Shown: positions 1 through 39,543 of the stretch, piece by piece
Numbering within the stretch: position 1 is the stretch's first letter
Layout of the letters: each line of letters starts with the position of its first letter
NCBI GenBank assembly: GCA_022769795.1
Contig: JALEIQ010000213.1
Coordinates: forward strand, 1 to 39,543
DNA length: 39,543 bases
From: Clostridiales bacterium
Lineage (GTDB): Bacteria; Bacillota; Clostridia; Christensenellales; Aristaeellaceae
Direction of reading: 5' to 3'
The notes under the pieces: generated by a model
Databases searched by the model: none
What the model saw: only the letters and a program-made list of their open reading frames with translations
Told to the model about the DNA's origin: nothing
Translations under genes and position numbers: made by a program

Positions 1-2
1 AG

Positions 3-185
3 ATCGTCTACGCCATCGACAACGCCAAAAAGGTCAAAAACAAGCCTTCCATGATACTGCTTAACACCATTAAGGGAAAAGGATGTTCCTTCTGTGAAAA
101 CATGCTATCCAGCCATTCCGTGAAAAACATTACCGAAGGAATGTGGAAAGAAGCAATTGCAAAACTCGATGGGGAGGACGTATAA
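3..185 (+). CDS. Transketolase N-terminal subunit, C-terminal end (5' truncated by window)
   Basis: Open frame 3 reads IVYAIDNAKKVKNKPSMILLNTIKGKGCSFCENMLSSHSVKN...KLDGEDV* and lies directly upstream of the transketolase C-terminal subunit; the TIKGKG motif is typical of transketolase. Confidence 0.9.
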   Translation: MVYAIDNAKKVKNKPSMILLNTIKGKGCSFCENMLSSHSVKNITEGMWKEAIAKLDGEDV

Positions 186-186
186 T

Positions 187-1140
187 ATGGATTGGAAAAG
201 AGAAGCTGCCGAGCTAAGGCTTACCTATTCCGATCTGCTGATTGAATACGGCAGAACGGATGAACGGATCTGCGTGGTGGAGGCCGACCTGATGGCCTCC
301 GCCTCCACGCAGAGATTCAGGAAGCTTTATCCTGACAGGCTGATAAACGTTGGCGTTGCCGAGGCGGACATGATCAGCGTGGCCGCCGGGCTCTCGGCCA
401 TGGGAAAAATTCCATTTACCCATACCTTCAGCGCCTTTGCTTCTCGCCGCTGCTGCGACCAGATTACCATCTCCGTAGCCTATGCCGGCCTGAATGTTAA
501 AATGGTGGGCAGCGATCCCGGCGTAAGCGCCGAGCTCAACGGCGGAACGCATATGAGCTTTGAGGACGTCGCCATTATGCGCAACATTCCCGGCATGGTC
601 ATTTTTGAGCCGGTGGACAGCATACAGTTCAAAAAGCTCTTTCCACAGATTCTTCAGCATTACGGCCCGGTATATATCCGCCTGTTTCGCAAAAACGCGT
701 GGAGCATCTACAATGAGAGCGATACCTTTGAGCTGGGCAAGGGTAAGTTGCTGCGCAAAGGCAAGGATGTAACGATCGCCGTTTCCGGCATTATGGTCAA
801 GGAAGCGCTGGAGGCCGCTGAATGCCTGAGCGCTGAAGGCATCGAGGCGGAAGTCATCAACATTCATACCATCAAGCCTTTGGATGAGGAAATGATCCTT
901 GCAAGCACGGCCAAGACCGGCTGCTGTGTCACAGCGGAAAACGCCAGCGTGCTCAACGGCCTGGGCTCAGCCGTGGCGGACTGCGTCACCAACCGCAAGC
1001 CCTGCCCCGTGTTAAAGGTGGGCGTGCAGGATCGCTTTGGCGAGGTGGGCAAGCTTGATTACCTGCAAAAGGAGCTTCACCTCACGAAGGAGGATATTGT
1101 GCGACGGGCGAAAGAAGCCATCGCACTGAAAAACGGGTAA
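187..1140 (+). CDS. Transketolase C-terminal subunit
   Basis: MDWKREAAELRLTYSDLLIEYGRTDERICVVEADL...; transketolase pyrimidine-binding and C-terminal domains. The ATG at 187 is preferred over the TTG at 157. Confidence 0.92.
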   Translation: MDWKREAAELRLTYSDLLIEYGRTDERICVVEADLMASASTQRFRKLYPDRLINVGVAEADMISVAAGLSAMGKIPFTHTFSAFASRRCCDQITISVAYAGLNVKMVGSDPGVSAELNGGTHMSFEDVAIMRNIPGMVIFEPVDSIQFKKLFPQILQHYGPVYIRLFRKNAWSIYNESDTFELGKGKLLRKGKDVTIAVSGIMVKEALEAAECLSAEGIEAEVINIHTIKPLDEEMILASTAKTGCCVTAENASVLNGLGSAVADCVTNRKPCPVLKVGVQDRFGEVGKLDYLQKELHLTKEDIVRRAKEAIALKNG

Positions 1141-1245
1141 CTGCGCCGTCAGGAACAGACCATCCGTTCCATATTCGGGGCTATGAAAAGGACGGCTTTT
1201 CAAAAAAGCTTCCGGCTCATAGTATCCTAAGCAAGGAGGATATTT

Positions 1246-1956
1246 ATGGATAGCCGTTCAATCAGCCGGGAACAGCTCTGCGCCATCATCGATCACACGA
1301 ACCTGAAACCGTTCGCCGGTAAGGCCGAATTTGAAAAGCTTTGCGCCGAGGCGGCGGCCCACCGCTTTGCCATGGTGGCCATCAACTCCTCCCCCGTTTC
1401 CCTGTGCAAGCAGTTACTCAAGGGCAGCGGTGTGCACGTAGGCGCGGCCGTTAGCTTTCCCACCGGCCAGACGACCATTGAGGCCAAGGCGTTTGAAACA
1501 GAGGACGCCATCGCCAACGGCGCTGATGAAATTGATTATGTCATCAACGTGGGTGAATTGAAGAACGGAAATCTAGCCTATATCCGCAAGGAAATGGAAA
1601 CCATCGTTTCCATATGCCACAGAAACGCAAAGATATGCAAAGTCATCTTTGAAACCTGCTATCTGACGGACGATGAAATCCGCGCGGTAGCGAAAATCGC
1701 GCGCGAGGTACGGCCCGATTACATCAAAACCAGTACCGGTATGGGCCCGCAGGGCGCGACGGCGGAAAATGTGCGTTTGATGAAGCAGACGGTTGGCGAC
1801 GGTGTAAAAGTAAAGGCGGCGGGTGGCATCCGCGACTGGGCAACTTGCGCGGCCATGCTGGACGCGGGCGCGGAGCGCATCGGCACAAGCAGCAGTCTGG
1901 CGATTCTGGAACAGTTTGACGCTGTCCGGCTGAAAAGCGGGAATATGCCCGTATAG
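1246..1956 (+). CDS. deoC: Deoxyribose-phosphate aldolase
   Basis: DHTNLKPFA...EIDYVINVGELKNG...CKVIFETCYLTDDEI...YIKTSTGMGPQGATAENVRLMK...KAAGGIRDWATCAAMLDAGAERIGTSSS is DeoC-diagnostic; SD aaggagg upstream. Confidence 0.96.
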   Translation: MDSRSISREQLCAIIDHTNLKPFAGKAEFEKLCAEAAAHRFAMVAINSSPVSLCKQLLKGSGVHVGAAVSFPTGQTTIEAKAFETEDAIANGADEIDYVINVGELKNGNLAYIRKEMETIVSICHRNAKICKVIFETCYLTDDEIRAVAKIAREVRPDYIKTSTGMGPQGATAENVRLMKQTVGDGVKVKAAGGIRDWATCAAMLDAGAERIGTSSSLAILEQFDAVRLKSGNMPV

Positions 1957-2045
1957 CAGCGGGAGGCTTGGAGCAAAGTCCCAGGCCCTGGCACTATAAG
2001 CTTCTTTGCTTGAGCAGCGCTCCCTTCCCTTGTAAAATTTCAGAT

Positions 2046-2080
2046 AATCAAAACCACCGGCTGAGCCGGTGGTTTTGATT
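2046..2080 (+). terminator. Perfect 16-bp inverted repeat, likely terminator after deoC
   Basis: aatcaaaaccaccggc-tga-gccggtggttttgatt. Confidence 0.8.
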
Positions 2081-2102
2081 GTGTTAAAGCTAACAATGAA
2101 AA

Positions 2103-2129
2103 GCCCTCCGCACCCACGATGCGGAGGGC
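2103..2129 (-). terminator. Hairpin, likely terminator of the - strand FMN_bind gene
   Basis: gccctccgca-cccacga-tgcggagggc followed on the - strand by a short T run (cttttc). Confidence 0.75.
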
Positions 2130-2169
2130 CATTCTAATCCCTATCTTTCCTTCCGATAAGCCGTCAAAC

Positions 2170-3846
2170 TCACTCCACGGTGATATCCACAGGCTTGGCG
2201 CACGCAAAGGCCTGCTCAATCGCGGTGAGAATGTCGCCGTGGCCGTCGCGCAGGGCCATGGTAGCGCCGGAGATGGCGTCCATTTCGGCCTTCTGCTCAT
2301 CGGTCATGGCAGCGTACTTGGCAATGTCCTCCTCCTTCTGAGAGGTGCCATGCAGGGAACGGCCATTCAGGTCGGAGAAGCAGCTGGCAACCCACGCGGA
2401 AATCTCCTCGGTAGTCTTACCAACCATCGCGCCTTCATAAGCGGTGATTTCCTCGGCCCAGGTGCCGGAGTTCATCTTGTACTTGCTGCCCAGGTCGCGC
2501 TTGGTCTGGAAGGCGGAAATCTGCTCCGTAAAGCTTTCCTCGGTCTGGGTCCATACCTCGTCCACAGCGCCGTCAGCGTCAACATCCGCGTTGTAGCTCT
2601 GGCCCGGCCAGCCGGTGAAGGCGTTGTCGTCAGCGCCGTCATGGTTGGGGGTGATAATCTCCATCACGTCGGCAAACATGTCGACCACCTTATCCTCCGC
2701 GTCGTAGCAAACAGCGGCCACGGCGAGGTTGAAGCTGTAGCAGGGCACTTCCTTATCATCGCTGCCGGGGCCCAGGCGCGGCATCACGTTAACGCCCATG
2801 CCAACCTTGGCGATGTTCTTCACATCCCGCATGGGAATGGCGTTGTCCACAGCCTTGGCAATCGCGGCAATGATATCGCCGTGCGGGTCGGTAAGGGACA
2901 TGGTAGCGCCGGCAATCGCGTCGTTCACGGCCTTTTCCTCATCGGTAAGGGCGCTGAACTTGGCCACATCCTCCTCCTTGGTGGAGGCGGCGGTGATGGG
3001 GCGGCCGTTCACGTCGGAGCAATGCTTCTCATACCAGGCTTTGATTTCTTCCACGGTCTTGCCCTTGAAGAAGGCTTCAAAGATATCCATTTCCTGTTCC
3101 CAGGTGCCGGAGTTCATCTTGTACTCGGAGCCCTTCTGGCGCTTGGTTTTCCAGGAGAGCAGCTCCTCGGTGAAGATTTCCTCGGTTTCCTCAAGCTGGC
3201 CTTCTACAGTGCCGTCGCCATCAGCGTCGTTGTTATAGCTCTGTCCCGGCCAGCCAGCCATGAAGTTGTCGCCCTCGTTGGATTCGTCATGGTTGGGGGT
3301 GATGATCTCCAGCACGTCCACTTCCAAATCCACAATGCGCTTGTCGCTGTCAACGATGGCATAGGCAATCACTTCATTAAAGGAGTATACGCCCACGTTC
3401 TCCGCGTCGGAACCCGGGCCAAGGCGCGGGGTGGAAACAACGCCAACGCCGTGGGACAGGCCGTTGGCCGTTACGGCCATAACCTCGTCCTGCGCGGGGG
3501 CGGCTTCCTCAACGCCCATGGCGTTGCGCACGGCGGCAAATACGCCGTTGGAAGTCCAGGTGGCGCCAGCCACGCCGTCCACACCGTCCACGGTACCGGC
3601 GGCCACAATCGTTTCCATCAGGGTCTCCAGAGCGGCTCCGCCAATAGCGGGCGTTTCCCCTTCGCCGGTAAGCAGCAGGCCGGTAATCGCGCCGTCCTCA
3701 ACGCTCACCGTGGCCTTGATGGCTCCGCCGTATCCCTCCGCCTCGCCGGTCAGGGTTTCGCACAGGCCCACGGTCATCGTGCAAAACGCCATTACAAGCG
3801 CCAGGCTCAGTGCAATCAGGCTTTTCCTAAGATGCGTTTTTTTCAC
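2170..3846 (-). CDS. Secreted FMN-binding-domain protein with a duplicated ~220-aa C-terminal module
   Basis: Signal peptide MKKTHLRKSLIALSLALVMAFCTMTVGLC; N-terminal FMN_bind-like domain ending DGVAGATWTSNGVFAAV; two repeated modules sharing PRLGPGSD, EIITPNHD, GWPGQSYN, YKMNSGTW, DAI(A/S)GATM. Confidence 0.85.
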   Translation of the reverse strand: MKKTHLRKSLIALSLALVMAFCTMTVGLCETLTGEAEGYGGAIKATVSVEDGAITGLLLTGEGETPAIGGAALETLMETIVAAGTVDGVDGVAGATWTSNGVFAAVRNAMGVEEAAPAQDEVMAVTANGLSHGVGVVSTPRLGPGSDAENVGVYSFNEVIAYAIVDSDKRIVDLEVDVLEIITPNHDESNEGDNFMAGWPGQSYNNDADGDGTVEGQLEETEEIFTEELLSWKTKRQKGSEYKMNSGTWEQEMDIFEAFFKGKTVEEIKAWYEKHCSDVNGRPITAASTKEEDVAKFSALTDEEKAVNDAIAGATMSLTDPHGDIIAAIAKAVDNAIPMRDVKNIAKVGMGVNVMPRLGPGSDDKEVPCYSFNLAVAAVCYDAEDKVVDMFADVMEIITPNHDGADDNAFTGWPGQSYNADVDADGAVDEVWTQTEESFTEQISAFQTKRDLGSKYKMNSGTWAEEITAYEGAMVGKTTEEISAWVASCFSDLNGRSLHGTSQKEEDIAKYAAMTDEQKAEMDAISGATMALRDGHGDILTAIEQAFACAKPVDITVE

Positions 3847-3881
3847 AAGAGCACCTCCTATTTTGAATTTAGGGCGGGTAA

Positions 3882-3911
3882 ATCATATCATGCTTCATAA
3901 GTTACTGTCAA
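3882..3911 (-). promoter_or_regulatory. Sigma-A-type promoter for the FMN_bind gene
   Basis: - strand TTGACA-18 nt-TATGAT. Confidence 0.65.
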
Positions 3912-4079
3912 TAATTAATGAAATGTTTCCCCCTGCCGAGGATTTTACCACTTTTTGCTTCATGGCCCATTCTTGTGCCTGAGCACACAGAAAAGGCCAT
4001 TTGATACCAGTTTTGTTATAAATTCAGCCTTTTTCGCCCTTGTTTATGTCAAAATCGTATGTTAGACTTACAATTAAAG

Positions 4080-4097
4080 ATTGAGAGTGTTCTCAAT
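4080..4097. promoter_or_regulatory. Palindrome upstream of the sugar ABC operon, candidate operator
   Basis: attgaga-gtgt-tctcaat, about 45 bp upstream of the SBP start codon. Confidence 0.45.
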
Positions 4098-4141
4098 TTG
4101 TACTTCATTCGTTTCAATTAAATAACAAGGAGGATGTCGTA

Positions 4142-5206
4142 ATGAAGAAACTGATGGCTTTGTTCCTGGCAATGGTTCTGGTTCTTTCCCTGTGCGTTGG
4201 CGCTACCGCCGAATCCGAGAAGAAGTACACGGTAGGCTTCTCGAATGTTTGGGTGGGCAACACCTATGGCATTCAGGGCGTTAACGAGCTGGAAGCCTTC
4301 CTCAAGGACAACCCGCAGGTGGAAAAGTACTATATCTACAACGCCGATAACGACGTTAACAAGCAGATCTCCGATATCGAGGATCTGATCGCCAAGGGCG
4401 TGGATATGCTGATTCTGCAGCCCATCTCCGCCGAGTCGGTCGCGGCTGTGGTAGAGGAAGCGTATGACGCGGGCATCGTGGTGGTGGACTGCACCTCTCC
4501 TCTGGCAGATGCCACGGACGCGTATCATGTATCCGTGATCGCCAAGGATTATGACTTTGGCTACACCGGCATGAAGTGGCTGTGCGAGCAGATCGGCGGC
4601 AAGGGCAACGTGATTTGCCTGGACGGCATGGCCGGTCTTTCCAGCGCCGTGCTGCGCATGGAAGGCGCTCAGGACGCCCTGAAGGAGTACCCGGACGTGA
4701 AGATCATCGCCAGCGAGTACGCCAACTGGGATTACGCCACCGCCAAGCCCATTGTGGAAAACATGCTGGCCACCTACGACCAGATCGACGCGGTTTGGTC
4801 CTCCGGCGGCGATATGACCCGTGCCGCTATCGAGGCGTGGGCCGAGGCTGGCCGTCCCTGGGTGCCCATGATGGGCGAGGACTGCAACGGCTTCCTCAAG
4901 CTGTGGAGCAAGTACAAGGCTGACGGCCTTAGCTGCATCGCGGTTTCGCTGCCCACCTGGCTGTTCGCCTACGGCGCCGAGCTGGGCCTTGAGATTCTCA
5001 ACGGCACCTACACCGGCGAAAAGGACGTTATCATCGAGATTCCTTCCTTCGGCAACGACGAGGTTGATTCCTACGTGCGCGAGGATCTCTCCGACAGCTT
5101 CTGGGGCCAGACCCATATGACCGAGGAGCAGATTGTGGCCCTGTACGGCAACGGCAACGACGGTTCTCAGGGCATCACCGGCGGCGGCGCGGCCTCTGAC
5201 CACTAA
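4142..5206 (+). CDS. Sugar ABC transporter substrate-binding protein (RbsB-like, periplasmic-binding protein type 1)
   Basis: Signal peptide; KYTVGFSNVWVGNTYGIQGVNELEAF...ADNDVNKQISDIEDLIAKGVDMLILQPISAESV; followed by ATPase and two permeases. Confidence 0.92.
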   Translation: MKKLMALFLAMVLVLSLCVGATAESEKKYTVGFSNVWVGNTYGIQGVNELEAFLKDNPQVEKYYIYNADNDVNKQISDIEDLIAKGVDMLILQPISAESVAAVVEEAYDAGIVVVDCTSPLADATDAYHVSVIAKDYDFGYTGMKWLCEQIGGKGNVICLDGMAGLSSAVLRMEGAQDALKEYPDVKIIASEYANWDYATAKPIVENMLATYDQIDAVWSSGGDMTRAAIEAWAEAGRPWVPMMGEDCNGFLKLWSKYKADGLSCIAVSLPTWLFAYGAELGLEILNGTYTGEKDVIIEIPSFGNDEVDSYVREDLSDSFWGQTHMTEEQIVALYGNGNDGSQGITGGGAASDH

Positions 5207-5262
5207 GCCTTCGTGTCCCGTCGGGAGCCTTGTCCTCCTGAGAAGGAACCCGGCATATAACC

Positions 5263-5295
5263 AGAAAGGTGGGAAGCCCGGCTTCTCACCTTTCT
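5263..5295 (+). terminator. Intercistronic hairpin between SBP and ATPase (attenuator or mRNA-stability element)
   Basis: agaaaggtgggaagc-ccg-gcttctcacctttct, 15-bp stem with one G-U. Confidence 0.6.
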
Positions 5296-5321
5296 TTCCA
5301 TCATGAAAGGGACTGACCACC

Positions 5322-6818
5322 GTGGAAAACCTATATCTAAAAATGAGCGGAATTACCAAGCAGTTCCCGGGCGTGAAAGCGCTGGACGGCGTGGATTTCG
5401 ACCTCAAAAAGGGCGAGATACACGCGCTTGTGGGCGAAAACGGCGCGGGTAAATCCACGCTGATGAACATGCTGGGCGGCAATCTCAAGCCCGACAGCGG
5501 CATGATCGAGCTGGAAGGCAAGCGTGTGAGCATTTCCGGCCCCATGGAATCGCTTGAGCTGGGCATTGGGTTTGTGCACCAGGAGTCCAACCTGCTTTCC
5601 AACCTCACGGTGCTGGAAAACGTGTTCCTCGCGCGTGAAAAGCGCAGGCACGGCACGCTGGACCGCGCGGCCATGCGCAAGGAAATTCTGCGCGTAAACG
5701 AGCGCCTGGGCTATCAACTCAACCCCGACGCGCAGGTGGGCAGCCTGCACCTGGCCGAGCAGCAGTGTGTGGAAATCACCCGCGCGCTGCTGTCCGAGCC
5801 CCGCATCCTTATCCTGGACGAGCCCACCGCCGCCCTGGACGACAGCGAGGTAGCGCGCCTGTTTGATATCGTGCGCCGCCTGCGCGGGGAGGGCGTGGCT
5901 ATCATCTATATCTCCCACCGTCTGGACGAGATTTTCCAGCTGGCCGACCGCATCACCGTGCTCAAGGACGGAAAGGTTGTTGGCACGCGCGCCACCGGGG
6001 AGGTTACCAAGGACGAGGTCATCGCCATGATGGTGGGCCGCGTGCTGGAGGATATCTACCCCAAGCGCGACGATATCACCTTCGGCGATACGCTGCTCAG
6101 CGTGGAAAACCTGAGCATTCCCGGCAGGCTGAGCAACGTGAGCTTCAGCGTGCGCGCGGGCGAAATCGTGGGTCTGGGCGGCCTGGAGGGCCAGGGCCAG
6201 CGCGACGCGGCGCGCGCCATCTTTGGCGACGTGCCCTTTGCGCAGGGCCGCATTACCGCAAACGGCCTGGAGCTGAAAAGCCGCGGCATCCGGGGCCGTA
6301 TCCGGCGCGGCGTGGGCTATGTAACGCACGACCGCCGGGGCGAGGGCCTGGTGCTGAACGAATCCGTGCGCAAAAACGCGGCGCTGGCTTCATTGTACCG
6401 GCGCAGCAGGCTTGGCTTTGTGGACGCCGCCGCCGAAAGGCGCGAGGCGGACGAGAATGTGGAGCGCATGCAAATCAAAACCGCGGGCCTGGAGCAGAAG
6501 GTCGCCAACCTGTCGGGCGGCAACCAGCAAAAGGTCATGCTCGCCCGCTGGCTGATGACCAAGCCGCGCGTGCTCATCATTGACGAGCCCACCAAGGGCG
6601 TGGACGTGGGCGCGCGCATGTCGGTATACCAAATCATCGATCAATTAACACGCGAGGGCATCGGCATCATCATGCTCACCAGCGATATGATGGAGCTAAT
6701 CGGCCTAAGCGACCGCGTGCTGGTGTTCTACGAGGGCCGCATCAGCCGGGAGCTCAAGCGCGGCGAGGCCACGGAGGAGCGCATCATGCGCGCCGCCAGC
6801 AGCATGCCGGACGAGTGA
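5322..6818 (+). CDS. Sugar ABC transporter ATP-binding protein, duplicated ATPase (RbsA-like)
   Basis: Two ABC domains: GENGAGKSTLMN, ILDEPTAALDD, LSGGNQQKVMLARWL, IIDEPTKGVDVGA; GTG start. Confidence 0.95.
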   Translation: MENLYLKMSGITKQFPGVKALDGVDFDLKKGEIHALVGENGAGKSTLMNMLGGNLKPDSGMIELEGKRVSISGPMESLELGIGFVHQESNLLSNLTVLENVFLAREKRRHGTLDRAAMRKEILRVNERLGYQLNPDAQVGSLHLAEQQCVEITRALLSEPRILILDEPTAALDDSEVARLFDIVRRLRGEGVAIIYISHRLDEIFQLADRITVLKDGKVVGTRATGEVTKDEVIAMMVGRVLEDIYPKRDDITFGDTLLSVENLSIPGRLSNVSFSVRAGEIVGLGGLEGQGQRDAARAIFGDVPFAQGRITANGLELKSRGIRGRIRRGVGYVTHDRRGEGLVLNESVRKNAALASLYRRSRLGFVDAAAERREADENVERMQIKTAGLEQKVANLSGGNQQKVMLARWLMTKPRVLIIDEPTKGVDVGARMSVYQIIDQLTREGIGIIMLTSDMMELIGLSDRVLVFYEGRISRELKRGEATEERIMRAASSMPDE

Positions 6819-6819
6819 G

Positions 6820-7794
6820 GTGCTGAGGATGAAAACAAAAAAGCTGAACCAGCAGGTTCGCGGCGTTTTAACCATTTACCTGCTGCTGATTCTGGTATTC
6901 ATTGGGATGTGTATCTCCTCGGAATCCTTCCGATCCCTGTATAACATCACCAATCTGCTCACCCAATGCGTGCCGTTGGCCTGCGTCGCCATGGGGCAAA
7001 CGCTGGTTATCATCTCCGGCGGCATTGATTTGAGCGTGGGCTCGGCCATCAGCGTATGCACGGCCGTGGCGGCCAAGCTGCTCAACACCGATAATCCCGC
7101 GCAGATTGCCTTCGGCGCGGCGGCGGTTGTGCTCACCGGCGTTGTTGTGGGCGCGGTAAACGGCCTGGGCATCAATATGCTCAAGGTGCCGCCGCTGATT
7201 ACCACGCTTTGCACAAGCACGGCGTTAAGCGGCGTGGCGCTGTGGATACTGCCCATGGCGGGCGGCAAAATCAACCGCGTGTTCGCCCGCTTTGTGTATC
7301 AAAAGTGGACCATCGTTTCCATGCCGCTGCTTATCATGCTGGCGCTGTTCCTGATTATGCGCACGGTGCTGTACCACACGCGCACGGGCGTGGATATCTA
7401 CGCCATCGGGCGCGACAGGCGCATTGCGAGCACCATGGGCGTGGACGCGCGCCGCACCAGCATAAAAACCTATCTGCTCTGCGGCCTGTGCGCAGGGCTG
7501 ACGGGGCTGCTGCTGGCCTGCCGCATGCGCGTGGGCGACCCCACCTGCGGCACGGCCTACTCCATGGATTCCATCACCGCGTCGGTTGTGGGCGGCGCTT
7601 CCATGGCGGGCGGCGTTGGCCTGCTTTCCGGCACCATCGCGGGCGCTTTCCTGATCGGCATGCTTTCCAACATCATGAACAACCTGGCCGTAAACCAATT
7701 TTACCAATACGTGCTCAAGGGCGGCCTGCTGGTGGTAGCCATGATCGTGTACTCGATTTCCAACCTTCTGGAGGTGAAGCGCCATGAAAAATAA
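6820..7794 (+). CDS. ABC sugar permease (RbsC/BPD_transp_2 family)
   Basis: Multi-TM; GQTLVIISGGIDLSVGSAIS motif. Confidence 0.93.
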   Translation: MLRMKTKKLNQQVRGVLTIYLLLILVFIGMCISSESFRSLYNITNLLTQCVPLACVAMGQTLVIISGGIDLSVGSAISVCTAVAAKLLNTDNPAQIAFGAAAVVLTGVVVGAVNGLGINMLKVPPLITTLCTSTALSGVALWILPMAGGKINRVFARFVYQKWTIVSMPLLIMLALFLIMRTVLYHTRTGVDIYAIGRDRRIASTMGVDARRTSIKTYLLCGLCAGLTGLLLACRMRVGDPTCGTAYSMDSITASVVGGASMAGGVGLLSGTIAGAFLIGMLSNIMNNLAVNQFYQYVLKGGLLVVAMIVYSISNLLEVKRHEK

Positions 7795-8737
7795 CGGCCT
7801 GAGGCGCTCCTCAAACGCCTCCATGCAGCCGCTGTTCCTGCTGGGCATCATCGCGGTGATGATCGCCATGCAGGCCATCCTGGTGCCCGGCTCCGTAACA
7901 TCCAGCCAGCTTTGGCTGGTGTCGCGGCAGGCCTCCGCGCTGGGCATTATCGCCCTGGGGCAGGCGGCGGTCATCCTTGTGGGCGGCATCGACCTTAGCG
8001 TGGGCTCCATCGTAATGATCACCAACGTTTTCTGCATCGCCCTGATGCGCGGCTCCAACCAGTATGTGCTGGGCGGGCTGGCCGTCTGCCTGCTGATTGC
8101 GCTGGTGATTGGCGCAAGCAACGCCCTTGGCGTGCTGGTGCTCAACATCGCTCCCTTCGTAATGACGCTTTGCACCATGACCATCCTTCAGGGCGTGTGC
8201 TATGTGTACACCCAGGGCGCGCCCACCGGCAGCGCCGCGCCCGTAATCAACGCGCTTGGCACCGGCTATCTTGGGCCCATACCCTATTCCACCGTCATCT
8301 GGCTGGTGCTGGCGCTGCTTACCTGGATTGTGCTCAGGTTTACCACGCTGGGCCGCAAGGTATACGCCGTGGGTGGAAACGCGCGGGCCGCGCGCCTCAG
8401 CGGCGTAAGCAACAAAGCCGTGATCGCGGCGGCCTATATCTTCTCCGCCATCATGTCTATGATCGCGGGGGTGATTATGTCCGGCTACCTCAACATTACC
8501 TCCCTTACCGTGGGCGGCGATTATGTAAACAATTCGCTGGCGGCTGTGCTCATTGGCGGCAACGCCATTGAGGGCGGACGCGGCGGCATATGGGGCGTGG
8601 TGCTGGGCGCGTTCTTTATGACGTTCCTCATGGCCATTCTCACCATGATCGGCATTGGCGAGGTTGGCAAGCTTATTGTGCAGGGATTGGTTATTTTCGT
8701 CGTGGTGGCGATGCAGAGCATGATGAAAAAGGACTAA
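7784..8737 (+). CDS. ABC sugar permease (RbsC/BPD_transp_2 family), second subunit
   Basis: GQAAVILVGGIDLSVGSIVM...YAVGGNARAARLSGV; overlaps the previous permease gene. Confidence 0.93.
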   Translation: MKNNGLRRSSNASMQPLFLLGIIAVMIAMQAILVPGSVTSSQLWLVSRQASALGIIALGQAAVILVGGIDLSVGSIVMITNVFCIALMRGSNQYVLGGLAVCLLIALVIGASNALGVLVLNIAPFVMTLCTMTILQGVCYVYTQGAPTGSAAPVINALGTGYLGPIPYSTVIWLVLALLTWIVLRFTTLGRKVYAVGGNARAARLSGVSNKAVIAAAYIFSAIMSMIAGVIMSGYLNITSLTVGGDYVNNSLAAVLIGGNAIEGGRGGIWGVVLGAFFMTFLMAILTMIGIGEVGKLIVQGLVIFVVVAMQSMMKKD

Positions 8738-8749
8738 GGAGGCGAAAGC

Positions 8750-9622
8750 ATGAACATAGGCGTAAACCAATTTTGTTTCCCCATGACGTACGACGTGCGC
8801 GACGCCATTGCCGCCGCCAAGCGTCTGGGCTTTGACAGCATCGAGGTATGCTTTACCGCAGCGGACGGCGCGCGCCCCGGCGGCGGCGTAACCGACGCGC
8901 TGGACATCAGCGGCTATCACAACCGCCTGCTGAACATGAGCTCCACCAAGAGCGACCTAAAGGAGCTGCGCGCCATCGCCGGGGATAACGGAATCCGCAT
9001 TTCCAGCGTGGGCGGCATTGTGAGCTTCTCCATCTATCCTCTTACATCCACGGACCCGTCCGTGGCGGAAAAGAGCATGGACGCGGTAAAGAAGATGCTG
9101 GACGCGGCGCGCGAGCTGGGCGCGGATACCGTGCTGGTGATTCCCGGCATGCTCACCGCCGGCATGCGCTACGAGGCCGCCTACGACCTGGCGCAGCAGC
9201 GCGTGGCCGAGCTTGCGGCCTATGCCCCGGACATCCAGTTGGCGATTGAGAACGTATGGAACGGCATGCTTTACAGCCCGCTGGAAATGAGCCGCTTTGT
9301 GGACGGCACCGGCTGCGCCAATGTGGGCGTGTACTTCGATATTGCCAACGCCCGCCGCTTTGGCTGGCCTGAGCAATGGATACGCACGCTTGGCAAGCGC
9401 ATACGCAAGTTCCACTGCAAGGATTACCGCATGTCGGTGGACACCATCAACGGCTTTACCAACATTCTGGACGGCGATGTGGACTGGCCCGCGGTAATCG
9501 CGGCCATCCGGGAAACCGGCTACGACGGCGACCTGGTTGTGGAGCTGGTGCCGCCCGCCCATTACCTGGTGGAAAATACGCTTTCCTACGCGCAGGCAAC
9601 CCTGAAAACTCTGCTGAAATAA
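8750..9622 (+). CDS. Sugar phosphate isomerase/epimerase (AP endonuclease 2-like TIM barrel)
   Basis: MNIGVNQFCFP...LGFDSIEVCF...IAIENVWNGM-like and VGVYFDIANARRFGWPEQWI, KFHCKDY motifs. Confidence 0.85.
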   Translation: MNIGVNQFCFPMTYDVRDAIAAAKRLGFDSIEVCFTAADGARPGGGVTDALDISGYHNRLLNMSSTKSDLKELRAIAGDNGIRISSVGGIVSFSIYPLTSTDPSVAEKSMDAVKKMLDAARELGADTVLVIPGMLTAGMRYEAAYDLAQQRVAELAAYAPDIQLAIENVWNGMLYSPLEMSRFVDGTGCANVGVYFDIANARRFGWPEQWIRTLGKRIRKFHCKDYRMSVDTINGFTNILDGDVDWPAVIAAIRETGYDGDLVVELVPPAHYLVENTLSYAQATLKTLLK

Positions 9623-9643
9623 TATAGAAAGGGAGATTCAACA

Positions 9644-10666
9644 ATGAAAAAGTATGGCGTTATGATCGTGGGCACTGGCTGGGTATCCGGCGAACACATC
9701 CGGGCATTTGAAATGAACGAGCACGCTGAGGTGGTAGCCATCGTATCGCGCAGCTATGAAAAGGGCCGCTCCAAGGCGGACGAGTACAACCTGGGCGAGC
9801 GCTGCAAAATCTATACCGATTATGACGAGGGCCTCAAGGACCCCAATGTGGATATCGTGGTTATCTGCACGCCCAACAACCTGCATTGCGAGCAGACCAT
9901 CAAGGCCGCCAAGGCGCACAAGCATATCCTGCTTGAGAAGCCCGTCGCCCTTAGCTGGGAGGATACCCTGCGCATGGACGAGGCCGTGCGCGAGGCGGGG
10001 GTGAAAACCCTGGTGGGCTACGTGCTGCACTACAACCCGCTGTTCATGACGGCCAAAAAGCTGCAAAAGGACTTTATCGGCAAGCTGACCTATGCCGAAA
10101 CCGATTACTTCCATCGCGTAATGAGCGATATTCCCTGCTATGAGTGGACCTGCAAAAAGAGCGTGGGCGGCAGCTCCCTGCTGGCGGGCGGCTGCCATGC
10201 CGTGGACGCGATGCGCTGGTTCATGCAGGACGAGGTGGTAAGCGTATACGCCCAGAGCAGCAAAATGCGCACCGACCTGGAGTTTGACGGCACCATCGCC
10301 ATCATCCTCAAGTTTAAGAACGGCGCCGTAGCCAAGGTAGGCTCCAGCTATGATTTCATCAGCCCCTATGTGTTTAACCTGCACCTGTGCGGCGATAAGG
10401 GCACCCTGTGGAACGACAAGCTGTGGTCGCCCGGCATGATTCCCGAGCAGCGCGACTACATGCAGCTTCCCGTGCTCACCCCCAACAGCGGCGATGTGAA
10501 GCATCATCCCTTCCCCGAGGAGGTTGAGCACTTCATGGACTGCATCGTAAACGACAAGCCGACGGACTGCCCCCTTAGCGACGCGGTCAAGACCCAGGAG
10601 ATCGTGTTCGCGGCCGATTTGAGCGCCGCGACCGGCGAGGTTGTGCATCTGCCCCTGAAGCGTTAA
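9644..10666 (+). CDS. Gfo/Idh/MocA family oxidoreductase
   Basis: N-terminal Rossmann GVMIVGTGWVSGEHIRAF, CTPNNLHCEQTIKAAKAHKHILLEKPVAL (EKP motif). Confidence 0.95.
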   Translation: MKKYGVMIVGTGWVSGEHIRAFEMNEHAEVVAIVSRSYEKGRSKADEYNLGERCKIYTDYDEGLKDPNVDIVVICTPNNLHCEQTIKAAKAHKHILLEKPVALSWEDTLRMDEAVREAGVKTLVGYVLHYNPLFMTAKKLQKDFIGKLTYAETDYFHRVMSDIPCYEWTCKKSVGGSSLLAGGCHAVDAMRWFMQDEVVSVYAQSSKMRTDLEFDGTIAIILKFKNGAVAKVGSSYDFISPYVFNLHLCGDKGTLWNDKLWSPGMIPEQRDYMQLPVLTPNSGDVKHHPFPEEVEHFMDCIVNDKPTDCPLSDAVKTQEIVFAADLSAATGEVVHLPLKR

Positions 10667-10687
10667 CTTTATCGAAAAAGAACATGC

Positions 10688-10722
10688 GAAACCGCGCGAA
10701 GCCGAAAGCCTCGCGCGGTTTC
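10688..10722 (+). terminator. Terminator hairpin after the Gfo/Idh/MocA gene
   Basis: gaaaccgcgcga ... tcgcgcggtttc, 12-bp stem, 11-nt loop. Confidence 0.7.
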
Positions 10723-10742
10723 ATATATCAAACAGCCGCCCC

Positions 10743-10827
10743 TTGCCCGCGCAAGGCGCGGGCAAAAACGGGATTCCTAAGGGCGAAGCCCTTAGGCGGA
10801 GGGTGTGGGAGGCGGAGCCTCCCGCAC
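10743..10827. repeat. Three consecutive hairpins in the convergent intergenic region
   Basis: ttgcccgcgc-aag-gcgcgggcaa; cctaagggc-gaa-gcccttagg; gtgtgggaggc-gga-gcctcccgcac (one G-U). Confidence 0.7.
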
Positions 10828-10839
10828 GGGCTTTACGTG

Positions 10840-11793
10840 CTACAGCGGCTCCCGGTTCTCCGCCTGCCGCGCTTCAAGCTGCTGCCTGCGGTATTCGGCG
10901 GGGGTCATGTGATAATGCTGGCGGAAGATGCGGTAAAACTGGCTGATGTTGGTATAGCCTACCTCCTCGATGATGCGGTTTATGCTCATATCCGAATCCA
11001 TCAGCAGCAGGCGCGCGTTGGACAGCCTAAGATGCGTAATATACTCCTTGAAGGAAATGCGTATTTCCTCCTTGAACAGGTGGCGAAAATACGTGGCGTT
11101 CAAATCAACATACCTGGACACCTCGTCCAGGGTGAGCGAACGGTTGTAATTCTGGTCGATATATTGCTGCGCGGCCAAAATTTTTGGATTGATGTTCTGC
11201 CGCGCGCTCTCCACGCTGGCCTTGCGGTAATAATGCTGCGCCAGTTCCAAAAGGATGTTGCGAACGATGATGTCCACTTCCATTTCCCAGGTTTCTTCCT
11301 TGGCCTCGTATACCTTTATGCCGCGCAGCAGCAGGCCGGTGATTTTTTCCGCGGTTTCGGTGCCGCACGCGATGCGGTTGATAAAATCCGGCGGGTTGTA
11401 ATGGAAGGTTTCAATGTACTGCCGGTTGGCGCGGTGATTGCTGGAATCGGAAATGAAAGAGGGCATCAAAATCAGGAACAGCCAGCGGTTCTCGCGCCCC
11501 TCCTCGGTTATGGCCACATGGTTTTCATAGTTATTGGTAATGAAGATGTCGCCGGTGTGGACGGCATACTGCTTGTGGGAGTACAAAAACGTGCCGTCGC
11601 CCTCAAGGCACAGGCCAATTTCAAAATAGCGGTGCCAGTGTATGGCGTCGCGCCTGCCAACCACGGTATATTCAAACAGGTAAACGGGAAAATCGGGATC
11701 AAAATCAAATTCCCAGTTGAACCGTTTCATAAAGGCATTCACCTCCCATTGGCCCCATCCAGTATACCCGCGCGGTAAAAATTTTGCAAACAA
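10840..11793 (-). CDS. AraC family transcriptional regulator with N-terminal cupin-like domain
   Basis: C-terminal HTH: QYIDQNYNRSLTLDEVSRYVDLNATYFRHLFKEEIRISFKEYITHLRLSNARLLLMDSDMSINRIIEEVGYTNISQFYRIFRQHYHMTPAEYR. Confidence 0.95.
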   Translation of the reverse strand: MFAKFLPRGYTGWGQWEVNAFMKRFNWEFDFDPDFPVYLFEYTVVGRRDAIHWHRYFEIGLCLEGDGTFLYSHKQYAVHTGDIFITNNYENHVAITEEGRENRWLFLILMPSFISDSSNHRANRQYIETFHYNPPDFINRIACGTETAEKITGLLLRGIKVYEAKEETWEMEVDIIVRNILLELAQHYYRKASVESARQNINPKILAAQQYIDQNYNRSLTLDEVSRYVDLNATYFRHLFKEEIRISFKEYITHLRLSNARLLLMDSDMSINRIIEEVGYTNISQFYRIFRQHYHMTPAEYRRQQLEARQAENREPL

Positions 11794-11926
11794 AGGAATG
11801 GAAGGCGTGCGGGAAGAATGCTATGCTGGCATAAGCGGAAAGAATTTTGCCTTTTCCACTTCTTTTGGTCAAGCTTTTTTGTTTTCTTCCGTCCTATCCT
11901 ATGAAACAACACGGGGAGGTGGCCGC

Positions 11927-12448
11927 ATGAGGGAAACCGTTCAACCGCCGCAGCGGCGGGATACCAGGGAGGAACGCTTGACCCTTCTGATGGAAGCTTA
12001 CGCAAACGAGGTGCTGCGCCTGTGCTACTTCCAGCTAAGGGATCGCGCCCAGGCCGAGGACGCGATGCAGGAAACATTCTTAAAGGCCTACCGACGGTTG
12101 GATACCGTGCGGGGAAGCGAAAAGGCCTGGCTGATGAAAATTGCGCTGAACTGCTGCCGGGATATGCAGCGCGGCGCGTGGTTCCGGCACGTGGACAGCC
12201 GCCGGGCATTGGAGGACCTGCCGCCCGCCGCGTGCGCCTTTGACGAGCGCGACGACAGCCTTGTGCGCGAGGTGCTGGCATTGCCGTCCAAATACCGGCA
12301 GGCCATTTTGATGCGCTACTATCACGAAATGACGCAGCGGGAATGCGCCAGCGCGCTGGGCCTATCCGAATCCGGGTTCAGCCGCAGGCTCGCCAAGGCG
12401 CAAAAGCTGCTCAAAACCGAACTGGAAAGGTGGGATTGGAATGCGTGA
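11927..12448 (+). CDS. RNA polymerase sigma-70 family (ECF-type) sigma factor
   Basis: EERLTLLMEAYANEVLRLCYFQLRDRAQAEDAMQETFLKAYRRL...LPSKYRQAILMRYYHEMTQRECASALGLSESGFSRRLAKAQKLLK; SD ggaggt before the ATG at 11927. Confidence 0.9.
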   Translation: MRETVQPPQRRDTREERLTLLMEAYANEVLRLCYFQLRDRAQAEDAMQETFLKAYRRLDTVRGSEKAWLMKIALNCCRDMQRGAWFRHVDSRRALEDLPPAACAFDERDDSLVREVLALPSKYRQAILMRYYHEMTQRECASALGLSESGFSRRLAKAQKLLKTELERWDWNA

Positions 12449-13700
12449 AAAAACCTTTCGGGAAAGCATAGACGCGCGGCTCTCGGGCCTGGAAGTGCCG
12501 CAGGGGCGGCAGGCGGCCATATTGCGCCGCGCTTTGCAGCAGGAGCGCCCCGCGCCCAGAAAGCCCCTTGTTACCCTGGTGCTGGCCATTGTGCTGGCGC
12601 TGGCTCTAACGGCTGCGGGCCTCGCCGTGGCCCTGCGCTTTGGCGTAATCGGCTTTAACCGCGGGCAGGAGGACAACGCCGCGTTCAAGGCCCACATTCT
12701 CACCGTGAACCAGGCGTATGAAACGGACGATCTTTCGCTTACCGTAAACGAGGCGGTGTTTGACGGCATGTCGCTCTCCTTTACCATGAACATTCTGCCC
12801 AAGGAGGGCGGCGAGCCGGTATATATCCACCCGCGCGTATCCGCGCAATGCGACGGAGAGCCGCTTATGACCGACCCCGAGGGTTGCCTTGGCGATTTCT
12901 ACAGCGGCTTCTGGGTGCCAGAAAAGGATCCCTGCGGCCCGGAGGGCTGCTACGGCGCGGATTACGCCATCATCCGGGAGGATGAGGACGGGGCGATTGC
13001 GTACGATACGGTTACGCAGCCAGTTACCTGGACGCTTTCCTTTGATATCATCAAGCCCAACTGGCCCGTGGACTCCAACGACATTGCGCTTACCGGCACG
13101 GCCGATGACCCTCCCTTTGAGGAGTACATGGCGCTTTTTGCCGACGCATACGCAAACCGGCGCATTCTGCTGGCCGACGGCTATTCGCTGGTGGAGTATG
13201 CCGCAATCCTGCCTGCGCCCGAGGGCGTAACGGAGGAGGAATGGTGCTATGTTCGTCTTTCCGATCAGCTGGTGCAGTCCGGCGCGTTTTCCCGCGTGGA
13301 TATGCTGGAGATTTCCTTTACAACAGCCGAAACGGCTATCAAGCAGCTTTCCGGCACGCCCACCTTCTCCCTGGGCGCGCAGGCTGAGGTGACCGTCGAA
13401 AGCACGCAGGCCACCTTCACCCAGGCCACGTATGAGCTAACCCTGCGAAACGCGGGCGCGGAGGACTGGTATTTTGCCGTTCTTTCCCCGGACTGCCAAA
13501 CCGGCCCTTCGTATACGCACTGGGAAACCGGCGCGGACGGCGCACAGCATGCTTCGGGCACGATAGCCCTGTTTGGCGAAGCGTCCACGCTCATCTTTGT
13601 GCCCTGCCGGGATTCGCAAAGCGTGGACGAGGTCTATGCCCGGCAGCAGCCATTAACCGATGAGCAAAGGGCCCTCAGCTTTTCGGTTGAACTGGAATAA
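12441..13700 (+). CDS. Single-TM protein, probable anti-sigma/DUF4179-like
   Basis: Start overlaps the sigma factor stop (ATGCGTGA); short cytoplasmic N-terminus, one TM (LVTLVLAIVLALALTAAGLAVAL), large extracellular domain. Confidence 0.7.
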   Translation: MREKTFRESIDARLSGLEVPQGRQAAILRRALQQERPAPRKPLVTLVLAIVLALALTAAGLAVALRFGVIGFNRGQEDNAAFKAHILTVNQAYETDDLSLTVNEAVFDGMSLSFTMNILPKEGGEPVYIHPRVSAQCDGEPLMTDPEGCLGDFYSGFWVPEKDPCGPEGCYGADYAIIREDEDGAIAYDTVTQPVTWTLSFDIIKPNWPVDSNDIALTGTADDPPFEEYMALFADAYANRRILLADGYSLVEYAAILPAPEGVTEEEWCYVRLSDQLVQSGAFSRVDMLEISFTTAETAIKQLSGTPTFSLGAQAEVTVESTQATFTQATYELTLRNAGAEDWYFAVLSPDCQTGPSYTHWETGADGAQHASGTIALFGEASTLIFVPCRDSQSVDEVYARQQPLTDEQRALSFSVELE

Positions 13701-13713
13701 GGAGGTTGACGCT

Positions 13714-14781
13714 ATGCGGCGCAGAAGGATGGCCTGGCTTTGTATCCTGATTCTATGGCTCGCCCCGGCAGGCGTGTGCCGCGCGCAGGCCTTTCCCACG
13801 CCCGCCTATCAGTTTACGCTGGCAAACGTCACGCCGGATACCAAGGCCATCCGGCGGGCGTTTGCGAAGTTTGCGGCAGCGGACGCAAAATTGGAAACGC
13901 ATCACTACCACAACGGCAGCGCAAACCGCATGGATATGGTATGGGACGGCGCGCGCTACAGGGCCAATGTGCTTTGCCTTACAAGCAGCCTGTACGGCGT
14001 GGAGGACTGCGAGGCGGTCACGCGCGCCCGTGCGGTTGCCGAAGCCTTCATGGATGAGCTGGGTTTGGCGTATATGCCGGAGCCGGTAATGGCGAAAACG
14101 GCGCGGAGCTTTGTAAAAAGCACGGCTATTTGGCTGGATTTGCTGGACGACGCGGGGCGGGTCATATGGATGAATCCAATCCTTTCCAAAACCGTCTGGC
14201 CGGAGGAAATTCTGCTTTCCTCCCCGCAATATCAGCATATCCGCAAATTGGAGGAGCGGGATTTGGAGGCGTTTCCCTCGCCCGAGGATGTGGTGCTGCG
14301 CTATGAGCTGCGGCTTGAGGGGCTCGCGCTTGACGCGACAACCCGCGAGGAGCCGGAAAACGGGACGTGGCAGCTTATCCTTATCACGGTCGCACAGGAT
14401 GGCGCGCTGCTAAGCGTGGAGCTGCAAAACGCCTCTTTTCAAGTTAAAGCGCAGCAGGCCCTTTCCCAGCCCCTGCTGGATTCCGCCTCCTCCGCCGCCA
14501 TCGCGCAGGCCGAGGCGGACGCGCGCATCCATCCGCCGGAAAAGGCGCGTTACGATCAATGGCTGGCTCTGGGCGGATATGAAAGCATCCGGCGGGGCTA
14601 TCAGCTTCAATCCGTGGAGCCCTGCTATGTGCGTTTGGGCAGCAAAAAGGCCGTGCCAGCCTGGAAGTGCACCTTCATGCCCGTTTATATTGTGGATGGG
14701 GAAGCGCGCGTGCCTGAAGGCTACTCCTTCTTTGAGGAAATCTTCGTGGACGCGGCTGAGGGGCGTATTCTGCCGCTGTAG
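13714..14781 (+). CDS. Secreted protein of unknown function
   Basis: SD aggagg; signal peptide MRRRRMAWLCILILWLAPAGVCRAQA; follows the sigma/anti-sigma-like pair. Confidence 0.7.
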   Translation: MRRRRMAWLCILILWLAPAGVCRAQAFPTPAYQFTLANVTPDTKAIRRAFAKFAAADAKLETHHYHNGSANRMDMVWDGARYRANVLCLTSSLYGVEDCEAVTRARAVAEAFMDELGLAYMPEPVMAKTARSFVKSTAIWLDLLDDAGRVIWMNPILSKTVWPEEILLSSPQYQHIRKLEERDLEAFPSPEDVVLRYELRLEGLALDATTREEPENGTWQLILITVAQDGALLSVELQNASFQVKAQQALSQPLLDSASSAAIAQAEADARIHPPEKARYDQWLALGGYESIRRGYQLQSVEPCYVRLGSKKAVPAWKCTFMPVYIVDGEARVPEGYSFFEEIFVDAAEGRILPL

Positions 14782-14840
14782 GGCGAAAAGCGCCGGGGCA
14801 GCCCCTTAGGGTTGACCTTTTCAAAGGTATGTATAGGGTC

Positions 14841-14950
14841 GCAGCGCCAGCCCGGGCGGGCTGGCGCGTTGCTTGCTTGTGTGGGCGCTACGGCGCGAGG
14901 GTTTGGGGCTCCGCCCCAAGCCCCGGCAGGGGCTATTGCCCCTGCACCCC
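14841..14950. repeat. Multi-hairpin extragenic repeat, copy 1 (110 bp)
   Basis: gcgccagcccgggcgggctggcgc, tttggggctccgccccaa and gcaggggctattgcccctgc palindromes in the same order as copy 2. Confidence 0.85.
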
Positions 14951-14986
14951 TTCATTGTGCCGCTCCTGTTACGGGTGCGTGCAGAC

Positions 14987-15096
14987 GCAGCGCCAGCCCG
15001 GGCGGGCTGGCGCATCTCTCGCTTGGAAACGCTGCGGCGTAAGGATTTTGGGGCTCCGCCCCAAACCTCGGCAGGGGCATAATGCCCCTGCACCCC
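14987..15096. repeat. Multi-hairpin extragenic repeat, copy 2 (110 bp)
   Basis: Same orientation, length and hairpin order as copy 1, ending in the same gcccctgcacccc. Confidence 0.85.
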
Positions 15097-15134
15097 GTTC
15101 TTTTTCGACAGTCTGGCCGGCCACATCCCGGCAT

Positions 15135-16580
15135 TCATTTTTCCAAATCCGTCTGCGCGGGGCCGTCCAGCAGCGCGCCGTCATAACTGAAACGGGAGCC
15201 ATGGCAGGGGCAGTCCCAGCTTTTTTCATCCGGGTTCCATTCCAACTGGCAGCCCAAATGCGGACAGTGCGGGTTCACCACATGGCATTGCCCCGTTTCA
15301 TCCTTATAAACCCCGGCCTTGCGTCCTTTGGCCTCCACAATGCCGCCGTGACCCGCTGGCAGCGCGTCCAGCGTGGTTTGCGGAATGGAAAACAGCTCGC
15401 GCGAGCGGCCCTTGAGGGACTGCACGGTTTCCGTGGCCAGGCTCTGGGCCGCCGCGGAAAGCTGAAAGCGCGCGGGCGAAAACACCTCCGCCCATTCAGG
15501 CGGCTCCCCCGCGATCTTCCCGGCAATCAGCAGCGCCGCAACCATAGAGGAGGTCATGCCCCATTTGCCAAAGCCCGTGGCCACGTACCAGCATGGCTCG
15601 GCCGCGGAAAAGCGCCCGATATACGGCACGCCGTCCAGCGTGACGCAATCCTGCGCCGACCAGCGCGCCGCCTCCCGGCAATCTCCAAACAGTTCCCGCG
15701 CCCGGTCGCTCAGCTTTTGGTAGCATCCGCCCTGGGAGTTTTCGCCCGTGCGGTGGTTCTGCCCGCCCATCAAAAGCAGCCCCTCCGCCTCCCGGAAGGA
15801 AAGCCCGTCGTTGTCCACGCCGTAGTACATGCCCCGGGGCTTCCAATCGCATTGAAGCGCCAGCACATAGCTGCGCTCCTGGTGCATGCGCATAAAATAC
15901 CAGCCCGGCACGTTTACAAAGGGAAAATGCGCGGCAAAGATAATGTGCTTGGCCGTTACCGTCGCGTTTTCCGTGCGAATTTGGTTTCCGTCCACGCTCG
16001 TCACGGGCGTATGCTCGCATATGTCCAGCCCTTCGCTTATGGCCTTGAGAAATTTCAGGGGATGGAAGCGCGCCTGGTTTTCAAAGCGAACCGCTCCCGC
16101 CACGGAAAAAGGCAGCTCGGTTTCCGATGTAAAATGCGCGGCGATCCCCAGGCTAGCCGCTGCCTCCGCCTCCTGGCGCATAGGCTGCGCCGCCGCCTGT
16201 GAATACAGGAAGGCGGGTCCCTCGCAAAAATCGCACGCCACGCCGCGCTCACCAATGAGCTCCTTATAGGCCCGGATGGCCTGTTCATTGGCCTGGGCGT
16301 ACTGCCGGGCCTTGTCCCTGCCAAACTTGCGAATCAGCGCGTCGTAGAGCACATCATGCTGGCTGGTAATCTTGGCGGTGGTGTTGCGGGTTTGGCCGCT
16401 TCCAATACGGTTGGCTTCCAGCACCACGGTTTCAATACCGCGCGCCTTCAGCCGGTCGGCAATCAACACGCCCGCCATGCCCGCGCCAATCACCGCCACT
16501 TCAACGCGCAGGTCTTTCTCCAGACGTTTTCTGGCGGGAATTTCCACCGATTGACTCCATAGGGATTGCTGCTGCGCCAT
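15135..16580 (-). CDS. FAD-dependent oxidoreductase (DAO family) with C-terminal Rieske [2Fe-2S] domain
   Basis: VAVIGAGMAGVLIADRLKARGIETVVLEA; C-terminal CPHLGCQLEWNPDEKSWDCPCHGSRFSYDG. Confidence 0.93.
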   Translation of the reverse strand: MAQQQSLWSQSVEIPARKRLEKDLRVEVAVIGAGMAGVLIADRLKARGIETVVLEANRIGSGQTRNTTAKITSQHDVLYDALIRKFGRDKARQYAQANEQAIRAYKELIGERGVACDFCEGPAFLYSQAAAQPMRQEAEAAASLGIAAHFTSETELPFSVAGAVRFENQARFHPLKFLKAISEGLDICEHTPVTSVDGNQIRTENATVTAKHIIFAAHFPFVNVPGWYFMRMHQERSYVLALQCDWKPRGMYYGVDNDGLSFREAEGLLLMGGQNHRTGENSQGGCYQKLSDRARELFGDCREAARWSAQDCVTLDGVPYIGRFSAAEPCWYVATGFGKWGMTSSMVAALLIAGKIAGEPPEWAEVFSPARFQLSAAAQSLATETVQSLKGRSRELFSIPQTTLDALPAGHGGIVEAKGRKAGVYKDETGQCHVVNPHCPHLGCQLEWNPDEKSWDCPCHGSRFSYDGALLDGPAQTDLEK

Positions 16581-16721
16581 CTTCCCGTTCCTTTCCTGTT
16601 TCCGTTTCTTTTTACTAGGGTGCCCAACCCCGGCGCTTTCATGCCAATTTTGCTTTGCTATGGAATGAAATTCCTGTCCTCGTCCGTTTTATCTGTAACC
16701 CTTCCAAGGAGGCGCATCCTT

Positions 16722-17867
16722 ATGATCCGCAAACCGTCGGCGCTTTTTTTGGCGCTCTGCCTGGCTATCGCCCTTGCACAGCCCTTCGCCCTGGGTGAGA
16801 CGGCCCTTCCCGAGCTTCCCGGGGCCGTGCAAACCCAGGAATGGGTGGAGGCGCAGGAGAATGTTTCCGAAACCGAGCGCTTCACCATTCTGCGCGACGG
16901 CAGCCGCCACTCCCTTGCGTACAGCCGACTGGAAAACGGCGAGTGGACGCAGGTTTGGCGCAACGATACGCTGCTGCCCGCCACCATGCGGGACATGTAC
17001 CTTTGCTTTTACCCCGCCGTGGGAACACAGCCGCATGAATATCCGCGCTTCACCATAGAGCGCGGCGATACGCTGGCGATTTACGCGGGCGAGGAACACC
17101 CGGATTTGAGCGTATCGCTCAGCCGCACGGCGGCGGATACCTGGCAGGTGGACAACTACTGCTGGGGCGACGGCGGCCTCTATGCCTATCTCTTTCCCGA
17201 CTGCGTGATTGTCAACGCCGCCGATTTAAGCGCGCTGCAAACCGCGGGCATTCTTTTCACGCAGCCGGAGCTGAACGCGGCCTCCTTTGATCCCCGGGTG
17301 ATTCGGGAGGCCGGGAAGGCTCTGGAGGAACGCATGCGGGGCGCGCCGGATATCGAATACTTTGCGGGCACGGAGGCGCTCTACCTGTGCCTTGAACGGG
17401 ATGTTCTCTGCCCCGTGCATGTGGCCCCGAACCCCTCCAGCCCACGGGCGGCGGGCGGCAAGGCCGCCGTGTCGCTCAAAGATTGGGTCATCGCGCTGTG
17501 CCGGGAGGGAGATTGGCTGATGGTGCTGTACGAAACGCGCCCGGGCCGCTACCGCGCCGGCTGGATTGATTCCACGCAGGATGACATGCTTGCGCGGGTC
17601 TGCTCCCTGACCATGCCCGCCAAATTTACCCAGGGCAGTACCGCCCGCCTCAGCGCCGCAACCGCCCTTTGGGATGATCCGCTCTCCCACACCGGCGAGG
17701 TGTGCGCCCTGCCTGCCGGTACGCAGCTAACCGTGCTATGGGAGGACGGCCTTAGCTGGAGCAAGGGCGAGTGGTGGGATGCGGACGCGCCCGCCTATGT
17801 GCAGGCCGTGCAGGGCGGGCAAACCTGGCGCGGCTTTGTTCCGCGCAGCCGTTTGCAGCTTCCGTAA
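16722..17867 (+). CDS. Secreted protein of unknown function
   Basis: SD aaggagg and ATG at 16722; signal peptide MIRKPSALFLALCLAIALAQPFALG; C-terminal half vaguely SH3-like. Confidence 0.65.
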   Translation: MIRKPSALFLALCLAIALAQPFALGETALPELPGAVQTQEWVEAQENVSETERFTILRDGSRHSLAYSRLENGEWTQVWRNDTLLPATMRDMYLCFYPAVGTQPHEYPRFTIERGDTLAIYAGEEHPDLSVSLSRTAADTWQVDNYCWGDGGLYAYLFPDCVIVNAADLSALQTAGILFTQPELNAASFDPRVIREAGKALEERMRGAPDIEYFAGTEALYLCLERDVLCPVHVAPNPSSPRAAGGKAAVSLKDWVIALCREGDWLMVLYETRPGRYRAGWIDSTQDDMLARVCSLTMPAKFTQGSTARLSAATALWDDPLSHTGEVCALPAGTQLTVLWEDGLSWSKGEWWDADAPAYVQAVQGGQTWRGFVPRSRLQLP

Positions 17868-17887
17868 GCCTGAAAAGTTTGCGTTTG

Positions 17888-17930
17888 CCGCCCTCCTTTT
17901 TGGGTATCCTGTACCCAAAAAGGAGGGCGG
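17888..17930 (+). promoter_or_regulatory. Perfect 19-bp inverted repeat sequestering the SD of the downstream trxB-like gene
   Basis: ccgccctcctttttgggta-tcctg-tacccaaaaaggagggcgg; the 3' arm contains aaggagg, 8 nt before the ATG at 17935. Confidence 0.8.
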
Positions 17931-17934
17931 TTCT

Positions 17935-18873
17935 ATGTATGACGTGCTTATCATCGGCGGCGGGCCGGGCGGCTATACCGCCGCGCTGTACTGCGCGCGG
18001 GCGGGGCTTTCCACCCTGCTGATGGAAAAGCTGGCAACAGGCGGGCAGCTGGCGCAAACCGGCCAGGTGGATAACTACCCGGGCTTTCCCGACGGCATAG
18101 ACGGCTTCGCGCTGGCCCAGCGCATGCGTCAGGGCGCGGAACGCTTCGGCGCGCATACGCGCATGGCCGAGGTCACGGGCGCACGGCTCTCAGGGCCCGT
18201 GAAAACCCTCTCCACCTCCGAAGGCGACGTGCAGGGGCGGGCGGTTATCATCGCCACAGGCGCGGCTCCCAGGTTGCTGGGCCTAGAAAACGAGCATGCG
18301 CTCACCGGGCGCGGCGTAAGCTACTGCGCCGCATGCGACGGCATGCTCTACAAGGGCAGGAATGTGGTCGTCGTGGGAGGCGGCAACACCGCCGCCGAGG
18401 ACGCGCTGACACTAAGCCGCGTTGCCAAAAGCGTCGCCGTCATTCACCGGCGCGATACGCTGCGCGCCTCCAAAATCTACCACGCGCCGCTCATGGCCGC
18501 GCCCAACGTGCGCTTTTTCTGGAACAGCGCCGTGGAGGAACTGCTGGGAAACGAACGCCTGACCGGGCTTAGGTTCAAAAACATGCAAACCGGCGCGTCC
18601 TTTTCCCTTTCGGCGGACGGCCTGTTCGTGGCCATTGGCCGCGTTCCGGAAACCGCGTTTCTGCAGGGCAGCCTGCCCCTGGCCCCGGATGGCGCCATCC
18701 TTGCGGATGAAACCACCCGCACCGCCCTGCCGGGCGTGTTTGCCGTTGGCGACGTGCGGGCCAAAGCCATGCGCCAAATCGTTACCGCCGCCGCGGACGG
18801 GGCCGTCGCCTGCCATTATGCCGAAAGCTACCTTGCCAGTCTTGCGCAACAGGAAAAAAGCGCCCTGGCCTGA
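17935..18873 (+). CDS. trxB: Thioredoxin reductase-like NAD(P)/FAD oxidoreductase
   Basis: MYDVLIIGGGPGGYTAALYCARAGLSTLLMEK, GVSYCAACDGMLYKGRNVVVVGGGNTAAEDAL (CxxC within CAAC), GVFAVGDVRAKAMRQIVTAAADGAVA. Confidence 0.92.
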   Translation: MYDVLIIGGGPGGYTAALYCARAGLSTLLMEKLATGGQLAQTGQVDNYPGFPDGIDGFALAQRMRQGAERFGAHTRMAEVTGARLSGPVKTLSTSEGDVQGRAVIIATGAAPRLLGLENEHALTGRGVSYCAACDGMLYKGRNVVVVGGGNTAAEDALTLSRVAKSVAVIHRRDTLRASKIYHAPLMAAPNVRFFWNSAVEELLGNERLTGLRFKNMQTGASFSLSADGLFVAIGRVPETAFLQGSLPLAPDGAILADETTRTALPGVFAVGDVRAKAMRQIVTAAADGAVACHYAESYLASLAQQEKSALA

Positions 18874-18935
18874 TTTTCCTTTGTGGGTTTCAGACCGGCG
18901 CCGGTTCTATGTTCTTTTCAGCGAAAGCGCGCTTC

Positions 18936-19454
18936 TCAGCAATAGGGCGTTCCTTTGGATTGGGCTTCGTCAAGGCCCAGGTACGGCCAAAAGCCCTTCT
19001 GCACAATCAAGACGGGCGGGTCTATGCGAAGCATTTGCACCAATTCGTCCCGCGTCGCCCAGCGGTAGCCCTCCGTTTCGCCGGGCTGCAATACAATTTC
19101 GTCCTTTGCTCCCTCTATCTCGCATAAGAAGCCCTCGTACATGGTATGAGGGCCTTTGCGCGCATACAGCCTTGTAAGCCGCCCCGCGCGTATGCCCGTT
19201 TCCTCGTACAGCTCGCGCCGCGCGGCCTGCTCCCCCGTTTCGCCCTTGAGGGCGCTGCCGCCCGCGCTGGCCTCGTACACGCCGGGCCAGGTTTCCTTAC
19301 CGGCGGCGCGCTTCATCAGCAAATAGGTTCCGTCCGCATGCCTTACCAGCACGCAGCATACAATGTGATACAGCCCCTTTGGCACCGGCTGCCCGCGCAC
19401 CAGGTCGCGCCCCGCCAGGCTACCATCCTCCAAATATGCGTCCCAAAGCTCCAT
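18936..19454 (-). CDS. NUDIX hydrolase
   Basis: MELWDAYLEDGSLAGRDLVRG...; Nudix box GSALKGETGEQAARRELYEETGI. Confidence 0.9.
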   Translation of the reverse strand: MELWDAYLEDGSLAGRDLVRGQPVPKGLYHIVCCVLVRHADGTYLLMKRAAGKETWPGVYEASAGGSALKGETGEQAARRELYEETGIRAGRLTRLYARKGPHTMYEGFLCEIEGAKDEIVLQPGETEGYRWATRDELVQMLRIDPPVLIVQKGFWPYLGLDEAQSKGTPYC

Positions 19455-19525
19455 TTGGCTTGCTTCCTCCCATAAAACATGCGGCGGGCAGCGCTTTGGC
19501 CACCCGCCGCGCATTTCCAAAAAGG

Positions 19526-19996
19526 CTATTGCGCGTCCCACACCATTTGATAATAGTCCAATTTCTCATAGCCCAGCCGCTCATACAGGCGTATGGCGCG
19601 TTCGTTATCGGGCTCAACCTCCAAGCGGATACGCCTGCAATCCGGGTAGCGCGCCTTTACCCAGTTAAGCGCCTCGCTGCCCAGGCCCTTCCCCTGGAAG
19701 GGCTCCAGCACGCTTAGCTCCTCCACCCAAATGGCCTGACCGCCCGGCTCCTGGGAAAAGGTTTTGGCAATCAGCATATAGCCCGCTGCCTCTCCCCCAT
19801 ATTCCAGAAGAAAGCCGTCCACATACACATCGGAACGCATCATCTCATCAAAGGTGCGCTCCATATACGAGCGCGGAATGGGCTTGAGCACGGCGGGCGA
19901 GCGGTAAAACGCCTCCGCCATGCTCAGGTACAGCGCCCTGTCCGCCTCGGTAAAGCGGCGGATGGAAAGCTCACCGGTTTGCGTACATTTGCTCAT
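19526..19996 (-). CDS. GNAT family N-acetyltransferase
   Basis: SIRRFTEADRALYLSMAEAFY...VEELSVLEPFQGKGLGSEALNWV...RLEVEPDNERAIRLYERLGYEKLDYYQMV. Confidence 0.9.
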   Translation of the reverse strand: MSKCTQTGELSIRRFTEADRALYLSMAEAFYRSPAVLKPIPRSYMERTFDEMMRSDVYVDGFLLEYGGEAAGYMLIAKTFSQEPGGQAIWVEELSVLEPFQGKGLGSEALNWVKARYPDCRRIRLEVEPDNERAIRLYERLGYEKLDYYQMVWDAQ

Positions 19997-20990
19997 AATA
20001 TGTTTGATACTCCCCTTCCAAAATGCGTTCCCACCAGCCGCGGTTCTCCAAATACCAGCGGATGGTGCGGCAGATGCCGTCCTCAAAGGTGGTCTGCGGT
20101 AGCCAACCCAGCTCGGTATGAATCTTAGTGGGGTCGATGGCGTAGCGGCGGTCGTGGCCCGGACGGTCTGTTACATAAGTAATCAGACTTTCCGGCTTTT
20201 TCAGCTCCTTTAGAATAGTACGCACCACGTCGATGTTCGTGCGCTCGTTATGGCCGCCCACGTTGTATACCTCGCCCTCACGACCCATGCGCATCACCAG
20301 GTCAATCGCCGCGCAGTGATCCTCCACATACAGCCAGTCGCGCACGTTTTCACCCTTGCCGTACACAGGCAGGGGCTGATCCGCTAGGGCGCGGGAAATC
20401 ATCAGCGGAATCAGCTTTTCCGGGAAATGATAAGGCCCGTAGTTGTTGGAGCAGCGGGTGATGCTCACCGGCAGCCGGAAGGTGCGGGCATAGGCCAGCA
20501 CCAGCAAATCCGCCCCGGCCTTGCTGGCCGAATAGGGCGAGGAGGTATGAAGCGGCGTTTCCTCGGTAAAGAACAGGTCGGGGCGGTCCAGCGGCAAATC
20601 GCCGTACACCTCGTCGGTGCTCACCTGATGATAGCGCCTCACGCCGTGCTTGCGGCAGCTTTCCAACAGCACCTGCGTGCCCATTACGTTGGTGCGCACA
20701 AACACGCAGGGATCCATCACGGAGCGGTCCACATGGGTTTCCGCCGCGAAGTTGACCACGATCTCCGGCTTTTCCTCCGCAAATAACGCGTCCACATTCT
20801 CCGTATCGGCAATATCGCCGCGCACAAAGCGGAAGCGCTGCTCCTTGAGGGCGCCGTCCAGGTTTTCCAGGTTGCCCGCATAGGTAAGCTTATCCAAGCA
20901 CACCACCCTATCCTCGGGATGATGCTTCAGCAAATAATAGATGAAATTAGAGCCGATAAAGCCCGCTCCGCCCGTTACAAGAATGGTCAT
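19971..20990 (-). CDS. rfbB: dTDP-glucose 4,6-dehydratase
   Basis: MTILVTGGAGFIGSNFIYYLLKHHPEDRVVCLDKLTYAGNLENL...YHQVSTDEVYGDLPL...SITRCSNNYGPYHFPEKLIPLMI. Confidence 0.96.
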   Translation of the reverse strand: MTILVTGGAGFIGSNFIYYLLKHHPEDRVVCLDKLTYAGNLENLDGALKEQRFRFVRGDIADTENVDALFAEEKPEIVVNFAAETHVDRSVMDPCVFVRTNVMGTQVLLESCRKHGVRRYHQVSTDEVYGDLPLDRPDLFFTEETPLHTSSPYSASKAGADLLVLAYARTFRLPVSITRCSNNYGPYHFPEKLIPLMISRALADQPLPVYGKGENVRDWLYVEDHCAAIDLVMRMGREGEVYNVGGHNERTNIDVVRTILKELKKPESLITYVTDRPGHDRRYAIDPTKIHTELGWLPQTTFEDGICRTIRWYLENRGWWERILEGEYQTYYEQMYANR

Positions 20991-21000
20991 ATGCTTCTCC

Positions 21001-21903
21001 TTATTCCGTAATGTTGTTGTCATAGAGGATGCGTCCCTCGGCCACGCGCTTCAAATGCTCGCCATAGGGCGATTTGCCATAGCGCTGCGCGCTGAGCAAC
21101 AGCATATTACGGTCAATCCAGCCCTTGTTGTAGGCAATTTCCTCCAAAGCGGCAATTTTCACACTCTGACGCTTCTCAATCAGCTGCACAAAATTGGCTG
21201 CGTCCATCAGGCTGTCCATGGTGCCGGTATCCAGCCAGGCAAAGCCGCGCCCCATCACCTTGGCGTTCAGCGACCCGTCCCGCAGGTACAAATCGTTAAG
21301 CGTGGTGATTTCAAGCTCGCCCCGCGCGCTGGGCTTAACCTGCTTTGCCAGTTCCACCACGCGCTTATCGTAAAAATACAGGCCGGTGATGCAGTAATTG
21401 CTCTTGGGATGCGCGGGCTTTTCCTCCACGCTCAGCACCTTGCCGGTTTTATCAAACTCCACGATGCCAAAGCGCTCGGGATCATTCACATAATAGCCGA
21501 AGATGGTCGCCTTGCCGTTTTCGGCGTTCTCCACAGCTTCGCGCAGCATGCCGGAAAAGCCGTTGCCATAGAAGATGTTATCGCCCAGCACCATGGCGCA
21601 GGGCTCGCCCGCGATAAAGCTTTCGCCAATCAAAAACGCCTGCGCCAGCCCGTCGGGAGAGGGCTGCACCGCATATTGCAGCGACAGGCCAAACTGGCTG
21701 CCATCGCCCAGCAGGGCCTGGAAGCGCGGGGTATCCACCGGCGTGGAAATAATCAGAATGTCCCGGATGCCCGCCAGCATGAGCGTGGAAAGCGGGTAGT
21801 AAATCATGGGCTTGTCGTACACAGGCAGAAGCTGCTTGGATGTAACCATGGTGAGGGGATACAGGCGCGTGCCGGCGCCGCCCGCCAGAATGATGCCTTT
21901 CAT
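21001..21903 (-). CDS. rfbA: Glucose-1-phosphate thymidylyltransferase
   Basis: [55 protein letters not shown]. Confidence 0.97.
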
Positions 21904-21950
21904 GGCTTGGGTACTCCTTTCACTTTTGTACGGGAACAGCCGCTGCTGGT

Positions 21951-21979
21951 ATTATACCCGTTTAAGCGCGTGATGTAAA
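21951..21979 (-). promoter_or_regulatory. Sigma-A-type promoter for rfbA-rfbB
   Basis: - strand TTTACA-17 nt-TATAAT. Confidence 0.6.
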
Positions 21980-22037
21980 GGCGGGCATGGGCGCGCGGCA
22001 GCCCCTTGCATGCGCCGCCGCGCGCGCCGTCCCGTCA

Positions 22038-23153
22038 TTATTTCAAATTTTCCGGGTTCAGCGCCTTTAGCTCGTCGGGCACAAACAGGCCGTCCTTGCG
22101 GATGAGCTCGCCGTCAAAGTATATTTCTCCGCCGCCGTATTCGGGTGTTTGAATGCACACCAGATCCCAATGGATGGCGCTCTTGTTGCCGTTGGGGCAT
22201 TCATCGTAGCAGTTGCCGGGCGTAAAGTGGAAGCTCCCGGCAATTTTCTCGTCAAACAGGGTATCCTTGATGGCCTTGGTAATGTAGGGATTCACGCCAA
22301 TAGCGAACTCGCCCACATAGCGCGCGCCCTCGTCGGTATCAAAAATCTGGTTGGAGCGCGCGGTATCGCTGCTGGTGGCCTCCATAATTTTGCCATTCTG
22401 AAACACAAGGCGCGTGCGTTCAAACACGCTGCCCTGATACAAGCTTGGCGTGTTGTACTGCAAAACGCCGTTCACGCTGTCGCGAACGGGCGCGGAGAAC
22501 ACCTCGCCATCGGGGATGTTCAGCTTGCCGTCGCACTTGATGGCCGGCATGCCCTTGATGGAGAAGGTCAAATCCGTTCCCGGGCCCACGATATGCACCT
22601 GATCGGTACGCTCCATGCGGCTGACCAGCGCGTCCATGGCGCGGCTCATCTTGCCATAGTCCAGGGTGCACACGTCAAAGTAGTGATCCTCAAAGGCTTC
22701 TATGCTGGTTTCGGCCAGCTGCGCCATGGCCGCCGTGGGATAGCGCAGCACAACCCAGCGGGTATCCGGCACGCGGATTTGGCTGTGCACGGGCTGGCTG
22801 TAGTACTGCATGTACAGGCGCATTTTCTCCGCGGGAACATCCGCCTTTTCATAGCTGTTATCTCCCGCGCGAATGCCGATGTACGCATTCACATGGCGCA
22901 TGCGGTCCGCGTCCACGCGGGCCTCCTCCTGCCATTTTTCCTTGGTGCCGCCCAGCAGCAGCGCGCGCTCCACCGCCGCGTCGCGCAAAACCACAATGGG
23001 CTCCGCGCCCACCTCATAGGCTTCGCGCACCAGCGCGGTCACAAAATCGCGCTCCGGGCCAAAGTTTTCAATCAGCACCCGCTCGCCCGCCTTCAGCGCG
23101 CACGAGTACCGTATTAGCTGCCTGCTCAGTTTGTCCAGTCTGGGATCCCTCAT
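22038..23153 (-). CDS. M29 family aminopeptidase
   Basis: MRDPRLDKLSRQLIRYSCALKAGERVLIENFGPE...GEVFSAPVRDSVNGVLQYN...GARYVGEFAIGVNPYI...GNCYDECPNGNKSAIHWDLV. Confidence 0.88.
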   Translation of the reverse strand: MRDPRLDKLSRQLIRYSCALKAGERVLIENFGPERDFVTALVREAYEVGAEPIVVLRDAAVERALLLGGTKEKWQEEARVDADRMRHVNAYIGIRAGDNSYEKADVPAEKMRLYMQYYSQPVHSQIRVPDTRWVVLRYPTAAMAQLAETSIEAFEDHYFDVCTLDYGKMSRAMDALVSRMERTDQVHIVGPGTDLTFSIKGMPAIKCDGKLNIPDGEVFSAPVRDSVNGVLQYNTPSLYQGSVFERTRLVFQNGKIMEATSSDTARSNQIFDTDEGARYVGEFAIGVNPYITKAIKDTLFDEKIAGSFHFTPGNCYDECPNGNKSAIHWDLVCIQTPEYGGGEIYFDGELIRKDGLFVPDELKALNPENLK

Positions 23154-24351
23154 GGTTTTTTTGCCTCCCAAAATGCTTTATCATTCGATTCGCCGCCCTG
23201 GCCACGGGCTGTTCCAGGCCATAGGTGGCGGTCATCGCAACAAGGATAGATACGCTGAAGCACAAAACCGTATAGCCCCACTGCTGCGGGGCGGAGGCGT
23301 GCAGCGCGTTTGTGTCCAGAAACCACGCCTGCCGCATCTGCACCGCCAAAATCTGGTGCCAGATATACAGGTTCATGGAAATCACGGAGAGGAAGCGCAT
23401 CAGCCGGTTATCCAGCAGCTTTTGAAGCGCGCGCGGCGCATGCGCGGCGGCCAGCATCATACCAAGCAGCGTCAGCGCAAACGGGAACCGAAGCGCCATC
23501 TGCGACAGGCGAAGCGCCGCCTGCCCCCGCGCGCTTGCCGCGGACTGCGCCCCAAGCAGCTGGCACACGAAAACGCATCCCGCTGCAAACACCGCCACGC
23601 AGGCCCATTGCAGCGCCCGCCTCGCGGGCGGATCAAGCCTTGCAACCGGTTCCCGCGCGCGGCAATAGCCCATCGCCCCCAGCATGCCCAGCGCGTATAC
23701 ATCCAGAAACGACGGCAGCTGGTTCACCAGCATGGCGGTATCCGCCGCAAAGCGGCATACGCAGAAGCGGTACGCCCATCCCGCCGCCGCCATAACGCAC
23801 AGGGTAAGCGCCGGGCGCTTTTGCGCGGCGCGCGCCAGCCAGGGAAAGAGAAGGTAAAACTGCATCTCCACCGCGATGGTCCACAGCGCGCCGTTCAGCG
23901 GCGTATACAGATAGGTTTGCGGCCAAAATGGAAAGAGAAACGTAAGATGCGTCAGCACATCCCAGGCAAGCGCCTTGGGCGACGCATACGCTCCCTGCGG
24001 CAGGGCAAACAGGCACAGCGCCAGCAGCACCGCCGCCAGGTATGAGGGGATGATGCGAAGCGTGCGCTTCCAATAAAACTGCCCGGGCCGCGGCACAGGC
24101 GTGCCCTCCGCCGTTTGCCTGGCGTAGGGCAGGTACAGCAGGAAGCCGCTAAGCAGCATCATGCCATCCACAAACAAATAGCTGGAACGGGTAAAAAAGT
24201 CAAAGCCATAGAGCCGTCCAAACAGCTTGAACCACTGGGGCAGCCAGCTCTGCTGCCAAATATGGTAATTGACCACAAACAGCACCATCAGAGCCCGAAA
24301 GCCATACAATACGCCAATCTCCAGCCTGTGCTCCCGCTTACTCGGCCGCAT
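23068..24351 (-). CDS. Acyltransferase family 3 (integral membrane)
   Basis: Multi-TM; GFRALMVLFVVNYHIW...LFVDGMMLLSGFLLYLPYAR...FYWKRTLRIIPSYLAAVLLAL. Confidence 0.88.
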   Translation of the reverse strand: MRPSKREHRLEIGVLYGFRALMVLFVVNYHIWQQSWLPQWFKLFGRLYGFDFFTRSSYLFVDGMMLLSGFLLYLPYARQTAEGTPVPRPGQFYWKRTLRIIPSYLAAVLLALCLFALPQGAYASPKALAWDVLTHLTFLFPFWPQTYLYTPLNGALWTIAVEMQFYLLFPWLARAAQKRPALTLCVMAAAGWAYRFCVCRFAADTAMLVNQLPSFLDVYALGMLGAMGYCRAREPVARLDPPARRALQWACVAVFAAGCVFVCQLLGAQSAASARGQAALRLSQMALRFPFALTLLGMMLAAAHAPRALQKLLDNRLMRFLSVISMNLYIWHQILAVQMRQAWFLDTNALHASAPQQWGYTVLCFSVSILVAMTATYGLEQPVARAANRMIKHFGRQKNHEGSQTGQTEQAANTVLVRAEGGRAGAD

Positions 24352-27337
24352 CCGCGCCCTCCGTTTCCACGGGCTGTTCAGGCAAATCCGTACTCTCGGG
24401 GGCGGGCGCGGCCTCTGATGGCTGCGTTTGCGCTTCCTCCGGGGCGGACGTTTCCGCCGGTATAATCTGCGCGCTATCGCCCTCCGGCGGCGTGGCTTCG
24501 GCCTGCGGCAGCTTCCATTCGCCCACGCGGTCGAACTTGTATACCACGTCCTGCCCGTTGCGGATGTCGCGCAGGCTCATGTAGGTTTTATCAATGGCGC
24601 TCAGCTTGTGGGTAATGGTCATTTCCGTTTCGCTAAGGCCGGTGTAGAGGCTAAAGTTGCTCACGCGGTAATACAGCTTTTCCCCAAGCAGATCGCAGGT
24701 GCCGTCCGTGGAAAACACGGCGGTTTTCCCCGTGGTGGACACCCATTCGCCCAGAATCAGGTATGCGCGGCGCTCCAGCTTCTTTTCAGCCGTATCGCGG
24801 TAATCCCCCACACGCTGATAGTAGGGCAGCGCCTCGTAGGGCTTGCCGTCGCGGTAGAGCTGCTCGGCATACTGATAACACGCCTCGTTATAGATTTCCG
24901 GCAAATCCGCATACGCGCCGGATAGCTCATCCATGGAAAACGGCTCCAGAGCCGCCGCCACGCCTGCATAGTCCTTTTGCTCCATCAAATCGCGCGCGGT
25001 CTGCGCCACGGTGCCAAAGTAGGCCTCGTAGCACTCCTCGCTCTGCGCCTTTGCGTCCTCATACGTCCCCAACGCCTGGAACGCCGCGCCCGCGCCAAGC
25101 AGGTCGCCGTTCGCCTTCATCTGTTGGGCCAGCGCATAACGGCAGGCCCGGGCGCGCCCGGCAGCCTCCTCGCTGTCCTCAAGCGTTTCGTAGCGCTCCG
25201 CAGCCCCGGCGTGGTCCCCGCTGGCCTCAAGGGCCGCTGCCTCCTCCATCACAATCGATGCCAGTTCCTCCGCGGCCCTCTTGCTGTTGGGAATGGTGCT
25301 GAACACCGTGGCGGCCCCCTGCGCGTCGCCCGCGTTTTTCAGGCTGAGCCCCTGCTGGTAAATGGCTTCTTCCAGAAGCGACTTGCTATCCTTATAGCCG
25401 CCCAGAGCCTCATAGCCGCTTACGGCGGCGGTGTAGTCGCCCCTTTCAAGCGCCTCGCCCGCCAGGGCATAGCGGCACTGCTTGAGCTTGACGGCGCTGT
25501 CGCGGTGCGTGCCAAGCGCCTCGTAGCGCGCGGCTGCATCCGCATAGCGGCCCGCCTCCAAATCGCTTTCCGCCAGCGCGTAGCGCACAGTGCGCAGGCG
25601 GCGGGCGCTATCCTCAAAGCCGCTGGAAGCAGCCAAATACCCCTCCGCCTCGCTGAGGCGCTCGCCCTCCTGCGCCTCTACGCCCAGGCGGTAATTGCAT
25701 TGCTGCCAAAGAAGCGTTTGTTCCTCGCTCTCCCCTTGCGTGGGTTCCCCCAGGATGGCAAGCGCGCCCGCATAGTCGGCCTGCCCGGCCAGGGCCGCAG
25801 CCTCCTCGTACAGGCACTGTTCCACCTGTCCCTCGCTGTCCAAATATTCCGGAATGGACTGGAACAGCTCGATTGCCTTTTCATAATCTCCGGCGGCCTT
25901 TTTTTCCTGCGCCAGCTGATAAATGCATTCATTTGCTTTGGCCTGCGCGTCGCCGTAATCTCCCGCCAGCAGGTACAGCCGCCCCGCCGTTTCGCGGTCA
26001 TCCTGCGCCAGGGCGCTTTCCGCCATATGGTAATTCGCCTGCTTTACCAGCTCCAAAGCGTCCTCGTAATCGCCCAAAGCGGAAAGCTCCTTTTCCGCCC
26101 CGCTGTAATCGCCCTGGTCAAACAGGGCCTTCCCCTGCCCATACGCGCAGGCGGACAGCTTGTCCGCCGCGTCGCGGTAATCGCTCACGGTTGCAAACAG
26201 GGCGCGCGACACGGCAAAGTTGCCGCCCTGCAAAAGCGCGTCCGCCTGGCGGTAGGTAGCCTCGCGCAGCTTGTCCGCGCTATCCTCGTAATCCTGCAAG
26301 CCCTGGAATTTTTCCGCCGCCAGCTCATAGCTGCCGTCCTCCAGATACAGTTCGCCCAGCTTGTAAGCGGCCTGCTTTTGAAACTGCGCGCTATCCTCGT
26401 AATCGCCCAGGGCCGCGAAGCCTGCCTCGGCCTGCGTAAGCGCCTCCTCGTCCCCGGCGTTCAAACCGGCCTTGGCGGCCTGATAATCGCACTCCAGCAT
26501 AAGCGCCTGCGCGTCACGGTAATTGCCCATGCCGCTGAAAGCCGCCTTCGCCTCGGCATAGCTGCCATTGTCCAGCAGGCCGTGCGCCGCCTGGTAGCGC
26601 ACCGTAGGCAGCACCCACAGTATCATCACGGCGGCAACCGCGGCCGCTGCCGCCACGCCCGAGGCAATCCATGCCGCAATCCGGCGGCGGCGGCGCGTGC
26701 TCGCCCGCTCAATCTCGCGCTTTTGTTGCAGGGCGTTGTTTTCCTCGCGCGCCTTGCGCGCCGCCTGCGCCAGCTTCTGCTCGTGGGCGGCAATCACATG
26801 CGCCACGTTTTCCGGGCTGAAGCTGGCAAACACCGCCTCGCGCCGCCGCTCGCAGCGGCAGCAGCGTTCGCTTTCCAGGGCGTTCGCCCGCCCGCACACG
26901 CACAGCCATATCTGATCCTGCACCTGGGGATACCCCACCGCGTCCTTCCCGGCCACAAAGCGCAGCTCGTCCAGGCCGCGGCCTGCGGGCAGGGCGTTGG
27001 GCGTATAAAAGGCCAACGGCGCGTTGCCTTTGCGCCAGACGCTGGCGTCGTCAAACCACACCTTTTCAATGACCACATCCACGCCTTCCACATCGCGCCA
27101 CTGCGTGGGCAGGAGCATGATGCTGAAGCGCTCCCCCACGCCCGCCTTTAGCCCCTGAATGCGTTCCGTCTGCCGGAATAGGAGCTGATCCTCCTTATCA
27201 AAGCACGCCAGGGTAACCTGGACGGACACCACAACCTTATCGCTGAGGTTGTTCATCACAAAGGTGCACTCCGCGTCGTCCTCCGTAGGCATGGCATACT
27301 GCCACAGCTCCACTGGGCAAGTCAGATCAATTTTCAT
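24338..27337 (-). CDS. Zinc-ribbon/TM protein with ~14 tandem ~37-aa TPR-like repeats
   Basis: CVCGRANALESERCCRC zinc ribbon, TM IAAWIASGVAAAAAVAAVMILWVLP, then repeats of the form F-x-x-L-G-D-Y-x-D-S...Y-x-x-A-x-x-L-x-x-G-x-Y-x-x-A. Confidence 0.85.
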   Translation of the reverse strand: MKIDLTCPVELWQYAMPTEDDAECTFVMNNLSDKVVVSVQVTLACFDKEDQLLFRQTERIQGLKAGVGERFSIMLLPTQWRDVEGVDVVIEKVWFDDASVWRKGNAPLAFYTPNALPAGRGLDELRFVAGKDAVGYPQVQDQIWLCVCGRANALESERCCRCERRREAVFASFSPENVAHVIAAHEQKLAQAARKAREENNALQQKREIERASTRRRRRIAAWIASGVAAAAAVAAVMILWVLPTVRYQAAHGLLDNGSYAEAKAAFSGMGNYRDAQALMLECDYQAAKAGLNAGDEEALTQAEAGFAALGDYEDSAQFQKQAAYKLGELYLEDGSYELAAEKFQGLQDYEDSADKLREATYRQADALLQGGNFAVSRALFATVSDYRDAADKLSACAYGQGKALFDQGDYSGAEKELSALGDYEDALELVKQANYHMAESALAQDDRETAGRLYLLAGDYGDAQAKANECIYQLAQEKKAAGDYEKAIELFQSIPEYLDSEGQVEQCLYEEAAALAGQADYAGALAILGEPTQGESEEQTLLWQQCNYRLGVEAQEGERLSEAEGYLAASSGFEDSARRLRTVRYALAESDLEAGRYADAAARYEALGTHRDSAVKLKQCRYALAGEALERGDYTAAVSGYEALGGYKDSKSLLEEAIYQQGLSLKNAGDAQGAATVFSTIPNSKRAAEELASIVMEEAAALEASGDHAGAAERYETLEDSEEAAGRARACRYALAQQMKANGDLLGAGAAFQALGTYEDAKAQSEECYEAYFGTVAQTARDLMEQKDYAGVAAALEPFSMDELSGAYADLPEIYNEACYQYAEQLYRDGKPYEALPYYQRVGDYRDTAEKKLERRAYLILGEWVSTTGKTAVFSTDGTCDLLGEKLYYRVSNFSLYTGLSETEMTITHKLSAIDKTYMSLRDIRNGQDVVYKFDRVGEWKLPQAEATPPEGDSAQIIPAETSAPEEAQTQPSEAAPAPESTDLPEQPVETEGADAAE

Positions 27338-27395
27338 ACATCTTCCCCCCTATATGCGCAACAGGCACGAGCCGCTGACAACTATAAATGTTACG

Positions 27396-27424
27396 ATTTT
27401 ACCATAATCTATTGTACATGAAAA
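27396..27424 (-). promoter_or_regulatory. Candidate promoter for the repeat protein
   Basis: - strand TTTTCA-17 nt-TAAAAT. Confidence 0.4.
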
Positions 27425-27568
27425 CACTGATAAAGTATAGCCTTTTGGGAAATAAAGTTAGCTTTTACACGGTATTTTTTACAAAGATGTGACGAAAGCG
27501 CCGCTTCCTTCACACAGCCAGACTATGCCGTTTTCTCTGGCGCTTGCCCGGCTTTTCTTTCCCGGCGG

Positions 27569-27610
27569 AAAAAACAGGCCGCCGCGGAAAGCATCCGCAC
27601 GGCGGCCTGT
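27569..27610 (-). terminator. Terminator of the tctCBA unit
   Basis: - strand acaggccgccg...cggcggcctgt stem followed by a T run. Confidence 0.85.
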
Positions 27611-27621
27611 GACCTTGTTTT

Positions 27622-29127
27622 CTATTCCGCCTCGTTCACAGAGGCCGTTTGTTTCCTCCGGCGCTTTATTACCGGAGCAAGCAAATCCTTGAGCACCACA
27701 ATCAGCAAAAGCGCGATCAGCGCCAGCGAGAACGGCCGCGTGAAGAACGGCGCAAGGCTCCCCCTGCCCGCAAGGATGGCGCGGCGGAAGTTTGAATCAA
27801 TCAAATCCTTGCCTACCACCAGGCCCAGCACCATCGGCGCAATCGGGATTTTGCTCTTTTTCATCAGCAGGCCGATCACGCCAAACACAAACATGATAAC
27901 AATGTCGCTCTCGCGCGACGCGCTGCTGAACGCGCCCATGGAGCAAAGGCAGATAACCGTAGCCATGATGATGGGCAGCGGCGCGCTGAGCGCTTTGAGA
28001 ATCGGCCTGCAAAGGAACGAGCCAATCAGCAGAAAGAATACCCCAGCGAGCAGAATGCTCAACACCAGTAGATAAATGAACTCCGGGTTATTCCTCGCAA
28101 AGGTCGCGCCCGTTTGAACGCCCTGAACGGTCAAAACGCCCAAAACGATGGCGGTAATGCCATCTCCCGGGATACCCAGCGCAAGCAGCGGGGCGTACGC
28201 GCCGGGCGCGCAGGCGTTGTTGGAGGCCTCGGAGCCAATCAGGCCCTCCACGCTGCCGTTTCCAAACGCTTCCTTGTTTTTGCTCGCGGAGCGCGCCTGG
28301 CTGTATCCCACCCAGGAGGCAATATTGGAGCCTACGCCCGGTACCACGCCAATCAGGAAGCCCACGACGGCAACCTTGAGTGTCGTCCACTTATACTTCC
28401 AAATCTCCTTGAAGGCAAACAGCTTGTCCTTCTTCACAGGCAAGGGTTTCGCGTTTCCATTCGTCAGCGTGGTAAAAACCTCGCTCATGCCGTAAAGGCC
28501 AACCATGGCGGGAATCAGGCCGATACCGTCCTTCAGCGCGCGAATTCCCAGCGTAAAGCGCATACCGCCCGCGCCATAGATAGGGTCGGAACCCACAAAC
28601 GCGAAAATCAGACCCAGGCAGGCGGACAGCAAGCCCTTTTTGAAATCGCCGCGGGATAGCTGCGCGCAGATAACCAGGCCAAAGATAGAAAACCAGAACA
28701 TTTCCCATGAGCCAAAGTACAGCACCAGGCTCAATGCCAGCGGAAAGATGATAAGCAACAAAAGCGCTCCGATGGTATTGCCCCAAAACGAGGCCATCAC
28801 GTTTACCGCGAGCGCCTTCTGCCCTTCGCCGCGCTGGGCCATGGGATAGGCCTCCAGCGCCGTGGCCGCCGAGGCGGGCGTTCCGGGAATATTCAAAATA
28901 GACGCGGAAATGCTTCCGCCGTAGGTGCTGCCCACCTGCGTGGCCGCCATAAACATCACCGCATGGGTCACATCCATGGTTAGCGCAAAGGTGGCCATCA
29001 ACGCGGCGGTTGTGGTGGAGGAAATGCCGGGCAGCGCTCCGCCAATGATTCCAATGCACACGCCTGCCATAAGCAGCAGCACGATATCCGGCGCAAAAGC
29101 CTCCGACAGCATTTGAAGAATATCCAT
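27622..29127 (-). CDS. tctA: Tripartite tricarboxylate transporter large permease (TctA family)
   Basis: GICIGIIGGALPGISSTTTAALMA-type motif, GSTYGGSISASILNIPGTPASAATALEAYPMA; about 10 TMs. Confidence 0.95.
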   Translation of the reverse strand: MDILQMLSEAFAPDIVLLLMAGVCIGIIGGALPGISSTTTAALMATFALTMDVTHAVMFMAATQVGSTYGGSISASILNIPGTPASAATALEAYPMAQRGEGQKALAVNVMASFWGNTIGALLLLIIFPLALSLVLYFGSWEMFWFSIFGLVICAQLSRGDFKKGLLSACLGLIFAFVGSDPIYGAGGMRFTLGIRALKDGIGLIPAMVGLYGMSEVFTTLTNGNAKPLPVKKDKLFAFKEIWKYKWTTLKVAVVGFLIGVVPGVGSNIASWVGYSQARSASKNKEAFGNGSVEGLIGSEASNNACAPGAYAPLLALGIPGDGITAIVLGVLTVQGVQTGATFARNNPEFIYLLVLSILLAGVFFLLIGSFLCRPILKALSAPLPIIMATVICLCSMGAFSSASRESDIVIMFVFGVIGLLMKKSKIPIAPMVLGLVVGKDLIDSNFRRAILAGRGSLAPFFTRPFSLALIALLLIVVLKDLLAPVIKRRRKQTASVNEAE

Positions 29128-29145
29128 CGCTTTTCCTCCCTTCAC

Positions 29146-29625
29146 TCAGCGTAGCCGCATTCCAAAGGCGACGGCAAAGATGAGATACAGCACAGCCGTA
29201 ACCGCCACGGCGATTACTACGGCCCAATACGGCTTAATTCGGCGTACATAGCCCAGCGTTATACCCAGCACAAGCAGCGCGCTGCTCGCATAAAACCCCA
29301 GATACGGAATACCCAACAAGATGTAAACCGCCACAATCGCGATTGCCAACGTGGTTTGGCGCACCGTCTTATCCGCAGCCGCGGCCAAAAGGGAGCCCTT
29401 GATTTTGCCAAGGGTGGGGCGGCCGTTGTTCCTTAGGCTTTGGATAATTCCCGTCATGGATAAAAGAAACATGCAGCCTGTAACAATGTAGGGAAGCAGC
29501 CTTGGACTTTCCATTATGGAGGAACCGCGTTGATTGATTTGGAAAATCAGCGCGAACAGGATTAAGGTAACAAGCATCAGTACGGAGTAGATAAGAACCT
29601 CCTTATCCTCTTTGGTCAGGCGCAT
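29146..29625 (-). CDS. tctB: Tripartite tricarboxylate transporter small permease (TctB family)
   Basis: MRLTKEDKEVLIYSVLMLVTLILFAL...; about 4 TMs, between TctA- and TctC-like genes. Confidence 0.85.
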   Translation of the reverse strand: MRLTKEDKEVLIYSVLMLVTLILFALIFQINQRGSSIMESPRLLPYIVTGCMFLLSMTGIIQSLRNNGRPTLGKIKGSLLAAAADKTVRQTTLAIAIVAVYILLGIPYLGFYASSALLVLGITLGYVRRIKPYWAVVIAVAVTAVLYLIFAVAFGMRLR

Positions 29626-29660
29626 TCGCCTCCCCCTTTCCAGATCAAAAAAGTAAGGTT

Positions 29661-29686
29661 GCGGAAGGCCAAAAGCGGCCTTCCGC
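29661..29686 (-). terminator. Intercistronic hairpin between tctC and tctB
   Basis: gcggaaggcc-aaaagc-ggccttccgc; a T run follows a few nt later on the - strand. Confidence 0.55.
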
Positions 29687-29721
29687 ATTGTTAAGAGGAA
29701 AAATCCGAACGGGAGGGCAGC

Positions 29722-30750
29722 TTATTCGCCCCAGCGCAGCACGCCCACCTCGGCGGGATCGCGCGTGCCGTCGCCCAGATCATACAGAAGATAGGAGCTG
29801 ATGCGGCTGGACATTTCAAAAATGCGCTGCGCATCCTCGCCATAGGCTACATCCTCAAGGTTCATGTTATTGTTCAAAAGCAGCGTGGTGAATTCCTCGG
29901 TGCCAACCACATGCTGGAACGCCTCGGTCAGCTTCGCCTTCACATTTTCCGGCGTTTCCTTGGAAACCGCAAAGCCGCGCCATCCGCCAATAACGTCCGC
30001 AAGCTCGCCCATCTGCGGCACATAGTCGGTAACGGCGGGCATGTGGCCAAATTCGGGATCATCATACGCCTGGGTGCTGAATACGCACAGCATCTTGCAC
30101 AAGCCCTGACGCATATACTCGCCAGCGTTGATGGCGTCGATGGCGCTCCAGTCAACCTCGCCCTGCGCCACGGCCAGAGCGGTCTTTTGGCCGCTGTCAT
30201 AGGGCACGAAGGTCACTTTGTCAGAGCAGCCCAGGTCGGCGGCCAGTTCAGCGGCGGGGATGTGCCACATGCTGCCTACGCCCGCGGTGGAAGCGGTGGT
30301 GTTATGCGTGGTCACATATTCCACAAACTCCTCCATGGTGTTGATGCCCAGCTTGGCGTTTACCACAACGCCGGTGTTGCGCACCACAAAGGGCATCGCC
30401 AGCATATCAAGCTGCAAGTAGGAGTTATCGCTGTTTTCCGTGGTAGAGAACGCGCACATGGAAGAACTGGTGCCCAGAATGGTCATGCCGTTGGCTTCCT
30501 CGCCAAGCACATAGTCCGTAGCGATGCCGGAGCTGGCGCCGGGCATGTTTTCAACGATCACGTCGCAGTCCAGGTATTCGGCCAGAGCAGGCGCCGCGGT
30601 GCGGCACATCACGTCGATTCCGCCGCCAGCGCTAAAGCCCAAAATAATGCGGATGGTGCCCTCCGGCTTCCACTCCTCCTCCGCGACCGCGGAAAAGGCG
30701 AAGGTGCAGACGAGCATCGCCGCCAACATAAGTGCCCATACTTTTTTCAT
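29722..30750 (-). CDS. tctC: Tripartite tricarboxylate transporter substrate-binding protein (TctC/Bug family)
   Basis: Signal peptide; WKPEGTIRIILGFSAGGGIDVMCRTAAPALAEYLDCDVIVENMPGASSGIATDYV. Confidence 0.95.
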   Translation of the reverse strand: MKKVWALMLAAMLVCTFAFSAVAEEEWKPEGTIRIILGFSAGGGIDVMCRTAAPALAEYLDCDVIVENMPGASSGIATDYVLGEEANGMTILGTSSSMCAFSTTENSDNSYLQLDMLAMPFVVRNTGVVVNAKLGINTMEEFVEYVTTHNTTASTAGVGSMWHIPAAELAADLGCSDKVTFVPYDSGQKTALAVAQGEVDWSAIDAINAGEYMRQGLCKMLCVFSTQAYDDPEFGHMPAVTDYVPQMGELADVIGGWRGFAVSKETPENVKAKLTEAFQHVVGTEEFTTLLLNNNMNLEDVAYGEDAQRIFEMSSRISSYLLYDLGDGTRDPAEVGVLRWGE

Positions 30751-30792
30751 TGTTGGTTTGCCTCCTTTTGTCTTTGTCCCATTTCTATTTTC

Positions 30793-30812
30793 GAAAGAGG
30801 GCGCCCTCTTTC
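30793..30812. repeat. Perfect 20-bp palindrome between the AEC permease and tctC
   Basis: gaaagagggcgccctctttc. Confidence 0.6.
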
Positions 30813-30833
30813 CAAAACCTTTTCATATGGCGC

Positions 30834-31763
30834 TCAGGCGAGCCCAAGCGTCTTGAGCACATAAATCCATAAAAAAAACGTAACAACGCACAGCAGGGAA
30901 GTGAACACCACCAGCAGCGCAGCCAAGTCGCCGTCGCCGCCCATCTGCTGCGCCATCGCGCAAGACGCGGTGGCGCACGGTCCGCCAAATACCGCCATAA
31001 GCGCTACCAGCAGCTCGCTGCGGAACCCCAAAGCGGCGCAAATGCTTACCGCGACCGCCGGAAGAAGCACCAGCTTGCCGCACACGCCCCAAAACAGCGG
31101 CCTAAAATAGATACGCACATTGCCAATCTTGAACGACGCTCCAATCACAACCAGCGCAAAGGGCGTTCCCACCTTCGCGATGCTGCGCGTAGCCTCCGGC
31201 AGCGGGTCAATGTTCACGGCGCGGCACACAAACGCGGCGAGCGTGCCCAGAATGATGGGGTTTCGCATAACGCTTAGCACGATGCGCTTCGCGTCCGGCC
31301 TTTCGCCCCGGAACACCTCCAGGGCCACCACGGATAAGCCGTTCATCAGCGGGATGGTTACAGCCGCCAGAAGCACCGCCGGGCCCAGCCTTTCGGCCCC
31401 GTACAGCGAGGTAATGATGGAAACGCCAAACACCAGGAAGTTGCTGCGGAATATGCCCTGCACCAGCACGCCGCGCCGCGCGTTTCTCTTTTCAAAGCGC
31501 GGAACAAGCAGCATCAGCGCAACAAAAGCCGTCACAATCAGCGCAACCGCCGTGGCAATCAGCTTCCAGTCGGTGCCGGCGCTAAAGTCGCTGTCCATCA
31601 CGTTAGCAAACATCATCATTGGAAAGAACAGCTTGTAGATCAATCCGTTCATTTCCTTCAGGCCGTTGTCCGTAACCAGCTTCAACCGCCGCACCAGCAT
31701 GCCCAGCGCCAGCATGGTTAAAAGCGGATAGACCGCGCGAAGTGCCGCCAGCAGATTTTCCAT
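30834..31763 (-). CDS. AEC family transporter (auxin efflux carrier-like permease)
   Basis: MENLLAALRAVYPLLTMLALGMLVRRLKLVTDNGLKEMNGLIYKLFFPMMMFANV; about 10 TMs. Confidence 0.9.
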   Translation of the reverse strand: MENLLAALRAVYPLLTMLALGMLVRRLKLVTDNGLKEMNGLIYKLFFPMMMFANVMDSDFSAGTDWKLIATAVALIVTAFVALMLLVPRFEKRNARRGVLVQGIFRSNFLVFGVSIITSLYGAERLGPAVLLAAVTIPLMNGLSVVALEVFRGERPDAKRIVLSVMRNPIILGTLAAFVCRAVNIDPLPEATRSIAKVGTPFALVVIGASFKIGNVRIYFRPLFWGVCGKLVLLPAVAVSICAALGFRSELLVALMAVFGGPCATASCAMAQQMGGDGDLAALLVVFTSLLCVVTFFLWIYVLKTLGLA

Positions 31764-31802
31764 TCGCGCGTTTCCCTTCCTTCTCCGGAAAACCGGTATC
31801 CT

Positions 31803-32168
31803 TTAGTTTTTGAATTGATCCTTGTCCGCCGGGCTTTTGATAATCACGCAGCGGCACGGCTCGTCATAGGGATTATAGGTCGCGTGCACCACTCCGGCCG
31901 GCACGTGGGCCACGTAGCCGGGATGCAGGTCAATGCGGCCCGTGGCGGTTTCAGATACCGCGTTGCCGCTGAGCACAAAGATGATTTCCTCCTGCTCGGG
32001 ATGCACATGGGTAGAATGCTCGAAATGCGGTAAATACTCCGTAATTTTCAGCAGCACATTGTCGGACTGGGCAACGCAGAACCGGCCCACCAGCTCCTTC
32101 GTCTGCCCCCAGGTCACTTTGGTAAAGGCGATATCCTCGGTATTTTGTACAGTGCGATCCTTCTCCAT
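31803..32168 (-). CDS. Cupin domain protein
   Basis: HSTHVHPEQEEIIFVLSGNAVSETATGRIDLHPGYVAHVPAGVVHATYN. Confidence 0.9.
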   Translation of the reverse strand: MEKDRTVQNTEDIAFTKVTWGQTKELVGRFCVAQSDNVLLKITEYLPHFEHSTHVHPEQEEIIFVLSGNAVSETATGRIDLHPGYVAHVPAGVVHATYNPYDEPCRCVIIKSPADKDQFKN

Positions 32169-32260
32169 TTTCCTGTTTCCTTTCGTTTCTCAAAGCGCGA
32201 GCGGTTTCACTCGTCGCACAATTTGTTGTTTTGGCCCAACCGGCCAACTGCGTTAGCCTT

Positions 32261-32289
32261 ATTATACACATCCTATAGTCCAATGTCAA
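32261..32289 (-). promoter_or_regulatory. Consensus sigma-A promoter for the cupin-AEC-tctCBA unit
   Basis: - strand TTGACA-17 nt-TATAAT, perfect consensus hexamers. Confidence 0.85.
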
Positions 32290-32328
32290 GATATTTGATA
32301 TTTAATATTTTATATTTAATAAAATATT

Positions 32329-32363
32329 AAGGCCGGCCGTCCAACCCGTCAACGGCCGGCCTT
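32329..32363 (-). terminator. Terminator of the flavoprotein-cupin-SDR unit
   Basis: aaggccggccgt-ccaacccgtca-acggccggcctt, 12-bp stem followed on the - strand by AT-rich sequence. Confidence 0.75.
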
Positions 32364-32379
32364 TCCTTATGCATCCGCC

Positions 32380-33147
32380 TTACAGCTTGCGGATATGGAA
32401 CCCGCCGTCCAGATCAATATAATTGCCAGTGGAGTAGATAAATTTATCGCTGCAAAACGCGCTGACCACGGTGGCAATGTCCTCCGGCTGGCCCCAGCGC
32501 GCGATTGGGAACACGCCCTGCTCAATGAGATCCGAATACTTCTTATGAACCACTCTGGTCATATCCGTTTCAATGACGCCGGGACGAATTTCATAAACCT
32601 GAATATCATGCGCGGCCAAACGGTCGGCAAAGAGCGTGGTAATCATCGCCACACCCGCCTTGGAGATGCAGTACTCGCCGCGGCTCACCGAAGAAACCGC
32701 CACAGAGCTGGAGGAAATGTTTACAATCACGCCGCGGCGACGGCCCTTCACTTCCTGCGTAAGCATCTGCTTGGCCACCAGCTGCGTCATAAACATGGTG
32801 CCCTTGGTGTTTGTGCCCACCACGTAATCGAAGCTTTCCTCCGTCATTTCCAGAATGTCGTTGCGGATTTTCGGCGCGACGCCGGCATTGTTCACAAGCA
32901 CGTCAATATCGCCGTACTTCTCCACCACGGCCGCCACGAACCGCTCGCGATCCGCCTTTTCGGTGATGCTGCCCTGCTGGTAATAGTAGTCCACGCCCGC
33001 GTTTGCAAGCGCGTCAAGGTTTTCACGGTACTCCTGCGGATCGTTTACGTCCAAGATCGCAATGTTGTAGCCGTCCTCGCCCAACTGCTTTGCAATGCCG
33101 TAGCCTATGCCGCGGCTTCCCCCTGTTACGATTGCCGTCTTTTTCAT
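32380..33147 (-). CDS. SDR family NAD(P)-dependent oxidoreductase
   Basis: AIVTGGSRGIGYGIAKQLGEDGYNIAI...NNAGVAP...SSSSVAVSSVSRGEYCISKAGV (YxxxK), IRPGVIETDMT. Confidence 0.95.
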   Translation of the reverse strand: MKKTAIVTGGSRGIGYGIAKQLGEDGYNIAILDVNDPQEYRENLDALANAGVDYYYQQGSITEKADRERFVAAVVEKYGDIDVLVNNAGVAPKIRNDILEMTEESFDYVVGTNTKGTMFMTQLVAKQMLTQEVKGRRRGVIVNISSSSVAVSSVSRGEYCISKAGVAMITTLFADRLAAHDIQVYEIRPGVIETDMTRVVHKKYSDLIEQGVFPIARWGQPEDIATVVSAFCSDKFIYSTGNYIDLDGGFHIRKL

Positions 33148-33175
33148 GTTACTGCTTCCTTTCCGCCTGTATGGC

Positions 33176-33553
33176 CTATTTCAGTTCCCCGCTCTGCTCC
33201 TGTGCCCAATGGTCCACAATCATCTTGGGCGCGTATACAAACATCATGTGCATATCGCCGTCGCCTGTGTTTCGCAGGCCATGCTTTTTGCCGGATTCTA
33301 TGTATACCATCTCCCCTTGGGCAATGGGCTGCGTTTCTCCGTCCACGGTCACCTCGCCATGCCCGCTGAGCACCGTGTAGCTTTCCACCGTAACATGATC
33401 GTGCTCGGGAATCGAGCCGCCAGGATAAATCACCACATACCCCTGACAGAAGTAATCGCCGTTGATCGCGCCGTTTTCTCCCAGGAGCACGCGCGTTCTG
33501 CGTCCGGCGGGAAACTCAACGCCTTCCAAATCCATAATCCGAATCTTATTCAT
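33176..33553 (-). CDS. Cupin domain protein
   Basis: VVIYPGGSIPEHDHVTVESYTVLSGHGEVTVDGETQPIAQGEMVYIESGKKHGLRNTGD; start overlaps the stop of the upstream flavoprotein. Confidence 0.88.
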   Translation of the reverse strand: MNKIRIMDLEGVEFPAGRRTRVLLGENGAINGDYFCQGYVVIYPGGSIPEHDHVTVESYTVLSGHGEVTVDGETQPIAQGEMVYIESGKKHGLRNTGDGDMHMMFVYAPKMIVDHWAQEQSGELK

Positions 33554-35504
33554 TGCTCTCGCCTCCATAAATTTTGTTTTCGCGCCAATCGCGCCAAACG
33601 TTTTCAAACCACAAATCGCCCTCCGGGATGGGCCGAACAGGGCGCCACGAGCATTGGCAAGCGCCGTTTTTCCATACGGCCTCCTGGATTACGCCGCTGT
33701 GCGCCTCGCCATCCAGCACATAGCGAAAGCGCTCGTCCAACCCTTCAAGCGGCAGCTTGCCCGTATTGTCGCTGATAAGATAGGAGCCGCGGCTCGCGCC
33801 TCCGCGCTCGATATAATCCAGAATCGCGCTCAGATACATACGCTGGCTCAGCATCAAATCGCGCAGCCGGTACCACGACGGCAGCGAGCGTTCCGACGCC
33901 ACGCGGGCGTTCAGCACCCGCTTTTCCTGCGCGTCCAGCTCCTCAAGCGCCCTACGGACGCCCTCAGCCGAACGGATATGCGCGCCGTAGATAGACATGC
34001 GCCTTCCCAACATTCTGCGCTCCTTGGCAAGGTCAAGCGGCTCGCCCTGCTTTGAAAGGGCCTCCTGGCCCAAACGGATTGCCGCTTCCGCCTGCGCTCC
34101 GCAGCGAGCCAGCAGCTCCTCGCGTTCAAGCGGAGCGCCGGTATAGCGGTGTGCGATGTATTCCGCCGCGCGCGCGCTTCCCACCTGTCCTGAGTTGAGC
34201 GCGCTTCCGCCGGGGCGGTACACGCCGTGCGTGCCGTTTACCTCGCCCACAGGGAACAGATGCCGCAGATTGCTCTCCCACCAGGCATTGCCAGCCAGAC
34301 CGCCGTTGTTGTGCTGCGCGCAAACGGCAATTTCCAGCATCTGCGTTTCCAGCTCAATGCCGTGATCATGGTACAGCTCAATCGCCGCCGGGTTCATATG
34401 CCGGAGCCGCTCAAACGGCGTGGCCTGCATTGCGCCGGATTTTTCCAGATATTCGCGCGCCTCCCCGGTTACCAGCGCAAGCCCCCGCTCCCGCATGCAG
34501 GAGGGATTGCGGCGGAAATCCAGCCATACGCGGCGGCCGCGCAGCATGGTTTCCTGGTACACCAGAATATCGATGAGGGACGAGCCCTGCCGATCCGCCT
34601 TACGCGGATCGAACGGCCACTGATACCCCTTCAGAAAGATTGCCTGAAGCATTTTTTCCGGCGTATCGAAAGAACCGTCAAGGAACTCGCGTTCGTCGCC
34701 TCCCTCCTGATCGGTGCTCACATACCGGGGCAGAACCTGCTGAAACGTTCCGGACAGGTTCCAGCGGAACTGAATGGAGGCGATACCGTACTGCGATTCC
34801 GTCAGGTTTTTCCCAACTGCGCCCGCCCGGAAGGCGGGGCCGCTTCCTCCCGTTTGGCTGGGCGGATACACCGACGCCTCATACATGCCCGCTTCCCCGC
34901 CGGTGGCATAGACGATGTTCTCCGCCGAAAACACGGCGTAGCGTCCGGCATTCTCGCCGCGCACAATCAGCGCCACCAGCCCGCGAACCCGCTCCCGCTC
35001 TGTAAGCAGCTCGATCACCTGGTAGCCGTCAAATACCGCTACCCCCAACGCAGCCGCCTCGTTTTCGAGCCTTTCCGTCATGTAATGCGAGGTGAGCGGG
35101 CCTGCCGACGTACCGCGCTGCAACGGGTCATGATCGGTTTTATACCCCACATATTCCCCATAGGCGCTCGCGGGAAAGGGCACCCCAATCTCCGTCAAAT
35201 GAAAAAAAGATCTCAGGCTGCCCGCCGCCTCGGCCAGGGCCAAATCTCCATCCATCGCGCCGCCCGCGCACAGCGTGCGCGCCATGCGGCGGACGCTGTC
35301 TTCCCCTTCGCCCGCTGTTGTAAGCTTATAGTACGTTTGCTTATCCGAGCCTGTATTGCGGCTGGTTCCCATCTTCATGCCCTCGGTCAGCACGGCCACG
35401 TTGGCTACGCCGCGTTTTTTCAGCGCGACCGCCGCGTTCAGCCCCGCCGCTCCGCTACCCACAACCAACGTTTGAACGGCGTGAAAGACCGGTTCCTTTT
35501 CCAT
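33546..35504 (-). CDS. FAD-binding protein, fumarate reductase/succinate dehydrogenase flavoprotein-like
   Basis: VVGSGAAGLNAAVALKKRGVANVAVLTEG; FPVGEVNGTHGVYRPGGSALNSGQVGSARAAEYIA; SD ggaggt upstream of the ATG at 35504. Confidence 0.88.
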   Translation of the reverse strand: MEKEPVFHAVQTLVVGSGAAGLNAAVALKKRGVANVAVLTEGMKMGTSRNTGSDKQTYYKLTTAGEGEDSVRRMARTLCAGGAMDGDLALAEAAGSLRSFFHLTEIGVPFPASAYGEYVGYKTDHDPLQRGTSAGPLTSHYMTERLENEAAALGVAVFDGYQVIELLTERERVRGLVALIVRGENAGRYAVFSAENIVYATGGEAGMYEASVYPPSQTGGSGPAFRAGAVGKNLTESQYGIASIQFRWNLSGTFQQVLPRYVSTDQEGGDEREFLDGSFDTPEKMLQAIFLKGYQWPFDPRKADRQGSSLIDILVYQETMLRGRRVWLDFRRNPSCMRERGLALVTGEAREYLEKSGAMQATPFERLRHMNPAAIELYHDHGIELETQMLEIAVCAQHNNGGLAGNAWWESNLRHLFPVGEVNGTHGVYRPGGSALNSGQVGSARAAEYIAHRYTGAPLEREELLARCGAQAEAAIRLGQEALSKQGEPLDLAKERRMLGRRMSIYGAHIRSAEGVRRALEELDAQEKRVLNARVASERSLPSWYRLRDLMLSQRMYLSAILDYIERGGASRGSYLISDNTGKLPLEGLDERFRYVLDGEAHSGVIQEAVWKNGACQCSWRPVRPIPEGDLWFENVWRDWRENKIYGGESNE

Positions 35505-35551
35505 ATGCTCACCTCCGTTTGTGTTACGGAACGCTTCGTTCACTTTACGAT

Positions 35552-35580
35552 AAAATATCACATATCAAATATATTGTCAA
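35552..35580 (-). promoter_or_regulatory. Sigma-A-type promoter of the flavoprotein-cupin-SDR unit overlapping a candidate operator
   Basis: - strand TTGACA-17 nt-TATTTT; spacer contains ATATTTGATAT. Confidence 0.75.
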
Positions 35581-35589
35581 GAACCGTAT

Positions 35590-35623
35590 AAAAAAGACGG
35601 GGGCATTTTTCACGCCGCCCGCC
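35590..35623 (-). terminator. Terminator after the gntR gene
   Basis: - strand GGCGGGcGGC-gtgaaaaat-GCCcCCCGTC followed by TTTTTT. Confidence 0.65.
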
Positions 35624-35640
35624 TTGTATGCTGCGTCCGC

Positions 35641-36306
35641 TTACTTTGTTCCGCCAAAAATCGCGTCTACCGATACGTCGCGCGAACGATAGCCATGCTC
35701 CAAAAAGGCCGTGCGCGCCTCGCTCACCGAGCCGTGCTCCAGCGCGTCAATCAGCCGCTGGTGCTCGTCGGCGGCCTCCCGCGCCCGTTCCAGGCTGCGC
35801 GAACGGTTGCCAACCACCAGATTCACCAGCCTGCGATACTGCGAAAGGAGCCCGTCCGCCTCGCTGTTGTTGTAGAACTGCTCAATTTGGCGATGAAATT
35901 CGGTATTCAGCGCCCCGTAATTTGCGCGCACCTGCTTATCCGTCTTTAGCGAGCGAATGCGCTCGTTTGTGGCCATCAGGTTTTCACGCAGCTCCGGGGA
36001 CCAATTCTGAATACAGCTCTCGATGCTTAATACCTCCAGCGCCGTCATAATATCATAAATATTTTCAAAGAACAGCCTGTCGATGGAGCGGATTACCGCG
36101 CCCTTGTAGGGAATCAGCTCCAGCAGGTTTTCCCCCGCCAGCGTGTTAAACGCCTCACGAACTGGCAAAGGCGAGGTATTATAGCGCTGCGCAATGCTCT
36201 GAATGGTAATATGGCTGCCGGAGGGCAATATGTTTTGAAGTATCTCCGCCCGCAGGGTTTCCGTAACCTGCTGCGCAAGCGTTTTCTTTTGGATGTTGAC
36301 CTCCAT
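35641..36306 (-). CDS. GntR family transcriptional regulator (FCD domain)
   Basis: LAQQVTETLRAEILQNILPSGSHITIQSIAQRYNTSPLPVREAFNTLAGENLLELIPYKGAVI wHTH; C-terminal FCD-like helices with NTEFHRQIE. Confidence 0.94.
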   Translation of the reverse strand: MEVNIQKKTLAQQVTETLRAEILQNILPSGSHITIQSIAQRYNTSPLPVREAFNTLAGENLLELIPYKGAVIRSIDRLFFENIYDIMTALEVLSIESCIQNWSPELRENLMATNERIRSLKTDKQVRANYGALNTEFHRQIEQFYNNSEADGLLSQYRRLVNLVVGNRSRSLERAREAADEHQRLIDALEHGSVSEARTAFLEHGYRSRDVSVDAIFGGTK

Positions 36307-36338
36307 TATATTGCCCCCTACCTGCCATCGTTACATCA

Positions 36339-36367
36339 ATTATAACAAATCTGGAATAGGTGCGCAA
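36339..36367 (-). promoter_or_regulatory. Candidate promoter for gntR
   Basis: - strand TTGCGC-17 nt-TATAAT. Confidence 0.6.
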
Positions 36368-36382
36368 GCCTTTCCCACTGTC

Positions 36383-36592
36383 TTACGGCTTCGCATCATC
36401 CTGTTCCTTCACAAACCAGCGCCGGTAGACCAGACGGTATCCAAGCATGAATATGGCAAGCGCCACATAGCCCGCAACCAGGAATACATTCAGATAAAGC
36501 TGATGCATGCGCGCCGCGCCCATGCCCATTATCGTGCCAACCATCAGTATCAGCAATACCCATTCGGCGATGGTTTCCGCTTTTTTCTTCAT
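36383..36592 (-). CDS. Small two-TM membrane protein (69 aa)
   Basis: MKKKAETIAEWVLLILMVGTIMGMGAARMHQLYLNVFLVAGYVALAIFMLGYRLVYRRW; SD ggagat; fits between ilvD-like and gntR genes on the same strand. Confidence 0.65.
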   Translation of the reverse strand: MKKKAETIAEWVLLILMVGTIMGMGAARMHQLYLNVFLVAGYVALAIFMLGYRLVYRRWFVKEQDDAKP

Positions 36593-36607
36593 ATGCGCAT
36601 CTCCTTG

Positions 36608-38278
36608 TCAGCTCAGGCGCGCGCCCTTGTTGGCCGGGCCGCCGTACTTTTTGTACAGGTTGAGCACGCCCTTATACTCCTTATCATCCTTGGGGTTGGG
36701 AGCGGGCTGGCGGGTTGTGAAAATCGTGCCGTCCAGCGCGTTGATCCTGCGGCCCGCAACGTCGATCTCGATGATATCCCCGTCGCGCAGATAGGCCAAC
36801 GGGCCGCCGCCCGCCGCCTCGGGGGTCATCTGGCATACGCCGAAGCCGCGCGCAAAGCCGGAGAAGCGCGCGTCGGTAATGACCGCCACATCCTTATCCA
36901 GCCCCATGCCGCATACGGAGGCCTGCACCGCATAGATATCCGGCATGCCGGGCCCGCCCTTGGGGCCCTCGAAGCGCACCACCATCACATCGCCATGGGA
37001 TATCTTTCCCTGGCGGAGCGCCTCAAGCGCGTCCTCCTGGCAATCGAATACCTTCGCTGGGCCGGTATGCGCAAGGTTTTCACGGTAGCGCGCGGATTGC
37101 CGCAAAATCGCGCCGCCGGGCGCAAGATTGCCATACAGCACGGCAATGCCGCCGTCCGTCGAGATGGGCTTTTGCGCGCTGTAAATCACGTTGCGGTCAA
37201 TTTCGTGCGGCTCCTCGGCGTCCAGGTTTTCTCCAAGTGTGGCGCAGGTAACGGTCAGCGCGCCGGTATGAAGCTGGCCACGCAATTCCTGCATCACCAC
37301 AGGCATGCCGCCGCACTTTTCAAAGTCCGTTTGATGATAGGGGCCGTTGGGCTTCACGTTCACCAGGCAGGGCGTGCGGCGGCTGATCTCGCTGATGTAA
37401 TCCAGCGTGACCACATCGTCATATCCCAGCTCCTGAGCCAGCGACAGGATATGCACCACCGAGTTGGTGGAGCCGCCCAGCGCCATCATCATCATAATCA
37501 TGTTATCCACAGCCTCACGGCTCATCACGTCGCGCGCCTTGATTCCCTTTTTCACCAGCTCAACGATCTGATTGCCCGCATGCTTTGCCGCGCGCAGAAT
37601 TTCGCTGGAGGTGGCCAGCATGGTCGATGTGCCGGGCAGGCACAGGCCCACGGCCTCCGCCAGGCATTGCATGGTGTTGGCCGTGCCCATTAACGGGCAC
37701 GCGCCCCACGTGGGGCAGGCCTGCTCCTCCATGCGGCGGATTTTTTCCGCGGACGCCTTTCCCACGGGATAGCTGCCCATTACCTGCTCATCCAAATCCG
37801 AAAGGGAGAACGCTTCGCCGTCAAGCTCGCCCGCGCTCATCACGCCCGCGCACACCACGATGGAGGGCAAGTTGAGCCGCGCTGCGGCAATCAGCATGCC
37901 GGGCACAACCTTGTCGCACGCGGTCATGAATACGATTCCATCAAACATCTGGCTGTTAACGATGGTTTCAATCTCAAAGCTCATCACTTCCCGGGTGGAC
38001 AGGTCGTAGCGAATGCCGTCCAGCCCCAGCGTAAGCGTGCCGCACTGCGAAATTACGCCAAACTCAACCGGCGTCGCCCCGCTCTGCCACACGCCCTCCT
38101 TCACCTTGGAGGTGAGCATATTCAGCCCATAGTGTCCCGGGCACACCTCGCCCCAACTGTTCACCACGGCGATCAAAGGCCGGGAAAGATCCTCGTCGGT
38201 AAAGCCCATTGCCTTGTATACCGCGCGGCGATGGGCGCCCTCCACACCGGTCATGTATTTCTTGGTAGGATACTCCAT
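36608..38278 (-). CDS. IlvD/Edd family dehydratase (dihydroxy-acid or sugar-acid dehydratase)
   Basis: MEYPTKKYMTGVEGAHRRAVYKAMGF...NSWGEVCPGH...MTACDKVVPGMLIAAARLNLPS...ACPTWGACPLMGTANTMQCLAEAVGL...ALGGSTNSVVHI. Confidence 0.93.
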   Translation of the reverse strand: MEYPTKKYMTGVEGAHRRAVYKAMGFTDEDLSRPLIAVVNSWGEVCPGHYGLNMLTSKVKEGVWQSGATPVEFGVISQCGTLTLGLDGIRYDLSTREVMSFEIETIVNSQMFDGIVFMTACDKVVPGMLIAAARLNLPSIVVCAGVMSAGELDGEAFSLSDLDEQVMGSYPVGKASAEKIRRMEEQACPTWGACPLMGTANTMQCLAEAVGLCLPGTSTMLATSSEILRAAKHAGNQIVELVKKGIKARDVMSREAVDNMIMMMMALGGSTNSVVHILSLAQELGYDDVVTLDYISEISRRTPCLVNVKPNGPYHQTDFEKCGGMPVVMQELRGQLHTGALTVTCATLGENLDAEEPHEIDRNVIYSAQKPISTDGGIAVLYGNLAPGGAILRQSARYRENLAHTGPAKVFDCQEDALEALRQGKISHGDVMVVRFEGPKGGPGMPDIYAVQASVCGMGLDKDVAVITDARFSGFARGFGVCQMTPEAAGGGPLAYLRDGDIIEIDVAGRRINALDGTIFTTRQPAPNPKDDKEYKGVLNLYKKYGGPANKGARLS

Positions 38279-38298
38279 GTATACGTTCCTTCTTTCCG

Positions 38299-39321
38299 TT
38301 ACGGTTTAAGGATAACCTTCAGCGGCTGCTCCGCCGGGTTGCGCTTTAGGTTCATGGCCTTCTGCACGTCCTCCAGAGGAAGGGTGTGCGTGATAAGGCT
38401 TTTTACATCCACACGCCCGGAGGCCACCAGATCCAGCCCCCGCTGAAAATCCCAGCAGTAGCTGGATGTGCCGATCACTTCCACCTCGCGCACCATTGCG
38501 TCCACAAGCGGACGGGCGTTGAAGTCCTGCTCGAAAATGCCAAAGATGATGGCCTTCCCGCCGCGCTTCACCACATTGATGGTCTGGTTGAAGGTAACCG
38601 GCGCGCCCACCGCCTCAAACGCTACGTCCACGCCTCTGCCGTTCGTCTGACGGATAATCTCGTCAATGGATTCCTGGCAGCTTTTCATGGGAATGCAGCC
38701 AAAGCTGCGGGCCAGCTCCAGATTGCACTCCATCAGGCCAAGCACATACACGCGCGTTGCTCCCGAAGCGACGGCCAGTTGCGCCAGCATCAGCGCGATG
38801 GGCCCGTCGCCCATGACGGACACGCTGTCGCATAGCTGAATGTTGGCCTTCATGGCCGCGTGAACGGTACAGGCCAGCGGCTCCATCAACGCGCCTTCCT
38901 CAAAGCTCACGTTTTCCGGCAGCTTGTGGCACCAGCGTTCCTCCGCATAGTAAATATCCGCATAGCCGCTGTTATTACTGCGGTATTTTAGCCTCAGGTT
39001 TTCGCAATAGTCATAACGACCATGCAGGCAATACCAGCACTTGCCGCAGGTAATCAGCGGCTCCACGCAAACGCGGTCGCCCACGCATATGGTTTTCACT
39101 CCGGCGCCCACCGCCTCAACCACGCCGGATAATTCATGGCCAATGGTAGTGGGCAGCTTTACATACGGATGCCTGCCCGAATAGATGTGCATATCGCTTC
39201 CGCAAACCGCGCTGGCCTTCACGGCAATGCGCACTTCCCCCTCCATGGGCTCGCGCTTTTCAACCCGTTCAAGCTCAATGGTTTCCGGCGCGGTAATGAT
39301 TGCCCGGCGAAACGTTTCCAT
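38299..39321 (-). CDS. Zinc-dependent alcohol (polyol/sugar-acid) dehydrogenase, MDR family
   Basis: VCGSDMHIYSGRHPYVKLPTTIGHELSGVVEAVGAGVKTICVGDRVCVEPLITCGKCWYCLHGRYDYCENL. Confidence 0.94.
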   Translation of the reverse strand: METFRRAIITAPETIELERVEKREPMEGEVRIAVKASAVCGSDMHIYSGRHPYVKLPTTIGHELSGVVEAVGAGVKTICVGDRVCVEPLITCGKCWYCLHGRYDYCENLRLKYRSNNSGYADIYYAEERWCHKLPENVSFEEGALMEPLACTVHAAMKANIQLCDSVSVMGDGPIALMLAQLAVASGATRVYVLGLMECNLELARSFGCIPMKSCQESIDEIIRQTNGRGVDVAFEAVGAPVTFNQTINVVKRGGKAIIFGIFEQDFNARPLVDAMVREVEVIGTSSYCWDFQRGLDLVASGRVDVKSLITHTLPLEDVQKAMNLKRNPAEQPLKVILKP

Positions 39322-39334
39322 GTGTTCCCCCTCC

Positions 39335-39543
39335 TCAAATTTTCTCGGCTACTTCATAGCCCTGCTGGAACGCCTTCAGCGCGTTGCCAATGGCCTGGCA
39401 ATCGCCCACGCGGTAAAATGCAATATCCCGGCCCTCCATCTGGGCCTGAATCTCATTGCGGCAGGTCATGCCAACGCTCATCACAATGGTATCGGCCGTC
39501 AGGAAGAACTCCATGCCTTCCTTTTCGCAGATCAGGCCGTTTT
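39335..39543 (-). CDS. C-terminal end of an NADH:flavin oxidoreductase/2,4-dienoyl-CoA reductase-like protein (truncated by window)
   Basis: - strand frame reads NGLICEKEGMEFFLTADTIVMSVGMTCRNEIQAQMEGRDIAFYRVGDCQAIGNALKAFQQGYEVAEKI*. Confidence 0.75.
   Translation of the reverse strand, partial: NGLICEKEGMEFFLTADTIVMSVGMTCRNEIQAQMEGRDIAFYRVGDCQAIGNALKAFQQGYEVAEKI

Follow-up and report, generated by a model that had tools for sequence, protein, structure and literature searches.

A secreted Clostridiales protein joining an FMN_bind domain to two large FMN-bind2-like modules: a candidate three-flavin electron carrier

The window analyzed in this study, a stretch of 39,543 nucleotides from a Clostridiales bacterium (GenBank assembly GCA_022769795.1, contig JALEIQ010000213.1), encodes a 558-residue protein whose features are collected in Table 1. 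The reading frame is open and begins with a GTG start codon, and the N-terminus is hydrophobic and lysine-rich; in related proteins the signal-peptide region ends at AxA-like sites (e.g., GMA/ETL and SLA/EDG). No lipobox, transmembrane segment or wall anchor was seen in the protein sequence. The N-terminal domain scored 52 bits against the Pfam profile PF04205, above the cut-off of 22 bits, and was matched by phmmer to the solved FMN4 domain 8p2b; on these matches it is a canonical member of FMN_bind. The remainder of the protein is largely made up of two modules of approximately 205 residues that repeat with a period of 216 residues and share 54% identity across 200 residues (E 3e-77). An earlier sequence-only reading had described a signal peptide and an FMN_bind-like domain followed by a duplicated module, a layout confirmed by the open reading frame, the PF04205 match and the alignment of the two modules. 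Elsewhere in the window, positions 4142-10666 of the plus strand encode a sugar-type ABC transporter (Peripla_BP_4, ATPase and two permeases) and, after it, a xylose-isomerase-like TIM barrel and a MocA-type oxidoreductase.

Table 1. Features of the gene and its product, with positions in the window
Feature	Position	Strand	Evidence
Whole gene, FMN_bind and two-module secreted protein, 558 aa	2170..3846	minus	Open ORF; PF04205; same-architecture orthologues L033-L037, L039; L038 with two FMN_bind
Signal peptide, residues 1-28, cleavage boundary by eye	3763..3846	minus	Sequence; AxA-like ends in relatives
Canonical FMN_bind (FMN-bind1) domain, residues 38-110	3517..3735	minus	PF04205 E 1.2e-13; phmmer 8p2b E 8e-9
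Flavinylation motif 1, DGVAGAT, Thr96	3559..3579	minus	Shuffle test; alignment with 20 other FMN_bind domains of own genome
Module 1, large FMN-bind2-like domain, residues 129-335	2842..3462	minus	Module alignments; AF2 pLDDT 88.9
DxDxDG loop of module 1, NNDADGDG, possible Ca2+ site inferred from sequence	3211..3234	minus	Sequence; D79, D83
Candidate flavinylation motif 2, DAIAGAT, Thr315, loop preceding C-terminal helix	2902..2922	minus	AF2 model, family alignment, shuffles
Module 2, large FMN-bind2-like domain, residues 345-549	2200..2814	minus	Module alignments; tandem model pTM 0.90
DxDxDG loop of module 2, NADVDADG, possible Ca2+ site (inferred)	2569..2592	minus	Sequence
Candidate flavinylation motif 3, DAISGAT, Thr529	2260..2280	minus	Family alignment, tandem model, shuffles

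Scanning a single genome for each species identified seven relatives, all in metagenome-assembled genomes titled Clostridia, Clostridiales or Eubacteriales, several of them from the ruminant gut. Six have the same architecture and one, L038, has a second FMN_bind domain; their common order is a signal or anchor, FMN_bind, module 1 and module 2. An assembly artefact joining two genes was excluded, since these relatives show the same domain order in seven other genomes.

A GAT motif had been noted in the FMN_bind-like domain and at the end of each module copy, and all three units indeed end in Dxx[SA]GAT at those places; the coordinates originally given are those of the seven-residue motifs, while the ten-residue strings quoted with them are longer than the coordinates. 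Composition-preserving shuffling of the protein yielded one D..[STA]GAT in 192 of 20,000 shuffles and never two or more, and a chance origin for the three was rejected on this count. Motif 1 fits the pattern Dxx[S/T]GA[S/T] except for alanine at position 4, as in other FMN_bind domains of the genome, and D53 and T59 are invariant when its domain is aligned with 20 other FMN_bind domains from the same genome. One covalent FMN on the N-terminal domain is very likely. In two further FMN_bind domains of this genome, belonging to likely secreted reductases, SGAT is replaced by SSAT and AGST (L057:5611-5829 and L057:8626-8841).

Alignment of 16 modules (mean column identity 71%) showed R13, G15, P16, G17, D19, T55, P56, N57, D59, Y114, K115, N152, G153 and R154 to be invariant, and the conserved blocks named in the sequence-only reading are therefore real. 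D79 and D83, which lie in the DxDxDG loops, are likewise invariant in these 16 modules of two-module family members, and the loops are absent from the aligned single-module relatives; it is possible, judging from the residues, that they are Ca2+ sites. Within the motif, D181, A186, T187 and M188 are invariant and G185 is variable: module 2 of both L033 and L034 reads STAT, and module 1 of L034 reads SCAT. Outside this alignment, the large module of L118 reads AKAT.

Module 1 gave a confident AlphaFold model (pLDDT 88.9, pTM 0.85) that opens with a three-strand meander (strands 3-18, 24-37 and 43-54), after which come an insert and helices. The structure prediction suggested by the sequence-only reading thus puts the motif in a loop ahead of the last helix. 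The tandem pair was modelled with a pLDDT of 87.5 and a pTM of 0.90, a value which indicates that the two modules pack in a defined manner, and the pair is predicted to be one rigid pseudo-symmetric unit. Foldseek searches of the PDB with the module and with the tandem pair returned no hit with E<=0.001, and none of the hits listed was an FMN_bind structure.

Profile searches gave neither the modules nor the pairs of a smaller related form (described below) any Pfam or NCBIfam family name, and the module profile had no match among PDB sequences. Against PF04205 the modules fell below the cut-off (best family member E 0.0048, with no window module above). A profile-profile comparison by hhalign joined the module to FMN_bind over 31 columns (E 3e-5), covering the motif and last helix only. 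The sequence-only reading had suggested searching for the module outside FMN_bind proteins; the module profile picked up single-module proteins from a different family of the class and, as weak matches, two-domain lipoproteins of approximately 370-390 residues. With a profile built from the modules and these wider relatives, the family was detected in 44 of the 399 genomes sampled from the phylum. The resulting tree splits, at 100/100, a large form of 25 rows, among them the window modules, from a small form of 45 rows; the single-module proteins branch first inside the large form, in the tree as drawn, and the FMN_bind-fused proteins cluster at 91/81, including the one-module L117 and L118. 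Small-form domains measure approximately 155-165 residues and are paired, while the large module is paired in the window protein and single in several relatives.

The motif was also followed across both forms, with counts taken by eye from the domain list after removal of duplicates. Large modules carry Dxx[STA]xAT[MI], with Thr and Ala present in every one; the equivalent of G185 is kept in 20 of 26 and replaced by T, C, K or S in the other six (L033, L034 twice, L117, L118 and L141). The small-form motif is [DE]xx[SA]xVT, with Gly in none of the domains. Conservation of GAT among homologues, set by the sequence-only reading as a test of its proposal, is thus partial: the D, the A or V and the T are retained, but the Gly is not. 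Wherever a motif could be read, its Thr is retained (L147, a partial match, gave no readable motif). Because these motifs were read by searching for a Thr-containing pattern, the alignment of 20 diverse modules serves as the unbiased test of Thr conservation; only eight of its columns are invariant, and T187 is among them. Mutagenesis of the ApbE motif is reported to show that changing Thr to Ala abolishes flavinylation, while approximately 50% is left after changing Gly to Ala or Ala to Val (PMC12052999, a 2025 review). The natural variation therefore falls where ApbE is reported to be tolerant, with Lys, Thr, Cys, Ser and Leu at the Gly position lying outside the published data.

Published work divides FMN-bind domains into FMN-bind1, of approximately 120 residues, and FMN-bind2, of approximately 160 residues (mSystems 2024, PMC11334425; preprint PMC10979944), the latter having inserts that separate strand 1 from strand 2 and strand 3 from helix 1, even copy numbers and predicted face-to-face pairs (PMC11334425). 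The small form fits FMN-bind2 in length, pairing and apbE linkage, and the window modules fit an enlarged form of it; the published example was compared by description only, so both assignments rest on that description. Judged against the published text, the module model has inserts after strands 1 and 3, and the tandem pairing seen in the window protein, the predicted pseudo-symmetric pair and the association with ApbE are further points of likeness. The window modules differ from published FMN-bind2 in their greater length, extra inserts, DxDxDG loops, fusion to FMN_bind and lack of a Pfam match. Compared to FMN-bind1 (PF04205; NqrC, RnfG and PplA), to which the N-terminal domain belongs, the modules have the motif loop and the helix after it in common but are nearly three times longer and under the Pfam cut-off. 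The modules represent the large form of a Bacillota family of FMN-bind2-like domains that is linked to apbE. The proposal that they constitute a distinct flavin-carrying domain holds in that they are distinct from Pfam FMN_bind, but they are not an isolated new domain, and the idea of a wholly new one was abandoned once the published FMN-bind2 description matched the family. Multi-flavinylated extracytosolic proteins are known, mostly as FMN-bind1 repeats (eLife 2021, PMC8238504; BBA Adv 2023, PMC10339131). The window protein resembles them in having several flavinylation sites, here candidates, on one exported chain, and differs from those repeats in joining one FMN-bind1 to two FMN-bind2-like modules. 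What is new here is a secreted FMN-bind1 protein carrying two large FMN-bind2-like modules, while the kind of domain itself was recently described.

The family's genomic distribution is closely tied to apbE, which was found in all 44 genomes with the family versus 267 of 399 overall (Fisher p 6e-9, a value to be taken as a guide since the genomes are kin). In 17 of the 22 loci fetched, and likewise in L118, a small-form pair precedes apbE on the same strand by 0-160 bp; by coordinates, approximately 35 of 40 small-form genomes have the pair adjacent to apbE, with three of the five exceptions at contig ends. Linkage of the large form to apbE is weaker than that of the small form. Its linked cases are L118, where a gene with FMN_bind and a large module, a small-form pair and apbE are collinear, and L119, where a collinear cluster runs NusG_II, apbE, Hpre_diP_synt_I, a CbiQ-like gene and then a single-module large-form lipoprotein (L119:2337-6417). 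Other large-form genes in the fetched loci are not close to apbE, and the majority of single large modules are far from it. The window gene is not near apbE either, and the genes around it and around its close relatives are not conserved and point to no partner; the earlier remark that the window lacks apbE is correct but uninformative.

A search of the source genome for apbE and Rnf partners, as the sequence-only reading had recommended, returned two apbE genes and RnfD, together with 22 FMN_bind domains. One apbE gene (C313) directly follows a gene for a 774-residue protein anchored in the membrane at its N-terminus and carrying six FMN_bind domains (L060:4613-8042), which appears RnfG-like by eye. 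In a quick midpoint-rooted tree, its supports not read, the C313 ApbE is sister to the ApbE clade linked with small-form pairs. Four other FMN_bind proteins run on into sequence that by eye resembles FAD-binding reductases.

The best single explanation of these results, and one we consider probable, is that the window protein is a secreted three-flavin electron carrier modified by ApbE. Since one flavin domain is accompanied by two large relatives of it, up to three flavins are possible. The protein would be exported as a soluble carrier and modified by the cell's own ApbE, which would join FMN to Thr96 through a phosphoester bond and most probably do the same at Thr315 and Thr529. The module pair, predicted to be rigid, and the FMN_bind domain would then give each secreted chain as many as three flavin centres of one or two electrons. 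With low confidence, electrons could be supplied from membrane Rnf through the membrane-anchored six-FMN_bind protein beside apbE, and could pass, again with low confidence, to acceptors outside the cell or to the many FMN_bind/FAD reductases of the genome. The two further covalent FMNs on the modules are plausible: they are favoured by the conservation of the motif Thr and the linkage of the family to apbE, and weakened by the variability of the Gly and the absence of a PDB fold match. A broader proposition is offered more tentatively, namely that the diverged motif [DE]xx[ST]x[AV]T is a natural target of ApbE in a large family that is linked to apbE and lies outside Pfam, which would make the window protein a three-flavin carrier built from two types of flavin domain.

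There are several alternatives to this reading. It is possible, though rather unlikely, that FMN is carried by the N-terminal domain alone and that the modules descend from FMN-bind2 without covalent flavin, their Thr being structural and the pair serving as a scaffold, ligand-binding or docking unit. The motif Gly is not kept in close relatives, including both L034 modules, single-module proteins mostly do not adjoin apbE, and the DxDxDG loops and other conserved blocks hint at further roles; however, Thr and Ala occur in every large module, the family is restricted to apbE genomes, ApbE tolerates changes at the Gly (PMC12052999), and the AKAT module of L118 sits in an apbE cluster. It is improbable that the modules instead hold flavin or another redox cofactor non-covalently, with the conserved Thr touching the FMN phosphate. 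One flavoprotein fold does have covalent and non-covalent forms (PMC11334425/PMC10979944), and the invariant K107, Y114 and W121 could line a flavin pocket, but no finding demands this arrangement and the apbE linkage favours covalent attachment. Least credible is that the modules have no relation to FMN_bind and that coincidence or convergence produced the three GAT motifs, since, despite the lack of any Pfam hit above cut-off or PDB fold match, shuffles never give two motifs, the motif stands in the same place ahead of the last helix in all relatives, and both the profile link to FMN_bind and the apbE linkage speak for kinship.

The FMN_bind domain and the GAT motif are markers for counting flavinylated proteins in genomes. 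The Pfam model misses the module and its small-form relatives, and the GAT motif also misses the small form, which adjoins apbE across many Bacillota families. If the family is flavinylated, counts of extracellular flavin electron transfer would fall short for gut and anaerobic bacteria, and the accepted ApbE motif would be too narrow. Small-form pairs, which are lipoproteins, with [DE]xxSxVT directly upstream of apbE were seen in many Bacillota families (L117, L118, L122, L124-L130, L132, L134-L136 and L143-L146); this sequence is a candidate for a widened ApbE motif. In L144 and L145, the small-form pair is followed by two different apbE genes in a row, from two ApbE clades.
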